NCBI RefSeq assembly: GCF_001886815.1
Contig: NZ_CP018099.1
Span: forward strand, 4,896,501-4,960,500
DNA from: Caldithrix abyssi DSM 13497
Lineage (GTDB): Bacteria; Calditrichota; Calditrichia; Calditrichales; Calditrichaceae
Length of the DNA stretch: 64,000 bases
Direction of reading: 5' to 3'
The notes under the pieces were generated by a model that made no database searches, had not been told where the DNA came from, and was given only the letters and a program-made list of their open reading frames with translations. Positions 1-64,000 of the stretch are shown in pieces. A program made the translations under genes and the position numbers. Position 1 is the stretch's first letter, and every line of letters begins with the position of its first letter.

Positions 1-1883
1 AGATCATGGTAAAAATTGCGCAAAAACTCCGCCAGGCTCCAGGCCTGAGAAATGGTTCCGGAAATTCTCGGCCGCTGTTCACCTTTCCGTAAAACCGGTT
101 CCACCAACTCCGCAAAACTTCCGATCGCGTCAAAGTTCAATATCTGATCCACCTCATTCAAAAACAACTGCCCGGCGCTGCCTTCCTGATCAAATTTAAC
201 CTGACCACTAATCGCCGGCCCGGCCAGCCAGCACCAGATCAGCCCGTTGTGATAGGCGGCATCCGGCACATAATACGGCAAATAATGGTGATAGGGATGG
301 AAGTTCTCATCTTTGTACCACAATGAAAGCACCCCATAAGGCGTCGTTAAGTGGCTGGTAACAAAGCGGGCCACCGCCTCCTGCCGCTGGCGTGTAAGCA
401 AAGGCTCAATCCCCGGTAAATCCGGAACGGTTACCGCGAACATTTGATTGGGACGAATTTGTTGATCGGCAGTGCCGTCTGCATTTAAATGATCGTACAG
501 CGCTTGTCTTGTTTCATTCCAGTAGTAACGATTAAAATGATCTTTAACTTTGCGCGATAAGAGCAGCCACTTTTGCCCCTGGCTATCTTCTCCCTCGATA
601 TTTTTGGCCATCTGCGCGCCAATCTGTAGGGCCGTGTACCACAAAGCCTGAATCTCCACGGCTCGATTGCCCCTCGGCGACCATGGCCCTTCTGAGCCCA
701 CGGCGTCCATCCAGGTTTCGGCGTCCCTGTGCGTTAAAAAGCCGAGCTCATCTACTCGTTTGCCAATCGCGCCCTCAAGCGCTCGACGAACATAGGGAAA
801 CATCTCCTGTAAAAACGATTGATCCCCTGTGTAAAGAAAATATTCGTAAATAGCCCGAATAAACCACCACGTGCCGTCTGCCGTGTTGTAAATCGTTTCA
901 TTATTGGTAATGCGATTCGGAATCCGCCCCAGTTCCCGGCTGTTTTCATCTTTCATCTGAAAGCGGGCAAAATTGCGCAAAATACTTTTCGCTGTCTCAA
1001 ATTGGCCGTTAACTAATAACGCGCCGTGAAAAGAAATAAATGTGTCCCGTCCCCAGTAATTGTTGAACCACGGCAAACCGGCCCATATCCCCGCGCCTTT
1101 TTGCTGCGTGACCAAAGCGTCCAGCGAAAAAAGCGACCATTGTAAGGCCTTCATCACCTGCCGATTTCTAACAAAAAAGGGATATCTTTGCAGTAACTGC
1201 TCCATCCGCTCTTTACGCCTGGCCGCCGCCTTTTCAAAGTTTTCAATCTCTCTTACAGAGATCGAATCATCCGCGCTAAACTTGCCGTACCTCAGAATAA
1301 AGTAATGCTGTCCGTCATTTGCCTTAAAATAGTTGGCCTTCAATTGCAAGCCGTTGAAAGAGCGGCGTTTTACAACCACTTCCGGCGTTTTTGCAGAAAC
1401 ATCCTTTTTATAGTCGGTTAAATTCAATACAATCCGATCGCCCTTATCCGCTTTAATTTTAATGAACAAGGCATCGACAGAATCAAGCGGCACAAACGAT
1501 TCTACCGTTCCGTTCGCATAAATTCTTTCAAAGCCGTACGGTCGTAACACAAATGCACGCAGCCGGTCGCGTTTCAGCTCGCGCCCGTTTTGAAACAACC
1601 GGTAGTCCTTTAACAGATGCACTTCATTAACGGTCCATCCTTCAAAATTCGTGCTGTTATATCGATGCGTATGGCCGGTAAAGAAGCCTGCAATTTTGTT
1701 GGAAAAAACAAATTGACGATCGCTATCGTCTTTAAGCCTGATCTCCGGCAACGGCCGAAACCGATCAACCAGTATGGGCTGCTTTTTTATCGCTCTTTTC
1801 CTTTCCGGGAAAGAGCAGGCATTAATCAACATGAAAAACAAAACAACAAAAATGATTCCGATTTTGATTTTAAAACCATACAT
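1..1883 (-). CDS. Glycogen debranching enzyme-type lipoprotein (C-terminus cut by window edge)
   Basis: An open frame runs from ATG at 1883 off the window edge, giving 627 complete codons without a stop. The N-terminus has a hydrophobic stretch ending in a lipobox-like LINAC (Cys about residue 23), so it is probably an exported lipoprotein. An N-terminal region (about 60-220) fits the GDE_N domain, and residues about 250-627 form an alpha/alpha barrel of the amylo-1,6-glucosidase type, with the hallmark WFNNYWGRDTFISFHG and later aromatic motifs (ETIYNTADGTWWF, NGLIWCWLAGP). The family removes alpha-1,6 branches from glycogen or starch fragments. The archaeal-type family is about 650 residues, so only the last few are missing. 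A lipidated, extracytoplasmic location is unusual for a glycogen enzyme and suggests work on imported or external glucan. Confidence 0.85.
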   Translation of the reverse strand, partial: MYGFKIKIGIIFVVLFFMLINACSFPERKRAIKKQPILVDRFRPLPEIRLKDDSDRQFVFSNKIAGFFTGHTHRYNSTNFEGWTVNEVHLLKDYRLFQNGRELKRDRLRAFVLRPYGFERIYANGTVESFVPLDSVDALFIKIKADKGDRIVLNLTDYKKDVSAKTPEVVVKRRSFNGLQLKANYFKANDGQHYFILRYGKFSADDSISVREIENFEKAAARRKERMEQLLQRYPFFVRNRQVMKALQWSLFSLDALVTQQKGAGIWAGLPWFNNYWGRDTFISFHGALLVNGQFETAKSILRNFARFQMKDENSRELGRIPNRITNNETIYNTADGTWWFIRAIYEYFLYTGDQSFLQEMFPYVRRALEGAIGKRVDELGFLTHRDAETWMDAVGSEGPWSPRGNRAVEIQALWYTALQIGAQMAKNIEGEDSQGQKWLLLSRKVKDHFNRYYWNETRQALYDHLNADGTADQQIRPNQMFAVTVPDLPGIEPLLTRQRQEAVARFVTSHLTTPYGVLSLWYKDENFHPYHHYLPYYVPDAAYHNGLIWCWLAGPAISGQVKFDQEGSAGQLFLNEVDQILNFDAIGSFAELVEPVLRKGEQRPRISGTISQAWSLAEFLRNFYHD

Positions 1884-2152
1884 ATCTGAACTTCTAATAA
1901 ATGATTGCCATTATTTTTAGACTGTTTGAATTTAATCAACTCAAGCTGCTAAAACCAGTAAAAGAAAAAATAACACAGATCAACATGAAATCAGGCAAAA
2001 AAAACGAACGGGCCAGCCTGCCCTGACACCTGAATAAATTTTGTCCTTGCATTCCAGCGCTTTATTTTTCGTTTAGAAACCGTGTCATAACTTCAAACCA
2101 GACACCGTTCGCAAAACACAATCAGCCCGCCCTACGTGTTGTTAAGCAGGAA

Positions 2153-3022
2153 TCACCCCACATCAATGCCCAGAAAATGACGGGCCACCAACCCGATCAA
2201 AAAAGAAACCGCAGCGACTCCCAGGCTGATCACCATCATCTCAACAAAAATTCGTTTAAAGTCCAGCTCTTTGACCACCGAAACAAAAAAGGAGAAAAAC
2301 CAGATTATCAAAACGACAAAAACCAGTGTGTTGGCCATGGCCACCAGATAATGCGTGTAAAAGAAAAAAGGGCCGACCAGTAAAGTAACGGTAAAAACAT
2401 AGGCAACGCCTGTGTAAAATGAAGCGACGAGAGGATTTTGATCGCCGGCCTCCGATTTTTTTGAAAGATATTCCGAAGCCGCCATGGAAAGCGAAGCGGC
2501 CACCCCTGTAATCATTCCGGCAAGTCCGATGAGTCTGGTTGACTGCAAAGCCAGGCTCAATCCGGCCAGAGCCCCCGTCAATTCTACCAGAGCATCATTT
2601 AAGCCCAACACCATGGAGCCGATGTATTCAATCTTTCGCTCATCAATCATCTCAACCAGCATTTTCTCATGCTCATTTTCCTCATTAATGATCTGTTGCG
2701 CTTCTGGTATTTCGGCAAGAATGGCTTGATAATTCTTTTCTGCCTGCTCTTCACCCTTCTCCATCATTTTGATGGTGAATGTTAAGCCAAGTATCTTTTC
2801 GATCATCAAATACTTTAAAATCGTGAAGCGGCTGGGCTTTATTTTTACGCCCGTATATTTAGCCCAGAATTCACTATGCCGCAGTTCGTCCTCGGCTATT
2901 TTATTTAAAACCTCTTTGTTTTTTCCTTTTGCCTTGCGGGCAAGTACCTTGTAAATATGGTATTCTGTAATTTCTATCTTTTGAAATTGCAAAATTAGTT
3001 TTTTAGTCGCCTCAGAAATCAT
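2153..3022 (-). CDS. Membrane-bound ferritin: rubrerythrin-like domain fused to VIT1/CCC1 transporter
   Basis: 289 residues. Residues 1-140 are a ferritin-like di-iron four-helix domain: helix 1 carries EITEYH (E17, E20), helix 2 has AEDELRHSEFW (E46-x-x-H49) and a later helix has NEENEHEKML, the usual Glu/ExxH iron ligands. Residues about 150-289 are a VIT1/CCC1 domain with about five membrane segments and the conserved GLNDALVELTGALAGLS and AASEYLSKKSE. Fusions of this kind (the MbfA family) export or sequester iron or manganese in other bacteria. Here it would be an inner-membrane divalent metal exporter with a cytosolic iron-sensing or oxidising domain. It stands alone between unrelated minus-strand genes. 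Confidence 0.88.
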   Translation of the reverse strand: MISEATKKLILQFQKIEITEYHIYKVLARKAKGKNKEVLNKIAEDELRHSEFWAKYTGVKIKPSRFTILKYLMIEKILGLTFTIKMMEKGEEQAEKNYQAILAEIPEAQQIINEENEHEKMLVEMIDERKIEYIGSMVLGLNDALVELTGALAGLSLALQSTRLIGLAGMITGVAASLSMAASEYLSKKSEAGDQNPLVASFYTGVAYVFTVTLLVGPFFFYTHYLVAMANTLVFVVLIIWFFSFFVSVVKELDFKRIFVEMMVISLGVAAVSFLIGLVARHFLGIDVG

Positions 3023-3061
3023 CGGTTTCTACTCCTTTTTTTAAACCTGCTGCCATAAAAA

Positions 3062-5077
3062 TCACTTTAAAAACCTGGCAAACCAGTTGTGAACCGTTTG
3101 CCACCACAGCCGCGCATTTTGGGGCCTGGTTACAAAATGGTCTTCGTCCGGGAAGAACAAAAGACGCGATTCAATCCCCTGGCGCTGCAGAGCCGTAAAA
3201 ATTTGCAGCCCCTGGGTGTAAGGCACGCGGTAGTCATGTTCGCCGTGCACAATAAGCATGGGCGTTTGAAAGCGACGCACGCGTTCGGGACTGGCAGGAT
3301 TCCACTTCTGGTACAGCGATCCTTCATCCCAGGGCGTGCCGTTAAACTCCCACTCCGGAAACCACAGCTCTTCGGTGGCGCCATACATACTCACCTGTTC
3401 AAAAACCCCATCGTGCGACACAAAACACTTAAACGGATGCTTATCTCCTGCAATCCAGTTAATCATAAAACCGCCGTAAGATGCGCCCGCTGCGCCCACA
3501 CGATTGCGGTCAATAAAAGGATAGTTGTCAAAAACCCACTCCGTTCCTGTTAAAATATCCTCATAGGGCGCCCCGCCCCAGTCTTTAGAAACGGCATCGG
3601 TAAACTCCTGACCATAACCACTGCTGCCGTGAAAATTAATGGCAAAAACCACATAGCCGGGCGCGGCAAACATCTGATAATTCCAGCGAAAATGGAATTC
3701 TCGCTCCCATGCCCCCTGCGGCCCGCCGTGGATCAGTTCAATGGCCGGATACGTTTTGCCCTCTTCAAAAAAAGGCGGTCGTAAAATGTACCCATGAACG
3801 CTGTCGCCTTTCGCGCCAATAAACACAAATTCTTCCAGCCGCGGCAATTCAAGCTGATCTAACACTGCTTTGTTAACAAACGTCAATTGCTGGCGTTTCT
3901 TCTTTTTCAAATCAAATTTAAAAAGCTCATACGGCATAGCCTCATTTTGTTCCCGGAATATCAACGTATTTTTACCGGCCAACTGCACGTCGGAAACCGT
4001 GTGCCCTTTTAGCACCGGTCGAATTCTGCCTTTTTTAATATCCACTCTGTAAATACTGTAAGCGCCGTGCTCGCCGCAGGTAAAAAACAGCTCCTTGTTG
4101 TTTCGCCAGAAAATGGAGCTAACCGAATAAGGGAAACCTGCGGTTAACTCCCGGGTTGTCCTCTTCTTTCGGTCAAAAAGCATTATGCGGCGTCGATCGG
4201 CTTCAAACCCGGGACGCTCCATGGAAAGATAAGCCAGATAACGCCCGTCAGGAGAGTAGGTCGGATTATTGTCGTTTCCTTTGTTTTTGGTAAGCCGAAC
4301 CGTCTCGCCGCTGACAATATCGTAAATAAACAAATCATTGTTGGTGCTTGCCGCTACAATAGAATCCGTGTTTCGTACAAAACAAATCTCTTTTCCGTCC
4401 GGCGAAAAAACATAATCGTGCTGCCCGCCAAGGTCCAATGGCGGCGTATCGTAATCGCCAGGCGTTATGTCTTTTAGCACCTCCCCCTCAATCGTAGCCA
4501 GAAAAACGTGCGACCGTTTGCCCTCCAGCCAGCGATTCCAGTGCCGATAGAACAATTGATCAATAACGCGCGCTTTAACTTTGCTGTTTTTCACCGAATC
4601 GATTTTTTGCTTTAAACATTCAAACGTTTCGCATTCCGGATACACTTCTGCGCTGAACATCATTTTTTTTCCATCGGGACTGATTACCGCATTGGCCGCC
4701 CCGGCCACAAAATCGGTTACCTGTTGCGCCTCTCCGCCCTGCAGGCTGATTTTCCAGATCTGCCCTGAACGATTGAAATAAAGCGTTTTTCCATCCGGCG
4801 TCCACACAGGGTGGGAGCTCGATGACGCAGCGCGCGTTATCTGGCGCAGTTCTCCTGCTTTTAAATCGTAAAGAAAAATATCCGTCTTAAACGAATTCTC
4901 TTCTATGTTCGGCGTGGTTAAACAAAAGGCTACCTGCTGCCCGTCGGGACTGACCGTAACCGAATGCATGCGTTTTAAGGTAAAAAAATCTTCAAAGGTA
5001 ATGGCTCGTTTTTCCCCTGCCAGCGAAGGGGAAACAAGCAATAACAAAGTAATTAAAAGGTACAGCGCTTTTTGCAT
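3062..5077 (-). CDS. Secreted S9 family peptidase (acylaminoacyl/dipeptidyl peptidase type)
   Basis: 671 residues with a clear signal peptide (LLITLLLLVSPSLAG). Residues about 25-400 are a beta-propeller of PD40/WD40-like blades (repeated SPDGKxI motifs), which gates access to the active site. Residues about 410-671 are a prolyl oligopeptidase-type alpha/beta hydrolase with oxyanion region HGGPQGAWE, nucleophile elbow GASYGG (Ser about 533), HGEHDYRVP (Asp about 615) and DEDHF (His about 647). All three triad residues are present, so it should be an active exported exopeptidase acting on short peptides. A second, different S9 peptidase lies at 25237-27156. The start has ggag 6-9 bases upstream. 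Confidence 0.92.
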   Translation of the reverse strand: MQKALYLLITLLLLVSPSLAGEKRAITFEDFFTLKRMHSVTVSPDGQQVAFCLTTPNIEENSFKTDIFLYDLKAGELRQITRAASSSSHPVWTPDGKTLYFNRSGQIWKISLQGGEAQQVTDFVAGAANAVISPDGKKMMFSAEVYPECETFECLKQKIDSVKNSKVKARVIDQLFYRHWNRWLEGKRSHVFLATIEGEVLKDITPGDYDTPPLDLGGQHDYVFSPDGKEICFVRNTDSIVAASTNNDLFIYDIVSGETVRLTKNKGNDNNPTYSPDGRYLAYLSMERPGFEADRRRIMLFDRKKRTTRELTAGFPYSVSSIFWRNNKELFFTCGEHGAYSIYRVDIKKGRIRPVLKGHTVSDVQLAGKNTLIFREQNEAMPYELFKFDLKKKKRQQLTFVNKAVLDQLELPRLEEFVFIGAKGDSVHGYILRPPFFEEGKTYPAIELIHGGPQGAWEREFHFRWNYQMFAAPGYVVFAINFHGSSGYGQEFTDAVSKDWGGAPYEDILTGTEWVFDNYPFIDRNRVGAAGASYGGFMINWIAGDKHPFKCFVSHDGVFEQVSMYGATEELWFPEWEFNGTPWDEGSLYQKWNPASPERVRRFQTPMLIVHGEHDYRVPYTQGLQIFTALQRQGIESRLLFFPDEDHFVTRPQNARLWWQTVHNWFARFLK

Positions 5078-5605
5078 TTTATCCTCCGTTTATTTCCTTG
5101 ATGGCGGCTGAATTTATTTCGTTGTTCATTTAAAATTTAATTCGTTTCTCTTTAAAAGCAAACACCCGCTGATTGGCAGGCACCTCCTCCTGCCGAAACT
5201 CCGTCACAAACATCGCCCGTATTCAGGGATTACAGCGGCGCTTCTTACTTTTTTTGGAAAAAAGGTCGCCTTTTGTGCTGCCCCTTTTCCTGACCGTTTT
5301 TATTGCCGTCGCTTCACCGGAACTCGCGAAAATATAAAAATAAATCAAATTCGTAAAAAATGAAAATCTCACTTTTAAAAGAACTCGTGGCTCTGGGCCT
5401 TTTTAATGGACTCGCCCGGGCTCTTTGTCCATACGATAAAGTTACCCATCATTTCACAGCAACATTACTCTCCGCGCAAAAAAAGTAAAGCAAGCGGAAA
5501 ACAAACACTCTTTTAAAGAAACAGGGTTTCGACCTTCTTCAAGCCCTAACATGCCCATCAGTAACCCGGCTCCGGGCTGTCAGCGCCGCGGTTTTTTCAC
5601 TCCTT
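5078..5605. other. Intergenic stretch without recognised gene
   Basis: 528 bases (more before the peptidase start) between two minus-strand secreted-protein genes. No frame with a plausible start, ribosome site and codon pattern was found. A short stem (ggcagg...cctgcc, near 5176-5195) is too weak to call. It must hold the promoter of the S9 peptidase, but no clear -35/-10 pair stands out. Confidence 0.4.
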
Positions 5606-8527
5606 TTATGGGGTTTTCTTTTTCTCCTTTCGCTCTTTTTTGGGCAGGGCTTCTATTTTGAATGTACCGGACGCCTTTTCGCCATTATGCTCAATGATAA
5701 TGGTGTACGTTCCTGCCCGCAGATAAAATTTGCCATTGTCGCGCGGCTTCAGTTTTTTATTTTTTGGATTGTCTTCGGGTAAACCGGAAACGTATTTTTT
5801 GAAAGTCTCCGGCTCAACGGAAAAATCATAAAAAAGAAAATTCAATCCGGCCGCACTGTTCAACTGCCACTCTGCCAGTTTAAAATCTTTTTCGCCTGCA
5901 AGCCAGATTTTTGTTTTGCCAGCCTGTTTGCAATAAAAAGCGATTTTTAAAGAGTCGCCTTTGATGATTTTCCATGAGTAGTCGCGGTTTCCGGCATGAG
6001 GTTGTTCTTTATGATTTTTTAAGGGAAACAGATGGAGTTCTCTGGCCAGAACTTCCGGCGTCAGCTGAGCCACTTCACGCATGTTTCCAATAAAAATGGA
6101 ACGGCCGTGCGTTCCCACGACCAGGTCGTGTTCGCGCGGATGCACCACCAGGTCGTGAACCGGCGCGTCCACCAGCCCCTTTGCAAAGGCCATAAAGCGA
6201 ACGCCGCCATCCAGCGAAACGTACAATCCGTGATCCGTTCCCACATAAACAAGGTTCTCGTTAAACGGATCTTCTTTGACCACGTTTATCGCTTCCGGGG
6301 GCAGGTTAAGGCCGATTTGCTTCCATGTTTTTCCGAAATCTTCCGAGCGATACAGCAGCGCTGCAAAATTATCCCAACGATAGCCGTTCAGCGCTGCAAA
6401 GCAACGGCTCTCCTTATGTTCAGAAGCCACCACCCGACTGACCCAGTAATTTTGCGGCAGGCCGTCAGAAATACGCTGCCAGTGCGCGCCGCCGTCCTGC
6501 GTAACATGAATTAAGCCATCGTCGCTTCCCACGTAAATCAAACCGAATTTTAAAGGGGATTCGTCAATGGTCGTTAAGGTACCGTAAGGCACATCCCCCT
6601 TCCGGCCGCCCAGGGTTAAGTCGCCGGAGATGGGCGTCCAGTGTTCTCCGCGGTCCATGCTGCGGTAAACTCTTTGCGCCCCGATGTACAAAATGTCCTG
6701 ATTATGCACAGAAAGATGAATGGGCGTTTGCCAGTTAAAGCGTAAAGGCCGTTCACCCAGCTTGTGTTTGGGCGTAATGCGTTTTGGCTTCCCGCTCTGG
6801 CGGTCGATGCGAAAATAATTGCCAAACTGATAACCGGTGTACACCGTTTCATTGTCCCGCGTGTCAATCTCAATCTGCATCCCGTCTCCGCCCATAATCG
6901 ACCGAAAGGCATAGTGACCGCTTTGTTGCCAGGCGCGCGACTCGCGATTTGTGGAAGGCCCCACCCAAACGCCGTTATCCTGCATGCCCCCGTAAACATT
7001 GTACGGCTTGGCCATGTCCACGGCCACCGTGTAAAATTGTCCCACCGGCGGATGGTTGGCTTTAAACCATGTCCGCCCGTTATCAAAACTAATATTAATT
7101 CCGCCGTCGTTGCCAGCAATTAAATGCTGTGCATTCTGCGGATCGATCCACAACGCATGATGATCCACATGAACATTTTCATGATTTAGTGAATGAAAGG
7201 TTTGGCCGCCATCTTCCGACAACAACAGCGGAACGCCAAGAATATAAATACGATTGGCATCTGTTGGCGATACGCGAATATTGCCAAAATAGTAGCCAAA
7301 GGCATAATAAACCTTGTCCAAATAATCGTCATGAGTGCGCTGCCAGCTTTTTCCGCCGTCCACGGAGCGATACACCTCCGGCCCGATGACCGGCGTCTCA
7401 AATAACTCTGCATTGGCGTCTTCCACATACTCTACCAGGGTCAACGGTTTGATCTTCTTTTGGCGCACCAAATGAAAAAGGGTGTCTGCGTTAAATTCAT
7501 GGGGGAAATGGTAGCGATCCAGAAAAGCGTTCAATTCATCAGGATCGAGCTTTAAAAAATCTTCCACCGAAATCGTGCGCAGCAGAGCCCTGGTTATCGC
7601 CGGCTCTTCTTCTTTTTCCCTGCGCTTTTGGTTATCTACCAGCGCATAAAGTATTTGTGTGTTTTGTGGAAAAACAGCCAGACCGATACGGCCGACATGC
7701 GTTCCATGGGGAAATCCGCTTTTTTCGCCGCTGATCAGTTGCCACGTTTCGCCGCCATCTACGCTTTTATAAATACCAGAGCCTTCTCCGCCTTCCCAGA
7801 AGTTCCAGGCGCGACGCGTGCGCTCCCACATGGCGGCATATAAAACGTCCGGATTGTGCGCGTCAATGACCAGATCGATTCCGCCCGTGTTTTCATTGAC
7901 GTAAAGAACATGCTTCCAGCTTTTGCCGCCGTTTGAAGATTTGTAAATCCCGCGTTGTTCGTTTGGCGAGTACAAATGACCGACTGCGGCCACCCACACA
8001 ACCTGCGGATTATCGGGATGCAAAACAATACGCCCCACATGATGCGTCTCGCCCAGGCCCATGTGCTGCCAGGTCTTGCCGCCGTCTTCGCTCAAATAAA
8101 TACCGGTACCGGAATATGATGAACGGCTGGAATTGCTCTCGCCGGTTCCCACCCAGATGCGCCGGCCATGCCGCCAGTCAACCGCAATATCGCCAATGGT
8201 CATCACCGGCTGGCGATCAAAAAGCGGTTTAAAGTCGATGCCGCTGGTGGTCGTGTGCCACAAACCGCCCGAAGCGTAAGCCACATAAAACTCTTTTGGA
8301 TTTTGTGGATTGGCTTCAATATCCACCACGCGCCCGCTTTGAACCGAGGGGCCAATATTGCGGAATGGTACGTTTTTAACCAGAGAGTTACGCTTTAACG
8401 CCTGGCGTTGCTCAAACCCTGTCAGGCGCTTTTCCACCGGTGTAAAAGGTATGGGATTTTGCGGGTAATCCTGGCTGTAAACCAACACAGGCAGGAAAAA
8501 TAAAACGATTAAGCAACGAATAGTCAT
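5606..8527 (-). CDS. Secreted Asp-box (BNR/sortilin-like) beta-propeller protein
   Basis: 973 residues from the preferred ATG at 8527, which has AAGAAAGG six bases upstream and starts directly into a signal peptide (CLIVLFFLPVLVYSQ). The longer frame to 8572 adds 15 residues that spoil the signal. The body carries ten Asp-box motifs of the S-x-D-x-G-x-x-W type (for example SEDGGKTWQ, SSNGGKSWK, SVDGGETWQ, SFDNGRTWF, SEDFGKTWK), the pattern of VPS10/sortilin and xyloglucanase-like propellers, so two propellers are likely. There is no sialidase catalytic signature and no YPNPFNP sorting tail. The C-terminal 150 residues look like a beta-sandwich and end in a very basic KKERKEKKKTP. Similar proteins are abundant in FCB bacteria next to S9 peptidases; a binding or peptidase-associated role is inferred. 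Confidence 0.82.
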   Translation of the reverse strand: MTIRCLIVLFFLPVLVYSQDYPQNPIPFTPVEKRLTGFEQRQALKRNSLVKNVPFRNIGPSVQSGRVVDIEANPQNPKEFYVAYASGGLWHTTTSGIDFKPLFDRQPVMTIGDIAVDWRHGRRIWVGTGESNSSRSSYSGTGIYLSEDGGKTWQHMGLGETHHVGRIVLHPDNPQVVWVAAVGHLYSPNEQRGIYKSSNGGKSWKHVLYVNENTGGIDLVIDAHNPDVLYAAMWERTRRAWNFWEGGEGSGIYKSVDGGETWQLISGEKSGFPHGTHVGRIGLAVFPQNTQILYALVDNQKRREKEEEPAITRALLRTISVEDFLKLDPDELNAFLDRYHFPHEFNADTLFHLVRQKKIKPLTLVEYVEDANAELFETPVIGPEVYRSVDGGKSWQRTHDDYLDKVYYAFGYYFGNIRVSPTDANRIYILGVPLLLSEDGGQTFHSLNHENVHVDHHALWIDPQNAQHLIAGNDGGINISFDNGRTWFKANHPPVGQFYTVAVDMAKPYNVYGGMQDNGVWVGPSTNRESRAWQQSGHYAFRSIMGGDGMQIEIDTRDNETVYTGYQFGNYFRIDRQSGKPKRITPKHKLGERPLRFNWQTPIHLSVHNQDILYIGAQRVYRSMDRGEHWTPISGDLTLGGRKGDVPYGTLTTIDESPLKFGLIYVGSDDGLIHVTQDGGAHWQRISDGLPQNYWVSRVVASEHKESRCFAALNGYRWDNFAALLYRSEDFGKTWKQIGLNLPPEAINVVKEDPFNENLVYVGTDHGLYVSLDGGVRFMAFAKGLVDAPVHDLVVHPREHDLVVGTHGRSIFIGNMREVAQLTPEVLARELHLFPLKNHKEQPHAGNRDYSWKIIKGDSLKIAFYCKQAGKTKIWLAGEKDFKLAEWQLNSAAGLNFLFYDFSVEPETFKKYVSGLPEDNPKNKKLKPRDNGKFYLRAGTYTIIIEHNGEKASGTFKIEALPKKERKEKKKTP

Positions 8528-8681
8528 AACAAACCTTTCTTCAACAATAAATATCATTGTTAAAATACGCAAAAAGTAGAGAAACAGGCAAATTCACATA
8601 AATCGTCCGGGTGGCAAGGAATGGCCTCACGGCCTGTGCCGCCTATCTCAAATAAAATTGTAAATCTTGGATGAGTTCAGT

Positions 8682-8719
8682 ATAAAAACCACGAATTTCA
8701 CGAATGACACGAGTATATT
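8682..8719. repeat. Dispersed AATTCGTG-type repeat remnant
   Basis: The segment contains accacgaatttcacgaatg and its near-tandem echo cacgaatgacacgag, which on the minus strand reads TCGTGTCATTCGTG then AAATTCGTGG. Short elements of this kind are scattered through intergenic DNA of many FCB bacteria. No function is claimed. Confidence 0.45.
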
Positions 8720-8947
8720 TTATGTAATTTAAATAAAAACAATTATCATATTTAAATGAAATTCGATAATAATTCCTTTTTAGAGTGGACTCATACATTG
8801 TCTTTGACTTTTGGGACAGCGCCGGGATGCCACGCAAGTGGTGACTTTCGTCAGGGGATGAGCTTTTAAAATAGCACAAAAATTTTTACACGCTAAGGCA
8901 CTAGATCTTTCGAAGGAAGTATTCTATAGGTGTGATTTGAAGAAATC

Positions 8948-8988
8948 GGTGTAACCGGAATCGAGCTTAGCGGAATTTAGGTTACACC
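8948..8988. repeat. Inverted repeat GGTGTAACC/GGTTACACC
   Basis: Perfect 9-base arms at 8948-8956 and 8980-8988 with a 23-base spacer, 36 bases beyond the stop of the minus-strand HEFAH protein gene. It could be a weak transcription end for the copper-type island or a binding site. The long spacer and lack of a T-run make an intrinsic terminator doubtful. Confidence 0.45.
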
Positions 8989-9024
8989 CTTATGGCTACA
9001 TAGAAAGGTATTTACACCAAAAAA

Positions 9025-9507
9025 TTAGACTTGAGTCGACATTAACATAACAATCCAGCCAGCAGCAGATATTAAGGTAAAAATACTCCAAAAAATAAGA
9101 CGTGGAAATACTGAAATATCTCTATAAAAAAGGGCATATTCTCGGTTCATGTTTAGCCGAACATGGGCCTCGGCTAAAATTTCAGCCATTGCATGGATGC
9201 TGAAAAAGACAACCCCTATTTTAAGCAAATTTATTTCTGGTATTTTAATTATCCATGCTACACTAATAAAAATGTAAACAAGCAAAATGGGCAAGGTCTG
9301 AAAGTGAGCAAATTCGTGAGCAATACTCAATTGCCAGTATGGTTTATCAGCCAAACCGAATCGTAGCAACCAGTTTACTGCCGGAGGATGCGGGATAAGC
9401 AGTTTACCAAAACCAGCCCGATGAAAGAAACGACTCCGTATCTCAACAATCGCATCCAAACCATACCAGGTACGTTTACTTATTAAAGAATTGTTGTTAG
9501 AAAACAC
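9025..9507 (-). CDS. Small integral membrane protein with HEFAH motif (putative metalloprotein)
   Basis: 160 residues, no family recognised. About three hydrophobic segments lie at 70-88, 92-108 and 130-156. The sequence AHEFAHFQT (H64, E65, H68) matches the HExxH zinc-binding signature at the edge of a membrane helix. A second cluster, H105-x3-E109-x3-E113-x-H115, sits at the end of another helix and could supply further ligands. It may be a short membrane metallopeptidase, a metal-binding membrane protein, or a false match. It is the last gene of the copper-type island, 65 bases after the multicopper oxidase stop. Start at ATG 9507 follows GAAAG-rich sequence. Confidence 0.7.
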   Translation of the reverse strand: MFSNNNSLISKRTWYGLDAIVEIRSRFFHRAGFGKLLIPHPPAVNWLLRFGLADKPYWQLSIAHEFAHFQTLPILLVYIFISVAWIIKIPEINLLKIGVVFFSIHAMAEILAEAHVRLNMNREYALFYRDISVFPRLIFWSIFTLISAAGWIVMLMSTQV

Positions 9508-9572
9508 TTTACAACTTTCTTTTTTAGTACTTGACCTTTATTGATTAAACCACATTAAACTAAAAGAATTTT

Positions 9573-11144
9573 TTATGCTTCGATAAGGTAATTGCGCATC
9601 ATGCCCATGTCTTCATGTTCTAAATTGTGGCAATGGTACAGGTACAATCCGCTAAAATCTACGAAGCGCAGTAAAATTTTGGCCTGCATTCCAGGCATTA
9701 ACAAAACCGTGTCTTTCCAGCCTTCATCCACAAATCCATCCTTCATGGATTGCCAACCGGCGCCAGGCGTCCGTTCCAGAACACGAAACTGCAAGCCATG
9801 CACATGAACCGGATGCGGCATTTGCATCATACCGCCCATCATGCCCATACCGCCGCCACCTCCGTTAACCAACCGCCACACTTCGCTGGTATTTAATTTA
9901 ACCACCTCATCGCTGGCCACGCGCGTCATTTCAAAGGTACGTCCATTAATCGTAGCGCTCCCCATGCCCATGGCAAAGGTAAAGGTTCTGGGATTGTTCG
10001 CATTAACAGCCGCACGGATATCTACGGGCTCTATTTTAGAAAGGACTATGGGCAAGGTTAAAGCAGGCGTTTCTTTTTTTACAATGTCAAAACGAGCCAG
10101 ATCAAAACCGCTACCATTGGGCAAGGACTGACCTTGACGTCGTCTGCCCATCATGCCGCCCATCATACCCATACCGCCAGCACCATCAAAAGGCAGGCTT
10201 ACCAGCTTAACTGAGCTGTTTGGCGTGTAATTGCTAAAATCGGCCCACAGTTCAATGCGTTCAGCCGGGCCAAGCATTACGTAAGGACGATTCAACGGTT
10301 TTTCCAGCAGGCCGCCATCAGTGCCAATAATGGTTAACGGGCTGCCATCGCTCCAGGCGATTTTGTAAATGCGTGAATTCGAACCATTTAAAAGACGCAA
10401 GCGGTACACATTAGACGCCACTTTAAAAACAGGATCCGGTTGGCCGTTAACCAAAATACGATTCCCCAAAAAACCGTTCATGCGTTGCATCATACCCCCG
10501 CTCAGGTAAACCAACTGGTTGTTGGCATCAAAGGTACGGTCTTGAATAATCAGTGGAATATCGTAAGCGCCTGTGGGCAGATTGGCGGCCTGTTCTTCAT
10601 CATCCTGAACAATGAACAGACCGGCCAGGCCTGAATACACCTGAGGGCCGGTGCGGCCATGTGGATGGGGATGGAACCAGTACGTACCGGCTCGATTGGC
10701 AACGGTAAACTCATACACGTATGTTTCGCCTTTATCAATGACGTAACGAGGATGACCGTCGGCCTGTTCCGGAACGTGTAATCCATGCCAATGTACAATG
10801 GTTTCCTGATCAATTTGATTGGTAAAACGCACGCGTACATTTTGTCCTGTTTTCAGGCGGAGAATCGGGCCTAAATAGGTATTCTCCAGAGTTTGCACAA
10901 CGCTTGAAGGTCCTTTTAAGACCCGGGCGGTGTAATGCTGAACTTGCGTTAGTTTTCCGGAGAAGATAGAAACTTCTCCAGGTTGCGCAGTTAATGCAAT
11001 TTCTACATCGGGGACAAAATTATTATTGGTAATAGCTTGAGCAGAAACCGAACGTCCCTCTTTAAACGGATTCCACAAAGTTAGCCCGCCTATTCCTGCG
11101 CCCAATCCAATGGCTGTGTAGCCTAAAAATTTTCGACGATTCAT
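9573..11144 (-). CDS. Three-domain multicopper oxidase (CueO/CotA type), Tat-exported
   Basis: 523 residues starting with a Tat signal (NRRKFLG, then a Gly/Ala-rich hydrophobic stretch to about 36). All four copper motifs are intact: HWHGLHVP (H118, H120), WFHPHPHG (H158, H160), HPVHVHG (H444, H447, H449) and YHCHNLEHEDMGM (H504, C505, H506, H510, M515). So type 1 copper sits in domain 3 as in laccase-like enzymes, with a Met axial ligand. Two Met/Gly-rich loops, at about 321-340 and 426-442, resemble the Met-rich copper loops of CueO. The family couples oxidation of Cu(I), metals or phenols to reduction of oxygen to water in the periplasm. Substrate is not readable; Cu(I) oxidation is inferred from the Met loops and context. 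Confidence 0.93.
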   Translation of the reverse strand: MNRRKFLGYTAIGLGAGIGGLTLWNPFKEGRSVSAQAITNNNFVPDVEIALTAQPGEVSIFSGKLTQVQHYTARVLKGPSSVVQTLENTYLGPILRLKTGQNVRVRFTNQIDQETIVHWHGLHVPEQADGHPRYVIDKGETYVYEFTVANRAGTYWFHPHPHGRTGPQVYSGLAGLFIVQDDEEQAANLPTGAYDIPLIIQDRTFDANNQLVYLSGGMMQRMNGFLGNRILVNGQPDPVFKVASNVYRLRLLNGSNSRIYKIAWSDGSPLTIIGTDGGLLEKPLNRPYVMLGPAERIELWADFSNYTPNSSVKLVSLPFDGAGGMGMMGGMMGRRRQGQSLPNGSGFDLARFDIVKKETPALTLPIVLSKIEPVDIRAAVNANNPRTFTFAMGMGSATINGRTFEMTRVASDEVVKLNTSEVWRLVNGGGGGMGMMGGMMQMPHPVHVHGLQFRVLERTPGAGWQSMKDGFVDEGWKDTVLLMPGMQAKILLRFVDFSGLYLYHCHNLEHEDMGMMRNYLIEA

Positions 11145-11300
11145 GTTTTTTCCTATCGTGTTCTTTAACCTTAAAAAATGGTAAATTTTTATTTATTCTT
11201 ATATTGAAAAAGCTTTCCATGCTCATCCTTAAGGATTCCGGGAAAATTCGCCTTTAAGGGGGATTTCCCTTGCGCCACCTTTTCACATTATCCCTCTCTT

Positions 11301-11921
11301 TTACTTACCATTTACTGCAACTATTTTTTTAAAAATATCGGCCCAGAGATTGGTCTCCGTAATTTGCTTAAATCCGGCCTGCCTTAAATTGGCCACTGTA
11401 CGGCGATTAATATTTGCCCCATACAAAAATAAGGGAATGGGGTTAAGAATATCCATTAAAGGCCCTACCAATTTTTTTTGACTACGCACATGCTCCAACA
11501 TAACCAGCTTACCGCCCGGCTTAAGCACACGACGAATTTCTTTTAGCCCCAAAACCGGAAGAGGAACCGAACAAAAAACACAACTGGTTACAACACAATC
11601 AAAACTATTGTCCGAAAAGTCTAATTGCTGTACATCCATCTCAATAAAAGTAACATCAGGGAAAATATGCTGGTATTTAGCGCGCGCTTTTTCCAACATT
11701 TTTTTACTGAAATCAATAGCCACGACCTCAACATCTGGCGCGTAGTAAGGGATATTTTTACCGGTTCCTACGCCAACCTCTAAAACCTTACCGTAAACTT
11801 CTTTTATGATTTCTCTGCGCCAGGAAGAAGTGAATTTTTCCATTGGTTTTTCCAGTAAATCAAATACAACCGCCACACGATTGTAACGTTTTTTAATGCG
11901 CTCGGTATTGGGGGCCATCAT
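11301..11921 (-). CDS. Class I SAM-dependent methyltransferase (UbiE/Pmt type)
   Basis: 206 residues of Methyltransf_11 type. SAM-binding motif I is VLEVGVGTGKNIPYY (about 45-59), followed by VVAIDFSKKMLEKA (motif II) and the post-motif NSFDCVVTSCVFCSV. The terminal RRTVANLRQAGF is typical of phosphatidylethanolamine N-methyltransferase/UbiE-like enzymes. The substrate cannot be read. Genes of this subgroup are often seen near copper-resistance oxidases, but a direct role there is inference. Start ATGATG at 11921 could equally be the second Met; it lies 16 bases after the outer-membrane protein stop, so the two are probably cotranscribed. Confidence 0.85.
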   Translation of the reverse strand: MMAPNTERIKKRYNRVAVVFDLLEKPMEKFTSSWRREIIKEVYGKVLEVGVGTGKNIPYYAPDVEVVAIDFSKKMLEKARAKYQHIFPDVTFIEMDVQQLDFSDNSFDCVVTSCVFCSVPLPVLGLKEIRRVLKPGGKLVMLEHVRSQKKLVGPLMDILNPIPLFLYGANINRRTVANLRQAGFKQITETNLWADIFKKIVAVNGK

Positions 11922-11937
11922 CTCATCTCTCCCTTTT

Positions 11938-13125
11938 TCAGGGTATGTAGCCGTGTTCCAGATTCAACAACGAATTTCGATCATCAAATTGTTTGTTCCA
12001 TCGTTGATCAATAGAATAAACCAGTCCCACCTGAAAACGTGTTTCGCTTTTGCCATACAAAGTTTTTAAATCGCCGGTAAACTGTGCCTGTTGCACCTGA
12101 AAAGCTAAGTCAAAATTTTCTCCAAGGCGATAAAAGGCATTGAAAATCACCTGCCATTGTCGCGCTTTTTGCGTTAAATCAGGGAAAACCTTAAAACCGC
12201 CGGAAAGCGCCAGTTGCAAAGTGGGACGTTCCAGTTTACGGTACAAAAAGCGCAACGAAAAGAAATGGGCCGCGGCTCGGGCGCGAGTTAAATCGTAAAA
12301 ATTACCAATGGTTTTTATCTCTTTAAACCCCAGATTGTACACCACCTGAAAGCGAGCATCCACAAAGTAGATGGGATCGGGTTTAAGATTAAAAACTCCC
12401 GATACTAAAATATTTTTAAGCGTTTGATCAAATTGATTGGAATAGCCCTGACGATCGGTTAGAAAATTGTTAAAACCAATACCTAATTGCTGAATAAAGG
12501 GACGATTCCAGATTTGCGTTTCCGGCACCATGTACACAAACGAAAAGCCCAGTGCATTCAGGCTAAAATCGGTTTCTGAAGTGGCCGGCGGCACGGGCGT
12601 TCTGGTAAAGTGTTCGCCATGTACCGTAAGCCAATAACGTTGTGCAAAAATATGAGCCAACTCAATTACATTTCCATATTGATTGTCTTCGGTATTTTCG
12701 CCAGAAGAAAAGGGATTGAGCACATCGGTAAAGGCCAGGGCATCGTCATCACGCAAGGTAGGAAATTCAATAAGCGCGCTGCGCACCCTTGAACGTCCCA
12801 TTTTTAAAACATTTTTTTGATCTTCTAAAAGAAGAAATGTTTGATGGAAAAAGACCTGCCCCAAATCCGAATCGGCATCGGGGAATTGCAGCCCAATTAC
12901 CAGTTGCCCCCGAAAACGGTTGTACATTTTTTGCCGAAAGCCCAGCAATAGTCCGGTGTCGGAAAAATCGTTAACGCTGGTCGTCTTTTGATTGCCCGTA
13001 ATATCGGTATTAAAGGACATAACACCGCGAGCCCCCAATTGGATTTCGGGGCTGACCTGTCCGAAAGCGCTTTGCAGCATGCCAGCGGCTAAAACGATCA
13101 AAAAGATTTTTTTGATGGAATTCAT
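11938..13125 (-). CDS. Outer-membrane beta-barrel protein (porin-like)
   Basis: 395 residues with signal peptide ending near AFGQ (about 22). The rest is alternating hydrophobic/polar strands with aromatic girdles (for example RLTLFSTG-like segments, WQVIFNAFYRLGENFDLAFQVQQ), as in a 14-18 strand barrel, but it does not end in a classical aromatic C-terminus. No named family is recognised. It lies between the two multicopper oxidase genes, 33 bases after the two-domain oxidase stop, so it may be a channel or alginate/phosphate-porin-like protein serving the island. Function is unknown. Confidence 0.75.
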   Translation of the reverse strand: MNSIKKIFLIVLAAGMLQSAFGQVSPEIQLGARGVMSFNTDITGNQKTTSVNDFSDTGLLLGFRQKMYNRFRGQLVIGLQFPDADSDLGQVFFHQTFLLLEDQKNVLKMGRSRVRSALIEFPTLRDDDALAFTDVLNPFSSGENTEDNQYGNVIELAHIFAQRYWLTVHGEHFTRTPVPPATSETDFSLNALGFSFVYMVPETQIWNRPFIQQLGIGFNNFLTDRQGYSNQFDQTLKNILVSGVFNLKPDPIYFVDARFQVVYNLGFKEIKTIGNFYDLTRARAAAHFFSLRFLYRKLERPTLQLALSGGFKVFPDLTQKARQWQVIFNAFYRLGENFDLAFQVQQAQFTGDLKTLYGKSETRFQVGLVYSIDQRWNKQFDDRNSLLNLEHGYIP

Positions 13126-13157
13126 TTTTTTCTCCTGATTGAATTGATTATCGACCG

Positions 13158-14348
13158 TTACTCATCCAGAGCCACAATGGGCAAGCTTTTCAAGCCCATC
13201 TTTTTGGCCATCATGTTCAGTTCCGTTTCTTTTACGGGCAAATCTTCGTACACCAAAGCCAACAAGTTACCACCGGGATACAATCCGTTGTTGGTAACGC
13301 GGCGCGTATCATGATCATGAAAAGTCCAGATGCCGCGGTTTTTCCCTTCGATGATGATGTCAATGGTTTTGCCCGGGCTCAATCGCAACGTATTCCGTTG
13401 CCAGGGTTGAGGCACCGGCAATCCGTCATCGGCCACCTGCCAGAAGTCATGCCCATGTAAATGCAAATAATGCTCTTCGGTACCGGCATTAATCAGGCGT
13501 ACGCGAATGTTTTCGCCCTGTTTAATGTAAAGGTTGGGCGTCATGGGATACGATTTTCCATTAACCGTAAACCAATTGGGTTGTGGCAATTCATCCGGAG
13601 CCCGGCGATTAACCACGTATGGCGGCTGATAGCCTTTTTTTACGGCTTCCACAAATTCATCTTTGGTGTCAAAAACGGCAAACCGTTCTTTATTAAAACG
13701 CCCGCTTTTCATTAAAATCATTCGTTCTTTCATGCGTTCCAACATACTGTTCATCTCTTCTCGTAAAAAATTCACATCATGCGCGGAGTAAATTAAGGTG
13801 TATTCCCGCTCGTAAGGAAATTGCTTCTGGATTGGATCGTCGTCTTCTTCGACAATTAAGCTCCCATACATGCCTGCTTGCATGTGCAAAAGCGTACCCC
13901 AGTGGCAATGATAAAAATGCGTGCCCTGCGGTTCCGCAGTAAATTCGTACACAAATTCTTGCCCGGGCATCACCGGCATCTGGGTCACATAAGGCACCCC
14001 GTCCATTCGCCAGGGGACATGCATGCCATGCCAGTGAATGGTATGGTTTAGCTCGGTGTTATTTTTAAAAATAACGCGCACCTTATCACCCCGTTTAACG
14101 CGTATTTCAGGCCCGGGAACCTGATTGTTGAAAGCCAGAGTATGGATTTTAAATCCTGGCACAATTTCTTGAATGTGGATGTCAATAAATAAGCGGAACT
14201 CTTTGACATCGCCATCCATTTTCGGCGTAAGCGCCGCCGGGAATTTTTGTGCATTAGCCGCTATTACTGTTTTGCTTAACAAATGTGCAGGTAATAGAGC
14301 TGCGGCTGTTAGCACCGTTGAGGTTTGCATAAAATCTCTTCGTTTCAT
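13158..14348 (-). CDS. Two-domain multicopper oxidase, type 1 site in domain 1, Tat-exported
   Basis: 396 residues with a Tat signal (KRRDFM) and two cupredoxin domains (about 50-170 and 255-370) joined by a Met-rich helical linker (195-215). Domain 1 has H102-x-x-H105-W-H107 and FYHCHWGTLLHMQAGM: H147, C148, H149, H155, M160, i.e. a full type 1 site. Domain 2 has H293-x-x-H296-L-H298 and WTFHDHDTRR: H344 and H346 are kept but the Cys is Asp345 and the downstream His/Met are missing. The eight type 2/3 His (105, 107, 147, 149, 296, 298, 344, 346) are present. This is the arrangement called type C among two-domain oxidases, thought to work as trimers with trinuclear clusters between subunits. 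An oxidase of Cu(I), Fe(II), Mn(II) or phenols is possible. Confidence 0.92.
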   Translation of the reverse strand: MKRRDFMQTSTVLTAAALLPAHLLSKTVIAANAQKFPAALTPKMDGDVKEFRLFIDIHIQEIVPGFKIHTLAFNNQVPGPEIRVKRGDKVRVIFKNNTELNHTIHWHGMHVPWRMDGVPYVTQMPVMPGQEFVYEFTAEPQGTHFYHCHWGTLLHMQAGMYGSLIVEEDDDPIQKQFPYEREYTLIYSAHDVNFLREEMNSMLERMKERMILMKSGRFNKERFAVFDTKDEFVEAVKKGYQPPYVVNRRAPDELPQPNWFTVNGKSYPMTPNLYIKQGENIRVRLINAGTEEHYLHLHGHDFWQVADDGLPVPQPWQRNTLRLSPGKTIDIIIEGKNRGIWTFHDHDTRRVTNNGLYPGGNLLALVYEDLPVKETELNMMAKKMGLKSLPIVALDE

Positions 14349-14843
14349 GGAAGGCCCCTTTTTTAATTTATGTCTTAAATCCTTAAGTCTTGCGATTAAT
14401 TTAAGGCACTATTCCTCCAAAAGAAAACTTTAGGCATAATTTAAATATTTTTTCAGGTATTTAGTACCTCAAAAAAATTCAGTCATCTTTGGGCAAACTA
14501 TTTTAAATAATAGCTTATGGCTCTGGCTAATCCATTTTAGACGTTAAAAAACCTTTGAATAAATAGCTACATCTAAATAATTTTTGCGCCCTTTACGACT
14601 CCTTTGTGCCCTTTATGGTTAAAAATTAACCGCAACGTACGCAACGCATTCGCCCCGATCGCAAAGGATTTTAATAGATAGCCTGGCATTCTTTTGCGCT
14701 CCTGGCGGTTGAATCCCTTAAAGTTTTTGTCTCCGGCTCGCTTGAACAGGATTTAATGTGGTAAAACTTGCTTTAATTGCTTTTCTTTAAATCGTTGTTG
14801 TTTTTAAAACGTTCGTTTTTGTCGCTTACCATAGATCCGTTTT
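14349..14843. other. Intergenic stretch with degenerate dispersed repeat
   Basis: 495 bases between the two-domain oxidase start and the DUF302 gene stop. No gene is seen. It contains the palindromic repeat at 14617-14631 and flanking text (tttgtgccctttatgg, aaccgcaacgtacgcaac) of the common rRNA-like-looking dispersed type. The right end must hold any terminator of DUF302 and the left end the oxidase promoter, but neither is clear. Confidence 0.5.
14617..14631. repeat. Palindrome GGTTAA-AAA-TTAACC in dispersed repeat
   Basis: Perfect 6-base arms with a 3-base loop, inside imperfectly mirrored text (gcgccctttac...cgtacgcaac). Elements reading ATTAACCGCAAAG... are widespread intergenic repeats in bacteria. 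It may be mobile-repeat debris rather than an operator. Confidence 0.45.
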
Positions 14844-15230
14844 TTAGAGCGCTTGAATGACGCGTTGCAGTTTTTCGCCAATCTGTTTAGCAATGTCCAG
14901 CAAGTCGTCGTTACCCACGCCAATCATGGATTGTACCGGATTAACCGCCGCCACTTCAACCTGACCATCACCGGTCTCCTGCACAACCACGTTACAGGGC
15001 AGCATGGTGCCAATTTTATCTTCGGATTCCAGGGCCTTTAAGGCAAAGGGCGGATTGCAGGCGCCCAGAATACGATATTTGCGAAAATCGACGCCTAACT
15101 TTTTCTTTAATGCCCCCTGAATATCGATATCCGCCAGCACGCCAAAGCCCTCTTTTTGTAACTCGGCATGAACTTTTTCTACGATAGATTCAAAATCGCC
15201 ATCGACTGTTTTTGCATAATAGTAACTCAT
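14844..15230 (-). CDS. DUF302 family protein
   Basis: 128 residues, full length for a DUF302 domain. The N-terminal DFESIVEKVHAELQKEGFGVLADIDI and the central YRILGACNPPFALKALESEDKIG are diagnostic, followed by LLPCNV-type strand (MLPCNVVVQE). Two Cys (C58 in ACNPP and C79 in LPCNV) are conserved in the family and could bind metal or heme; the biochemical role is not established. No signal peptide, so cytosolic. DUF302 genes often occur with copper or redox genes. ATG 15230 follows a GGAG-type ribosome site (gagaaaaaa). Confidence 0.88.
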   Translation of the reverse strand: MSYYYAKTVDGDFESIVEKVHAELQKEGFGVLADIDIQGALKKKLGVDFRKYRILGACNPPFALKALESEDKIGTMLPCNVVVQETGDGQVEVAAVNPVQSMIGVGNDDLLDIAKQIGEKLQRVIQAL

Positions 15231-15381
15231 TTTTTTCTCCTTTTAATTATTGTTCATTTTACATCGTTTCCATCATCATGAAAACTTTAAATTTTTATCC
15301 TGGAACCGGATCGTTCTGATCTTTTACTCTTTTCTTTAATTTTAGAGATGAGAACCAATTTTTCGTTTTTAACAAACATTT

Positions 15382-16536
15382 TTAATAGTCCTGGTTCATT
15401 TTTTGATGCCCATGCCCACTTGACTTTTTCTCCTGTGGCATATTTTGCATTTCCATGTGCATCATGGGCGGTCCTTCGTCCAGGGATACCACTTTAATGG
15501 ATTTTATTTGTAATTGTCCGGAACCTAAAAGCGCAAAGCCTGTCTGTCCCGATTTTAGGTCAGAACCATGTCCATGGACGATTAACCGTCCATTTACGTA
15601 GCCCCGGTAATGCCCTTTGCTGCTTACTACTTTTAGCGTTAATTCCGGAGTTAATTCCAGGGCGCCTGTGTCAAAAATTTTCTCTTTGCCTTTTTCAAGT
15701 CGTCCCAGGCGCACGGTTTTATTTTCAATGGCTAAAAAATCATAGGTGTTGGGCTGTAAAATATGATGCGCCAACAAAAACCGCCCGTTAAAATCAGCAA
15801 GGCGCACCTGAGCCGAAACCTGGACGTTTTTTAATTTTGGCCCAAAGGCAAAAACAACTGTTTTTTTAGTGTTAATCTGAATGTTTAATGCGGATTGATT
15901 GTTTTCCGTTTGAGCGCCCTGTAAAATAAGGTCATCCCAACGTCCTTTAATTAATTGAAAATTTTGGCGGAATTGTAAAGCGGCCTTCTCATTAGCCTGC
16001 CAGAACCACGAACCGTTTTCTTCAACTTCGATGTTAGCCGCGCCTTTCTGTTTTTGAGCTGGTTTTTCATCAACCGTTACGAGAGCATTGGCGCCAACTC
16101 CAAATCGGAACACCAGCTCACCGCCCCGTTCAGCCGTTTGCTGTACAAGCCCCAGGCCGCCAGCCGCCACCACAAATAAAACCAGGCTAAAAACCAATTT
16201 TTGATCCCATTTTTTCCTGGCAAAAAACAGACGCAGTGCAGCGTAAATGCTAAAAAACAACATGGTGTACAACGCCAGATCGGCATGTACACTAATCACC
16301 GAATAGGCCTGAGGAGGAATATTGACCACATCGGCGGCTTGTTTTCCTGAAAAATAGGCGCCAATGGTCCCTAACGCGCCTAACACGTACAACCACAAGG
16401 CTGCCGGTTTAAGCCAGCCAAAGCGCTTTAGAATTATGGCAATAAAATCGGTCAATACCGCAATGACCAAAAGCGCAATGGGGAAGTGAACAATTAAGGG
16501 ATGTACATTAGACATCCATTCAGGAATAAGATTCAT
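15382..16536 (-). CDS. DUF2231 membrane protein with LamG-like domain and His/Met-rich tail
   Basis: 384 residues. Residues 1-150 are a DUF2231 domain with four membrane helices and the typical start NVHPLIVHFPIALLVIA plus conserved His in helices (SVHADLALYT). Residues about 180-370 form a beta-sandwich of the LamG/3-keto-disaccharide hydrolase type (SWFWQANEKAALQFRQNF, GRLIVHGHGSD). The last 30 residues are rich in Met and His (MMHMEMQNM, GHGHQKM), a likely metal-binding tail. DUF2231 proteins are thought to be membrane redox or heme-associated proteins. It starts 22 bases after the stop of the upstream barrel gene, so it belongs to the island operon. The combination of the three parts is unusual. 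Confidence 0.8.
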   Translation of the reverse strand: MNLIPEWMSNVHPLIVHFPIALLVIAVLTDFIAIILKRFGWLKPAALWLYVLGALGTIGAYFSGKQAADVVNIPPQAYSVISVHADLALYTMLFFSIYAALRLFFARKKWDQKLVFSLVLFVVAAGGLGLVQQTAERGGELVFRFGVGANALVTVDEKPAQKQKGAANIEVEENGSWFWQANEKAALQFRQNFQLIKGRWDDLILQGAQTENNQSALNIQINTKKTVVFAFGPKLKNVQVSAQVRLADFNGRFLLAHHILQPNTYDFLAIENKTVRLGRLEKGKEKIFDTGALELTPELTLKVVSSKGHYRGYVNGRLIVHGHGSDLKSGQTGFALLGSGQLQIKSIKVVSLDEGPPMMHMEMQNMPQEKKSSGHGHQKMNQDY

Positions 16537-16558
16537 TTTAAAACCCCTTGTTTAAACT

Positions 16559-17386
16559 TTACAATTTCCAATCAATACCGCTACTCAAACCAAAATCTGG
16601 ACTGCTTTCGCTTAGCCCTTTTATCAGGTAAAACGATAAAACGCTTTTACCGGAAAACATGGTAAAAAAGCCCAGAGCTAATTGACGCGGCGGATCGACA
16701 CCTTGAATAATTTTTGAATAACCTTTAAAATAAAGAGAAGTTGAATATTTGCCATTGGCAAAAAACTTCCCAATTCCCAAACCATAACCCAAAGGATCCA
16801 AATACGTAATTTCTTCCTGATCGCCAATTCTTAAATAACTGATTTCTGCGAAAGCGTTAAAGGTTTTAACCCATTTCCGCAAAGCCAAACCCAATCCATA
16901 ATCAAATTTACCGGTGCTGAACAGAGTTAATCGATTGGTAGTCGGCACTTTCAATTGAGTCGTCATCACAACCGAAGGTGCAATCAACGATCCATTCCAC
17001 AGTTGGTATTCTCCGTATAGATAAATATCCCCAATGCCGGCCTCCAGATTATTCGATAGCGTCGTAGTTGTGGGATTATTCATTCCGTGTCCGTTTGCAG
17101 AGAAGCTAATTGGCTCTTGTTGATAAACCGCGCTATTTTGAAGAATGAAAGGCACCGAAGCCGAGACCGTCCACTTTTGAGCGCTGTAACGTAATCCGGC
17201 GTTCAGGTAATAATTGTCTGTACGTTGCTGGTAGATGTAGTCGCCAGAATTAATGGTTAAAGACGAACTTACAGCCCAATTGGCTTGCGAAAAAAGGCTC
17301 CCCGCCAGCCCTAAAATAATGACAATTAGGGAAAAACCAGAAAGCCTTTTAAGCCTTCTGGTTCGTTTTTTGAAAACGCTTATCAT
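16559..17386 (-). CDS. Outer-membrane beta-barrel protein, island member
   Basis: 275 residues with a basic N-terminus and signal sequence (LIVIILGLAGSLFSQ, cleavage about 34). The remainder is strand-rich with repeated alternating segments (TVSASVPFILQNS, GIGDIYLYGEYQL, NRLTLFSTGKFDYGLGLALRKW), which fits a small transporter-like barrel of the kind found in metal or aromatic gene clusters. Exact family unknown. It overlaps the Met-rich protein gene by 4 bases (17383-17386), so the two are translationally coupled. Confidence 0.72.
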   Translation of the reverse strand: MISVFKKRTRRLKRLSGFSLIVIILGLAGSLFSQANWAVSSSLTINSGDYIYQQRTDNYYLNAGLRYSAQKWTVSASVPFILQNSAVYQQEPISFSANGHGMNNPTTTTLSNNLEAGIGDIYLYGEYQLWNGSLIAPSVVMTTQLKVPTTNRLTLFSTGKFDYGLGLALRKWVKTFNAFAEISYLRIGDQEEITYLDPLGYGLGIGKFFANGKYSTSLYFKGYSKIIQGVDPPRQLALGFFTMFSGKSVLSFYLIKGLSESSPDFGLSSGIDWKL

Positions 17387-17982
17387 TTAGATTGATCCGT
17401 TGCTTTGGTTGTAGATTGCATTTGTTTGTAATCTTTCATCATGCCTTCCATGGATTTCATCATTTCGCTCATGTTCTTTTTCATCTCATCCATGTGTGTT
17501 TTCATCTCTGGATTTTTCGCCAGCTTTTCATCGTTCATCATGGTTTTCATTGTATTCATCATCTTTTCCATGCTTCCGGTCATATTTTTCATCTCCATGC
17601 CCATGTTTTGCATCAGCATATTTTGATTCTGTCCCTGGTGCATCATACTCTGACCCATCATCATGTTTTTCTTCTGCTGGTTTTTACTTTGCATCATGCC
17701 CTGCATCGGTTTATCCTGCGGCTGATTTACGCCCTGCATCATTTTTTGCATCTGCTGATTCATCTGCTGCATGTGTTGCATCATCTGATCCATATTCATC
17801 ATCATATTCTGCTGGTTCATGTGCTCCATGCCTTTGTGCATAGTACTCTGCATATTCTGTTGCTGGTGCTGCTGCCCCGAATTCTTATCGCCCATATGTT
17901 GGGCCTGCGCCGGATTAATCAACGCGGCGCCGCTAAACAGCAGACCGCTTACGACTAATGTTATTAAACTTAATTTCTTCAT
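17383..17982 (-). CDS. Exported methionine/glutamine-rich protein (putative copper-binding)
   Basis: 199 residues with a clean signal peptide (cleavage after PAQA, about 27). By my count 47 of 199 residues are Met, in MM, MMM and MxxM arrays with Gln, His, Asn and Lys (QNMMMNMDQMMQHMQQMNQQ). Met-x-x-Met clusters bind Cu(I) or Ag(I) in proteins such as CopC, CusF, CueO and PcoE. The C-terminal half (about 135-190) is predicted helical with Met every 3-4 residues. This points to a periplasmic copper sponge or chaperone for the two oxidases. It resembles no domain I recognise. It starts 70 bases after the SHOCT gene and is coupled to the downstream barrel gene. Confidence 0.8.
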   Translation of the reverse strand: MKKLSLITLVVSGLLFSGAALINPAQAQHMGDKNSGQQHQQQNMQSTMHKGMEHMNQQNMMMNMDQMMQHMQQMNQQMQKMMQGVNQPQDKPMQGMMQSKNQQKKNMMMGQSMMHQGQNQNMLMQNMGMEMKNMTGSMEKMMNTMKTMMNDEKLAKNPEMKTHMDEMKKNMSEMMKSMEGMMKDYKQMQSTTKATDQSK

Positions 17983-18052
17983 CTTAATATCTCCTTTTAA
18001 TTGGTTTTGTTTTACACTTTTTTGCTTTATTCATCATTAAATTCATGTTCAT

Positions 18053-18286
18053 TTACAACCCGGTAATATCCTGTTTCATGCGCTCGTATTCTTCTTTAGA
18101 AATTTCACCGCGGGCGTAGCGTTGCTTTAAAATTTCCAGCGCATCAGAAGCGCCGGCGGCGTTTCTCTGCGGCAAAAATGACGTTCTTTGTCCGCGATTT
18201 ACGTTAACAAAATTTAATACGCCCCAACCTATGAGCAGTAAAATAAGTATTCCAAAAATGGATCCGAATCCCATTCCAAACATCAT
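18053..18286 (-). CDS. SHOCT-domain small membrane protein
   Basis: 77 residues. One N-terminal membrane helix (residues 5-28, GSIFGILILLLIGWGVLNFV) is followed by a linker and the 30-residue SHOCT motif DALEILKQRYARGEISKEEYERMKQDI, complete at the C-terminus. SHOCT proteins are short membrane-anchored oligomerising proteins, frequent in copper and heavy-metal loci. It is the first gene of the island; its start is followed upstream by ggagaaaaatc (a ribosome site 6-10 bases away). Confidence 0.87.
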   Translation of the reverse strand: MMFGMGFGSIFGILILLLIGWGVLNFVNVNRGQRTSFLPQRNAAGASDALEILKQRYARGEISKEEYERMKQDITGL

Positions 18287-18652
18287 GATTTTTCTCCTTT
18301 ATTTTTTAATCTTTATCTTTTCCTTTAACTTACTTGCAAGGGTCGTGCCGCTATTTTAAGAAAAACGGTAACCGCTTTGTATTTAATGATTTAGAGCGCG
18401 GAATACGAATTAAGTAAAACTGGACAAAATGGAGAATAGTCTCCAATCTTATTAAAGGTGTATGTTATTCTACAACACTCAAAGACACACAAGCTACAAC
18501 TTCAACCACATAATTTTTAAACTAAGAGGACTATCATCTTGAATACCAGTAGAATCCATGGCACAAAAATAACCACAATTATTCAAATCCATTTTGCCCG
18601 GATCAAAGATTTTTATATCTTTAATAAGCGTTTATAATTTGAAAGGGCTTTT
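18287..18652. promoter_or_regulatory. Divergent intergenic region between island and histidine kinase
   Basis: 366 bases between the divergent SHOCT gene (start 18286) and histidine kinase gene (start 18653), so it must carry promoters for both. A TATAAT lies at 18633-18638, too close to the kinase start to be its -10 unless the message is almost leaderless. No CueR-like or CsoR-like palindrome was found by eye. Confidence 0.45.
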
Positions 18653-19744
18653 ATGAATAAAAAGTATTGGCTGGTCATCATCGTGGTTCTCATTCTTACA
18701 ATAACATATTTTCATTACCATACACCCACTTCCATCTGGCAGTTTCATCTGATCTTGATGCAATTGTATTTCATTCCCATTTTGCTGGCTGCTTTTCAGT
18801 TTGGCATAAAAGGGGGGGTAATTTCTGCGCTGGCCATCACCGTTTTTTATTTGCCCCATGTGTTTTTACAGTGGGGCGGCCTGGTAGAAACCAATTTACT
18901 GCGCTTTTTGCAGGTACTTCTTTTTAATGTTATCGGTTATTTAACCGGCTTAAAGGCCGAAGGCGAAAGGAAAGAAACCGAAAAATACCGAAAACTGGCT
19001 GAAAAGCTAAAAGAATTAAACGAACAACAAAAACAGCAATCCGAATTATTGCTGGAAATGGAGCGCAAACTTCGGATGGCGGACCGGCTGGCAATCATTG
19101 GCGAGTTAACGGCCAGCCTGGCTCATGAAGTGAGAAATCCGCTGGCCTCCATTCGCGGTTCCATTCAAATTCTAAAAGAGCAGGCGCCAGAAAATTTAAA
19201 AGCATCCGAGTTTTTTACCATACTGGAGCACGAAACGCAGCGCATCAACACCGTTGTGGATAATTACCTTAATTTTGCGCGCAGACCCGCACAGTCGAAA
19301 TCGACAATCAACCTTTACGAAGTGCTGGATATCTTAATTAAAATGATAGAAAGCAAGGCGCGAAAACAAAACGTAAGCATTCAAACCGCTTTTGAAGAAA
19401 ATTTACCGCTTTTTGATTCCGACCCCAACGCTTTAAAACAGGTGCTTATGAACCTGCTGTTAAATGGCCTGCAGGCCATGCCCGAAGGCGGCCGTCTCAT
19501 CGTCCAGGCCCGCCAGGACAACGGCCAACTAATTATTTCAATCATTGACAGGGGGAAGGGAATGACAGAGGAGCAACTGGAGAAGATATTTCAACCTTTT
19601 TACACAACCAAAAAAGAAGGTACGGGCCTGGGATTATCCATCGTAAAAAGAATTGCCGACGAAAATAACTGGCAAATTAAAGCCGAAAGTAAATTAAACG
19701 AAGGCAGCCGATTCGACTTGATTATTCCCCTGCCATCGGCTTAA
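18653..19744 (+). CDS. Membrane sensor histidine kinase (orphan)
   Basis: 363 residues. Three to four membrane helices occupy residues 5-100 (no large extracellular loop), followed by a coiled coil (105-140). The dimerisation box is SLAHEVRNPLASIRGS with phosphoacceptor His158, the N box is LKQVLMNLLLNGLQ, and ATP-lid motifs are DRGKGM and GTGLGLSIV. It is complete. There is no response regulator beside it, so its partner lies elsewhere. It is divergent from the copper-type island, which could be its target, but that is only positional. Its last 4 bases overlap the convergent symporter gene. Confidence 0.92.
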   Translation: MNKKYWLVIIVVLILTITYFHYHTPTSIWQFHLILMQLYFIPILLAAFQFGIKGGVISALAITVFYLPHVFLQWGGLVETNLLRFLQVLLFNVIGYLTGLKAEGERKETEKYRKLAEKLKELNEQQKQQSELLLEMERKLRMADRLAIIGELTASLAHEVRNPLASIRGSIQILKEQAPENLKASEFFTILEHETQRINTVVDNYLNFARRPAQSKSTINLYEVLDILIKMIESKARKQNVSIQTAFEENLPLFDSDPNALKQVLMNLLLNGLQAMPEGGRLIVQARQDNGQLIISIIDRGKGMTEEQLEKIFQPFYTTKKEGTGLGLSIVKRIADENNWQIKAESKLNEGSRFDLIIPLPSA

Positions 19745-20997
19745 GCCCGTCCGCTTTTTAGAACTCTGAGTTTGTCTTCTCCTTCACTGCGCGCAATCAG
19801 CACCGCCCCGCAGCTATCGCTCCACACATTTACCGAAGTCCTTAACATATCCAGAATACGATCCACCGCCAGAATCATGCCAATGCCTTCCAGCGGCAGG
19901 CCCACCGCTTTCAGAATGATGGTAATCATCACCAGTCCGGCCATGGGGATGCCGGCGGCACCGATGCTGGCCAGCAGGGCCGTCATCACCACAATCATCT
20001 GCTGCCCGAACGAAAGTTCGATGCCGTAAACCTGAGCGATAAACATGGCCGCCACACACTCGTAAAGAGCCGTGCCGTCCATATTAATGGTTGCCCCCAG
20101 CGGCAACACAAAGCTACTCACCTTGTTCGAAACGCCGGCATTGTTTTCAATGGAATCCATGGTTAAGGGCAGGGTGGCCGAAGAAGAGGAAGTGGAAAAA
20201 GCGGTCATCAACGCGGCCGACATGGCTTTAAAATGTTTTAACGGTGAAATGCCGCCAAGAAAATAAACCAAAAGTGGCAGCGTAACGGTTGCGTGAATGA
20301 GCAAGCCCAGGATAACGGTTACCATATATTTAAACAGCGGCAAAACCGCATCAAAACCGGTTTGAGCAATCACTTTGGCAATCAAAGCAAAGACGCCAAC
20401 GGGCGCAAAAAGGATAATGAAATGCGTTAAGCCCATCATTACTTCAAAAACCGCCTGAAAAAAACCGGTAAGCTGTGTTTTATACGGCTCCGGAGCGCGT
20501 GTAATAAAAAAGCCAAACAACAAAGAGAAAAATATCGTTGGCAATATCTCTCCTCTGGCCATGGCCGCAAGGGGATTTTCCGGGATAATGCGTATCAACA
20601 GATCACTAAAACTCTGAACCGAGGTCTCCAGCCCCTCAGGCATCTCTTGAAAACTAAGATTGGCGCCTATACCAGGCGCTATTAAATTGACCAATATCAA
20701 ACCGGTAAGAATGGCCAGGATACTGGTCATAACATAGTAACTAATCGTTTTTAAAGACAAACGCCCAAAATGCTCTGCATCGCTTAAATTGGTAACGCCG
20801 GAAATAATAGAAGAAACAATCAGCGGCACAATAATCATTTTTAATGCGCGAATAAAAACGTCGCCTAACAGGGCAACGTCTTCAATTACAAAGGATTCAA
20901 ATTGAAAAATACGAGAAACGACGGCCAGAAGGACGCCAAGGATTAAACCAATCAAAATTTGCCAGTGTAAAGAAACAGATTTAAGCTTCATCTGCAA
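19741..20997 (-). CDS. Dicarboxylate/amino acid:cation symporter (DAACS family)
   Basis: 418 residues, full length for the SDF family of Na+ or H+ coupled glutamate/aspartate/C4-dicarboxylate symporters. Conserved features are the serine-rich hairpin FSTSSSSATLPLTM, the TM7 motif GATINMDGTAL and the TM8 region VDRILDMLRTSVNVWSD. The RTxxNVxxD pattern includes the Asp and Arg that read the substrate in GltPh-like proteins; an Arg in TM8 (R in DMLRTS) does not by itself decide between glutamate and dicarboxylate. About eight membrane segments plus two re-entrant hairpins. Start ATG 20997 has AAAAGGAA ten bases upstream, directly after a 9 bp inverted repeat. Confidence 0.92.
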   Translation of the reverse strand: MQMKLKSVSLHWQILIGLILGVLLAVVSRIFQFESFVIEDVALLGDVFIRALKMIIVPLIVSSIISGVTNLSDAEHFGRLSLKTISYYVMTSILAILTGLILVNLIAPGIGANLSFQEMPEGLETSVQSFSDLLIRIIPENPLAAMARGEILPTIFFSLLFGFFITRAPEPYKTQLTGFFQAVFEVMMGLTHFIILFAPVGVFALIAKVIAQTGFDAVLPLFKYMVTVILGLLIHATVTLPLLVYFLGGISPLKHFKAMSAALMTAFSTSSSSATLPLTMDSIENNAGVSNKVSSFVLPLGATINMDGTALYECVAAMFIAQVYGIELSFGQQMIVVMTALLASIGAAGIPMAGLVMITIILKAVGLPLEGIGMILAVDRILDMLRTSVNVWSDSCGAVLIARSEGEDKLRVLKSGRA

Positions 20998-21007
20998 ATT
21001 CCTTTTT

Positions 21008-21030
21008 TCAATAAATAGAGCATTTATTGA
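21008..21030. promoter_or_regulatory. Inverted repeat in the leader of the symporter gene
   Basis: Perfect 9-base arms TCAATAAAT (21008-21016) and ATTTATTGA (21022-21030) with a 5-base loop, ending 11 bases from the symporter ATG and touching its ribosome site. It may be an operator or a leader hairpin controlling translation. It is followed by A rather than T on the minus strand, so it is not a terminator for the upstream PilZ gene. Confidence 0.5.
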
Positions 21031-21075
21031 GGAATATAGAAATCAATTTAATACCGGGCAAATGAGAGTCGCGGA

Positions 21076-21483
21076 TTATTCGAGATGTTCATTAAATTCA
21101 TTGGAAATCTGTGAACCGACATGGGTGGAGGGCAGCAATTTACGGAGATAATTAAGAGAAGAGAGGTCATTATAATCCGAATTTTTCCCAAAGGGTAAAA
21201 ACTGGACACCTACCAACGACATGTTGCTGCCATTGCTCAATTCTTTACGCCACTTTACAATCCCCTTTAGAGTAATGGCATTGCCATCGCTAAAAAACAC
21301 CTTTAAATAGACCTTCTCACCTTTTGAAACAGGGAAATCTGTTTTAAAAGATAAACCGCTTTTCGAAAGATCATGTATGCTAAAATGAGGGGAGAGTCTC
21401 GTCCAGAATGCGGCGGGGTTTAATTTTTTAAACCGCACACTGGTATTATTTAATACCAAACGGGGCAATTCTCTACGCTCCAT
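21076..21483 (-). CDS. PilZ-domain protein
   Basis: 135 residues. The N-terminal ERRELPRLVLNN resembles the RxxxR c-di-GMP-binding switch (RRELPR), and SIHDLSKSGLSFKTD is the D/NxSxxG motif (DLSKSG) on the barrel. Later strands GEKVYLKVFFSDGNAITLKGIVKWRKE and GVQFL complete the beta barrel. Both binding motifs are present, so it probably binds cyclic di-GMP. No effector domain is fused. It lies upstream of the symporter gene (79-base gap) and may share its transcript. Confidence 0.85.
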   Translation of the reverse strand: MERRELPRLVLNNTSVRFKKLNPAAFWTRLSPHFSIHDLSKSGLSFKTDFPVSKGEKVYLKVFFSDGNAITLKGIVKWRKELSNGSNMSLVGVQFLPFGKNSDYNDLSSLNYLRKLLPSTHVGSQISNEFNEHLE

Positions 21484-21650
21484 ACTTATAATAATCCTAT
21501 TTTTATTTATTTAGAATAATTGATGTGTAAGAATAATACTAACGAATGGCTCTTCAAGTATGTGATTTTCATCAAATCACAAAAAAAATAATGGATATTT
21601 TCAGAAAATTCGGCGTAAAAAGTGATGTACTACAAAAATGGAGGGCGCAC

Positions 21651-21851
21651 ATGAGAAACACAATTCCCATCAAGCCTGACGCTAACTCTCTAAAACACCT
21701 GCCTTTTTTACTGAAGCCCAGAGGAAAGAAACATCAGGAGTCTGTGTGGAATCTTTACCATTGCAAAACACTGCGCACTGCCGGCAGAGGGGGGAAAGGT
21801 CATTTTGTAGGGGGCGTAAATCACGGCTGGAATCGAAAAGGACGATGGTAA
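21651..21851 (+). CDS. Small basic hypothetical protein followed by a terminator
   Basis: 67 codons from ATG 21651, preceded by ggagggcgcac, which looks like a ribosome site; a longer frame reaches 21546 (101 codons) without a good one. The product is basic (KPRGKKHQ, RTAGRGGKGH, WNRKGRW) and has no recognised domain. The stop is followed at once by a strong terminator hairpin, which supports transcription in this direction, though that hairpin also serves the opposite gene. It may be a real small protein or chance. Confidence 0.35.
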   Translation: MRNTIPIKPDANSLKHLPFLLKPRGKKHQESVWNLYHCKTLRTAGRGGKGHFVGGVNHGWNRKGRW

Positions 21852-21852
21852 T

Positions 21853-21879
21853 AAAAAGGGGCTTTAAAAGCCCCTTTTT
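21853..21879. terminator. Bidirectional intrinsic terminator
   Basis: Perfect 13-base arms AAAAAGGGGCTTT (21853-21865) and AAAGCCCCTTTTT (21867-21879); in practice a GGGGC/GCCCC stem flanked by A and T runs, so it can act on both strands. It ends the minus-strand sorting-domain protein gene (stop at 21885) only by reading leftwards and the small plus-strand gene by reading rightwards. Confidence 0.85.
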
Positions 21880-21884
21880 AGATT

Positions 21885-23777
21885 TTATTTAATTAAAATG
21901 ATCTTCTGCGTTTCCTGGTAATCGCCCGCCTTAAAAGAAACCAGGTAAATGCCCGATGGCAAATCAACTCCGTTAAATTTTAACGTGTGTCGTCCTGCTT
22001 CTTTTACCTGCTCAAGTGCTGTTTCAATCAACTGCCCGCGAATATTAAAGATTTTAATGGAAACCCTGGCCTGATGGGGCAGAGTGTACTCAATGGTTGT
22101 AAACGGATTAAAAGGATTGGGATAGCATGGCTTTAAATCAAATTGTTTTACCGCCGGCAGAGGCGTTTCAATGGCCGTTTCTGGAGCAAAATCATCGCGA
22201 GAGCGCGGACGGAGCTCGTATCCATCGCTGGCCGGCACGTTATTGGTGTACTGATCAACAATAGCGATCATACTAAAGGTTCCAACCGGCGGCGTCCAGC
22301 CATCGAGATCGGTGTCTTTATCGATGAAAAGAGCAACCGTGTCCTGGCCATCCGTAACCATTACAGAAGCGCCATTATTACCTTCAGCGGGCCAATCCGC
22401 CGGATTAACAATTCTTAATCCTGTAAAAATCGCCAGCTGTCCTTCATAAGCCTCGCCCACATCGGCCAGAGTCAGCGGCATCGGCGGATGTTCCTTTTGA
22501 CCGATAACCTGCACCTGAGCGGCTGAATCGAGCGCTATTTCCGTAAGTCCTTTGTACTGCGTAATTTTGCCGTAAACAAATAGACTATCTCCGATCTTCA
22601 AATCAAGGCTGAACCGGGAAGAATAGAGCAGAATGCCGCCCTCTTTGTCATTAATAAAAAATTGCACCTTATCGCTAAAATTCGGAGAGACAACCGTCCC
22701 GCGCACAGCCACAATTTTACCGCTTAAATCGGGTGAAAAGTCGTTATCGTTGTCAACACGCGCTTCATTAATGGTCAAAACAGGCGGCTGAAAGTAGGCG
22801 CTTATTTTTTTAATGGAAGTGGTCATTTCGTTAAAACTGGACACGGCATAAAAATAGGAGCTGTCGCTTAAGGGATTGGCGTCGATATATTGCCGAACCT
22901 CTGCGGTCACCTCGGCGATCTGTTCGAATTGGCCGTCCGTCGTGTCGCCGCGGTAAATATAAAAACCATCAATAATCGACTGATTTTGCGTGATTTGCAT
23001 GGCTTTTGCAACAGAAGGTTCCAGAAAGCCCACCAGGCCATCGTCTGAAAAAGAGTTGGGACGGGAGAGCGCTGGCTGCACTCGCAGGTTAGCGCCGCTC
23101 GTTTTATTGCCGCCGGTGTTGATCCACAAATCAAGCAACAGATTGGTCGCCCCATTGGCCACCTCGCTCAATTCGTAAAAATTGGTGTAATTGGGGTCGC
23201 TGGCTAGAAAGGGATCGTTAACATCGGCAAGGTAATAACTAATTCCCGGCACATATTCGCTGGAATCGGTCATCAGAGCCGGAAAAGCGTTTGAGCCATC
23301 CGGCGAAGAGAGTCCTTCAACAAAAATACCCACACGATCGCGGGCCGGGATGGACCCCAACGGCACGCCAACCTCAAATCGGGGGAAGTCAAAGGAATCG
23401 CCTGCCTGCAGGCTATCGATTGTGTAAAATAATTTGGAGCTGTCCATATCAAAAAACAAAATGCGGTAATAATAAGGACCGTGCATTTTTTGTCGGGAAT
23501 AGTGCACAAAATCGATTTGCTCCAGCGTTGCGTTGGGGAAGGCGCTCAGATCAAAAACACAGCCAAGCGCTTGATTTAAATGGGGGCTCCAGATGCCGTA
23601 AGGTACGCTATTGTTAAAACTTAATACCGTATCCGGCAGATTTAATTCCCAGCTAATTCTGGCCCCTTCATTGGTGGGGACAACTGAAACCGATTGCGGC
23701 GAATGGCTAATCACCGTTGTTTTAGCCAGCAAAATATTACTCAGAACAAAAAGCGTTAACACCAAAAAACGCATCAT
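21885..23777 (-). CDS. Secreted protein with OB-fold domain and FCB C-terminal sorting domain
   Basis: 630 residues with an N-terminal signal peptide (FLVLTLFVLSNILLA). Residues about 340-450 look like an OB-fold/DUF5689-type domain (AVRGTVVSPNFSDKVQFF, GDSLFVYGKITQYKGLTEIAL). The last 85 residues are a typical por-secretion/type A sorting domain: CYPNPFNPFTTIEYTLP, VSIKIFNIRGQL, SGIYLVSFKAG and a KIILIK end. Such domains are cleaved and lipid-linked after export through type IX or a related system. Middle fibronectin-type strands (270-330) are likely. The protein should be on the cell surface or released. The substrate or ligand is unknown. Confidence 0.85.
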   Translation of the reverse strand: MMRFLVLTLFVLSNILLAKTTVISHSPQSVSVVPTNEGARISWELNLPDTVLSFNNSVPYGIWSPHLNQALGCVFDLSAFPNATLEQIDFVHYSRQKMHGPYYYRILFFDMDSSKLFYTIDSLQAGDSFDFPRFEVGVPLGSIPARDRVGIFVEGLSSPDGSNAFPALMTDSSEYVPGISYYLADVNDPFLASDPNYTNFYELSEVANGATNLLLDLWINTGGNKTSGANLRVQPALSRPNSFSDDGLVGFLEPSVAKAMQITQNQSIIDGFYIYRGDTTDGQFEQIAEVTAEVRQYIDANPLSDSSYFYAVSSFNEMTTSIKKISAYFQPPVLTINEARVDNDNDFSPDLSGKIVAVRGTVVSPNFSDKVQFFINDKEGGILLYSSRFSLDLKIGDSLFVYGKITQYKGLTEIALDSAAQVQVIGQKEHPPMPLTLADVGEAYEGQLAIFTGLRIVNPADWPAEGNNGASVMVTDGQDTVALFIDKDTDLDGWTPPVGTFSMIAIVDQYTNNVPASDGYELRPRSRDDFAPETAIETPLPAVKQFDLKPCYPNPFNPFTTIEYTLPHQARVSIKIFNIRGQLIETALEQVKEAGRHTLKFNGVDLPSGIYLVSFKAGDYQETQKIILIK

Positions 23778-24149
23778 CTAAACTCCTTTTTTAATGTTGC
23801 CCTGTCAACCATTGTGCTTATCGCTGTTTTACAGGTTCGACTAAAATTACTAAAAGTTGAAAACTGGATTGTGATTCAAATCTATTTTCCAACAACAGAG
23901 GAGGGCAGAGACCATAATTTAATTTTAAGGCAACAAGGCGGAATATTTTGAACCGTGATTGGCCTGATTTGGAGATTGCCATGATTGTTTTTCTGCCTTC
24001 AAAATCTCTCCTTAAAATTGAAGGAAGAACTTCCCCTGTACAAATAAAATCAAGGCAATCCTAAAATCCTATTAATCAAGGTTCAAATTTCTGAACCGTG
24101 ATTGGCCCGATTTAGGGATTGCCATGATTGTTCTTCTGAAATCAAAATC

Positions 24150-24170
24150 TCTTCTTAAAATTGAAGAAGA
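24150..24170. other. Hairpin in repeat unit 2 (TCTTCTT/AAGAAGA)
   Basis: Arms 24150-24156 and 24164-24170 pair perfectly around AAAATTG. The same position in unit 5 has a different but also perfectly paired stem, so the stem is preserved despite changed bases. Confidence 0.7.
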
Positions 24171-24575
24171 ACTTCCCCTGAACAAATTAAATCAAGTAAA
24201 TCCTTCAATCCTGTTAATCAAGGTTCAAATTTCTGAACCGTGATCGAACTGATTTAGGGATTGCCATGATTGTTTTTCTGCCTTCAAAATCTCTCCTTAA
24301 AATTGAAGAAGAACTTCCCCTGAACAAATTAAATCAAGTAAATCCTTCAATCCTGTTAATCAAGGTTCAAATTTCTGAACTGTGATTGGCCCGATTTGGA
24401 GATTGCCATGATTGTTCTTCTGAAATCAAAATCTCTCCTTAAAATTGAAGAAGAACTTCCCCTGAACAAATTAAATCAAGTAAATCCTTCAATCCTGTTA
24501 ATCAAGGTTCAAATTTCTGAACTGTGATTGGCCCGATTTGGAGATTGCCATGATTGTTCTTCTGAAATCAAAATC

Positions 24576-24596
24576 TCTCCTTAAATTTAAAGGAGA
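24576..24596. other. Hairpin in repeat unit 5 (TCTCCTT/AAGGAGA)
   Basis: Arms 24576-24582 and 24590-24596 pair perfectly around AAATTTA. Relative to unit 2 the fourth stem pair is C-G instead of T-A, a compensatory change. Units 3 and 4 have the intermediate state, which is a G-U wobble on the opposite strand. Confidence 0.7.
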
Positions 24597-24801
24597 ACTT
24601 CCCCTGCACAAATAAAATCAAGGAAATCCTAAAATCCTATTAATCAAGGTTCAAAAATTACTTGTTTTAAAGTAACATTTTGTTTAATCATTCTTCATTT
24701 TTTTAACTTTTTTTGTTTTTTTGCGTAAAACATAAGTAATATTTTGAAACAGAGATCGTAAAACATTAAATTAAATGCATTGAAATCAAAGAAATAAAAA
24801 A

Positions 24802-25221
24802 ATGGCCGAACAAAGTTATCCGCAAATAGGCGTGGGCGCCGTTGTTATTAAGGACGGCAAAGTGCTGCTCGTTAAACGAAAAAATCCTCCGGCAAAAGAT
24901 CAATGGGCCATACCCGGCGGCCGGCTAAAGTTGGGCGAAACATTAAAGGAAGCATGCCAGCGTGAACTTCTTGAAGAAACGGGCATTAAAGCAAAGGTTC
25001 AGGAATTGATTTACGCCTTTGAAGTCATCGAGCGCAACCCAAATAATCAAATACGTTTTCACTACGTCATTTTAGATTTTTGGGCCGATTATCTCGAAGG
25101 CCGGGCAGCCGCTGGCGACGACGCCTCTGAGGTTGGCTGGTTCGATTCTGAGATGTTAAAAAAAATGGACATCAATCCTTACACCAAAAAACTATTAAAA
25201 GAGAAACTTAAATTTTATTAA
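24802..25221 (+). CDS. NUDIX hydrolase (ADP-ribose pyrophosphatase type)
   Basis: 139 residues. The Nudix box is complete: GGRLKLGETLKEACQREL followed by LEETGI, matching G-x5-E-x7-REUxEExGU. The N-terminal IGVGAVVIKDGKVLLVKRKNPPAKDQWAIPGG is typical of the ADP-ribose pyrophosphatase/NUDT-like group that hydrolyses nucleoside diphosphate derivatives with Mg2+. Cytosolic. ATG 24802 follows an A-rich leader (caaagaaataaaaaa) with no strong ribosome site. It is separated by 15 bases from the S9 peptidase gene, so the two form an operon. Confidence 0.9.
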   Translation: MAEQSYPQIGVGAVVIKDGKVLLVKRKNPPAKDQWAIPGGRLKLGETLKEACQRELLEETGIKAKVQELIYAFEVIERNPNNQIRFHYVILDFWADYLEGRAAAGDDASEVGWFDSEMLKKMDINPYTKKLLKEKLKFY

Positions 25222-25236
25222 AATAAGGAGACCGCA

Positions 25237-27156
25237 ATGCGCAAACTCATTTTCATGACCCTCATGTTGGCTTTTTCTCTTAATTTCCTGGTTTTTTGCC
25301 AGACCGGGAAAAAAGAGCAGCAGCCTCCGCTCATTCCCATGGAGGATTTTTTCAAAAATCCGACCAAAACCAGCTTTAAGCTCTCTCCGGATGGAGAACA
25401 CATTGCCTTTTTGCAGCCCTGGAAAAGCCGCTTAAATGTCTTTGTGCAAAAAATAGGTGAAGAGCAGGCGACGCGCATTACCAGCGCAGAAAACCGCGAT
25501 ATTGCCGGCTTCGCCTGGGCCAATGATCAACGAATCATCTACGTTCAGGACAAAGCCGGAGACGAAAACTTTAAATTGTACGCCGTAAATATTGACGGCA
25601 GCAATCCTGCGGTTTTAACGCCTTTCGAAAAAGTACGCGTGGGAATTATTGACGACCTGGAAGACGATCCGGAGCACATGATAATCCAGATGAACAAGCG
25701 CGATCCCAGGGTGTTTGACGCCTACCGCATCAACATTAACACCGGCGAGATGGAAATGATCGCTCAGAATCCCGGTAATATTTCGCAGTGGATAACCGAC
25801 TGGCAGGGCGATATTCGTCTGGCCATTACCACCGACGGCGTAAACACCAGCCTGCTTTATCGAAAAGATAAAAACAGCCCTTTCAAAACGATTTTAACCA
25901 CCAATTTTAAAGAAACCATGCAGCCGCTGTTTTTTAGCTTCGAAGACCCTACAATCATTTACGCTAAATCAAATCTTAACAGAGACAAGCAGGCGCTGGT
26001 CAAATTTGATCTGGATAATGCCCGTGAGCTGGAAGTGATTTACAAACATCCTGAGGTGGATATTGCCGGGGTGATGTACTCCAAAAAGCGCAAGGTGCTT
26101 ACCGGCGCTTCGTACGTTACCGATCGACGGCGCTACGTCTTTTTTGACGACGAACGGCGCCAGTTGCAGACCGAGCTGGAAAAACTGCTGCCCGGCTATG
26201 AAGTTGCCGTGGTTGATTTTAACAAGAATGAAGATAAATGCCTGGTGCGCACCTACAGCGATAAAACGCGCGGCTCGTACTTTTTGTACGATCTGAACAG
26301 CAAACAACTGACCCACCTGGCCGATATCAGCCCCTGGCTAAAAGAAGAATACATGGCCGAGATGCAGCCCATCACCTTCAAATCGCGCGACGGCTTAACC
26401 ATTCACGGCTACTTAACCCTGCCCAAAGGCCTGGAGCCCAAAAACCTGCCGGTGGTAGTTAATCCGCACGGCGGCCCCTGGTACCGTGATGTGTGGGGAT
26501 TTAATCCGGAAGTTCAGTTTCTGGCTAACCGTGGCTATGCCGTTTTGCAAATCAATTTTCGCGGTTCTACCGGTTACGGCAAAAAGTTCTGGGAACTGAG
26601 CTTTAAGCAGTGGGGCAAAAAGATGCAGGATGACATCACCGACGGCGTACAATGGCTGATTAAACAGGGCATCGCCGATCCCAAACGAATTGCCATTTAC
26701 GGCGGCTCTTATGGCGGTTACGCCACGCTGGCCGGGCTGGCCTTTACGCCCGATCTTTACGCCTGCGGCATCGATTACGTCGGGGTTTCTAACCTGTTCA
26801 CCTTTTTAAACACCATTCCGCCTTACTGGAAGCCCTACCTGGACATGTTTCATGAAATGGTCGGCCATCCGCAGCGCGACAGTTTGCTGCTGGCCGAGGC
26901 CTCGCCGGTCTTCCATGCCGATAAAATAAAAGCGCCACTGTTTATCGCTCAGGGCGCCAACGATCCGCGCGTCAACAAGGCAGAGTCGGATCAGATGGTG
27001 GAAGCCCTGCGCAAAAGAGGCGTCGAAGTGGAATATATGGTTAAAGACAATGAAGGCCATGGTTTCCGCAACGAAGAAAACCGGTTCGATTTTTACCGCG
27101 CCATGGAAAAGTTTTTGGCCGAACACCTGGGCGGCCGCATGATGGAAAAGCAATAA
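25237..27156 (+). CDS. Exported S9 family peptidase
   Basis: 639 residues. The N-terminus is a signal sequence ending FLVFCQTGK; the Cys could be lipidated, though the lipobox is not ideal. A propeller region (about 35-370) with [11 protein letters not shown]-type blades is followed by the catalytic domain (about 380-639): [14 protein letters not shown] (oxyanion), [16 protein letters not shown] (Ser about 491), [16 protein letters not shown] (Asp about 576) and [11 protein letters not shown] (His about 608). All triad residues are present. It belongs to the acylaminoacyl-peptidase-like S9C group and probably trims peptides in the envelope. Ribosome site aaggag lies 7-12 bases before ATG 25237. 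Confidence 0.93.
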
Positions 27157-27181
27157 GTTCATATTGCCTTACCGTACTCAG

Positions 27182-27214
27182 GCCCTGTTCACAGGAAGTG
27201 AGCAGGGCTTGTTT
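27182..27214 (+). terminator. Intrinsic terminator after the S9 peptidase
   Basis: Stem GCCCTGTTCAC (27182-27192) with GTGAGCAGGGC (27198-27208), 11 pairs including one G-U, loop AGGAA, followed by TTGTTT. It lies 26 bases past the stop at 27156 and separates the NUDIX/S9 unit from hemerythrin. Confidence 0.85.
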
Positions 27215-27234
27215 AAATACTCAGGAGCAAAACC

Positions 27235-27723
27235 ATGAAACGCAGCAAATATCTTGTGCCCCTGTCATGGGAACACCACAATGCGTTGTTAAACGCCAAT
27301 CGTTTGCATAAAGGAATTGCCAACCGTACCGAAACGCGCATTCTACTCGAATTTGCTAACTTCATCTGGCAAAACGACCTCTTTCCCCATTTTCAACGTG
27401 AAGAAAACATCATCATGACGCGCCAGGAATGGCCGCACGTTCCCGAACATCTCAGAACGCGCGTTCTTCAAGAACATCAAACCATGGACGACCTGGTAAA
27501 GAGGTTAAATAATTTAAGTGATGAAGATGAAATAAGACGCCTGTTGAACGAACTGGCCAGCATGGTAATCAGCCATGTGCGCTTTGAAGAGCGGGAGTTG
27601 TTCCCGGCCATCGAAGAAGCCTTTTTCGAACAAAGCCTACAAAAGATTGAACAGGCTTTAAGAGAGGCGCATGTGCCGGGTTGCACAATCTGGAGTCCTA
27701 AATTCTGGCAAAAGAAAGAATAA
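27235..27723 (+). CDS. Hemerythrin-like (HHE) protein
   Basis: 162 residues forming a four-helix hemerythrin domain. Putative di-iron ligands are seen as LSWEHHNALL (H14/H15), HFQREENII (H52, E56), LQEHQTM (H81) and SHVRFEERELFP (H114, E118). The family binds oxygen or nitric oxide reversibly or senses them; the Cys-free single-domain version here is cytosolic. It follows the terminator at 27182 and has its own ribosome site (caggagcaaaac before ATG 27235). Its stop lies 7 bases from the convergent HDOD gene. Confidence 0.88.
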   Translation: MKRSKYLVPLSWEHHNALLNANRLHKGIANRTETRILLEFANFIWQNDLFPHFQREENIIMTRQEWPHVPEHLRTRVLQEHQTMDDLVKRLNNLSDEDEIRRLLNELASMVISHVRFEERELFPAIEEAFFEQSLQKIEQALREAHVPGCTIWSPKFWQKKE

Positions 27724-27730
27724 AAAATTC

Positions 27731-28750
27731 TTAATTCGTCGGGCTTTTTTCTTCCAGCTCATTGAGTTGGTTTTTCATCCTTTGCATCTCGAAATAGGTG
27801 CGCACATTTCGGTAACTTAGCTGGATCAGCTCCTGCTCGGCCTCGCGGACAATATCTTCATAACTCATATCGCCGGTAAAATCCAGGCCATACTGGTCGT
27901 ACATATTTTTCATTAAATTCGGAACCGAGGAAAGCAAGTCCTGCGCAACTTCACGGGTAATCTGCCCGGAAATGTTTTGGAGGGTTTGCCGGAACAGGGC
28001 CATGGAAAGGGCGCGATGGTATCCAAAAAATATTTCCGCGGCAAGACTGCCAACGCGAACGATCTCCAGCTTTGAAATAATTTCCTGAGCAGAATCTTTA
28101 AAAAAATAAACGTCACGCTTAATTCTGTATTGCAAAGCCTGTTCGATGATTTTCGGCAACCGCCATTTTTTGGCCATAAAAAGACCGATCTCAAGATGCG
28201 TTATTCCCAGCTCCGCTTTTTCGATGAACAGGTAGGGCAGCCCGCGACGCCGGCCTTCTTCCAGAATGGCCCGGTAGGTTTTGGGAATCATGAACGTCAG
28301 GAAAAAGGCCCCAAGGTATTGCAGGGTGCTGGCCAAAAACAACTCTTCTTTTTCTTCTTGCGTTACGATTTCGGAGACAAAATTGGAAACAATTCCGGCG
28401 CACAACGATTTTTTAAACAACTCCGGATAAATATCTGAATGATCGGCAGGGAAGACATCAAACAGGCTGAACGTAATGGCCAGATTGCGGATCGAATCCA
28501 CGCCTAACATCGAAATAGCCTGTTCAATACTTTTTACTTCGCGTCTCAGGCCAAAATAGGAAGAATTAACAATGCGCAGTAACTTGCCCGTAAAAACCGC
28601 ATCCGCTTTGATGATATTGGCCAGGTCTTTAATTTCAAAATCCGGATCCTCGGTAAGCTGGATGATTTTTAAAGAGATTACAGGCAGCGAAGGCAGTTGT
28701 TCGCTGTTTTTAAGAAAATTTTGTACTCGCCTGTTCTTGATTTTAATCAT
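27731..28750 (-). CDS. HDOD-domain protein
   Basis: 339 residues. An HDOD domain fills about residues 15-215 (LPSLPVISLKIIQLTEDPDF, ADAVFTGKLLRIVNSSYFGLRREVKSIEQAISMLGVDSIRNL). It is related to HD phosphohydrolases but lacks the HD metal motif and is thought to be a signalling scaffold. The C-terminus (about 290-339) is a coiled coil rich in Glu and Lys. Partners are not evident. It is divergent from the M48 peptidase gene at 28899. Confidence 0.88.
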   Translation of the reverse strand: MIKIKNRRVQNFLKNSEQLPSLPVISLKIIQLTEDPDFEIKDLANIIKADAVFTGKLLRIVNSSYFGLRREVKSIEQAISMLGVDSIRNLAITFSLFDVFPADHSDIYPELFKKSLCAGIVSNFVSEIVTQEEKEELFLASTLQYLGAFFLTFMIPKTYRAILEEGRRRGLPYLFIEKAELGITHLEIGLFMAKKWRLPKIIEQALQYRIKRDVYFFKDSAQEIISKLEIVRVGSLAAEIFFGYHRALSMALFRQTLQNISGQITREVAQDLLSSVPNLMKNMYDQYGLDFTGDMSYEDIVREAEQELIQLSYRNVRTYFEMQRMKNQLNELEEKSPTN

Positions 28751-28898
28751 TGCTGAAAGTACCTTTTGTGATGTTCTAAAGTATTAATTGATTTATCGGT
28801 CTTTGTTCCGCTTACTTGAATAATAAAGAAAGGCAGATCATAAAACTTGCTTTTTTCCGTCAACTGGATTAATATTTGATAAAAAAGACGAGGTAAAT

Positions 28899-29696
28899 AT
28901 GAGACGCGCATCAATCATTCTCTTACCGCTTTTGGCTTTTTTAATGGCCTGCTCTACTGTTCCAATAACCGGACGCAAGCAATTAAACATCATTCCCGCG
29001 CCGCAGATTTTAAGCATGAGTTTTCAACAATATGAACAGTTTTTAAGCGAGCACAAAGTAATTACCGGCACGCCGGAAGCCCGCATGGTTCAACGGGTGG
29101 GGCAAAAAATTCAAAACGCCGTTGAGCGCTATTTTTCCGCAAAAGGCATGGCGAACAGGTTATCCGGTTACCAGTGGGAATTTCATCTGGTGGAAGACCC
29201 GCAAATCAACGCCTGGTGTATGCCCGGCGGCAAGGTGGTGGTCTACACAGGCATTTTACCCATTACGCAAAATGAAACCGGCCTGGCGGTGGTTATGGGC
29301 CATGAAATAGCGCATGCCGTTGCCGAGCATGGCAACGAGCGTATGAGTCAGGGGCTATTGGTTCAACTGGGAGGCCTGGCTTTAAGCAAAGCGTTAGAAG
29401 AGAAACCGGAAGAAACGCGCAATTTGTTTTTAACGGCCTTTGGCATTGGTTCTCAAGTCGGCGTTTTATTGCCTTACAGCAGGCTCCATGAAAAAGAGGC
29501 CGATCATTTGGGTTTGATTTTTATGGCCATGGCCGGCTATGATCCTCGAGAAGCCGTCAAGTTCTGGGAACGGATGGCTAAAATGAGCGGCGGAAATAAG
29601 CCACCGGAATTTTTAAGCACCCATCCTTCTGATGAAACGCGCATTAAAAACTTGAAAAAAATTCTCCCCGATGCCCTTAAATATTACAAAAAATAA
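28899..29696 (+). CDS. M48 family zinc metallopeptidase, lipoprotein
   Basis: 265 residues with a lipobox (AFLMAC, Cys18) and STVPITGRKQLNI immediately after, typical of LoiP/YcaL-type M48C peptidases. Zinc motif MGHEIAHAVAEHG gives H135, E136 and H139; the third ligand is in RLHEKEADHLG (E200). WCMPGGKVVVYTGIL is the conserved substrate strand. It should be a periplasmic, outer-membrane-anchored protease acting on misassembled envelope proteins. Ribosome site gacgaggtaaat lies just upstream. The downstream gene starts 11 bases after its stop, so they are cotranscribed. Confidence 0.93.
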   Translation: MRRASIILLPLLAFLMACSTVPITGRKQLNIIPAPQILSMSFQQYEQFLSEHKVITGTPEARMVQRVGQKIQNAVERYFSAKGMANRLSGYQWEFHLVEDPQINAWCMPGGKVVVYTGILPITQNETGLAVVMGHEIAHAVAEHGNERMSQGLLVQLGGLALSKALEEKPEETRNLFLTAFGIGSQVGVLLPYSRLHEKEADHLGLIFMAMAGYDPREAVKFWERMAKMSGGNKPPEFLSTHPSDETRIKNLKKILPDALKYYKK

Positions 29697-29707
29697 AGGA
29701 AGGCATT

Positions 29708-30574
29708 GTGAAACGTTTTTTATTCATATTCGCGCTTTTTCTGCTCACCTTTTGTAAAACACAGAACCAATTGCACCCAACAAGCGATGACGGCAGCTGG
29801 TTTGTTTTAAAAAAAGATGATCTTACGGCCGGTACGCACCATACCCGCCACGCAGAAATTTTTGGGAAATACGTTTCTGGCTACAACCTGTACGTCCTCA
29901 AAGCAATCGATATCGTTCAGGCCCATGCGCCGGATGGCGGAGGCTATTTTGCCGGATTAAAAGCCGATCCGCCGGAATCGCCCATTGGCTATGAATTAAA
30001 ATTGTTCGGCAAATCGTTGATCACTCCCCCGCGTCCCACCAGCTATTGTAGCGGTTCCACCTACGCTGCCTTTATTGAAGCGCTGAATTTAATTTTTGCA
30101 GGCCGCACGCCAAAACTTTCTGAAGATCGCTTTGAAGCGGCAAGAATGCAGGAGCCGGACGGCGGAAGGCGAGAAGATCACGTTAAGTTGTGGGGTAAAT
30201 GGAATGCGGACGGTTACGGAAATCATTTTGCCCTGGTACAATACACAAAAATGGGCGTCAGGATTAAACCGAATCAGGCCCGCCCCGGCGATTTTATGAA
30301 TATCTCCTGGGAAAACGGCGGCGGCCACTCGGTTATATTTCTGGGCTGGTACCTGGACGAAAACCAAACGCCAAATGTGGTTTACTGGTCCAGCCAGAAA
30401 AGGACCAACGGCATGGGCGACGAGGTGGTGCCCATTTCACGAATTAAGGAGGTTTGCGTGGTGCGCCTGACCAATCCGCAAAACATCTTGCATTTCAATA
30501 TTGAGCAGCCTGTAGATATTAACATTACCGGAGATAAAATAAACTGGCAACCAGATGAAGTTTTTGCGCATTAA
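29708..30574 (+). CDS. NlpC/P60-like putative cysteine hydrolase, lipoprotein
   Basis: 288 residues. The N-terminus ends in LLTFC (Cys16), a probable lipobox. Residues 110-240 show TSYCSGSTYAAF (candidate nucleophile Cys114) and RPGDFMNISWENGGGHSVIFLGW (candidate His207), which fit the order and spacing of NlpC/P60 or CHAP-like amidases, though sequence similarity is weak. It may cleave peptides in peptidoglycan or elsewhere in the envelope. It follows M48 by 11 bases and overlaps the next gene by 20 bases. The start codon is GTG at 29708 with aaggaaggc upstream. Alternative: an uncharacterised secreted protein. Confidence 0.72.
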   Translation: MKRFLFIFALFLLTFCKTQNQLHPTSDDGSWFVLKKDDLTAGTHHTRHAEIFGKYVSGYNLYVLKAIDIVQAHAPDGGGYFAGLKADPPESPIGYELKLFGKSLITPPRPTSYCSGSTYAAFIEALNLIFAGRTPKLSEDRFEAARMQEPDGGRREDHVKLWGKWNADGYGNHFALVQYTKMGVRIKPNQARPGDFMNISWENGGGHSVIFLGWYLDENQTPNVVYWSSQKRTNGMGDEVVPISRIKEVCVVRLTNPQNILHFNIEQPVDINITGDKINWQPDEVFAH

Positions 30575-31076
30575 TCAAAACGCCTTTTTTTGCACGACCA
30601 TGTGGGGAATGACGCTTGCCGGCATTGGCACGCAGATTTACTTCTACCCGCGGTTGCCGGAGCGCGTTGCCATCCATTTTAATGCCCTGGGCGACGCTAC
30701 CGGCTGGGCTTCCAAAACAACGCTTCTTATCATTGACATCGGCGTTCTTCTTTTTATGGCCGCTCTTTTTCAATTAATGCTCTACTATCTTCCTAAAAAA
30801 CCGGAAGAGTTAATTAACATCCCGCACAAAGATTACTGGTTTTCGCCCGAAAAAAGAGAGCTGACCGTAAAAAGGGTCAGCCGCTATTTATTGTGGTTTT
30901 CTAATCTCACGCTTTTATTTCTGGTGGGGCTGTTCTATTTAACCGCCGAGGTGAATTATTATCAAACGTTCAGGCTGGGGAATCTTTTCTGGCTGTTAAT
31001 CGGCCTTTATCTGGCCGCCATTTTTTTCCTGACGGTGGAGTTGATGCTCTTTTTCTTTAAAACGCCTCGCAAGTGA
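30555..31076 (+). CDS. DUF1648-domain membrane protein
   Basis: 173 residues with four predicted membrane helices (about 15-35, 55-78, 112-132, 145-168). The loop YPRLPERVAIHFNALGDATGWASKTTLL is the DUF1648 signature also found in SdpI-like immunity proteins, but the rest is not clearly SdpI. The start overlaps the preceding gene by 20 bases, and the ribosome site there is weak, so a start a few codons later is possible. Role unknown; it may sense or protect the membrane. Confidence 0.75.
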   Translation: MKFLRINQNAFFCTTMWGMTLAGIGTQIYFYPRLPERVAIHFNALGDATGWASKTTLLIIDIGVLLFMAALFQLMLYYLPKKPEELINIPHKDYWFSPEKRELTVKRVSRYLLWFSNLTLLFLVGLFYLTAEVNYYQTFRLGNLFWLLIGLYLAAIFFLTVELMLFFFKTPRK

Positions 31077-31127
31077 CCAGGCGCCTTACTTTGTTATTGT
31101 GCGCCATTCAAACTACCGTTCAGAGGA

Positions 31128-32018
31128 TTAAAGTAATAAATCTTTCTGCCAACCAAGGGTTATCAATTCAATTTTTTGCGGGTTCGCGTAACCAAGGGCG
31201 TGACGCGTTTCTGCCAGAACAATATGTTTGGGCGGCGGATTAATCGGACGATCCTCTCCAAAATAGAGTCGGCGTTTGGCCTGGATGATTTGTACGCCCA
31301 CCGCATCCACAGCCACCGGATCAAAACCCACCAGCAATCCGTTGTAACGCCAGGTAAACCTCGGGTTAAAGTGGTGCGGCCCCATACCATGAAAAAGCGG
31401 CGTAAACATGACCAAAATATTCAACCGCGTTTTGTCTTTGACAATCGGCAGCTTCCAGATGGCCGCCAGGTCTGCGCAGGAATCCGGATGATAATCTGCC
31501 GGACGCGGAACAAACATGATGTAGTTTTTAATCAAACTGCCAACGCCCGACCAGGCATGGGTGCGCATGGGGCGCACGTTAATTAGCGCCGTGGCCTTTT
31601 GAAAGATCGGATTCCGCAATACGCGCCGATCATCAATATCCACGTTGTTTTCTTTTACGCCCACCTGCAAAAGGCGCTTTTTAATGGCCGATTCCACCTC
31701 AATCGGCGTTGGCAGCGGACGCCAGACATTGCTTTTAATACCCACCATGTCGTCTTTGTTAATAATGGACGTCCAGGCGGCATGGATGTTTTCCCTGCCG
31801 GTTAACTTCAACAGAGCCTCGTCCAGCATCTCCTGAACCACTTCGGGCTGTATTTTGCCTGTTTTAGAGAACAAATCTTTACGGCGAATCAGAATGACAG
31901 TTGATTTTTTTCGGCTCTCGCTTTGACTGAAAAGCGGCGCGCTTAAAGGCAAATACAGCGCCGCGCCGGCGGCTATGCCGGTCTTTAAAAAAGATCGACG
32001 GGTTATGGCAGAAGACAT
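31128..32018 (-). CDS. Tat-exported DUF362-type protein
   Basis: 296 residues starting with a Tat signal (TRRSFLKTGIAAGAALYLPLS). The DUF362 core includes DDMVGIKSNVWRPLPTP, ATALINVRPMRTHAWSGVGSLIKNYI and NGLLVGFDPVAVDAVGVQIIQ. Homologues are often annotated as iron-sulfur or phosphoesterase-like proteins, but this one has only one Cys and no ferredoxin motif. Function unknown. It is the last gene of a three-gene operon with SMP-30-like and DUF6599 proteins (gaps of 11 and minus 14 bases). Confidence 0.8.
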   Translation of the reverse strand: MSSAITRRSFLKTGIAAGAALYLPLSAPLFSQSESRKKSTVILIRRKDLFSKTGKIQPEVVQEMLDEALLKLTGRENIHAAWTSIINKDDMVGIKSNVWRPLPTPIEVESAIKKRLLQVGVKENNVDIDDRRVLRNPIFQKATALINVRPMRTHAWSGVGSLIKNYIMFVPRPADYHPDSCADLAAIWKLPIVKDKTRLNILVMFTPLFHGMGPHHFNPRFTWRYNGLLVGFDPVAVDAVGVQIIQAKRRLYFGEDRPINPPPKHIVLAETRHALGYANPQKIELITLGWQKDLLL

Positions 32019-32029
32019 GCGCCTTCCTC

Positions 32030-32920
32030 CTATTTTAATTGAGCGATGGTTTTTTGCACTAATTTTTTCAGCCCGTCTGCGCTTTGATCGTTAGCTGCAA
32101 TGATCAGGTAGGGAGGATGTAAATTGAATGTCAGGAAGATATTTCGGACTTTGAAAACATCGTTTTTCTTCATTTCCGGAAAGTATTTTTGGCCAAGCGT
32201 CTGGTAGGAGTTTTTTGCTTTTTCGATGTTCTCGTACTGGATGATTACCAGCGTTGAGCCGTCGCTGTATTTTCCGAGCGCGATGCGCTCTTTCTCTGAA
32301 ATGTTCAGGATATTGTCATGAGAAAGGTAAAGATAGCTGTTGAGCCAGATGTAATGATGAAAATAACGGACGGATGCTGGCTTAAGGCCCTCTTGCGGCA
32401 ACTTGCGCACCAGGTCGGGGATTTCTCCTTTTTGGGGAATTTGAGCATCGATTTGCGCGGCCAGTTTGAACAACGCCGCTTTACTCTGAGGTGTTTCGGC
32501 CATGGTTAAGATGGAAATGTAAAAGCGGTCTTTCCAGAAATTCAAAAAACCCTGCACATATTCCGATCCCTGTCCAAAGGCGGCTTCCACCTTCTCGCGC
32601 GTGTGCATAAAAACGCCAAAGGCATTGGCCGCACTTCCCATGTCAAACACATCCACCAGAATATCCGGATAATCTTTGCGTACATAGGTTCGGTGGTAAA
32701 GTTTCTTAAATCCGTACGAGAGATAGAGTTCCGCCCCGCCGTTAATGAACTCGTACAAATTTTCTGCCGTGTAAATTTGGTCTGAACCTTCGGAGCGCCA
32801 GCCGTTCAGAGTATCTGGTAAAATATCGGTCATGAAGGACGAATCTTCTGAGGTTATCTGCATGGCAAATGCTCCGTTAAAAATTATCAAAAAGAAAATG
32901 ATTAACTTAATCGCTTTCAT
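32030..32920 (-). CDS. DUF6599-type exported protein
   Basis: 296 residues with a signal peptide (LIIFFLIIFNGAFA). A conserved region includes LYEFINGGAELYLSYGFKKL and DVFDMGSAANAFGVFMHTRE, the DUF6599 signature, and NRFYISILTMAET-like strands follow. No catalytic motif is seen. DUF6599 genes very often sit beside DUF362 genes, as here, which suggests a joint role. Its ATG overlaps the SMP-30-like gene by 14 bases (32907-32920), so translation is coupled. Confidence 0.78.
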   Translation of the reverse strand: MKAIKLIIFFLIIFNGAFAMQITSEDSSFMTDILPDTLNGWRSEGSDQIYTAENLYEFINGGAELYLSYGFKKLYHRTYVRKDYPDILVDVFDMGSAANAFGVFMHTREKVEAAFGQGSEYVQGFLNFWKDRFYISILTMAETPQSKAALFKLAAQIDAQIPQKGEIPDLVRKLPQEGLKPASVRYFHHYIWLNSYLYLSHDNILNISEKERIALGKYSDGSTLVIIQYENIEKAKNSYQTLGQKYFPEMKKNDVFKVRNIFLTFNLHPPYLIIAANDQSADGLKKLVQKTIAQLK

Positions 32921-33815
32921 GGCCCTCCCTTTGTTGATAGCTTAACGCCAATCCGGCAATCGGTACGCGCGCCCGATAAAGAGCGTTGGTTTCGTCTTCT
33001 GTGACATAAAGCGTCTTTAGATCAGGATCGGCAAATTCAAGATTGGAAGGTTTTTTGCCCGGCGTCGGTATGGAGGCGATCAATTGACCGCGCGGATCGA
33101 AAACCGCAATGCGCCCTGCGCCAAAATGGGCCACATAAACATTGCCTCGCACATCCAGCGCAATGCCGTCGGGGTCTCCGCCCGGCATTTCGGCAAAAAT
33201 CCGGCGATGGGTCAGTTTCCCGTCCGATTCAACCGTAAATTTTAACACACGGTTTTGCGCCGATTCTGCGACAAAAACGCTTTTCCCGTCGGCCGTAAAG
33301 GCAATGCCGTTGGGAAAACAAAGGCTGTCGGCCACCAGTTCAATCTTCCCAATGGTAAAATTGTAGCGGTAAACGCAACCATCGGGGGTGTCTTTGTCGT
33401 AAGACTTTGGATCGGTAATGTACAAATGCCCCTCAGGGCCAAAGGCCAGGTCGTTGGGGCGATTGAAACCGGCTTCGATGATCTGGCAGCTACCGTTCCT
33501 GTCAAATCGTTCTATGGCGCCAAGCCCAAAATCACAGGCATAGAGATACCCGTCGGAATGAAAGGTTAATCCGTTGGTTTGACGAAAACAATTTTGCGTG
33601 GAATCAACCGTAAGCAGGGTATCTACTTCATCATTTTGCACCATGCCCAGCCAGTTTCCGTAACAATTGGAAAAATAAAGGGTATTCTGGCCATCCCAGG
33701 CCGGGCCTTCCGGGAATTGTAAGTTTTGCGCCACTTTCTCAAATTGCAAATTGAACGCAGGTTGATTCTGGCATGATAGTAGAATGGCGGCAAGGGCAAA
33801 CACAAAATATTTCAT
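32907..33815 (-). CDS. SMP-30/gluconolactonase-like beta-propeller lipoprotein
   Basis: 302 residues with a lipobox (AAILLSC, Cys about 15). The six-bladed propeller carries FPEGPAWDG (Glu ligand), QTNGLTFHSDG, NRPNDLAFGPEGHLYITD (Asn/Asp ligands), CFPNGIAFTADG and DPDGIALDVRGNVYVAH, the divalent-metal sites of the gluconolactonase/SMP-30/LRE family. It may hydrolyse a sugar lactone in the periplasm, but many such proteins have unproven activity. It is the first gene of the operon with DUF6599 and DUF362. Confidence 0.87.
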   Translation of the reverse strand: MKYFVFALAAILLSCQNQPAFNLQFEKVAQNLQFPEGPAWDGQNTLYFSNCYGNWLGMVQNDEVDTLLTVDSTQNCFRQTNGLTFHSDGYLYACDFGLGAIERFDRNGSCQIIEAGFNRPNDLAFGPEGHLYITDPKSYDKDTPDGCVYRYNFTIGKIELVADSLCFPNGIAFTADGKSVFVAESAQNRVLKFTVESDGKLTHRRIFAEMPGGDPDGIALDVRGNVYVAHFGAGRIAVFDPRGQLIASIPTPGKKPSNLEFADPDLKTLYVTEDETNALYRARVPIAGLALSYQQREGHESD

Positions 33816-33903
33816 TTGAACCTCTTTTTATTTAGATTTTAAATTAAAGATAATATGGTAACGGCCAAAAAGCCAGTTTTAAACTTTTAAACAGGAGGTT
33901 AAA

Positions 33904-34896
33904 ATGTCCTATTTACCCGCTCCCACTCGATATGACGCCATGGCGTACCGACGTTCCGGACGAAGTGGATTAAAATTGCCCGTTGTTTCGCTCGGTTTAT
34001 GGCATAATTTTGGCGGCGTGGATTCTCTTGAAAACGCCAGAGAAATGATCCGTCGCGCTTTTGACCTTGGCATCACACATTTTGATCTGGCCAATAATTA
34101 CGGCCCGCCTCCGGGTTCAGCCGAAGAAAATTTCGGGCGCATTCTGGCTCAGGATTTGCGCTCATATCGCGATGAGCTGGTAATCTCCACCAAAGCCGGC
34201 TGGCAAATGTGGCCGGGCCCTTACGGCGACTGGGGCTCCAGAAAATATCTGGTGGCCAGCCTTGACCAGAGCTTAAAGCGCATGGGGCTGGATTATGTGG
34301 ATATTTTTTATCATCATCGCCCGGACCCGGAAACGCCGTTAGAAGAAACCATGGGCGCGCTGGATTACATCGTGCGCAGCGGAAGGGCTTTGTATGTGGG
34401 CATTTCTTCGTACAACCATGAGCAAACACGCAAGGCGGCCAAAATCCTCAAAGAACTGGGAACGCCGTTTATCATTCATCAGCCCAAATACAATATGTTT
34501 GACCGCTGGATCGAAAATGGTTTGCTCAAAGTTTTGAAGCAGGAAGGCATTGGCTGCATTGTGTTTTCGCCGCTGGCTCAGGGAATGCTGACCAATAAAT
34601 ATTTGAAAGACATCCCGGCAGATTCGCGGGCCGCCAAAGCCCACGGCTTTCTGAGCAAAGAAGACATTACCCCGGAACGCCTGAAAAAAATCAGAAAATT
34701 AAACGAAATAGCCCGCGCAAGGGGACAGTCGCTGGCGCAAATGGCCATCGCCTGGACGCTGCGATATCCAACCATTACTTCGGCCCTGATCGGCGCCAGT
34801 CGCGTAGAGCAAATTGAAGACTGCGTGGCCGCCATCAACAACCTGGAATTTAGCGAAAAAGAACTGAAAGAGATTGAAAAGATTCTGGCCGGATAA
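33904..34896 (+). CDS. Aldo/keto reductase (YghZ / glyceraldehyde 3-phosphate reductase type)
   Basis: 330 residues. The N-terminus PAPTRYDAMAYRRSGRSGLKLPVVSLGLWHNFG and HFDLANNYGPPPGSAEENFG are characteristic of the YghZ/AKR14 group. Catalytic residues are visible: Asp and Tyr in DLANNYG, Lys in VISTKAGW and His in IFYHHRPDPETP; NADPH-binding LIGASRVEQIEDC follows near the C-terminus. It reduces short aldehydes such as methylglyoxal or L-glyceraldehyde 3-phosphate. Complete, cytosolic, own ribosome site (acaggaggttaaaATG) and a strong terminator directly after the stop. Confidence 0.92.
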   Translation: MSYLPAPTRYDAMAYRRSGRSGLKLPVVSLGLWHNFGGVDSLENAREMIRRAFDLGITHFDLANNYGPPPGSAEENFGRILAQDLRSYRDELVISTKAGWQMWPGPYGDWGSRKYLVASLDQSLKRMGLDYVDIFYHHRPDPETPLEETMGALDYIVRSGRALYVGISSYNHEQTRKAAKILKELGTPFIIHQPKYNMFDRWIENGLLKVLKQEGIGCIVFSPLAQGMLTNKYLKDIPADSRAAKAHGFLSKEDITPERLKKIRKLNEIARARGQSLAQMAIAWTLRYPTITSALIGASRVEQIEDCVAAINNLEFSEKELKEIEKILAG

Positions 34897-34930
34897 ACGA
34901 AAGGGCGGAGATCTTTCCGCCCTTTCGTTG
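34896..34930 (+). terminator. Intrinsic terminator after the aldo/keto reductase
   Basis: Perfect 14-base arms 34896-34909 (AACGAAAGGGCGGA) and 34916-34929 (TCCGCCCTTTCGTT) around GATCTT. It begins in the stop codon of the reductase. The right arm ends TTTCGTT, so a classic U-run is short, but the stem is very stable and may also stop the convergent transcript from the right. Confidence 0.85.
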
Positions 34931-35045
34931 TAATGAGGCATTTTTTCTGCTCTGGTAAAACAGCGCACTCAAGCCGGGCGATATGCAAAGATTTGAAACG
35001 CGTTCCGGCGGCAACTTTTCAGCGCAGGAGCAGGGAAGCACAACA

Positions 35046-36554
35046 TTAGCCTTCGCCGAAGACAAAGGCAGAAAAACGAAACAGATCGGCGTCTTCGTCC
35101 TGCCAGGCATCGCGCGGCAAACCGGCCTTGCGACAGGTTTCCTGCAAAAAGGTTTCTCGATCCCATCCCCACTCCACCGGCACCTGCGGCAGCAGCAAGC
35201 CCACGTTGGCGCCCTTTTTAATCAGCAGGCCGTCTCTGCCAATCTTGATTTCGTTTACATGGCGCACATGGCGGAACGGCGAAAGCACCGATATTTCATA
35301 TTCTAACAATGGCAGTTCGGCCGGCGTAACCGGACTAAAACGCGGATCAGCGGTCGCCGCCTGAATGGCCACGTCGCGCACCACCAGATAAAGCGGTTTT
35401 AAGGGCGCCGTGTAGCCGATGCAGCCGCGTAGCCTTCCGTTGATCTTTAAGGTAACAAATGCGCCGCGATCCTGCATAATGCTTTCGATGCCATCTGCGG
35501 AAGGTTCGTAAACACCGCCCTTTTCTACCGCTGTTTCCACCGCTTTTTTAGCTATCTCCAGTAATTTGCGCTGCGCCTTTCGATCTAACGAAAACGACTC
35601 ATCATTTGCACTTGCCTTTTTTGCCTTTACAAAGACAAACGCCGCATATCCCACCACGCGGCTTTTATCGCCCATGGGCACATCGCCCGAATTGGCGTAT
35701 TTTAGCAGTCTGGCCTCTGTCGCGCCCAAATATTCGGAAGCAATCATCAGGCTGACGATAGGGCCGCCGCCGCAGGCCTCCCAGATACGGCCCTGTAAAT
35801 TACGCGAAAGGTTGTAATAATCCCATTCCTTAATGGCGTTGATTACTTTTTTGTCCAGCTCAATGGCCTTCTGATAGGAATGGAAGTGCGAAAGGTCGGA
35901 ACTGGCCACGATGATTGTCCGATCATCTTCGATCAAATCTGCCAGAGCGCGTCCCAGGGCGCGGGCCGTTTCATAGCTCTGTTCGCCCATGACAATGGGC
36001 ACCAGTTGAAAATCATCCAGCACCACCTGTAAAAAGGGCAGCTGTACTTCAAGCGCGTGTTCGCCACGCCCCTGAAAATTGATGGTGTGCCCATGTTCAG
36101 AGAGTTCCAGTCGATCGCTTTTTTTGGCCAGTTTGCGGGCAAATTCGGCATCCACTGGAATTAAACCGAGCGGCGTTTCGTAATGCGTGCCGTCGTAAAC
36201 AGCGGCTCCGCTGAAATATTCCACATGACTGGGAGAAATAACCACCACACGCTTGATCTTTCTGCCCTGTAAAACTTTGTAAGCATAGGCCGCCACCCCG
36301 CCCGAATACACATATCCGGCGTGTGGCGCAATGATTCCGGTAATCGCATCCTTTATTTCCGGCGATTGTGCCTTCTTTAAAAAACTTTCGATCATCGACT
36401 GCAAGGCTTTTGCGCTGGAAGGATAAAAAGCGCCGGCCACTGCCGGTTTTCTGATCTTTGTTTTGATTTCCCCGGAAACACTCTGATTTGCAAATATCAA
36501 GACCATCACCCCCATTAAAATTAATGTAACGGACTGAACTTTTCTGCTTCGCAT
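35046..36554 (-). CDS. Exported Memo-AMMECR1 fusion (AmmeMemoRadiSam proteins B and A)
   Basis: 502 residues. A signal-like hydrophobic segment (residues 8-26) precedes a Memo domain (about 36-300) with RKPAVAGAFYPSSAKALQ, GIIAPHAGYVYSGG, VVISPSHVEYFSGAA, HALEVQLPFLQ and SDLSHFHSYQ; the metal-site His and a Cys (WEACGGGPI) are kept. An AMMECR1 domain (about 325-500) has GAFVTLKINGRLRGCIGY. In other bacteria the two are encoded beside a radical SAM enzyme (the AmmeMemoRadiSam system). No such gene is in this window. The export signal is odd for these normally cytosolic domains. Role unknown. Confidence 0.88.
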   Translation of the reverse strand: MRSRKVQSVTLILMGVMVLIFANQSVSGEIKTKIRKPAVAGAFYPSSAKALQSMIESFLKKAQSPEIKDAITGIIAPHAGYVYSGGVAAYAYKVLQGRKIKRVVVISPSHVEYFSGAAVYDGTHYETPLGLIPVDAEFARKLAKKSDRLELSEHGHTINFQGRGEHALEVQLPFLQVVLDDFQLVPIVMGEQSYETARALGRALADLIEDDRTIIVASSDLSHFHSYQKAIELDKKVINAIKEWDYYNLSRNLQGRIWEACGGGPIVSLMIASEYLGATEARLLKYANSGDVPMGDKSRVVGYAAFVFVKAKKASANDESFSLDRKAQRKLLEIAKKAVETAVEKGGVYEPSADGIESIMQDRGAFVTLKINGRLRGCIGYTAPLKPLYLVVRDVAIQAATADPRFSPVTPAELPLLEYEISVLSPFRHVRHVNEIKIGRDGLLIKKGANVGLLLPQVPVEWGWDRETFLQETCRKAGLPRDAWQDEDADLFRFSAFVFGEG

Positions 36555-36701
36555 CGTTACCCCGCTTCCAATAAATTTAGATACATTTTACTGCAATAAG
36601 GTTAATAAAAACGGAAGGTAAAATCAATGGTTTGCTGAATTTTAACTTTTCAGGCGCCAGGCAGGTTAGTTTAAGATACTTCCTCTGAAAGATCCAGTCC
36701 T

Positions 36702-36719
36702 GCCCGGGAGGCTGTTGCA
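36702..36719 (+). repeat. Left inverted repeat of the IS
   Basis: GCCCGGGAGGCTGTTGCA, the perfect reverse complement of 38404-38421. Confidence 0.9.
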
Positions 36720-36795
36720 AATTCAGTTTGAGTAAAATTCAAAAAATTTGTAAATTCTGGGCGACAGATAAAACAAGTAATAACAAAGGAATTCC

Positions 36796-38382
36796 ATGAG
36801 TTTTATTACTTATAATCGCTCACAAATGAATCTCTTTGGCTATAGTGTGGAAGATTTTGCCAGAGACGATCCAAAGAGTCGATTTGTAGTGGAGTTGGTT
36901 TCGCGCCTTGATTTAAGTGCACTTTATTCCCGTTATAGTTCGCAAGGCGGTGATTCTTATGCCCCAGACATGATGCTTGCCTTATGGTTTTATGCTTATA
37001 GTAACGGCATTACCAGCACCCGTAAGCTGGAGGAATTGTGTAAATATGATACGCGCTACATTTATATCACTGGGAATCAGCATCCGGATCATAGTACATT
37101 AAGTCGTTTTCGCAAGGCACATTTGGATTTATTAGACCAATATTTTGTAGAGATACTTTTAATTGCCCAGGCCGAAGGCATAAGTAGTTTCAACCAGATA
37201 GCCATAGATGGCACGAAAATCAAAGCGCACAGCAGTAAGCGTCATGGCTACACTGAGGATCAATTAGACAAACGTATAGAGAAGTTAAGAGCAGAGATCA
37301 AGCAATACATGCAGCGCTGTAATTTTGTAGAACAGGGGGCCACGGATGAATTAGATTTAGAAACTCTTCGAGCGGAGAAAGAACGGCTTGAGCGCTTAGA
37401 GAAAGAGATATTAGAACGTAAAGCCCAATTGAAAGAGCGTAAGAAACAGCTCAAATCAGAACATCGTTCAAGACATCAAATAAATGTAAAAGAGCCGGAT
37501 GCCCGCATGATGCCTTCGGTGGATGGGCCGGGTTATAACGCACAATTAGGCGTAGATATGTCCAGTCATTTAATTGTAGCCCATGAAGTGGTAAGCCAGC
37601 CCAACGACCAGGGTCAATTCATACCGATCCAAGAACAAGTAGAGAAGAATCTTGGTTCAGATGATAAGCGATCTTACACAGCCGATTCCGGTTATCACAA
37701 TAGCGCAGACCTAAAAGAATTGGAAGAAAAGCAGATCGATGCCGTAATAGCCGATCCCCAGTTATCCAATCGTTCGATAAAGGAGACACCGACCTCCAAG
37801 GAAGAATTGCAAAAAGAAGAAAGAAAACTAAAACGAAGTGATTTTGTGTATCATGAACAGGGAGATTACTATGAATGTCCGGCGGGTAAGAAGCTTTTTC
37901 CAGTTGAGAGGAATAGCGAACGGATCGTATATCGTTCCAATGATTGTCAGGACTGTCCCTTAATTAATTTATGTATTTCCAGTAAAAAGAAAGTTAAGCA
38001 AATCCATCGTTCAGTTAATGAGAGTTATTGCGAACGTATGGCGAAAAAGTTACAAACTTCAGCGGCGCAGGAACGACTAAAGAAGCGTTCGGTGACAGTT
38101 GAACCTGTTTTTGGTAATTTGAAGCATAATTTAGGCTATCGTGGATTTTCCTTATCTGGTCTTAATAATGTTCGTAGTGAATTTACGTTAATGTGTATTG
38201 GGCATAATATTAATGTTCTATTTAAAAATATGTTAGGGAAACGTTTAGCAGCGTTTATAACAGCATCACAAGAAAAAGATGATCTATTAATTTTATTTTC
38301 AAAGAATATTTTGGCGTTTTTAATTCTATATTTTGCCCAACGTTTAAGAATGAGAAAAAATTATCAATATCGGAGAATATAA
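36796..38382 (+). CDS. IS1182 family transposase
   Basis: 528 residues, uninterrupted. The N-terminal DUF772-like region has YAPDMMLALWFYAYSNGITSTRKLEE and HPDHSTLSRFRK. A DDE catalytic core follows: AIDGTKIKAHSS (first Asp), YTADSGYHNSADLKEL (second Asp) and a C-terminal region ERLKKRSVTVEPVFGNLKHNLGYRGF (Glu). A coiled coil (150-230) separates them, and a Cys-rich stretch YECPAGK, CQDCPLINLCIS resembles a zinc ribbon, both usual for IS1182. The ribosome site aaaggaattcc precedes ATG 36796. No frameshift or stop, so it is probably active. Confidence 0.93.
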   Translation: MSFITYNRSQMNLFGYSVEDFARDDPKSRFVVELVSRLDLSALYSRYSSQGGDSYAPDMMLALWFYAYSNGITSTRKLEELCKYDTRYIYITGNQHPDHSTLSRFRKAHLDLLDQYFVEILLIAQAEGISSFNQIAIDGTKIKAHSSKRHGYTEDQLDKRIEKLRAEIKQYMQRCNFVEQGATDELDLETLRAEKERLERLEKEILERKAQLKERKKQLKSEHRSRHQINVKEPDARMMPSVDGPGYNAQLGVDMSSHLIVAHEVVSQPNDQGQFIPIQEQVEKNLGSDDKRSYTADSGYHNSADLKELEEKQIDAVIADPQLSNRSIKETPTSKEELQKEERKLKRSDFVYHEQGDYYECPAGKKLFPVERNSERIVYRSNDCQDCPLINLCISSKKKVKQIHRSVNESYCERMAKKLQTSAAQERLKKRSVTVEPVFGNLKHNLGYRGFSLSGLNNVRSEFTLMCIGHNINVLFKNMLGKRLAAFITASQEKDDLLILFSKNILAFLILYFAQRLRMRKNYQYRRI

Positions 38383-38403
38383 ACATTAATTCCTCCCCCC
38401 CCA

Positions 38404-38421
38404 TGCAACAGCCTCCCGGGC
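38404..38421 (-). repeat. Right inverted repeat of the IS
   Basis: TGCAACAGCCTCCCGGGC, perfect complement of the left repeat. It follows the transposase stop by 21 bases, across a run of nine C. Confidence 0.9.
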
Positions 38422-38452
38422 GGGATTTGAAACTTTTTGTGCTTTTGGATTG

Positions 38453-38486
38453 GTTGAATAGTTAATTAGTTGAATGGTTGAATAGA
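38453..38486. repeat. TTGAATAG/TTAGTTGAATGG micro-repeat
   Basis: The line reads ttgaatagttaattagttg then aatggttgaatag, i.e. repeated ttgaat(a/g)gtt units of about 8-15 bases. Such strings are common junk repeats in FCB genomes. Confidence 0.5.
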
Positions 38487-38710
38487 AATTTACAAATGCG
38501 CAAATATTGAACATCATTGAAGAAAAATTTCCAACGAACAGTTCTTCCTACTCTCCCAGACTCTTTTTCTTGGAAAGGGGGTGAGGGCTATTGTAAACTT
38601 TTCCCTATTTTTTTATAAATATACATTTGATATCGCTTTTGAGACACCCTCGGGGGGAATAGCGCCGATATGCTTAGTTTTAGTCTCAGAATGGTTTGTT
38701 TAATCATTTT

Positions 38711-38790
38711 CTGCGATTATTGGCGTAATCTGCGAGAAAATTACTTTAAGCAAAACGCGGTTGATTTTGGTTGCGGCTTTGCTGCCTTAG
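38711..38790. repeat. Dispersed 80 bp repeat, copy 1
   Basis: Aligns without gaps to 42481-42560 at about 80% identity (15 mismatches counted), including the identical core gcgtaatctgcgagaaaa and the shared ggttgcggctt. It is in the same orientation as copy 2, and the two bracket the four-gene dUTPase-HtrA operon. Confidence 0.8.
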
Positions 38791-38942
38791 CTGGAAAGAT
38801 CTACCGCCTGAGCGCGCGAATATTCCTGTGAATACGTAATGCCTGACAGGTAATGAAATATCTGTGCGACTGAATGCGCAGGCCGCGCAAAAGCAAATGT
38901 ACCGGGCCATGCCTTCAAAGCAAATCTAAAATTTATTAGGAC

Positions 38943-39419
38943 TTAAGAATCGTTTCCCTTCTGTTCTTCTTTTAATATTTCATCCAGACGTTTATTGTCT
39001 TCCACGCCGTTCTCATCGTATTTGGAATATTTTGAGCCATAGCCTTTATCCTGCCGAATCTGGTTGAGTTGATTCTTTTTCAAATACAGATCGGCCAGTT
39101 TTTGCGGATCCAATCCAACCAACTGGCATTTACTAACCCAAAAATGTAATTCGTCAATCAGTTCAATACGAATATTATCCCAGTCGATTTCATCCATATC
39201 TTTCCACCATTTCCAGGGGAGTGAATCCTCCAGCTCGATCGATTCGTGAATTTGCGCCCGATTGTAGTTTAACAACCACTTCACGCGCTCGGCAACGGTT
39301 TCAGGATCATTGTTATTTTGATCGCACAGCCGATCGTAATCCTGTCCGTGTCGTTCTTTTAAAATGCGTTTATTGAGTTCGTATTGTTTATCAAAGATCA
39401 TCTTCAACAAATCCATCAT
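38943..39419 (-). CDS. Dimeric dUTPase (all-alpha NTP pyrophosphatase)
   Basis: 158 residues of the dUTPase_2/MazG-like superfamily. Diagnostic pieces are IHESIELEDSLPWKWWKDM (helix with metal-binding Glu), IELIDELHFWVSKCQLVGLD (ExxD of the next helix) and LADLYLKKNQLNQIRQDKGYG (phosphate-contacting KNxxNxxRQxxGY). The enzyme hydrolyses dUTP to dUMP and so keeps uracil out of DNA. It overlaps the upstream gene stop by 4 bases and is the last gene of the operon. An acidic, Lys-rich tail (about 135-158) is extra. Confidence 0.85.
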   Translation of the reverse strand: MMDLLKMIFDKQYELNKRILKERHGQDYDRLCDQNNNDPETVAERVKWLLNYNRAQIHESIELEDSLPWKWWKDMDEIDWDNIRIELIDELHFWVSKCQLVGLDPQKLADLYLKKNQLNQIRQDKGYGSKYSKYDENGVEDNKRLDEILKEEQKGNDS

Positions 39420-40834
39420 TCATCTCCCCGATTTGTTTGTTGATAATTGGTTTTAATAAATAAGAATCGCGTGCTGCCGTTGCGCTGAATAAACATTTTT
39501 ACGAATTTCGGTTTTTGCCGCTCAATTTCCTTAAGTACCTTTTTAAGATCGTCTAACGTTTCGATGGGCGTCTCGTTCACCGTTTCAATTAAATCGCCGA
39601 TTTGTAACCCGGCAATATCCGCCCAGCCGGCGCGTTCCACGCGACTCACCCAAACGCCGCGCGTATCCGGCTCCAGATTTCTGCTTAAAATGACATCCCT
39701 TGTCAATTCCTTTGCACTGAATCCCAGCTTCTGATTGGCAATCTCTTCGGCCATAAACTGGCTGATGGGAGAGCCGCGCAGGTTCACTTTTTTAAGCAAA
39801 AAATGGTTTTTGCGGAAAATCTCCAGCGTAATGGTGTCCACCGTCTGGCTGCGAATCATCTGGCGGAAGATATTTAAATCGCTTTCTTTATCTGCCTTTA
39901 GCGGAACATCGTTCATTCTGGTAATGACATCGCCGGGCAGTAATCCTGCCGCTTCAGCCGGCGAATTTTGAATAATGGTGCTGACCAGAACGCCGTGCAA
40001 TTCCGGCTGCCCAAAATAGCGCGCTAAATCTCTGGTAAACGGTTGCATGTAAATGCCCAGCCATTTTTTCCGAACGGTGGCCTTGTGTTTAAAAAACGGC
40101 GGCTCTTTAATCAGCGGGGCAAATCTTTCAAACAGCACGATGCGGCCCAGCTGACCGGCGCCCACATTGGCAAAAGGCATTCTTCGCCTAACGTTTTCCC
40201 GTCCCAGATAGTGGTAACCGATAGCGTTGCCGTTTTCATCCAGGGCCAGGCCAAAATCGCTTAAGGACAAAAAGTTGTTTTCAAAATAGAACCGCTTTTC
40301 TCCCTCGTCCGAAAGGGCGTTGATGCGCCGCTCAATCATTATGTTTGCAAAATCGTAACTTGCCGGCAGATGGTGCAGCAGGATGATTTTTTGGCCGAGC
40401 TGTAATTGGCCTTTGTTTTGAAATTGCACCGGCCGGGTGCTTACCGAATCTTTGAGACGAATAAAAGCGATGCTCAGGTCTTCATCTTTGCCGATAAATT
40501 CTGCCGGCAGCTCTTTACCGTTGCCCCATTTAACCTTAATATCCGACGGCAGCTGCGCCGAAGCCATCATATTGGCCGAAGCCGAAAATTCAATGTTCGC
40601 CGGATAAATGGCGGCAGAGGTCATAATTAAGCCGCGCTCATCGACCACAATGCCGGTTAAATAACGCTTTACTCTTTCTTTATCTTTAATTTCTTCAAAG
40701 GAAAGCAATGGCTCAAAATAACTAATGACCACCACTTTGTCGGAGTAGCGCTCATTTATTTTTTGCCAGCTTTTTTGCGCCTGCGCGTTTATGATAAAAC
40801 TCAACAATAAAATAAGATGAAACAGATACTTCAT
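39416..40834 (-). CDS. HtrA-like pseudoprotease with two PDZ domains
   Basis: 472 residues with signal peptide (HLILLLSFIINAQAQ). Residues 25-210 have the HtrA trypsin fold, but the catalytic residues are gone: the His position of LTNNHV is replaced (MTSAAIYP, Ala75) and the NSGGP nucleophile position is Asp193 in LSDFGLALDENGNAIGY; Asp119 (EDLSIAFIRL) is kept. PDZ1 (about 265-355, LHGVLVSTIIQNSPAEAAGLLPGDVITRMND) and PDZ2 (about 375-465, RGVWVSRVERAGWADIAGLQIGDLIETVNE) are intact. So it cannot hydrolyse peptides by the usual mechanism and may be a chaperone, adaptor or regulator of the active HtrA encoded just upstream (4-base overlap). Confidence 0.88.
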   Translation of the reverse strand: MKYLFHLILLLSFIINAQAQKSWQKINERYSDKVVVISYFEPLLSFEEIKDKERVKRYLTGIVVDERGLIMTSAAIYPANIEFSASANMMASAQLPSDIKVKWGNGKELPAEFIGKDEDLSIAFIRLKDSVSTRPVQFQNKGQLQLGQKIILLHHLPASYDFANIMIERRINALSDEGEKRFYFENNFLSLSDFGLALDENGNAIGYHYLGRENVRRRMPFANVGAGQLGRIVLFERFAPLIKEPPFFKHKATVRKKWLGIYMQPFTRDLARYFGQPELHGVLVSTIIQNSPAEAAGLLPGDVITRMNDVPLKADKESDLNIFRQMIRSQTVDTITLEIFRKNHFLLKKVNLRGSPISQFMAEEIANQKLGFSAKELTRDVILSRNLEPDTRGVWVSRVERAGWADIAGLQIGDLIETVNETPIETLDDLKKVLKEIERQKPKFVKMFIQRNGSTRFLFIKTNYQQTNRGDE

Positions 40835-42162
40835 TGGCTGTCTTTTCCTTTAATTAACGCAAAACGATTCACATCGCCGATTTTTAGCCACAACAGATGA
40901 TCTTTTCCGTCTTTGCTGTACTGATTTTCGTAATTGGTGATGAACTGGTCGATGCTTTTAATGGGCTGATCGTCTATTTTGGTCAGCACCGCGGCTCTAA
41001 ACACCCCGGCTTCCTGCGCCGGGCCACCCAGTTGAACGCCGGTAATCAACACCCTGTCCGCCTCACTTAAGCGGAAATTTTTTCGGATGCGCGGCGTAAT
41101 CTCCTTGACGGACATGCCCCACTCTTTACAATAATATTCATTTCCGCTGAACTTCCCCTGCTTTTTGGGCACGAGTGAAACCTGACCGGGGCGCAGGTGC
41201 TGATCCAGATATTTCAAAGTGATCTGTTTGCCCACCGGAAGAGTGGAAACCAGCAAGCGCACTTTGGGCAGCTCTTCCTGATAGACGGCCGCAACTTTTT
41301 TCCCGTTGATTTCCGTAACCACAAAACCGGCTTTTAAGCCTGCTTTTTCCGCCGGAGAATTTTTTTCCACTTCGCGCAGCAAAACGCCCTGCAAATCTGG
41401 TTTATTGAGATAGGCGCGCAGCCCTTTAATTTCCTGCCATTCCGCGCCGATCCAGGCCCTTTCCACCTCGCCCTTTTCCATTAACTGCTTAATCACAAAC
41501 TTTGCCGTATTAATGGGAATGGCAAAGCCCAGATTCTCGCCAAAAGTAATGGCCCTGGCGTTAATGCCAATCACCTCGCCTTTCAGATTTACCAGCGGGC
41601 CACCCGAATTGCCCGGGTTAATTGCCGCGTCGGTTTGAATCCACAAATTGTAGGGCGAAGTCATGCTGCCGGACTGGTCAAAATAGCGGTCCACGGAGCT
41701 GATTACGCCCAGAGTCAGCGAACGCGCCAGGCCCAAAGGCGAACCTAAAGCCAGCACTACCTGGCCCACCTGCAATCCGTCGCTGTTGCCCAGCCTGGCA
41801 AAGGGCACTTTTTTAAGTCCGTTTTTTCCCAGTTTTAGCTTGAGCACGGCCAGGTCTGTCCAGGGGTCCAGACCGATCACCTCCGCTTCCACTTCTTTTT
41901 TAGAAGATAGCGTGCACATAACAAAACGCGCTTTTTCCGCCACATGGTTATTGGTCAACACATAGCCGTCTTCCGAAAAGATAAATCCGCTACCCGTTAC
42001 CTGCACTTTTTGCGGCTCGCCCGAATCCACAAATTCTTTAATGGGCTGAATGTGTACCAGAGCGGGGAAGACCTTCTGGCGCGCCTTACGAATTTGATCT
42101 TCCAGATTGTCCCCGGCAAAGATCAGCAGGGGGACGAGGACTAAAACAAATAGTTTACGCAT
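40831..42162 (-). CDS. HtrA/Deg serine protease with two PDZ domains
   Basis: 443 residues with a signal peptide (LFVLVLVPLLIFAG). The trypsin-like domain has an intact triad: VLTNNHVAE (His73), WTDLAVLKL (Asp103) and INPGNSGGPLVN (Ser186). Two PDZ domains follow (about 230-330 and 345-440, GVLLREVEKNSPAEKAGLKAGFVVTEINGK, GVQLGGPAQEAGVFRAAVLTKIDDQPI). It is a periplasmic quality-control protease that degrades misfolded envelope proteins. It overlaps the upstream thiamine-binding-like gene by 1 base and the downstream pseudoprotease gene by 4 bases. Confidence 0.95.
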   Translation of the reverse strand: MRKLFVLVLVPLLIFAGDNLEDQIRKARQKVFPALVHIQPIKEFVDSGEPQKVQVTGSGFIFSEDGYVLTNNHVAEKARFVMCTLSSKKEVEAEVIGLDPWTDLAVLKLKLGKNGLKKVPFARLGNSDGLQVGQVVLALGSPLGLARSLTLGVISSVDRYFDQSGSMTSPYNLWIQTDAAINPGNSGGPLVNLKGEVIGINARAITFGENLGFAIPINTAKFVIKQLMEKGEVERAWIGAEWQEIKGLRAYLNKPDLQGVLLREVEKNSPAEKAGLKAGFVVTEINGKKVAAVYQEELPKVRLLVSTLPVGKQITLKYLDQHLRPGQVSLVPKKQGKFSGNEYYCKEWGMSVKEITPRIRKNFRLSEADRVLITGVQLGGPAQEAGVFRAAVLTKIDDQPIKSIDQFITNYENQYSKDGKDHLLWLKIGDVNRFALIKGKDSQ

Positions 42163-42470
42163 TATTTTTTCAGCTCTCTCTTTAAAATAGATTCCACCTT
42201 TTGAATTTTCTTTTCCAGTCTGCTTTCATTGGACTTTCGATAATCCATTTTCAGGGTCATGGAAATGCGGCGACAATCTTTCTCCAGGGCCTTAAAACAC
42301 TGGCGCACCACGCCCATCACCTCATCATAGTCGCCTTCCAGCACGGTACCCATGGGATTCAGGCGATAATTGACTCCGCTTTTGTCAATAATATCCAGAA
42401 TCCTCGCCACATAGGGCGAAAGGCTTTCCCCCTTATCAAGAGGAAACATGCTGAATTCGATTAATACCAT
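42162..42470 (-). CDS. Thiamine-binding-like protein (MTH1187/YqgV, DUF77)
   Basis: 102 residues. The start is set at ATG 42470, which has GGAGAAG 5-11 bases upstream and leads straight into the MVLIEFSMFPLDKGESLSPYVARILDIIDKSG core; a frame to 42599 adds 43 residues made of dispersed-repeat sequence. GTVLEGDYDEVMGVVRQC is the other family motif. Homologues bind thiamine or hydroxymethylpyrimidine as dimers or tetramers. Cytosolic. It is the first gene of the operon thiamine-binding-like, HtrA, pseudo-HtrA, dUTPase. Confidence 0.85.
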   Translation of the reverse strand: MVLIEFSMFPLDKGESLSPYVARILDIIDKSGVNYRLNPMGTVLEGDYDEVMGVVRQCFKALEKDCRRISMTLKMDYRKSNESRLEKKIQKVESILKRELKK

Positions 42471-42480
42471 GTCACTTCTC

Positions 42481-42560
42481 CTGCAATTATTTGCGTAATC
42501 TGCGAGAAAATTACTTTTCGCGCGTTTAGGTTGATTTAGGTTGCGGCTTCGCGGCCTTCG
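42481..42560. repeat. Dispersed 80 bp repeat, copy 2
   Basis: About 80% identical to 38711-38790 (see there). It abuts the ribosome site of the thiamine-binding-like gene and therefore overlaps the promoter or leader of the HtrA operon. Confidence 0.8.
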
Positions 42561-42683
42561 GAAATTAATATGTAGCGCGCAAAAGAGATTATTTAGCATA
42601 CCACCTTATGAATCACTATTTTTTTATGATCATGGATGTTTTTTATCTCATTTATGATTGAGTGCACCATAGATTGCCTTTTA

Positions 42684-43079
42684 TCATTTTTTCTTATTCT
42701 CCAGCATGGTTTTGTGGTAGGAGTAAACGCGGATCGCCCGAAAAAGAATGGCAATAAAAATGATTAACAAAACGTACATGATAGATACGCGGGCGATATT
42801 GCTAACCATCCGCCGCCAGTGCAAAAAACTCTGAAAAAACAATACAAGGTTAAAAACAGTGAGCAGGCCAATAAAAAAATTTAACTGTCGATAGTTCCAC
42901 TTTTTCCCTTTATGTTCCATTTTTAGATCGGCGACCAGCAAGCCATAGGTTAAAGTGCCGATGATGGATGCCAGTAAAAATTGGGTGGTTTCCATCCAGT
43001 CAAATAGATGTAACAAAAAATAACTGGCAATAAAAGCCAGCACCGGTACATATTCGAGTATGCTCTTTTTTTCTTCCAT
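42684..43079 (-). CDS. Four-helix membrane protein of unknown function
   Basis: 131 residues from ATG 43079, chosen because gagaggcgtg lies upstream and it clears the AI-2E gene stop at 43093; the longer frame to 43142 overlaps that gene. Four membrane helices are predicted (about 10-30, 35-55, 70-90, 100-122) with a short cytosolic Lys-rich end (YSYHKTMLENKKK). No family recognised. It follows the exporter gene by 13 bases, so it probably belongs to the same operon. Confidence 0.65.
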   Translation of the reverse strand: MEEKKSILEYVPVLAFIASYFLLHLFDWMETTQFLLASIIGTLTYGLLVADLKMEHKGKKWNYRQLNFFIGLLTVFNLVLFFQSFLHWRRMVSNIARVSIMYVLLIIFIAILFRAIRVYSYHKTMLENKKK

Positions 43080-43092
43080 CACGCCTCTCAAC

Positions 43093-44133
43093 TTACATGG
43101 CAAAATTAACTTTTTTGTAGGTATGGTACATTTCCATGACAAAAACTTTTACAATCGCAGCGGCCGGAACGGCTAAAAACATTCCCAGAATCCCAAAAAA
43201 TTGTCCGCCGGCAATGACCGCAAAAATGACCAGTAAAGGATGCATCTGGACGCTGCGCGCCACCACCAACGGCTGAACGACCACATTGTCCAGCAGCTGT
43301 ATTACGGCAAAGGCCCCGGCAACCATCGCCATTTGATTGAACTGTCCGTTGCTAATAAACACAACCAGTACGGCTAAAATCGTACCCGTTAACGGGCCCA
43401 CGTAAGGCACCATATTCGCCAGACCGGCAAAAGCGCCGATCAGCAAAAAGTAGGGCACATCCAGCAGCCACAGCGCAAATACAGACATCATGCCAATAAT
43501 CAAAGCATCAAAAAACTGGCCGCGCAAATAGCCGCCGATTTGCTGGTCGATTTTGTACATCATATTTAAAGTCATTTCAAAATAACGATTGGGAACAATG
43601 CTGACCAGGCCCTTAATCATCGCCCGCCCGTCTTTTAATAAGAAGAAAACCACAAAGGGAATAATAACCAGCGTGGTGATTATCGAAATCACACTGCCCA
43701 CCAACCCAAACAAAGAATCCGAAAAGTGCTGAACGGCCTCGTTTAATTTTGCATGTAAATTAAGGTTGGATTCTTTTAAAAAAGGAATGTTTTGCCGAAT
43801 AAATTGTTCGATATTCTGAATGGTCTGTGAACTTTCTCCGGAGCTCAGATTGTGTTGAATCACTTTTACCTGTTCAACAACAGGCGGAATTACAAACAGA
43901 ATGATGGCAACTAAAACGAGCGCCAGGCAGAAAAAGATGACTCCTGTGGCTGCCGTCCTGCTCAATCCCTTGTATTCCAGAAAAGAGGCGATGGGATCCA
44001 GAATGTAAGAGAGCAGGGCGCCAATAATAAAAACAATAATAATCGAACTCAATTGAACCACCAGCCAGCCGACGGCCAACATGGCCACAACAAACAAAAC
44101 GATTTGCAAAAAGCGGTTAATGGTAATGTCCAT
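43093..44133 (-). CDS. AI-2E family transporter (PerM/YdiK type)
   Basis: 346 residues with about eight membrane helices. The family signature includes ILDPIASFLEYKG near the start, VIPFVVFFLLKDGRAMIKGL in the middle, and IGAFAGLANMVPYVGPLTGTILAVLVV followed by LDNVVVQPLVVARSVQMHPLLVIFAVIAGG near the end. Members export quorum signals, or act as Na+/H+ antiporters; the substrate here is not known. Start overlaps the stop of the cyclic-nucleotide-binding gene by 1 base, which suggests the two are co-regulated. Confidence 0.9.
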   Translation of the reverse strand: MDITINRFLQIVLFVVAMLAVGWLVVQLSSIIIVFIIGALLSYILDPIASFLEYKGLSRTAATGVIFFCLALVLVAIILFVIPPVVEQVKVIQHNLSSGESSQTIQNIEQFIRQNIPFLKESNLNLHAKLNEAVQHFSDSLFGLVGSVISIITTLVIIPFVVFFLLKDGRAMIKGLVSIVPNRYFEMTLNMMYKIDQQIGGYLRGQFFDALIIGMMSVFALWLLDVPYFLLIGAFAGLANMVPYVGPLTGTILAVLVVFISNGQFNQMAMVAGAFAVIQLLDNVVVQPLVVARSVQMHPLLVIFAVIAGGQFFGILGMFLAVPAAAIVKVFVMEMYHTYKKVNFAM

Positions 44134-44657
44134 TATTTCCCCTTTTCGGATAAAGATTGAAGTTTTTCTCTCAATTCCCGATTCTCGATATTGCTTCTGC
44201 GCAGTCGTTCGGCAATCATCTGCGAAAGACGGAGAAGAATCTTATTACCGGTTCGGGGATAGGTTTCCAGAATACTGAACAGATCGGGTTGAAAAAAACC
44301 GTACAAAATACTGGGCTTACTGGCGATGGCAGAAGCCGTGCGCGGCGCCTCCAGCAACAGGGCCATCTCTCCAAAAAAATCTCCCTTGGAAAGCACAGCC
44401 AGAACGCGCTGATCCCTGCCCAGCGTAATGCGCACTTCGCCCTCTTCGATGATGTACATGCCCACCCCTGGATCGCCTTCATTAAACACCACCTCGCCCT
44501 CACGGTAGGTGCGTTGATGTAAAATGCGCTCTAATTGTCTTAGCTCTTTTTTTGAAAGGTCCTGAAAAAGGGGGATACGTTTAAGAACGCTCAGGATATC
44601 TTCCTTTTCGCCCTCTTTTTTTCTAAAAATATTAGTCCAGACACTATCTTCTAACAT
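44133..44657 (-). CDS. Cyclic nucleotide-binding domain protein (no DNA-binding domain)
   Basis: 174 residues. A single cNMP-binding domain (about 25-150) has LKRIPLFQDLSKKELRQLERIL at its start and the phosphate-binding cassette GDFFGEMALLLEAPRTASAIA with the conserved FGE and RTA. There is no helix-turn-helix; the C-terminus is a coiled coil (RLRRSNIENRELREKLQSL). It may bind cAMP, cGMP or another small ligand and control a partner, possibly the exporter encoded next (1-base overlap). Confidence 0.87.
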   Translation of the reverse strand: MLEDSVWTNIFRKKEGEKEDILSVLKRIPLFQDLSKKELRQLERILHQRTYREGEVVFNEGDPGVGMYIIEEGEVRITLGRDQRVLAVLSKGDFFGEMALLLEAPRTASAIASKPSILYGFFQPDLFSILETYPRTGNKILLRLSQMIAERLRRSNIENRELREKLQSLSEKGK

Positions 44658-44807
44658 GGCGTTCCCTTATATTTTTGATTTACTTTGCAATTTACTCAGA
44701 GCATAGACCCGTCGCAAGTATTTGAATTTAAATAAGAATGTTTTAAATTTTGTGCACCATGGCATAACATGGAGAAATTTATTGTTTTCAAGCAAGGAGG
44801 TTCCAAA

Positions 44808-45986
44808 ATGCAACGCTTTCTCATATTTGCTCTAACCATCTCATTTTCCCTCATTTTTGTTCTGTCTTCTAAAGCCCAGGATAAAGCCTTTTATCAGAAG
44901 AAAAAAGTGTGGACGACAGAACGCATGGTTTTAACGGGCAATTTCGATAAGGTCAAAAAGCCACGGATGGAAGATTTTAAGACGCAGGTTTTCCATTTTG
45001 AACCCACCCATCAGGACACCACCGGCACCTGCTGGTCGTTTTCCACCATTTCCTTTCTGGAAAGCGATCTGTACCGCCAACATCAAATCAAGGTGCGCCT
45101 TTCCGAAATGTTTGTCGTTTACTGGGAATATGTGGAAAAAGCCCGACGCTTTGTGCGCGAGAAAGGCGATTCTTTTTTTGGTCAGGGTTCGGAATCTAAC
45201 TCTGCAATTGCGCGCATTAAACAATACGGCATTGTTCCGCGCCAGGTTTATGACGGCCTGTTGCCAGGACAGGAACGCTACAATCACACGCGCATGTTTC
45301 GCGAAATGAAGGACTACCTGAATTTCATTAAAGAAAAGGGCTACTGGGATGAAGACATTGTGCTGGCCACTATTAAACAAATTTTGAACAAATACATGGG
45401 TGAACCGCCTTTGTCCTTTGAGTACAAGGGCCAAACTTTTACGCCGGTTACCTTCAGGGATCAGTATTGTAAACTAAACCCTGATGACTATGTGGAATTT
45501 ATGTCCACCATCAAAGCGCCATTTTACACCAAAGCCGAATTCGAAGCTCCGGACAACTGGTGGCATTCCAAAGACTACCGGAACATTCCATTAGACGTTT
45601 TTTATAAGACCATTAAACAGGCCATAAAGAACGGTTATTCAGTGGCCATTGGCGGCGACGTTAGCGAACCGGGACGCTACAATGAAGGCGACATCGCCAT
45701 TATTGTCCCCTGGGATCTTCCCCAAAAATCAATTAACCAATACTCTCGCGAACTCCGTATTTACAACCGTACCACCACTGATGACCACAGCGTTCATCTG
45801 GTTGGCTACACTCACAAATATGGCCATGACTGGTTTTTAATCAAAGATTCCGCTTCCGGATCGCAAAAAGGAGAATACAAAGGCTATTTCTTTTTCAGAG
45901 ATGATTTCATCAAATTGAAAATGTTGAGTTTTATGGTTCATAAGGATGCTGTTAAGGACTTGCTGGAAAAGTTTGACGACCAATAG
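44808..45986 (+). CDS. Exported papain-like cysteine peptidase (C1B, bleomycin hydrolase type)
   Basis: 392 residues from ATG 44808, which has AAGGAGG 8 bases upstream and opens a signal peptide (FLIFALTISFSLIFVLSSKA); the frame to 44769 adds 13 residues before it. Catalytic Cys75 is in HQDTTGTCWSFST, and His327 is in DDHSVHLVGY. The third catalytic site, usually Asn in NSWG, is Asp347 in WFLIKDSASG. The two-part architecture with a large insertion between Cys and His fits aminopeptidase C/bleomycin hydrolase. It should be an exported peptidase. A hairpin terminator follows the stop. Confidence 0.9.
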   Translation: MQRFLIFALTISFSLIFVLSSKAQDKAFYQKKKVWTTERMVLTGNFDKVKKPRMEDFKTQVFHFEPTHQDTTGTCWSFSTISFLESDLYRQHQIKVRLSEMFVVYWEYVEKARRFVREKGDSFFGQGSESNSAIARIKQYGIVPRQVYDGLLPGQERYNHTRMFREMKDYLNFIKEKGYWDEDIVLATIKQILNKYMGEPPLSFEYKGQTFTPVTFRDQYCKLNPDDYVEFMSTIKAPFYTKAEFEAPDNWWHSKDYRNIPLDVFYKTIKQAIKNGYSVAIGGDVSEPGRYNEGDIAIIVPWDLPQKSINQYSRELRIYNRTTTDDHSVHLVGYTHKYGHDWFLIKDSASGSQKGEYKGYFFFRDDFIKLKMLSFMVHKDAVKDLLEKFDDQ

Positions 45987-45994
45987 TAAACGGC

Positions 45995-46037
45995 AAGCGC
46001 CTTACGGACTTAAACCCCTGTGAGGCGCTTTCTTATT
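45995..46037 (+). terminator. Terminator after the C1 peptidase
   Basis: Stem AAGCGCCT (45995-46002) with AGGCGCTT (46023-46030), loop 20 bases, followed by TCTTATTT. It overlaps the last codons of the convergent small gene (stop at 46010), so it sits inside a coding end. Confidence 0.65.
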
Positions 46038-46231
46038 TCCCAGAGTGCGTTTTCCGCTTCCGACGAGGCAGACAATCGTTTTTTTAAGCGCAGCAGGCGG
46101 GCGGAAATATCATGAATTTGCCTTAAAAACTCTTCGTCATACTCCAGGGTTTCCGATCTGTTTTGCAAGATGAGAATGCGCAGGCGCATCTGTAAATCTT
46201 CAAAGCGCTTTTGCAGAGCTTGCTCATTCAT
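46010..46231 (-). CDS. Small coiled-coil protein
   Basis: 73 residues, mostly charged helix (ALQKRFEDLQMRLRILILQNRSETLEYDEEFLRQIHDISARLLRLKKRL). No family recognised. Ribosome site GGAGTGAGGCC precedes ATG 46231. It is divergent from the cyclophilin gene across a palindromic region and convergent with the C1 peptidase gene. Real but of unknown function. Confidence 0.62.
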   Translation of the reverse strand: MNEQALQKRFEDLQMRLRILILQNRSETLEYDEEFLRQIHDISARLLRLKKRLSASSEAENALWEIRKRLTGV

Positions 46232-46311
46232 GGCCTCACTCCTTGTTTTTCTTTACTTTTATGATCGGTGGAAGAAAGGGCTTTCCAAATTTTAAAAGTT
46301 TTTTGACCCAA

Positions 46312-46334
46312 TATTGAACAATAATTGTTCAATA
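46312..46334. promoter_or_regulatory. Perfect 23 bp palindrome, candidate operator
   Basis: TATTGAACAAT (46312-46322), centre A (46323), ATTGTTCAATA (46324-46334): 11-base arms, one-base centre. It lies between divergent starts, 81 bases from the small coiled-coil gene start and 65 bases from the cyclophilin start. That position and symmetry fit a dimeric repressor site. It could fold as a hairpin too, but lacks a T-run directly after it (aatatctatttttgc). Confidence 0.65.
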
Positions 46335-46398
46335 ATATCTATTTTTGCAAAAAATTCTTTTACCCCCTAATTTTAAAAGAAAAAACTGGGGGTTAAAA

Positions 46399-47058
46399 AT
46401 GAAAAAAGTTCTTTTCTTTTTGCTTAGCGTATCGCTCATCCTTTCTGCCTGCAAAGATCGGAAAACGATGGATGAAAATATTCAACTTAAAAAGCAAATA
46501 AAGGAATTAAAATTGAAGTTAATGCAGTACGAAAAGCTGGCGCAAAACATGCAGTTTTTAATTGAAGAGATGGAGGGCGTAAAAGCGCGCATTGTTACCA
46601 ATTACGGCAATATTGAACTGAAGCTGTTTCCGCAAAAGGCGCCCCTTACCTGTTTCAATTTTATTACGCACGCCGAAAGCGGATATTACGATGGCCTGCT
46701 TTTTCACCGTGTGATTAAAGGTTTTATGATTCAGGGCGGAGACCCCAACACTCGAGGCGGAAATGTGCAAATCTACGGTCTTGGCGGCCCGCTGGTTCAC
46801 ATTCCGCATGAGTTTAACGATCTTAAACACGACCGGGGCGTTGTTTCCATGGCTCGCCCTGGCAACCTTGCAGCCGGCGCCGGCACACAGTTTTTTATTG
46901 TGCAGCAACCGGCCCACCACCTGGATGGACAGTACACGGTTTTCGGTAAAGTAACCAGCGGCCTGGATGTGGTGGACAAAATCGCCGACGTTGCCACCGG
47001 AGCAAACGATTTGCCCAAAACGCCTGTGAAAATCATTAAACTTGAGGTGTTTAAATAA
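46399..47058 (+). CDS. Cyclophilin-type peptidyl-prolyl isomerase, lipoprotein
   Basis: 219 residues from ATG 46399 (ribosome site actgggggttaaaa), chosen because it starts a lipoprotein signal ending LILSAC (Cys about 20); the longer frame to 46345 adds 18 residues. A coiled coil (about 25-60) precedes a cyclophilin domain (about 70-219) with VTNYGNIELKLFP, LLFHRVIKGFMIQGGDPNTRGG, PHEFNDLKHDRGVVSMARPG, GTQFFI and LDGQYTVFGKV. Active-site Arg (HRVIKGFMIQGGD) and the Gln/Phe motif are present. It folds proteins in the periplasm, anchored in the outer membrane. Confidence 0.9.
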   Translation: MKKVLFFLLSVSLILSACKDRKTMDENIQLKKQIKELKLKLMQYEKLAQNMQFLIEEMEGVKARIVTNYGNIELKLFPQKAPLTCFNFITHAESGYYDGLLFHRVIKGFMIQGGDPNTRGGNVQIYGLGGPLVHIPHEFNDLKHDRGVVSMARPGNLAAGAGTQFFIVQQPAHHLDGQYTVFGKVTSGLDVVDKIADVATGANDLPKTPVKIIKLEVFK

Positions 47059-47442
47059 TAACGTAAGATTTGATCAGCGACTACTAAGGCAGCGCAGATG
47101 CAAGTTAAAAAAATTTGATTTATTTAAACACTTAACAAATTTGAAGGCAAGTACACTTATCATTAGTTATGAGTGATGCGTAATTCGTGATGAGTTAATT
47201 TTTAAGCGCTGCTTAAATTATGTTGGTTGCAGGGATAACTCCTCACTCGTTAGCTGTCAGGCGCCATGTATCGAAACCGCTCCCTTCGACTTCGCTCAGG
47301 GAGCGGTAAGGAAAGAAAAAAAATTCTCGTTTCCTGCAAGGGCGGGGTCCTCGCAATGACAGAGCCACATGGTGGCTGAGCATAAACGCCTAAACCACTA
47401 AACTTCTAAACCCCTAAACTCTTACACTCTTTCTCCTGCGAG
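47059..47442. other. Intergenic stretch with REP-like palindrome and small repeats
   Basis: 384 bases with no gene. It contains the 39-base REP-like palindrome at 47271-47309, a short perfect GCCAC-ATG-GTGGC (47358-47370), and strings such as taaaccactaaacttctaaacccctaaac typical of dispersed repeat debris. Confidence 0.6.
47271..47309 (+). repeat. REP-like palindrome, copy 1
   Basis: A 39-base sequence, TCGAAACCGCTCCCTTCG then ACTTCGCTCAGGGAGCGG then TAA, with a 10-bp stem ACCGCTCCCT/AGGGAGCGGT (47276-47285, 47298-47307). It is identical, inverted, to 52111-52149. Similar CCTTCGACTTCGCTCAGG palindromes occur widely in bacteria. Confidence 0.85.
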
Positions 47443-48363
47443 TCATTCCAGCCACTCGTTAATACGCATGGAAATACGCACAATGGCAAAAATTAATACA
47501 AAAGTTCCCAGCCACTGTACCGTATCCAACAAGCGATGGCGAACAAAATATTCCAGCAAAATGGCCGTGGCCGGAAAACTCAACTCGCAAATGGTGGCAA
47601 TAGAAGCGGGAATCTTCCTCAATCCGTAGTAATAAAGAAAGATGGCCGGCGCTCCCGTGGAAAAAATAATGAGCGCAAAAACCAGAATTTGCTGGGGAGT
47701 AATTTGCGCAATGGCCTGATAGGTATTGGTAAACACCCCCACAACAACCATGATTAGCGCCGTAACCAGAAAGCGTAAATAAGTTGCGAAGTGAAAATCA
47801 ATGCGTCGTAAAAGACGTTTACTAAAAACCGTCGATGCCGCAAAGCTCATGGTGGCCAGCATGGCAAAGCCCGCTGCTTCCAGTGTTTTGTCGCCCGTAA
47901 AAAAATTGGGCAACCGCCAGCCGAAGGTCATAAAATAGGCGCCGATTAAAGCCAGCGCCGCCCATTTTAAAAATCTTTTAGAAAGACGCTCTTTTAAAAA
48001 AAGCGCCGCCAGCCCTATGGCAAAAACCGGTTGTAGTTTCTGGATGAGCACAACCACCGAGAGGTTAACATAATTCACATAAAATATGGCGCGCGTAATG
48101 GCCAGCGTACCGATCGCCCCGCCAAAAAGCGCAACGGCCAACAGGGACAGCCACTCTTTATAGTTTAACAAGCGCAGCCGCGCAAAATAACGAATGAAAA
48201 AAGGCGTCATTAAAATCGCAGCCATGGAAGTTTCAATCATTACCACCAGAACAACCGGCAGCCGATATAAATAAGGGCGTAGCACAATGCCGTCAACGCC
48301 CCACAAACTGGCGGCAAGGATGACAAAATAGGGCGCTAATTTTTGTTTTAAATGATCTTTCAT
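47443..48363 (-). CDS. EamA/DMT family transporter
   Basis: 306 residues with ten predicted membrane helices and two EamA repeats (about 10-140 and 160-300). The start ASLWGVDGIVLRPYLYRLP and LIQKLQPVFAIGLAALFLKERLSKRF with ALALIGAY, and the second FLYYYGLRKIPASIATICELSFPATAILLEY, are typical. It is an inner-membrane exporter or importer of amino acids, nucleotides or sugars; the substrate cannot be read. Divergent from the GH13 gene at 48609. Confidence 0.88.
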   Translation of the reverse strand: MKDHLKQKLAPYFVILAASLWGVDGIVLRPYLYRLPVVLVVMIETSMAAILMTPFFIRYFARLRLLNYKEWLSLLAVALFGGAIGTLAITRAIFYVNYVNLSVVVLIQKLQPVFAIGLAALFLKERLSKRFLKWAALALIGAYFMTFGWRLPNFFTGDKTLEAAGFAMLATMSFAASTVFSKRLLRRIDFHFATYLRFLVTALIMVVVGVFTNTYQAIAQITPQQILVFALIIFSTGAPAIFLYYYGLRKIPASIATICELSFPATAILLEYFVRHRLLDTVQWLGTFVLIFAIVRISMRINEWLE

Positions 48364-48390
48364 CGCTTTTCTTCTTAAAAATTTTGCGCT

Positions 48391-48406
48391 AATTTACTGG
48401 TAAATT
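48391..48406. promoter_or_regulatory. Palindrome AATTTAC-TG-GTAAATT
   Basis: Perfect 7-base arms with a 2-base centre, 28 bases upstream of the EamA transporter start and within the divergent region shared with the GH13 gene. A candidate operator, but could be chance given the AT content. Confidence 0.4.
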
Positions 48407-48608
48407 GAATTCCAAACAAAATTGTTCACATTAGAAAGCGTAGCCGACCTAAAAATCTTAGATTTAAACAACCACTCTTTTTAGCGCGACCTCTTTTTTA
48501 AAAAAAGAAATCCCTCAATTGAAAATCGATTAAACAATTTGCTAAAATACCTCTTTAGCATTATTTTCTTTGGCGCGCAACATTTTTGCAAACATGGAGA
48601 AAATGTAA

Positions 48609-51600
48609 ATGACAACCATAAAAGAATTTCATCTTAAAAAGTCCGTACGGCAACAACTTTTGACCCATGATTCATGGTTTAAAAAACAAGGAGATGTGAT
48701 TATCTCAAACCAACAGGTGGCGCTAAAGCTCGCAGAGTCTCTGCGTCCCCTGAACAAGAACCTTCAGGCCAGCGAATTGAATGCCCTGGGTCTGCTTCAT
48801 GAAATCGAACATGCCATGGTCGAGTTTTATCAAAAACATATTTTAAAAAACGTGCTTTTACAACTGGAACGGTATTTTAAGCAAAAATTAGGTTCCGAAG
48901 CGTATCAAAAACTGCTCGAAGGCTTTTGCGAATACTATCCACCCACCCCTGTTTTAAAAAACGAAATGTCCATCAAAGCCTACTTAAAAGCCAAAAGCGG
49001 GCAAACGCCTAACAGCCAGCTCATTCTGGAAGAAATCTTTTTGCTCTGGTTGGACCATTTAAATCCTGCATTCAAACCCTTAAAAAAAGCCATGGAGCCC
49101 ACCGAACTTTCCAGCGCCACGGTCTTTGAAAAAACGCTTGATTTGTTCGACCATTTTTTTGCCGAAGCGCCGCCTCTCCCACAGGAGAAGACCTCTTTGT
49201 TTGAATTTTTAAGAGAACCGGCTAAAAAATTTCCGCATTCCATTCAGGCTCAACTGGAATACATCGCCCGCCACTGGGAAAAGTACATCGGATCTTTTTT
49301 AAAACGCTTATTATTTTCGCTTGATTTTCTCACCGAAGAACACAAAGCGCGCTTCAATCAGGCCGCTTTCGGCCCCGGGCCAAGCGTCGTCCCCCGGTAT
49401 TCCGCAGACCTCGAGCCGGAGCGTTTTACCCCTGACGAACACTGGATGCCACGCCTGGTATTAATCGCTAAAAGCACCTATGTGTGGCTCGATCAACTCA
49501 GCAAAAAATTCGAACGACCTATTACCACCTTAGACCAGGTTCCCGATGAAGAGCTGGAGCGGCTGTCACGTTTCGGCATAACCGGGCTGTGGCTGATTGG
49601 TATCTGGGAGCGAAGCAGAGCCTCACAGCGCATCAAACAGCATACCGGCAACACCGAGGCGCTTGCTTCTGCCTATTCTTTGTACGATTATGTGGTGGCT
49701 CAGGATCTTGGCGGGGAAGCGGCTCTACAAAACTTAAAAGAACGGGCCTGGCGCTTTGGAATTCGCATGGCAACCGACATGGTGCCCAATCACACCGGCA
49801 TCGATTCACGCTGGATCATTGAACACCCGGACTGGTTTATTCAACTACCTTATTCACCGTTTCCCAAATACAGCTTTAATGGCCCCGATTTGTGCGACCA
49901 TCACGACGTCGGCATTTTTATTGAAGATGGGTACTGGGACAAAACAGACGCCGCCGTGGTGTTTAAAAGAGTGTACTATCCTGCAGGTGAAGTTCGATAC
50001 ATCTACCACGGTAACGACGGAACCAGCATGCCCTGGAATGATACCGCCCAACTCAATTATTTGAATCCCGAAGTGCGCGAAGCCGTCATTCAAAAAATAA
50101 TCGACATTGCCAGGCAATTTCCCATCATTCGTTTTGACGCGGCCATGACCCTGACCAAAAAACACTTTCAACGTCTGTGGTTTCCGGAACCGGGGCACGG
50201 CGGCGATATCCCCTCACGCGCGCAGTTTGGCATGACCAAAAGCGAATTCGACCGACACATGCCCAACGAGTTCTGGCGCGAGGTGGTTGATCGTGTTCAA
50301 AAAGAAGCGCCGGACACCCTGTTGCTGGCCGAAGCCTTCTGGTTAATGGAGGGATATTTTGTGCGCACCCTCGGCATGCATCGCGTTTACAACAGCGCCT
50401 TTATGAACATGCTTAAAAATGAGGAAAACGATAAGTTCCGCCTATTGATTAAAAAGACGCTGGAATTCAATCCGCAAATTCTTAAACGCTACGTTAATTT
50501 TATGAACAATCCGGATGAAGAAACCGCCGTTGTACAGTTTGGAAAGGGCGATAAATATTTTGGCGTTTGCATCATGCTGGCCACGCTTCCGGGTCTGCCC
50601 ATGTTCGGTCACGGTCAAATCGAAGGTTTTGCCGAAAAATACGGCATGGAATACCGCCGCGCCTACTGGGATGAAGAAGAGGACAGCTGGCTGGTTCAGG
50701 AACATTTTCGTCTAATTGCTCCACTCTTAAAAAAACGATATCTTTTCAGCGACGTGGAAAATTTCTTGCTGTACGATCTTTATAACGGCGACGGCCAGGT
50801 TAACGAAAATGTGTTTGCCTACAGCAACTATTTTCATGAAGAACGAGCCCTCGTTCTTTACAATAACAGCTTTTCCCATGCCGCCGGATGGATTAACCTG
50901 TCTGCCGCTTTTAAAAGCAAAGACCAATTGGTTCAAAAACCCCTCTGGGAAGGCCTTAAGCTCCATTTCCCTGAAGATGCGCTGATCGTTTTTCGCGATC
51001 ATGTTAGCGGTCTGCACTATATTCGAGAGATGAAAGAGATTAAAGAACGCGGATTGTTTGTGGATTTAGGCGCCTACAAATTTCAGGTTTATCTTGATTT
51101 TCGGCCTGTTTTTGATTCACCGCACGAACCCTACCGCCAGTTGTGCCAGCACCTGAACGGGCAGGGAGTTGCGGATCTTAATATCGCTCTGAAAGAAATG
51201 CTCTATCGCCCCTTACATCAAGCCATTGAGCAGGCGCTCGATTCCCAATTTTTACGCCCCTTTCATGAGGGTTTTAAAAACAGCTCCTCAACGGCTCATT
51301 TTAATAAATGGCTTCGTGACAATCTTTCTGCTTTTGTCGCCAATATTGCGCAACTCGAGCAAAAAGATTCGTTTTCAACCCCAATCATTAATCATGTTGC
51401 CGCCCAGCTTACTCATTATTTTATAATTTCCGATAGCTGTTTTTTCACTGACCATACACTGGATTTAGAATCTTTCGCGGATCGGCTAACATCCTTCTTT
51501 AATCTTGACCTTCAAAAGCCGTCTGTTGATTTCCGTCTGTTTCAAAGTCATTTGATCTATTACCTACTGGAAGCTGTTTACCATCAAAGCGAAGATCACG

Positions 51601-52043
51601 AAATCTTTCAGGATCGACTGCTGGACAACATCTTTGCGAATTATCTGGATCACCTGGACCATTTGAAGTTTGTGGGCCACAGGGGACTGTTTTTACTGGA
51701 CCTTTTAAATCAATTTCCGGAAGGACTGGCTTTTTCTCAAATTACCAGGCTAAAAGAACAAATAAGATACCTTTTCGATTTACAGTCAACAGCGCGCTTT
51801 ATTAAACTTCATGAATTCAATGGCGTTCTTTATTTTAACAAAGAGAATTTTGAAGAGATGCTGTTCTGGCTGTTCATTTTACATCTATTAAAAAAGTGTA
51901 AAACACCTCAAAAAGATTGCGCCCGCACCAAACGTAGCGTAAACAATTTGAATTTACTGATCCACAAAGCACTTAAAAGCGGTTATCAAACAGAAAAATT
52001 TTTGGGTGAATTTACCACTAAACAAAAAGCTTCAAAAAAATAA
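48609..52043 (+). CDS. Large GH13 (alpha-amylase superfamily) protein with unknown end domains
   Basis: 1144 residues with no signal peptide, so cytosolic. The GH13 (beta/alpha)8 barrel lies about 290-760. Its motifs are MVPNHTG (region I), IIRFDAAM (nucleophile Asp510), LLLAEAFW (acid/base Glu575) and FMNNPDEETA (Asp636, replacing the usual NHD). About 290 residues before and 380 after the barrel match no domain I recognise. The barrel includes a special GYWDKTDAAVVFKRVYYPAGEVRYIYHG insertion. It may transfer or hydrolyse alpha-1,4 or 1,6 glucan inside the cell (maltosyltransferase or branching-type), but the subfamily is uncertain. Start has gagaaaatgtaa upstream. Confidence 0.85.
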   Translation: MTTIKEFHLKKSVRQQLLTHDSWFKKQGDVIISNQQVALKLAESLRPLNKNLQASELNALGLLHEIEHAMVEFYQKHILKNVLLQLERYFKQKLGSEAYQKLLEGFCEYYPPTPVLKNEMSIKAYLKAKSGQTPNSQLILEEIFLLWLDHLNPAFKPLKKAMEPTELSSATVFEKTLDLFDHFFAEAPPLPQEKTSLFEFLREPAKKFPHSIQAQLEYIARHWEKYIGSFLKRLLFSLDFLTEEHKARFNQAAFGPGPSVVPRYSADLEPERFTPDEHWMPRLVLIAKSTYVWLDQLSKKFERPITTLDQVPDEELERLSRFGITGLWLIGIWERSRASQRIKQHTGNTEALASAYSLYDYVVAQDLGGEAALQNLKERAWRFGIRMATDMVPNHTGIDSRWIIEHPDWFIQLPYSPFPKYSFNGPDLCDHHDVGIFIEDGYWDKTDAAVVFKRVYYPAGEVRYIYHGNDGTSMPWNDTAQLNYLNPEVREAVIQKIIDIARQFPIIRFDAAMTLTKKHFQRLWFPEPGHGGDIPSRAQFGMTKSEFDRHMPNEFWREVVDRVQKEAPDTLLLAEAFWLMEGYFVRTLGMHRVYNSAFMNMLKNEENDKFRLLIKKTLEFNPQILKRYVNFMNNPDEETAVVQFGKGDKYFGVCIMLATLPGLPMFGHGQIEGFAEKYGMEYRRAYWDEEEDSWLVQEHFRLIAPLLKKRYLFSDVENFLLYDLYNGDGQVNENVFAYSNYFHEERALVLYNNSFSHAAGWINLSAAFKSKDQLVQKPLWEGLKLHFPEDALIVFRDHVSGLHYIREMKEIKERGLFVDLGAYKFQVYLDFRPVFDSPHEPYRQLCQHLNGQGVADLNIALKEMLYRPLHQAIEQALDSQFLRPFHEGFKNSSSTAHFNKWLRDNLSAFVANIAQLEQKDSFSTPIINHVAAQLTHYFIISDSCFFTDHTLDLESFADRLTSFFNLDLQKPSVDFRLFQSHLIYYLLEAVYHQSEDHEIFQDRLLDNIFANYLDHLDHLKFVGHRGLFLLDLLNQFPEGLAFSQITRLKEQIRYLFDLQSTARFIKLHEFNGVLYFNKENFEEMLFWLFILHLLKKCKTPQKDCARTKRSVNNLNLLIHKALKSGYQTEKFLGEFTTKQKASKK

Positions 52044-52110
52044 ATGCGCTTTAACAAAGTTTCGCCATTTCTCGTCTCCTACCATGCGGGAGACAAAGAA
52101 TTTATTTTCT

Positions 52111-52149
52111 TTACCGCTCCCTGAGCGAAGTCGAAGGGAGCGGTTTCGA
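52111..52149 (-). repeat. REP-like palindrome, copy 2
   Basis: The exact reverse complement of 47271-47309, 68 bases beyond the GH13 stop. The pair therefore points inwards around the EamA-GH13 segment. Confidence 0.85.
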
Positions 52150-52257
52150 GACGGAGCGCTTGACGGGTAATGAATTATCTCTGCTGCTGAAAGTATTTAA
52201 CCGGCGGTTAAATTAAAATAAGACTTTTTGATTGCGGCTTTGTTGACTTCGTTTAAA

Positions 52258-53001
52258 CTAATAAATCAGGGGAAGCAGTTGATATTTGTAAAGGGATTCC
52301 ACGCGGTCCAACTGCCTTAAGTCGTTGCGAATTTGTTCCACCGAGGTAAAAAAATCGACAGGATAATTGGGATACACATCTTTATTCTCCCCCTTTTTGG
52401 GAGGATTGTCCTGCATCAACTCCAAAAGAAACAACGATTGATAAAGATAGGTACGAGCGGCTTCAAACTCACCCAATTGAATTAAACACCTGGCTTTAAG
52501 ATGCGTGTACACAGCGCAAGAGGGGTTAAACGCCAAAGACCGGTTAATGCATCGCAGACCTTCCGAAAAATCTTTTTGATCATACAGCACAACCGTTGCC
52601 AGATAATTAATATATTCATCGTCGGGATAATCTTTGTAAATTTCCAGAATATATTTATTGTACCGTTGACGGTATTCTTCCCAGGCCAGTTTACTGTTGA
52701 GTTCAAAAATTTTATGAATTAATTCCGGTGAAATTTCGGTAAATTGATCGCTGAGCTCCGAATAAATTTCGAAGGTTCTCTCAAAGGAAAAGGGCTCATC
52801 ATCAAAAATATCTGGCGCTTTGTTTTTAGGACGCTTTGCCAGCTTTTCCATCTCTTCCGGATTGTTGCGCATGAAAACTTCGTTACCGATTTCGAAGATT
52901 TCATTGATCGATTCAAGAGTAAAAGCCAGCGTGTAATTGCGCTTGGCGTAAATATTAAAGATTTCCTGAATCGATTGTTGTAACTTTGATTTTGATATCA
53001 T
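52258..53001 (-). CDS. TPR-like hypothetical protein
   Basis: 247 residues from ATG 53001; GGTGGG lies 9 bases upstream. A GTG at 53016 would add five residues. The sequence is mostly helical, with about two degenerate tetratricopeptide-like pairs (LNSKLAWEEYRQRYNKYILEIYKDYPDDEYINYLATVVLYDQKDF, PSCAVYTHLKARCLIQLGEFEAARTYLYQSLFLLEL). No catalytic motif. A scaffold is plausible. It is separate from its neighbours by at least 60 bases and its function is unknown. Confidence 0.68.
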   Translation of the reverse strand: MISKSKLQQSIQEIFNIYAKRNYTLAFTLESINEIFEIGNEVFMRNNPEEMEKLAKRPKNKAPDIFDDEPFSFERTFEIYSELSDQFTEISPELIHKIFELNSKLAWEEYRQRYNKYILEIYKDYPDDEYINYLATVVLYDQKDFSEGLRCINRSLAFNPSCAVYTHLKARCLIQLGEFEAARTYLYQSLFLLELMQDNPPKKGENKDVYPNYPVDFFTSVEQIRNDLRQLDRVESLYKYQLLPLIY

Positions 53002-53079
53002 TTGTTTGCATCCCACCGGATATTTTTAAAACTGTTATTCATTTTAACGTCGAGACTTCGAAAAATATCCTTTCCCTTC

Positions 53080-55704
53080 TTAATTCGTCGGATTCCGTAA
53101 GATTTTTACTTTTTTATCCGTATTTGAAAAATTGACGATCACTTCTACAGAGTCTTCTTTGCCGTTTCTGACGAATTTCCACACCTTCCCACCATCATCG
53201 ATTAAAAGATTCTGAAAATCACCCCGCTTAAGCGCCTCGCTTTGTTTTCTTAATTTAATGTGCTTTTTAAAAAAGTCAAACCATTTTTCATTATCTCCAT
53301 GTTTAAACTGTGGACGCATCTGAGTGGCATAATATTCCTGACCGTAGTAAATAAGCGGCGTTCCGGGTACGGTAAAAAGAACTTTCGTCATCATTTCAAC
53401 GGTTTTTTTGTCAAACAACGTATTGAATCTTGGCAGATCGTGATTTTCCAGGTAACGTAAAACCTGGCTGTAACGAGGATAGTTGGTCACGCTCTTTTCC
53501 ATCCCAAAAGGTATGGCCGAAAGCGGCTTATGGCCCCGTAAAACATCCAGCACATTGCCATAAAAATCGGTGTCATACGACATGTCAAATTCAAAATCAT
53601 GAAACATCCACTGACGTGGTAAAACTTCATTTAACAAAAGGCATTGCGGATTTACTTCCTTAACCACGCGTCGAAATTGCTTCCAAAAATCATGGGGTAT
53701 GGCCCAGGCTACATCACATCGAAAACCGTCCACGCCCACATTTAACCAGAACAACGCCGAGTTTAGAATGTAATGCCTGACCCACGGATTGTTAAAGTTC
53801 AAATTTACCAGCGTATCCCAGTCGTTATGATATCCCCACGTACCGTCCGATTTCCAGTAAAACCAGGAGCGCAACGGTGATTTTTGGTTTTCGGCCGCGG
53901 CTTTTACAAAACGGTGTTGATCTGAAAGATGGTTAGCGATAAAATCAAAGATAACTTTTATGCCCAGCCTGTGCGCCTCTGCAATCAATTGGCGGTAATC
54001 GTTTAATGAACCGTAATCTTTTTCGATGGTAAACAATGAAGTCGGCGCGTAACCATGTTCCGTGGGACCGTCATAAACCGGTAATAGCCAGATGGCATCC
54101 ACGCCCAGACGTTTTAAATAGGGCAATTCTGAAATAACGCCTTTTAAATCTCCCTGAGCCGTAAACTTACGTACAAATAAGGAATAGAAAACAGACGTAT
54201 CTGCCCAGGCAGGCGTCTTACGCAGGTCCATCCATTCCGTTTCTTCAAAATGGTTTATCAATAATTTTTGCGGAGCCGACCAGTTCCGGCCATGCTCCAT
54301 TACCAGGTAGTAGTAATAATTACCATGGGGCCAGTTTTTATCAAATATTAAACGGTTGGCCCGTGTCTTTAATTTGTTCACCGGATTGTTAATATCCGAA
54401 AACCAGTGAAATTTAACATCTTGGGCTGTTGAATCCGGCACGAACGCCACTTTTAGTTGCCGTTCCGCTTGCTCACTGTTTGAATAAAAGCGCCCTTCAA
54501 ATACTTTGTTGCCTGCCACGCGTTTTAATGAATTAAAACCATTCCAGCCGTCCGGCACTTTTTCTTTATTTTGAGGATCCGGCATCCACAGGGAATCGTT
54601 TACAACGTACTTATATTCCCAGATGCCCGGCGGCAGTTCAATAGCTATTTGCCATTTTTGGGTCTCCTGATTCCATTGCATCTTATGTACATCGGCCTTC
54701 CAGTTATTGAACTCGCCGACCAGCGATACTTTTTGCGGCTTAAGCCCGTCGTTAAATTGCACGGAAAAAAGAACGCGCTTTTTGGGCGCTGGCAGTACAA
54801 TCACTTCGGTCTCGTCACTGACCTGTGCGCCGGCAGAGTCCCGGACCATTAAGCGAAATTTGTAGCGGCCGGCCTTGTTGGCTTTGAAGGTAGCAAAAGG
54901 CGTTTCAGCTTCCATCAATTTGACTTTTTTGCCTGCAACCTGACGCCATTCATAACGCACCAGCGGTTCAAAATCCGGATCAAACGACATGCCCGCATTC
55001 AGCCTGACCGCCTGGTTTAAAAAAACAATCTTTGTGGCGCCGGCTTCTGCAACGGGTTTTACATTTTTTAGGTTTACAAAATAAATGCCTTCCTTTTCAT
55101 ACACCATCCGCTTTTTCTTTTTATCAATCAGGCGCACCTGCCATTGATGCTCGCCCTCTGATAAAGGAAGCAGTACGGCGAGCATGTTCTTCTGTTTTTT
55201 ATCATATTCCATTCTTGTCGAATCAATGTAAATTTCCACATCAAAGTTTTGTAAAATTTTGTCAAGCGATTGATTGAAGTAAAAACGCAGACTATCAACC
55301 GCAAAGTAAAGCCAGCTTCCTGTTGCCGGCGTTGTTTTTTCAATTTTTGGTATAGGCCTTGAAGACACAAAAATTTTAGAATTGGAATACGGGCCGTCAT
55401 ACGCTTTTACCATGGGGTCTTTAACCCACAGCGCATTATTGATCACAAAGCGGTACAGATGCCAGCCTTCTTTTAGTGGAATGGTAATTTGCCATTTTCC
55501 TGAGCCGTCATTTTTCAGGTAGTACCATTTTTGCCAGTCAGAAAAGTCGCCAACCACCGCTATTTCCCGGATGTCATACTTCTTTGCGGAATTATCAAAA
55601 ATAAACGTCCACTTAACGGGCGGACTTATTTGCTGTTTTAGGATAACCAATGTCAGCGAAATTAAAAGAAGCAAAAATAAAATAATTTGAGATAGGCGTT
55701 GCAT
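53080..55704 (-). CDS. Exported GH13 enzyme with two CBM48-like modules
   Basis: 874 residues with a hydrophobic N-terminal segment (7-25, a signal or anchor). Modules in order: CBM48-like (about 30-120, VVGDFSDWQKW), a PKD-like beta-sandwich (about 205-310), a second CBM48-like (about 315-400, LVGEFNNWKADV), then a GH13 barrel (about 500-810) with VIFDFIANH, GFRCDVA (Asp664), LLNEVLP (Glu693) and ENHD (Asp756), followed by a short beta domain. It is close to neopullulanase/cyclomaltodextrinase-type enzymes. It should act on glucan outside the inner membrane. CBM48 modules are more often cytosolic and glycogen-linked. Confidence 0.9.
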   Translation of the reverse strand: MQRLSQIILFLLLLISLTLVILKQQISPPVKWTFIFDNSAKKYDIREIAVVGDFSDWQKWYYLKNDGSGKWQITIPLKEGWHLYRFVINNALWVKDPMVKAYDGPYSNSKIFVSSRPIPKIEKTTPATGSWLYFAVDSLRFYFNQSLDKILQNFDVEIYIDSTRMEYDKKQKNMLAVLLPLSEGEHQWQVRLIDKKKKRMVYEKEGIYFVNLKNVKPVAEAGATKIVFLNQAVRLNAGMSFDPDFEPLVRYEWRQVAGKKVKLMEAETPFATFKANKAGRYKFRLMVRDSAGAQVSDETEVIVLPAPKKRVLFSVQFNDGLKPQKVSLVGEFNNWKADVHKMQWNQETQKWQIAIELPPGIWEYKYVVNDSLWMPDPQNKEKVPDGWNGFNSLKRVAGNKVFEGRFYSNSEQAERQLKVAFVPDSTAQDVKFHWFSDINNPVNKLKTRANRLIFDKNWPHGNYYYYLVMEHGRNWSAPQKLLINHFEETEWMDLRKTPAWADTSVFYSLFVRKFTAQGDLKGVISELPYLKRLGVDAIWLLPVYDGPTEHGYAPTSLFTIEKDYGSLNDYRQLIAEAHRLGIKVIFDFIANHLSDQHRFVKAAAENQKSPLRSWFYWKSDGTWGYHNDWDTLVNLNFNNPWVRHYILNSALFWLNVGVDGFRCDVAWAIPHDFWKQFRRVVKEVNPQCLLLNEVLPRQWMFHDFEFDMSYDTDFYGNVLDVLRGHKPLSAIPFGMEKSVTNYPRYSQVLRYLENHDLPRFNTLFDKKTVEMMTKVLFTVPGTPLIYYGQEYYATQMRPQFKHGDNEKWFDFFKKHIKLRKQSEALKRGDFQNLLIDDGGKVWKFVRNGKEDSVEVIVNFSNTDKKVKILRNPTN

Positions 55705-55793
55705 TTCATTGCTCCATTTTTAATTTTTGTTTCATCTTAACATCGAATTCTTTAAATTTCAAACAATTATTCTAAAAAGCGTGAGGAGGGAAT

Positions 55794-57026
55794 TTGAAAT
55801 ATAAAATCATCCTGTTTTTATTTCTTTCTTTGTTAATTTTTTCGTGCCAGCCGCGCGTAAAACCTACAAAAGTTTCCAGAGCCCCTCAAATTAAAGTTTT
55901 ACTGTCCCGCTTTAATAACGTCGATTCCATTCGTTTAGAAGGCCGATATTCTTTGCAACTGGAAGAAGCGCTTTACGAACTTGGCAAAAAAAATAATTTT
56001 TTTTACATTTCTCCTTCAAAATCCGGCTTTAAATTTTACAGCGACAACCGTCTGTTTGTATTTAATTCTAACGCCACCGTCACTCTTACGCCCGAAAACG
56101 CTCAGGACAGTCATTTTGAATTTCATAAAAATTGGTACAAAGGAAAAATCATTTTAATGCTGGGTGATCAACAAAACATTTTATTGATTAACCAGATCGA
56201 CCTTGAAGAATACCTAAAAACCGTACTGGTTGGCGAAATGCCTTCAAACAAAGATTCCTATTTCGAAGCCTTAAAAGCCCAGGCCATTTGCGCCCGCACG
56301 TACGCTCTTGAACGGATGAAAAAAAATGCCGAAAAACCGTTTCATGTTTACTCTGATGTAAGGGACCAGGTTTATGCCAGTCTGAAGCGGCAAACACGGC
56401 TCGCCAGCGCCGCCGTCCAGGCCACGCGCGGCGTTGTTTTGATGTACAAAGACCGTTTCGCCCGCACCTATTTTCACTCTACCTGCGGCGGCATGCTGGA
56501 AGACATTACCAATTATTGGGGCGGAGATTCTATTCCTTATCTTAAAAGCCGTAAAGATATTGTTGGCCATCAATTTGCCTGCCAGCCTTCTCCTCATTTT
56601 CGCTGGCAAAAAACCTTCTCTTTTAAGCAGATCGATTCGTTATTCCAGATTAAATTTCACAAGTCTGGCCTTTCGCGTAATCCGCAGGATACGATTGCGC
56701 TACATCTTACCCTTAAAGTTTTACAGCGTACAGCATCCGGCAGGGTAAAATCTCTGGAGATATCCTACGCCGATACTTCTGTAGTACTGAACAATTTTTC
56801 CATTCGTAAGTTTTTTTCCCTAAACGGAAAAGGAGCGTTGCCCAGCCTGTTATTTAAAATGCAGGCCGTAAACGATTCCACCTTATTGATTAGTGGCGCA
56901 GGTTATGGCCATGGCGTCGGTATGTGCCAGTGGGGCGCCTTAAATATGTCTGAACAAGGGTTTAAATACTACGACATCCTGGTTAACCAGTATTTCCCCG
57001 GGACCTATTTAAAGGAGATCTACTAA
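55794..57026 (+). CDS. SpoIID/LytB-domain lipoprotein
   Basis: 410 residues with a TTG start at 55794, supported by GAGGAGGGA 5-8 bases upstream and by a signal ending in LLIFSC (lipobox Cys, about 18). The SpoIID domain (about 140-400) has LEEYLKTVLVGEMP, EALKAQAICARTYALER, HSTCGGMLED and GYGHGVGMCQWGALNMS. The Bacillus protein cleaves or remodels peptidoglycan as a glycosyl transglycosylase; Gram-negative homologues may do likewise. It overlaps the SPOR-domain gene by one base. Confidence 0.9.
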   Translation: MKYKIILFLFLSLLIFSCQPRVKPTKVSRAPQIKVLLSRFNNVDSIRLEGRYSLQLEEALYELGKKNNFFYISPSKSGFKFYSDNRLFVFNSNATVTLTPENAQDSHFEFHKNWYKGKIILMLGDQQNILLINQIDLEEYLKTVLVGEMPSNKDSYFEALKAQAICARTYALERMKKNAEKPFHVYSDVRDQVYASLKRQTRLASAAVQATRGVVLMYKDRFARTYFHSTCGGMLEDITNYWGGDSIPYLKSRKDIVGHQFACQPSPHFRWQKTFSFKQIDSLFQIKFHKSGLSRNPQDTIALHLTLKVLQRTASGRVKSLEISYADTSVVLNNFSIRKFFSLNGKGALPSLLFKMQAVNDSTLLISGAGYGHGVGMCQWGALNMSEQGFKYYDILVNQYFPGTYLKEIY

Positions 57027-57799
57027 TGTTTAAATACAAAATTGCCTTTTTTATTTTAAGCGCGGCTTTGATTTTAAACAGTTGCCATCCCTCGCTTATT
57101 AAAAAATCTAAAGAAAAAGACAACATCGACAGCGTACTCTTTTATCAGAAAGAGGATATTCCCGATCCCTTCTTAGACGGCTTGCTGTCGCCCCCCGATC
57201 ATGAGGTCGTTCAACTCGAAAAAATAATTACGCCCAAAATAAAGTCGAAAAAATTCAAAGAAATTGACGGTTTTCGTGTTCAAGTTTTTGCCAGCGTTGA
57301 TTCTTTTAACGCATTAAATCTTTTAAAAAACTTAAAAACAATGGTTAAAGACAGCGTGTACCTGATTCATGAAAAAAACCTGTTTAAAGTACAGGCCGGC
57401 GACTTCCCTTATCGACAGCAGGCCGATTCATTGCGGGAATTTATCAAACAAAAGGGCTATCCAGGCGCATGGACCGTACAGCGAAAAATTTTAATTCCAA
57501 TCAAGGAATCTACTCCTATTAAGACAGCCGCGTCTTCCCCAACCGTTAATATGAAAAGAACTGCCGATTTAAGCGAATTTTACCAGATTCAGGTTTTTGC
57601 CACCACAAGCAAACAAAAAGCGCAGAGCATTGTCGATCAACTTTCCTTACGCTATGATTTCCCCTGTGAATACCGCTTGCAAAACCAATTGTACAAAGTT
57701 CTGCTGGGACGCTTTGCCACAAGAGCAGAAGCTGAATCGGTATTAAAAGAAATAAAAGCTCTTGGCTTTAAAGATGCCTGGATTGTTCACCAACCTTAG
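57026..57799 (+). CDS. SPOR-domain lipoprotein
   Basis: 257 residues with signal and lipobox (LILNSC, Cys about 20). Two SPOR domains, about 85-155 (FRVQVFASVDSFNALNLLKN, LFKVQAGDFPYRQQADSLR) and 185-255 (YQIQVFATTSKQKAQSIVDQ, LYKVLLGRFATRAEAESV), bind denuded glycan strands at division sites. It overlaps SpoIID by one base and lies 11 bases before the membrane-protein gene. A role in peptidoglycan processing with the upstream SpoIID protein is likely. Confidence 0.9.
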   Translation: MFKYKIAFFILSAALILNSCHPSLIKKSKEKDNIDSVLFYQKEDIPDPFLDGLLSPPDHEVVQLEKIITPKIKSKKFKEIDGFRVQVFASVDSFNALNLLKNLKTMVKDSVYLIHEKNLFKVQAGDFPYRQQADSLREFIKQKGYPGAWTVQRKILIPIKESTPIKTAASSPTVNMKRTADLSEFYQIQVFATTSKQKAQSIVDQLSLRYDFPCEYRLQNQLYKVLLGRFATRAEAESVLKEIKALGFKDAWIVHQP

Positions 57800-57810
57800 G
57801 AGGTGCAAAA

Positions 57811-59025
57811 ATGGACAATTTTTATTTCAATTACAAAGATTTGTTCAAGGCTCCACGAAAAGCCATTGGCCCCCAGCGCATCGGTCTTGCCATGTTGGGG
57901 CTAATGGCGGCTCATGTGGTTTACTTGTTTTTTACCTATCTGGCCTTTTTAAGCGGCGGGCAGGGGATTGCCGAAGTATGGGCTAAGTATGGGTTGTTTC
58001 CCTGCGCTTATGCCGTAGGTTTGCCTTTTTATGCTTACATTATTTACTGGATTGGCCTTCTTTTAACGGGCTTTATTCTTCTGTTAATGAATGTTGCCGT
58101 TGCCCGTGCGGCCTATATGCATTTAAGAGAAAATTTATTTTACACATGGAAGCAGGCTCTTCGTTTCGCCAGGAGCAAGGCGCTTTCTGTGGTTGGCATT
58201 TTTATTACCTTTGCTTTTTTAATTTTACCTTTTATTTTTGGCGCAATTGTTATGGCGTTAATTGGTAAAATTCCCTGGTTTGGCGAAATTTTAAACTCAT
58301 TAGCCACTCTGCCATACATTTTTGCCGGAATGGTTCTGGTTTTCTTTACTTTAAGTTTGTTTGTTTCTGTGTTTTTTGGGCCGGTGATCATTTCCACTTC
58401 AGAAGAAGATGGCCTGGGCGCCGCTGTTCAGTCTTTACACTTGACCTGGGGCCAACCCTGGCGACTGGTTTTTTATGGCCTCATTATCGCCATTCTCGAA
58501 GTCTTTGGCATCTTCTTTTTTGCCTTTGTTTTAAAGATCGGGTTGATCATTTATTCAATCCTTTTCATGCCATTAATGCATTCCCTTGCTCCCATACTGG
58601 ACAATGCTCTTCGCCTGGTACAAATTTCCATGGGCGTTGTCAACGACTGGATTTTTGATCTTTTAGGGCCCACGGGCAGTAAGCTTTTTTATTTAAAGCA
58701 AGATTACGAAGCGCTTGCCTCCTCGATACCGCTGTCCACGGTTATTTCTTCCTACATTGTTTTTTTCTTCTTTTTAATTGCCGCTTATATGACTATTGGT
58801 TATGGCGAAGCCGTTGGCATTACAGGCCTGGTTATCGCTTATGTGATTTTTGATAAAAAGTTGACCAACACCAATTTGCTCACCAGAAAAGACAGTGAAA
58901 TTGAAGAAGAAGATGACGACGATGATCAGCCTACCGAAGAAGACACGAAAAATCTTTCTGATGAACCTGAGAATGAAGATGATGAAAAAAGCAATGAACA
59001 AACAACTGCCGAAGAAAACTCCTGA
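57811..59025 (+). CDS. Multi-pass membrane protein with acidic tail
   Basis: 404 residues with about seven membrane helices (27-55, 70-98, 130-155, 165-190, 210-240, 255-280, 312-345). No named family; the start NFYFNYKDLFKAPRKAIGPQRI and the central ISTSEEDGLGAAVQSLHLTWGQPW suggest a conserved FCB family resembling DUF975/glycerophosphoryl-membrane-type proteins. The last 45 residues are highly acidic (IEEEDDDDDQPTEEDTKN), reminiscent of a binding tail. Ribosome site taggaggtgc precedes ATG 57811. It ends the SpoIID-SPOR operon. Confidence 0.7.
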   Translation: MDNFYFNYKDLFKAPRKAIGPQRIGLAMLGLMAAHVVYLFFTYLAFLSGGQGIAEVWAKYGLFPCAYAVGLPFYAYIIYWIGLLLTGFILLLMNVAVARAAYMHLRENLFYTWKQALRFARSKALSVVGIFITFAFLILPFIFGAIVMALIGKIPWFGEILNSLATLPYIFAGMVLVFFTLSLFVSVFFGPVIISTSEEDGLGAAVQSLHLTWGQPWRLVFYGLIIAILEVFGIFFFAFVLKIGLIIYSILFMPLMHSLAPILDNALRLVQISMGVVNDWIFDLLGPTGSKLFYLKQDYEALASSIPLSTVISSYIVFFFFLIAAYMTIGYGEAVGITGLVIAYVIFDKKLTNTNLLTRKDSEIEEEDDDDDQPTEEDTKNLSDEPENEDDEKSNEQTTAEENS

Positions 59026-59039
59026 AACCAATCACTCAT

Positions 59040-59077
59040 CCTGTCATTCCCGCGTCGACCGGGAATGACAGGTTTTT
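59040..59077 (+). terminator. Strong intrinsic terminator, operon end
   Basis: Perfect 13-base arms CCTGTCATTCCCG (59040-59052) and CGGGAATGACAGG (59060-59072), loop CGTCGAC, followed by TTTTT at 59073. It lies 14 bases past the stop of the membrane-protein gene. The stem is of the TGTCATTCCCG palindrome type that is also widely dispersed in bacterial intergenic DNA. Confidence 0.9.
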
Positions 59078-59194
59078 AGTTTGTTTTTGTACTTCATGTT
59101 CTATTGAAATCACAAGCGATTCATCCATTCCATTTTCTCTACCGCTTTCATGATTTCAGGTAGCTTAACGCATGAAGAGAAAACGTTTTTACGA

Positions 59195-60448
59195 TTATGG
59201 CCGTAGCTTAAAGGCCTTCAAAAGGCGATCGGTAGCGCCTGTTTTATTTTGGACATATTGGCCTGCCTTGCGGCCCACAACCTGTGTCAGCCCTGGATCG
59301 GTCATTAACTTTTCCATGACCTCCACAAATTCATCGTTTGTTCGTACTACCAGAGCGCCGTTTTGATTGACGAGGTCAACCGCTTCAAATGAATTTTCGT
59401 AAACGGGTCCAAACAAAACCGGAATGGCATAAACGGCCGCTTCCATTACATTGTGAATTCCCTGCTTAAAGCTTCCTCCAACGTAAGCCCAGGCCGCATA
59501 TTTGTAAAGATCGGCCAGCACGCCCACCACATCTACCACCAACGCTCTTTCCGTCTGCAGATTTTCTTTTGAAGAAAATGTTAACGCCCCAAAGGAGGAA
59601 AAATCATCTAATAGCTGTCCGACAAATTGCTCCGATGGCTGATGCGGAACGACGATCACCTTTAAATCGGTGTATTTTCGCATTAAATCCAGCAATCCTG
59701 TTTTTATTGCATTATAGTCTTCCGGCCAGATGCTCCCTAAAACAAGCATCCTTTTGTCGATCCACCTCTTTTTTAACAACCCCTTTTTAAGGGCTATTTC
59801 CTTTCGAATCAAAACCTGATCGAATTTTGTGTCGCCAACAACTTTAACGCGTTGTATTTTGAAGTGTTTTTTAAAGCGCCGCGCATCATCTTCACTAATA
59901 GTAAAAATCGTATCAAAGGCTGCATAGGCTTCTTGCAGAAGGAATCTGTAAAAAACATTTAAACGCGACGACTTTGGGGAAAGCGACGCATTTACAAGAT
60001 AAAGCGGAATGTGCATTTTTTTTGCCGCCAGCACCTGATTGGGCCATACATCATGCTTGGAAATTATTAATATTTCTGGCTTCAACTGTTTAAAAATCTT
60101 TTTCCATAGCCAAAACAGATCAAACGGCAAGTAAACATGCACTTCATCCGGCATGGTCTTTTTTGCATGCTCAAAGCCGGATGCCGAAAAAAAAGTGACA
60201 ATAATTCTGAATTTATCACCCAGACGATGAATAATCGGGCGAATATGCTCAAACTCCCCCAGAGAAGAAGCGTGAATCATTAGCGCCGGTTTTTGCGCGT
60301 CCTTTAATTTTCTAAGTATACGTATGGCATTATAGCGTCCGGAAATGGCCTGTTTCATTTTTTTATTAAACAATCCGGCAATATGAACGCCAATCAAAAG
60401 GATGGGAATAAACACAAAGCGATAAATAATTCTGGCCAAAACTCGCAT
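59195..60448 (-). CDS. waaA: KDO transferase (WaaA/KdtA)
   Basis: 417 residues, full length for 3-deoxy-D-manno-octulosonic acid transferase, a GT30 family membrane-associated enzyme that adds KDO to lipid A. The N-terminal domain has a membrane anchor (residues 5-25), the conserved MIHASSLGEFEHIRPII and HVYLPFDLFWLWKKI; the C-terminal domain has VLGSIWPEDYNAI, VIVVPHQP and AYVGGSFKQGIHNVMEAAVYAIPVLFGP with the nucleotide-sugar Glu. It confirms an LPS outer membrane. It starts 1 base after the heptosyltransferase stop. Confidence 0.93.
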   Translation of the reverse strand: MRVLARIIYRFVFIPILLIGVHIAGLFNKKMKQAISGRYNAIRILRKLKDAQKPALMIHASSLGEFEHIRPIIHRLGDKFRIIVTFFSASGFEHAKKTMPDEVHVYLPFDLFWLWKKIFKQLKPEILIISKHDVWPNQVLAAKKMHIPLYLVNASLSPKSSRLNVFYRFLLQEAYAAFDTIFTISEDDARRFKKHFKIQRVKVVGDTKFDQVLIRKEIALKKGLLKKRWIDKRMLVLGSIWPEDYNAIKTGLLDLMRKYTDLKVIVVPHQPSEQFVGQLLDDFSSFGALTFSSKENLQTERALVVDVVGVLADLYKYAAWAYVGGSFKQGIHNVMEAAVYAIPVLFGPVYENSFEAVDLVNQNGALVVRTNDEFVEVMEKLMTDPGLTQVVGRKAGQYVQNKTGATDRLLKAFKLRP

Positions 60449-60449
60449 T

Positions 60450-61463
60450 TTACATCCAGTTTTTTAATTGGTTAAAGACCATTTGCGGAGGAATCGATTT
60501 CATACATTTAAAATGGAACAGAGGGCATCTTTTTCTGCCCACATGTGAACATGGACGACACCACAGATTATTATTTTCCATAACAATACTTTTTGCGCGG
60601 TAGGGAAAGAAGCCAAATTCTTTAACGGTAGATCCAAAAATTGCCAGAACGGGTGTGCGAACGGCCGCCGCCATGTGCATTACGCCCGAATCATTAGATA
60701 CTACAAATTTTGCCTTATTCAACACGTAGGCCGTCTCCAGCAAACTCAACTTACCAGCCAGATTGAGCACCCTTTCCGAAGTTACCAGCGGTCTAAAGCT
60801 TTCTGCTTCAACCGCGTTTCCTAATAAGATAATTTTGTAATGTCCTTCATCTTCTATTAATTGGATTAACTTTCTGAAATATTCGATGGGCCATTGTTTG
60901 GTTTGAAAACCTGCGCCCGGAGCAATGGCTATCATTTTGCCGTGTAAAAAATCGTTTTTTAGCTTGAATCGTAACGTTTTTACATTTCTATCTTTCCAGA
61001 ACAACTCAAGTCCCTGAGAATCATCTTTGATTCCAAGCGGCCTGCCTACATTTAAATATTTTTCCGGAACAGGGATTACTTCCCTGAACAAATTAATTTT
61101 AAAATAAACCAGCAAGGCGCGTTTGAATTTATTTTTTTTCATACGATAAATTTTGGCCGGCAAATTGAAGGTCAAAATACGGCTGCGAATATTGTTGTGC
61201 AAATCCAGGATGTAGTCGTAATTACGCGCTTTGATTTTTTTTCTTAAGGCTAAAAGCCCTTTCAGCCCCGCTTGATCATCAAAGGTGAAAATCGTATTTA
61301 AGTGAGGGTTATACTGGATTAACTCGAAAAATTTTTTTTTGACGACAAAATCTATTTTAGCATTGTAAAAAGCAATCCGCGTTTGACGAATGAAAGGCGT
61401 GGTCAGTAAAATATCGCCAATCGAACTGAAGCGAATAATCAAAACTCGTTTTACAGATTCCAT
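60450..61463 (-). CDS. Family 9 glycosyltransferase (ADP-heptose LPS heptosyltransferase type)
   Basis: 337 residues of the GT9 fold. The N-terminus KRVLIIRFSSIGDILLTTPFI and the IDFVVKKKFFEL strand are diagnostic, and the donor-binding C-half has IAIAPGAGFQTKQWPIEYF and FVVSNDSGVMHMAAAVRTPVLAIFGST. The RPCSH and LFHFKCMKSI end is common in the group. It adds a heptose to the LPS core. It is 4 bases from the polyprenyl synthase and 1 base from waaA. Confidence 0.9.
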   Translation of the reverse strand: MESVKRVLIIRFSSIGDILLTTPFIRQTRIAFYNAKIDFVVKKKFFELIQYNPHLNTIFTFDDQAGLKGLLALRKKIKARNYDYILDLHNNIRSRILTFNLPAKIYRMKKNKFKRALLVYFKINLFREVIPVPEKYLNVGRPLGIKDDSQGLELFWKDRNVKTLRFKLKNDFLHGKMIAIAPGAGFQTKQWPIEYFRKLIQLIEDEGHYKIILLGNAVEAESFRPLVTSERVLNLAGKLSLLETAYVLNKAKFVVSNDSGVMHMAAAVRTPVLAIFGSTVKEFGFFPYRAKSIVMENNNLWCRPCSHVGRKRCPLFHFKCMKSIPPQMVFNQLKNWM

Positions 61464-61466
61464 ATC

Positions 61467-62459
61467 TCATTTTGCGCGATTAATCGTAAAATCCACAAAG
61501 CGTTCCATGGCAGTTTTAACTTCTCCGTCCGGATAGGCGGCAATACACTGCTTGGCTTTGTTTGCATATTCCGTTAATTTTTGTTCGGCATAAGAAATTC
61601 CATCGTAGCTGGCCACAAAGTCCAGGATGTATTCCACATCCTTTGGCGAAACGCCTTTTTTCAATTTGCGTTTTATGCGTGTAATTTCTTTACGTGTGGC
61701 TTTATTAAAGGCGTGAATCAACGGCAGGGTAATTTTTTTATCTTTAAAATCATTCCCCACCGGTTTACCCAGAATCTTTTGGTGACCGTAGTAGTCCAGT
61801 AAATCATCTTTGATCTGAAAGGCAATACCCAGGTTCTGACCAAAATTTTTTAAATTTTCATGATCCTCTTTATTTTGGGAGACCGTAATCGCTCCCAACT
61901 CCGAAGCGGTTCCCATTAACGCAGCAGTTTTATTGGAAATAATGTCAAAGTATTCGTCTTCTGTAATTTTAAGCTGGCGAGCTTTTTCAATTTGCATTAA
62001 TTCGCCCTTACTCAGGCTTTTAGAGGCCAGCGCCAATTTATTCATCACTTCCAGACTACCGGTCATCGTTGCCCCTATTAAACATTTAGACAACAGGTAG
62101 TCGCCCATTAACACCGCAATTTTATTTTTCCACAAAGCATTAATGGAAGGGAAACCCCGCCTGACATGGGCGCTGTCTACCACATCGTCGTGCACCAATG
62201 AAGCCGTGTGCAAAAGCTCCACAACTGAGGCGACCAGGTAGGTTTCATGCACCGGCTTACCGATCAGCTTGGCCGACATTAAAACCAGCAGAGGCCGTAT
62301 GCCCTTGCCTTTATTCTTGACAATATATTTGGCAATTGTGTCGATTAAAAAAACATTTGATGATAGGATTTCTTTAAAAACCCTGTCAAATTCTTTTAAT
62401 TCTGGTTCAACGGCCTTTTGTATTTTTCTTAATGAATCCATTCTGTTTCTGTTATCCAC
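61467..62459 (-). CDS. Polyprenyl diphosphate synthase (IspB/HepT type)
   Basis: 330 residues, all-alpha trans-prenyltransferase. Both Asp-rich metal motifs are present: first HTASLVHDDVVDSAHVRRG (DDxxD) and second QIKDDLLDYYG (DDxxD). KGIRPLL is the substrate-binding loop. It extends farnesyl or geranylgeranyl diphosphate to the long chain of quinones. Chain length cannot be fixed from sequence alone, but the lack of bulky residues just before the first motif suggests a long product. Confidence 0.93.
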   Translation of the reverse strand: MDNRNRMDSLRKIQKAVEPELKEFDRVFKEILSSNVFLIDTIAKYIVKNKGKGIRPLLVLMSAKLIGKPVHETYLVASVVELLHTASLVHDDVVDSAHVRRGFPSINALWKNKIAVLMGDYLLSKCLIGATMTGSLEVMNKLALASKSLSKGELMQIEKARQLKITEDEYFDIISNKTAALMGTASELGAITVSQNKEDHENLKNFGQNLGIAFQIKDDLLDYYGHQKILGKPVGNDFKDKKITLPLIHAFNKATRKEITRIKRKLKKGVSPKDVEYILDFVASYDGISYAEQKLTEYANKAKQCIAAYPDGEVKTAMERFVDFTINRAK

Positions 62460-62525
62460 ATTAAAATCATTATTTAAAAAGAATTAAGTTAATAATATAT
62501 TTCGTTTTTAGCAATACTAAGCCCA

Positions 62526-63290
62526 TTATTCTTTTTCAGGTTTTTTGGCAAAGAAATAACTAATCCAGATCGTGATTTCATACAAAACCAATAAGGGGAT
62601 GGCTAAAAACAACTGGGTTGTTGGATCAGGCGGGGTTAAAATTGCCCCCAGAACAAAAATGATAACAATAGCGTATCTTCTGTATTTTCTTAAAATTTGC
62701 GGGGTCAATAAACCAAGTTTGGTAAGCAAAAGACTGACAACCGGCAGTTCAAACACAATGCCAAACACCAACACAATTCGCGCCACAAAGCCGAAATAAA
62801 AATCGAGCGCAATATTGTTTTTCACGTTCTCTGGCACTAAACTCAAAAAGAAATCTAATGCAAAGGGAATAATCACAAAAAAGGCAAAGGAAGCGCCAAT
62901 AATAAAACTGATGGTCGCAAAGGTTATGACCGGCACAACATACTTACGCTCACTTTCTAACAGTCCCGGCGCAATAAAGGCCCAGATCTGGTAAAAGATG
63001 ACCGGCAAACTGAAAATGATACCTGCAATCAATGCCAGTTCGAGTTTAATGATAAAGACGGTCTGTACCTTTAAAACCTGTAATTCGATATGGTGCTCTA
63101 AGTTTTTAGTTGTGAGCAACAAAAAATCCAGAATATAATCGGAGAAAATAAAACTGATAATTGCGAAAATAACAACCGCAATTAAGGATTTAATAATCCT
63201 CCATCTAAGTTCCTCTAAATGATCGAGGAACGGCATCTCAACTTCTTCGATTTTCGTTTTTTTTATCATCTTTTTATTAAAATGCCCCAT
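62526..63290 (-). CDS. tatC: Tat translocase subunit TatC
   Basis: 254 residues with six membrane helices. Conserved parts are EMPFLDHLEELRWRIIKSLIAV at the start (FLDHLEELR binds the twin-arginine signal), YQIWAFIAPGLLESERK and SPDPTTQLF-type loop (AILTPPDPTTQL). It is the core of the twin-arginine export system, which would carry the two multicopper oxidases and the DUF362 protein. tatA/B are not adjacent. It lies 42 bases after glyA. Confidence 0.95.
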   Translation of the reverse strand: MGHFNKKMIKKTKIEEVEMPFLDHLEELRWRIIKSLIAVVIFAIISFIFSDYILDFLLLTTKNLEHHIELQVLKVQTVFIIKLELALIAGIIFSLPVIFYQIWAFIAPGLLESERKYVVPVITFATISFIIGASFAFFVIIPFALDFFLSLVPENVKNNIALDFYFGFVARIVLVFGIVFELPVVSLLLTKLGLLTPQILRKYRRYAIVIIFVLGAILTPPDPTTQLFLAIPLLVLYEITIWISYFFAKKPEKE

Positions 63291-63332
63291 TTAAAAAATG
63301 AATGGGGCATTACTTTAAGTTTTCACTTTTTT

Positions 63333-64000
63333 TTATAAAGAATAAATTTGAAAACTTTTGTTTAACTCTTTTATCTCTTCATTTACTTTTTGGGCTACCG
63401 ATTCGTCATCGATATTGCTGAGCACGCGATCGATAAAATTAGCGATTAACTTCATTTCGTCTTCTTTCATACCTTTGGTAGTCAGAGCCGGCGTACCGAT
63501 GCGAATACCGCTGGTTACAAAGGGGCTGCGTGTATCAAAAGGCACCATGTTTTTATTCACCGTAATGCCTGCTGCATGCAAGGCGTTTTCTGCGGCCTTG
63601 CCCGTGATGTTTTTAGCCGTCAGGTCCACCAGAAAAACATGATTATCCGTACCGCCGGAAACGATATCGTATCCTTTTTCAATAAGCGCATTGGCCAGAG
63701 TTTGGGCATTTTTAACGATCTGTTTGGCATAATCTTTAAATTCTGGCTTTAGCGCCTCGCCAAAAGCAACCGCTTTGGCGGCAATAATATGCATCAACGG
63801 TCCGCCCTGAATACCCGGCATTACATTGCTGTCAATAATTTCGGACATCATTTTTACGCGGCCGGATTTGGGCGCCACAATGCCCATTTTGTTTTCGGAA
63901 TCTTTGCCCATTAATATCATTCCGCCGCGCGGCCCACGCAAGGTCTTATGGGTGGTCGTGGTGACCACATCGCAGTATGGAATGGGGCTGGGATGAATGC
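63333..64000 (-). CDS. glyA: Serine hydroxymethyltransferase, C-terminal half (cut by window edge)
   Basis: About 222 codons are visible; the N-terminal half lies beyond 64000. Reading from the edge gives [25 protein letters not shown], with the PLP lysine in THK, followed by [25 protein letters not shown] and [12 protein letters not shown], all hallmarks of GlyA. The enzyme makes glycine and 5,10-methylene-tetrahydrofolate from serine. It is upstream of tatC by 42 bases. A Met at 63968 inside the frame is not the true start. Confidence 0.95.

Follow-up and report, generated by a model that had tools for sequence, protein, structure and literature searches.

In the 23S rRNA intervening sequences, the loop of an inverted repeat encloses a gene for the S23 four-helix-bundle protein. 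In the RAYT/REP systems, an enzyme gene lies between two inverted palindromes, which also occur as gene-less copies and in clusters (PMC2817692), and REPINs have been described as well (PMC3116915). The elements analyzed here, which in their complete form would hold a gene of the GxxExxY family (TIGR04256, PF13366), appear to resemble the RAYT-REP arrangement without belonging to it. The two are alike in that (i) the enzyme gene is flanked by two inverted palindromes, with GATT ladders on both sides of the gene at 42 of 80 GxxExxY loci; (ii) there are many extragenic, gene-less palindromes as well as clusters, known as BIMEs in the REP systems and represented in Caldithrix abyssi by copies at 80 places and arrays of 5, 9, 7 and 4; (iii) one enzyme gene lies directly inside a palindrome cluster; and (iv) the trees or classes of enzyme and palindrome agree. 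They differ in both partners: the predicted enzyme here is of the PD-(D/E)XK type, whereas RAYT is a Y1 HUH tyrosine transposase (PF01797), and the palindrome here measures 136-137 bp, with an 8-9-bp ladder behind a TGAACC tip, whereas a REP measures 20-40 bp and has a GTAG or CGTC head. With MITEs, the C. abyssi element shares its short length, non-coding sequence, terminal inverted repeats and dispersal, but no target-site duplication was seen and no DDE parent was found among the loci read. The 23S rRNA intervening sequences are similar in placing a small gene in the loop of an inverted repeat, and a relative, TIGR02436, is found in ladders here; the protein family, the ladder period (7-8 bp) and the location differ.

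The window, by which we mean the whole 64,000-nucleotide stretch of DNA that was analyzed, is part of one 4,978,541-base contig of C. abyssi. An earlier, sequence-only reading had described a five-unit array with a period of 142 bp in the divergent space between a surface-protein gene and a NUDIX gene, and both the array and its setting proved to be real. TRF placed the repeat at 23945-24655 (142 bp x 5.0, 91% matches) with a score of 1154, far higher than that of all other repeats in the window. Each period is made up of a 136-137-bp palindromic element (TGAACC...GGTTCA) and the hexamer AATTTC, and the array is separated from the start codons by 171 bp on the side of the surface-protein gene and by 148 bp on the side of the NUDIX gene. 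The features are as follows:

21885 to 23777, minus strand: neighbor gene for a 630-aa secreted or surface protein, outside the element
23949 to 24085, plus strand: element copy 1, 137 bp, imperfect palindrome TGAACC...GGTTCA with GATT ladder arms
23949 to 23986, plus strand: left ladder arm of copy 1, in which four GATT rungs (positions 9, 18, 26 and 35) follow the TGAACC tip
24048 to 24085, minus strand: right ladder arm of copy 1, the same ladder on the opposite strand
24092 to 24227, plus strand: element copy 2, 136 bp
24234 to 24369, plus strand: element copy 3, 136 bp
24376 to 24511, plus strand: element copy 4, 136 bp
24518 to 24653, plus strand: element copy 5, 136 bp
24086 to 24091, 24228 to 24233, 24370 to 24375 and 24512 to 24517, no strand assigned: 6-bp spacer AATTTC, an identical hexamer between all copies
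24802 to 25221, plus strand: neighbor gene for a 139-aa NUDIX hydrolase, named from its NUDIX-box sequence, outside the element

A CRISPR array could be ruled out, as the spacers are not unique but are all the hexamer AATTTC. When the units were folded as single-stranded DNA, three of them clearly outperformed their shuffled sequences (z of -5.6, -3.5 and -3.1), and units 4 and 5 did not (z of -1.3 and -1.1). The sequence-only reading had further proposed that an inner stem, TCTNCTT/AAGNAGA, is kept paired across the units by compensatory change. The pairing holds in unit 2 (T-A) and unit 5 (C-G); units 3 and 4, however, carry C/A at this place, a mismatch on the plus strand and a G-T wobble on the minus strand only, and unit 1 has one extra base in its 3' arm. 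Covariation therefore comes down to a single varying pair that is broken on the plus strand in two units and missing elsewhere, since the other element copies of the genome, when aligned, have a different sequence in this region without the stem, which is peculiar to the array in the window. The view that a hairpin matters was right, with the qualification that the conserved part is the outer ladder and not the inner stem. Taken as a whole, the earlier observation was borne out in part, and the interpretation placed on it was partly supported.

The anatomy of the outer ladder was examined by scoring the pairing of the arms over 31 loci with full element copies. Behind the TGAACC tip, GATT rungs follow every 8-9 bp, and the positions of tip and rungs (1-6 for TGAACC; 9-12, 18-21, 26-29 and 35-38 for GATT) are paired in 94-100% of the loci, with a near-invariant sequence rather than a covarying one. 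Among the spacer positions, 7, 16, 22 and 33 are paired in at most 10% of the loci, with A-A or T-T predominating, and pairing at positions 13 and 30 stays below 20%; over the selected spacer positions, 37% of cells were paired versus 46% after shuffling (sd 1.4%). Since the rungs are invariant and the mismatches are kept, the rungs look as if they were recognized by their sequence, and the mismatched interruptions look as if they were under maintenance.

The sequence-only reading had suggested looking for units at other loci of the genome, and these turned out to be numerous. With the array as query, blast yielded 64 matches. A profile of the five units, run iteratively with nhmmer over the stretches around these matches, found the element at 80 places, so that the genome holds at least 80 copies. 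They are mostly single and intergenic, most have no gene inside, and some stand in further arrays, of nine copies (L009), seven copies with a 280-bp period (L015) and four copies with a 405-bp period (L016). When up to two mismatches were allowed, the half-site TGAACCNNGATTNNNNNGATTNNNNGATT was matched 187 times in the genome versus 0 times for its reversed control. The array in the window is a local cluster of a dispersed palindromic element and not a private promoter device. For nAACCGTTnnAACGGTTn, 38 exact matches are reported in a passage of the C. abyssi genome paper (PMC5317091), and 38 were likewise found in the genome analyzed here; the repeat-related passages of that paper do not mention the present element.

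Several features of the surroundings of these copies are worth recording. The flanks consist of T-rich and A-rich extensions of the repeat, in which no target-site duplication was found. When the flanks of one element were joined, modules of the left flank were found elsewhere in the genome, ending 3 bp before the TGAACC tip, and at two loci (L272 and L273) there are junctions without the element, CATTCAA/CTA, that show no duplication and could be explained by module shuffling. Elements often lie within larger mosaic modules together with other ladders (L014, L020, L024 and L272-L289); these ladders are CCATTCAA and ACTCTTAC, have an 8-bp period and substitute for one another at the same joint.

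A 127-aa ORF breaks up the array at L010 (2984-4578). It is a GxxExxY gene and a full member of that family, scoring 146.3 bits against TIGR04256 (cut-off 35) and 142.7 bits against PF13366 (cut-off 22). The genome contains exactly one such gene. A sequence-based search of solved structures with the protein gave nothing convincing. An AlphaFold2 model built with 46 homologues (pLDDT 93.8, pTM 0.86) had as its best solved match in Foldseek SSO0001 (PDB 4ic1, E 1.8e-4), a Cas4 nuclease. In a structure comparison limited to a listed set of folds, SSO0001 gave a Z of 9.4, with 3.7 A over 102 residues, and the other matches, to restriction enzymes and a Holliday junction resolvase, gave Z values of 6-7. 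Residues E28, D67 and E77-x-K79 are invariant in the 46 sequences. The modeled protein is thus like the Cas4/RecB nucleases in its fold, in the conserved E/D/ExK residues and in a Q-x3-Y stretch, and unlike them in being a stand-alone protein of about 126 residues framed by ladders, with no CRISPR or recombination operon around the gene in the loci seen. On the basis of the model, GxxExxY is predicted to be a nuclease, a minimal RecB/Cas4-like protein of the PD-(D/E)XK fold. No function or repeat association of the family was described in the literature searched.

GxxExxY genes are present in 37 of the 40 Calditrichota genomes searched and also in many other phyla. Among 80 loci of other genomes, chosen as those of the closest homologues of the C. 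abyssi protein, a GATT ladder was found within 300 bp of the gene at 66, versus 22 of 749 control windows, a share that is biased upwards by the choice of loci; the density of GATT ladders near the gene was 47-fold that further away. It was owing to this choice of loci that tests independent of the ladder sequence were also run. Between the two flanks, an inverted repeat, whatever its sequence, exceeded the 99th percentile of controls at 18 of 30 Calditrichota loci and at 59 of 78 other loci, and the autocorrelation of the flanks peaked at lag 9, reaching 0.049 +/- 0.005 for GATT loci and 0.033 +/- 0.004 for non-GATT loci, versus 0.009 +/- 0.005 for control intergenic sequence. The GATT class accounts for only 14 of 71 Calditrichota GxxExxY loci, and in other clades of the family the ladders differ in sequence and keep the 9-bp period. 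On a tree of 142 proteins, which was built from few alignment columns and in which near-copies increase the clustering, ladder class changed 7 times versus 21.1 times after shuffling, and none of 200 shuffles was as low. The association between GxxExxY genes and ladders is well supported.

Many genomes of the 80-locus set have the ladder pattern at the GxxExxY locus only. Besides C. abyssi, many ladder copies were found in G053 (45 copies), G061 (51) and G002 (23), and the copies read in G053 are gene-less, intergenic palindromes of about 90 bp. GxxExxY was found in eight plasmid records and in no phage record. At five loci (L104, L109, L114, L124 and L126) the units apparently lie between type I restriction hsdM-like and hsdS-like genes, with the right tip stopping just before the next start codon.

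Four-helix-bundle, PIN-domain and Y1 genes served for comparison. At TIGR02436 four-helix-bundle genes of the same phylum, an inverted repeat between the flanks exceeded the 99th percentile at 19 of 28 loci, and their ladders have a period of 7-8 bp versus 9 bp for GxxExxY. These ladders could belong to a second, comparable system, or they could indicate that ladders occur more generally; they are the main reason for caution. PIN-domain genes of the same 40 genomes had no ladders, and an inverted repeat above that percentile was seen between the flanks of 0 of 29. Four-helix-bundle genes were rejected as owners of the GATT ladder, which was seen at 0 of 30 loci; C. abyssi has nine such genes, and no element copy was found near those that were read. 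The Y1 transposase (PF01797) was likewise rejected as a driver: the C. abyssi genome has three such genes, and in the stretches read no element copy lies near any of them. Across L185-L214 (e.g., L194, L205 and L208), four-helix-bundle genes are seen between inverted 7-8-bp ladders of many different sequences.

The turnover of complete units could be followed in the Draconibacterium group at a joint between two genes named hydG and aspA from their sequence. Five genomes, the starting one included, have GxxExxY between these genes, and in five others only the right ladder arm is left beside aspA, one of which also retains part of the GxxExxY C-terminus; a more distant relative has no ladder at this place. 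No clean empty site or excision was seen in this series, only decay with the right arm left. GxxExxY units decay, and we infer that they are also gained. The Draconibacterium unit (L325) contains an internal partial self-duplication, possibly a first step to an array, and in other relatives the hydG-aspA joint holds a different pair of small genes (L338 and L341). In sibling species of C. abyssi, the sequence upstream of the NUDIX and surface-protein orthologues contained no copy of the element as far as it could be read. In one of them (G001), the two contig ends that run out beyond these genes share 19 nt of overlap, from which a divergent region of about 450 bp lacking the array can be deduced; past the gene starts, the species have diverged too far for their intergenic regions to be aligned.

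The array in the window probably arose when a gene-less, REP/MITE-like element belonging to a GxxExxY system expanded locally in tandem; in such a system the ladder ends would be the recognition ends of the nuclease. The proposed mechanism has the following steps: (i) the full form of the mobile unit would consist of one gene, GxxExxY, between ladder arms; (ii) these arms, with their TGAACC tip, GATT rungs and mismatched spacers, would mark the ends of this small unit for recognition; (iii) the GxxExxY protein would recognize the ladder, most likely as a single-stranded DNA hairpin during replication or as an extruded cruciform; and (iv) nicking or processing of the ladder by this protein would let copies spread and arrays form, as is thought for RAYT acting on REPs. 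It is by analogy with that system that we infer an action of the GxxExxY protein on the ladder, or its mobilization. If the array is a product of a mobile element, its position between two genes would therefore be incidental, and its hairpins may affect transcription of the neighbors. A wider reading, which we put forward tentatively as plausible, takes GxxExxY proteins in general to be the mobilizing nucleases of an undescribed minimal element class, with 9-bp ladders recognized by their structure and period, gene-less ladder copies as REP-like offspring and the four-helix-bundle genes as a parallel 7-8-bp class.

Alternatively, the ladders could be spread by a host process, such as slippage, gene conversion or replication errors, with the GxxExxY and four-helix-bundle genes as mere passengers. 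Such a process would account for the occurrence of two unrelated gene families within ladders, for the further ladder types in interchangeable modules beside the elements and for the absence of the gene from most element copies; it sits poorly with a period that is specific to the gene family, with a ladder class that tracks the GxxExxY tree and with PIN genes that, in the same genomes, have no ladders, and we regard it as unlikely. The terminal inverted repeats and intergenic dispersal of the element would also be expected of a MITE derived from an ordinary DDE insertion sequence, the full copy of which is gone or unrecognized. This origin is highly improbable, given that no target-site duplication was seen and that, in other genomes, it is GxxExxY that recurs as the gene enclosed by ends of this kind.

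Two further readings concern the array itself. The sequence-only reading had proposed a regulatory, phase-variation-like role, in which the copy number acts as a switch for the surface-protein and NUDIX genes, and it is true that the array occupies a divergent intergenic position and that a promoter-like sequence, weakly matched, occurs in each unit (the region has 7 versus 3.7 +/- 2.2 in shuffles). The same element, however, stands beside unrelated genes at 80 places or more, and the sibling species keep both genes, with no copy in as much of their upstream sequence as could be read, so that this role found no further support and is very unlikely. Least probable of all is a structured non-coding RNA family with transcribed arrays: some copies do form stable hairpins, yet an Rfam search of the window gave no match, and invariant rungs with conserved mismatches fit recognition of a sequence better than a fold alone. 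These considerations leave the reading of the array as an expansion of a gene-less GxxExxY-system element as the preferred one.

The results suggest that the ladder elements, instead of switching two neighboring genes, belong to a family of small selfish elements about which little is known. GxxExxY is a very widely scattered family of small proteins, and the link to ladders provides it with a concrete, testable substrate. Should the nuclease indeed move the ladders, a PD-(D/E)XK enzyme, in place of a tyrosine transposase, would be driving a REP-like system, and this would explain a common class of repeats between genes in Calditrichota, Bacteroidota, Ignavibacteriota, Chloroflexota, Spirochaetota and others.

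Some minor observations concern other sequences near the elements in C. abyssi. One element copy (L042, 821-2833) is split by a 569-aa ORF, probably a transposase, and at three loci (L013, L029 and L034) an element copy has, at a distance of about 550 bp or less, a repeated ORF of 528 aa that may encode a transposase. The window itself contains, at 47390-47420, a short repeat with an 8-bp period, CTAAACCACTAAACTT, and repeats of the same kind adjoin elements elsewhere in the genome.
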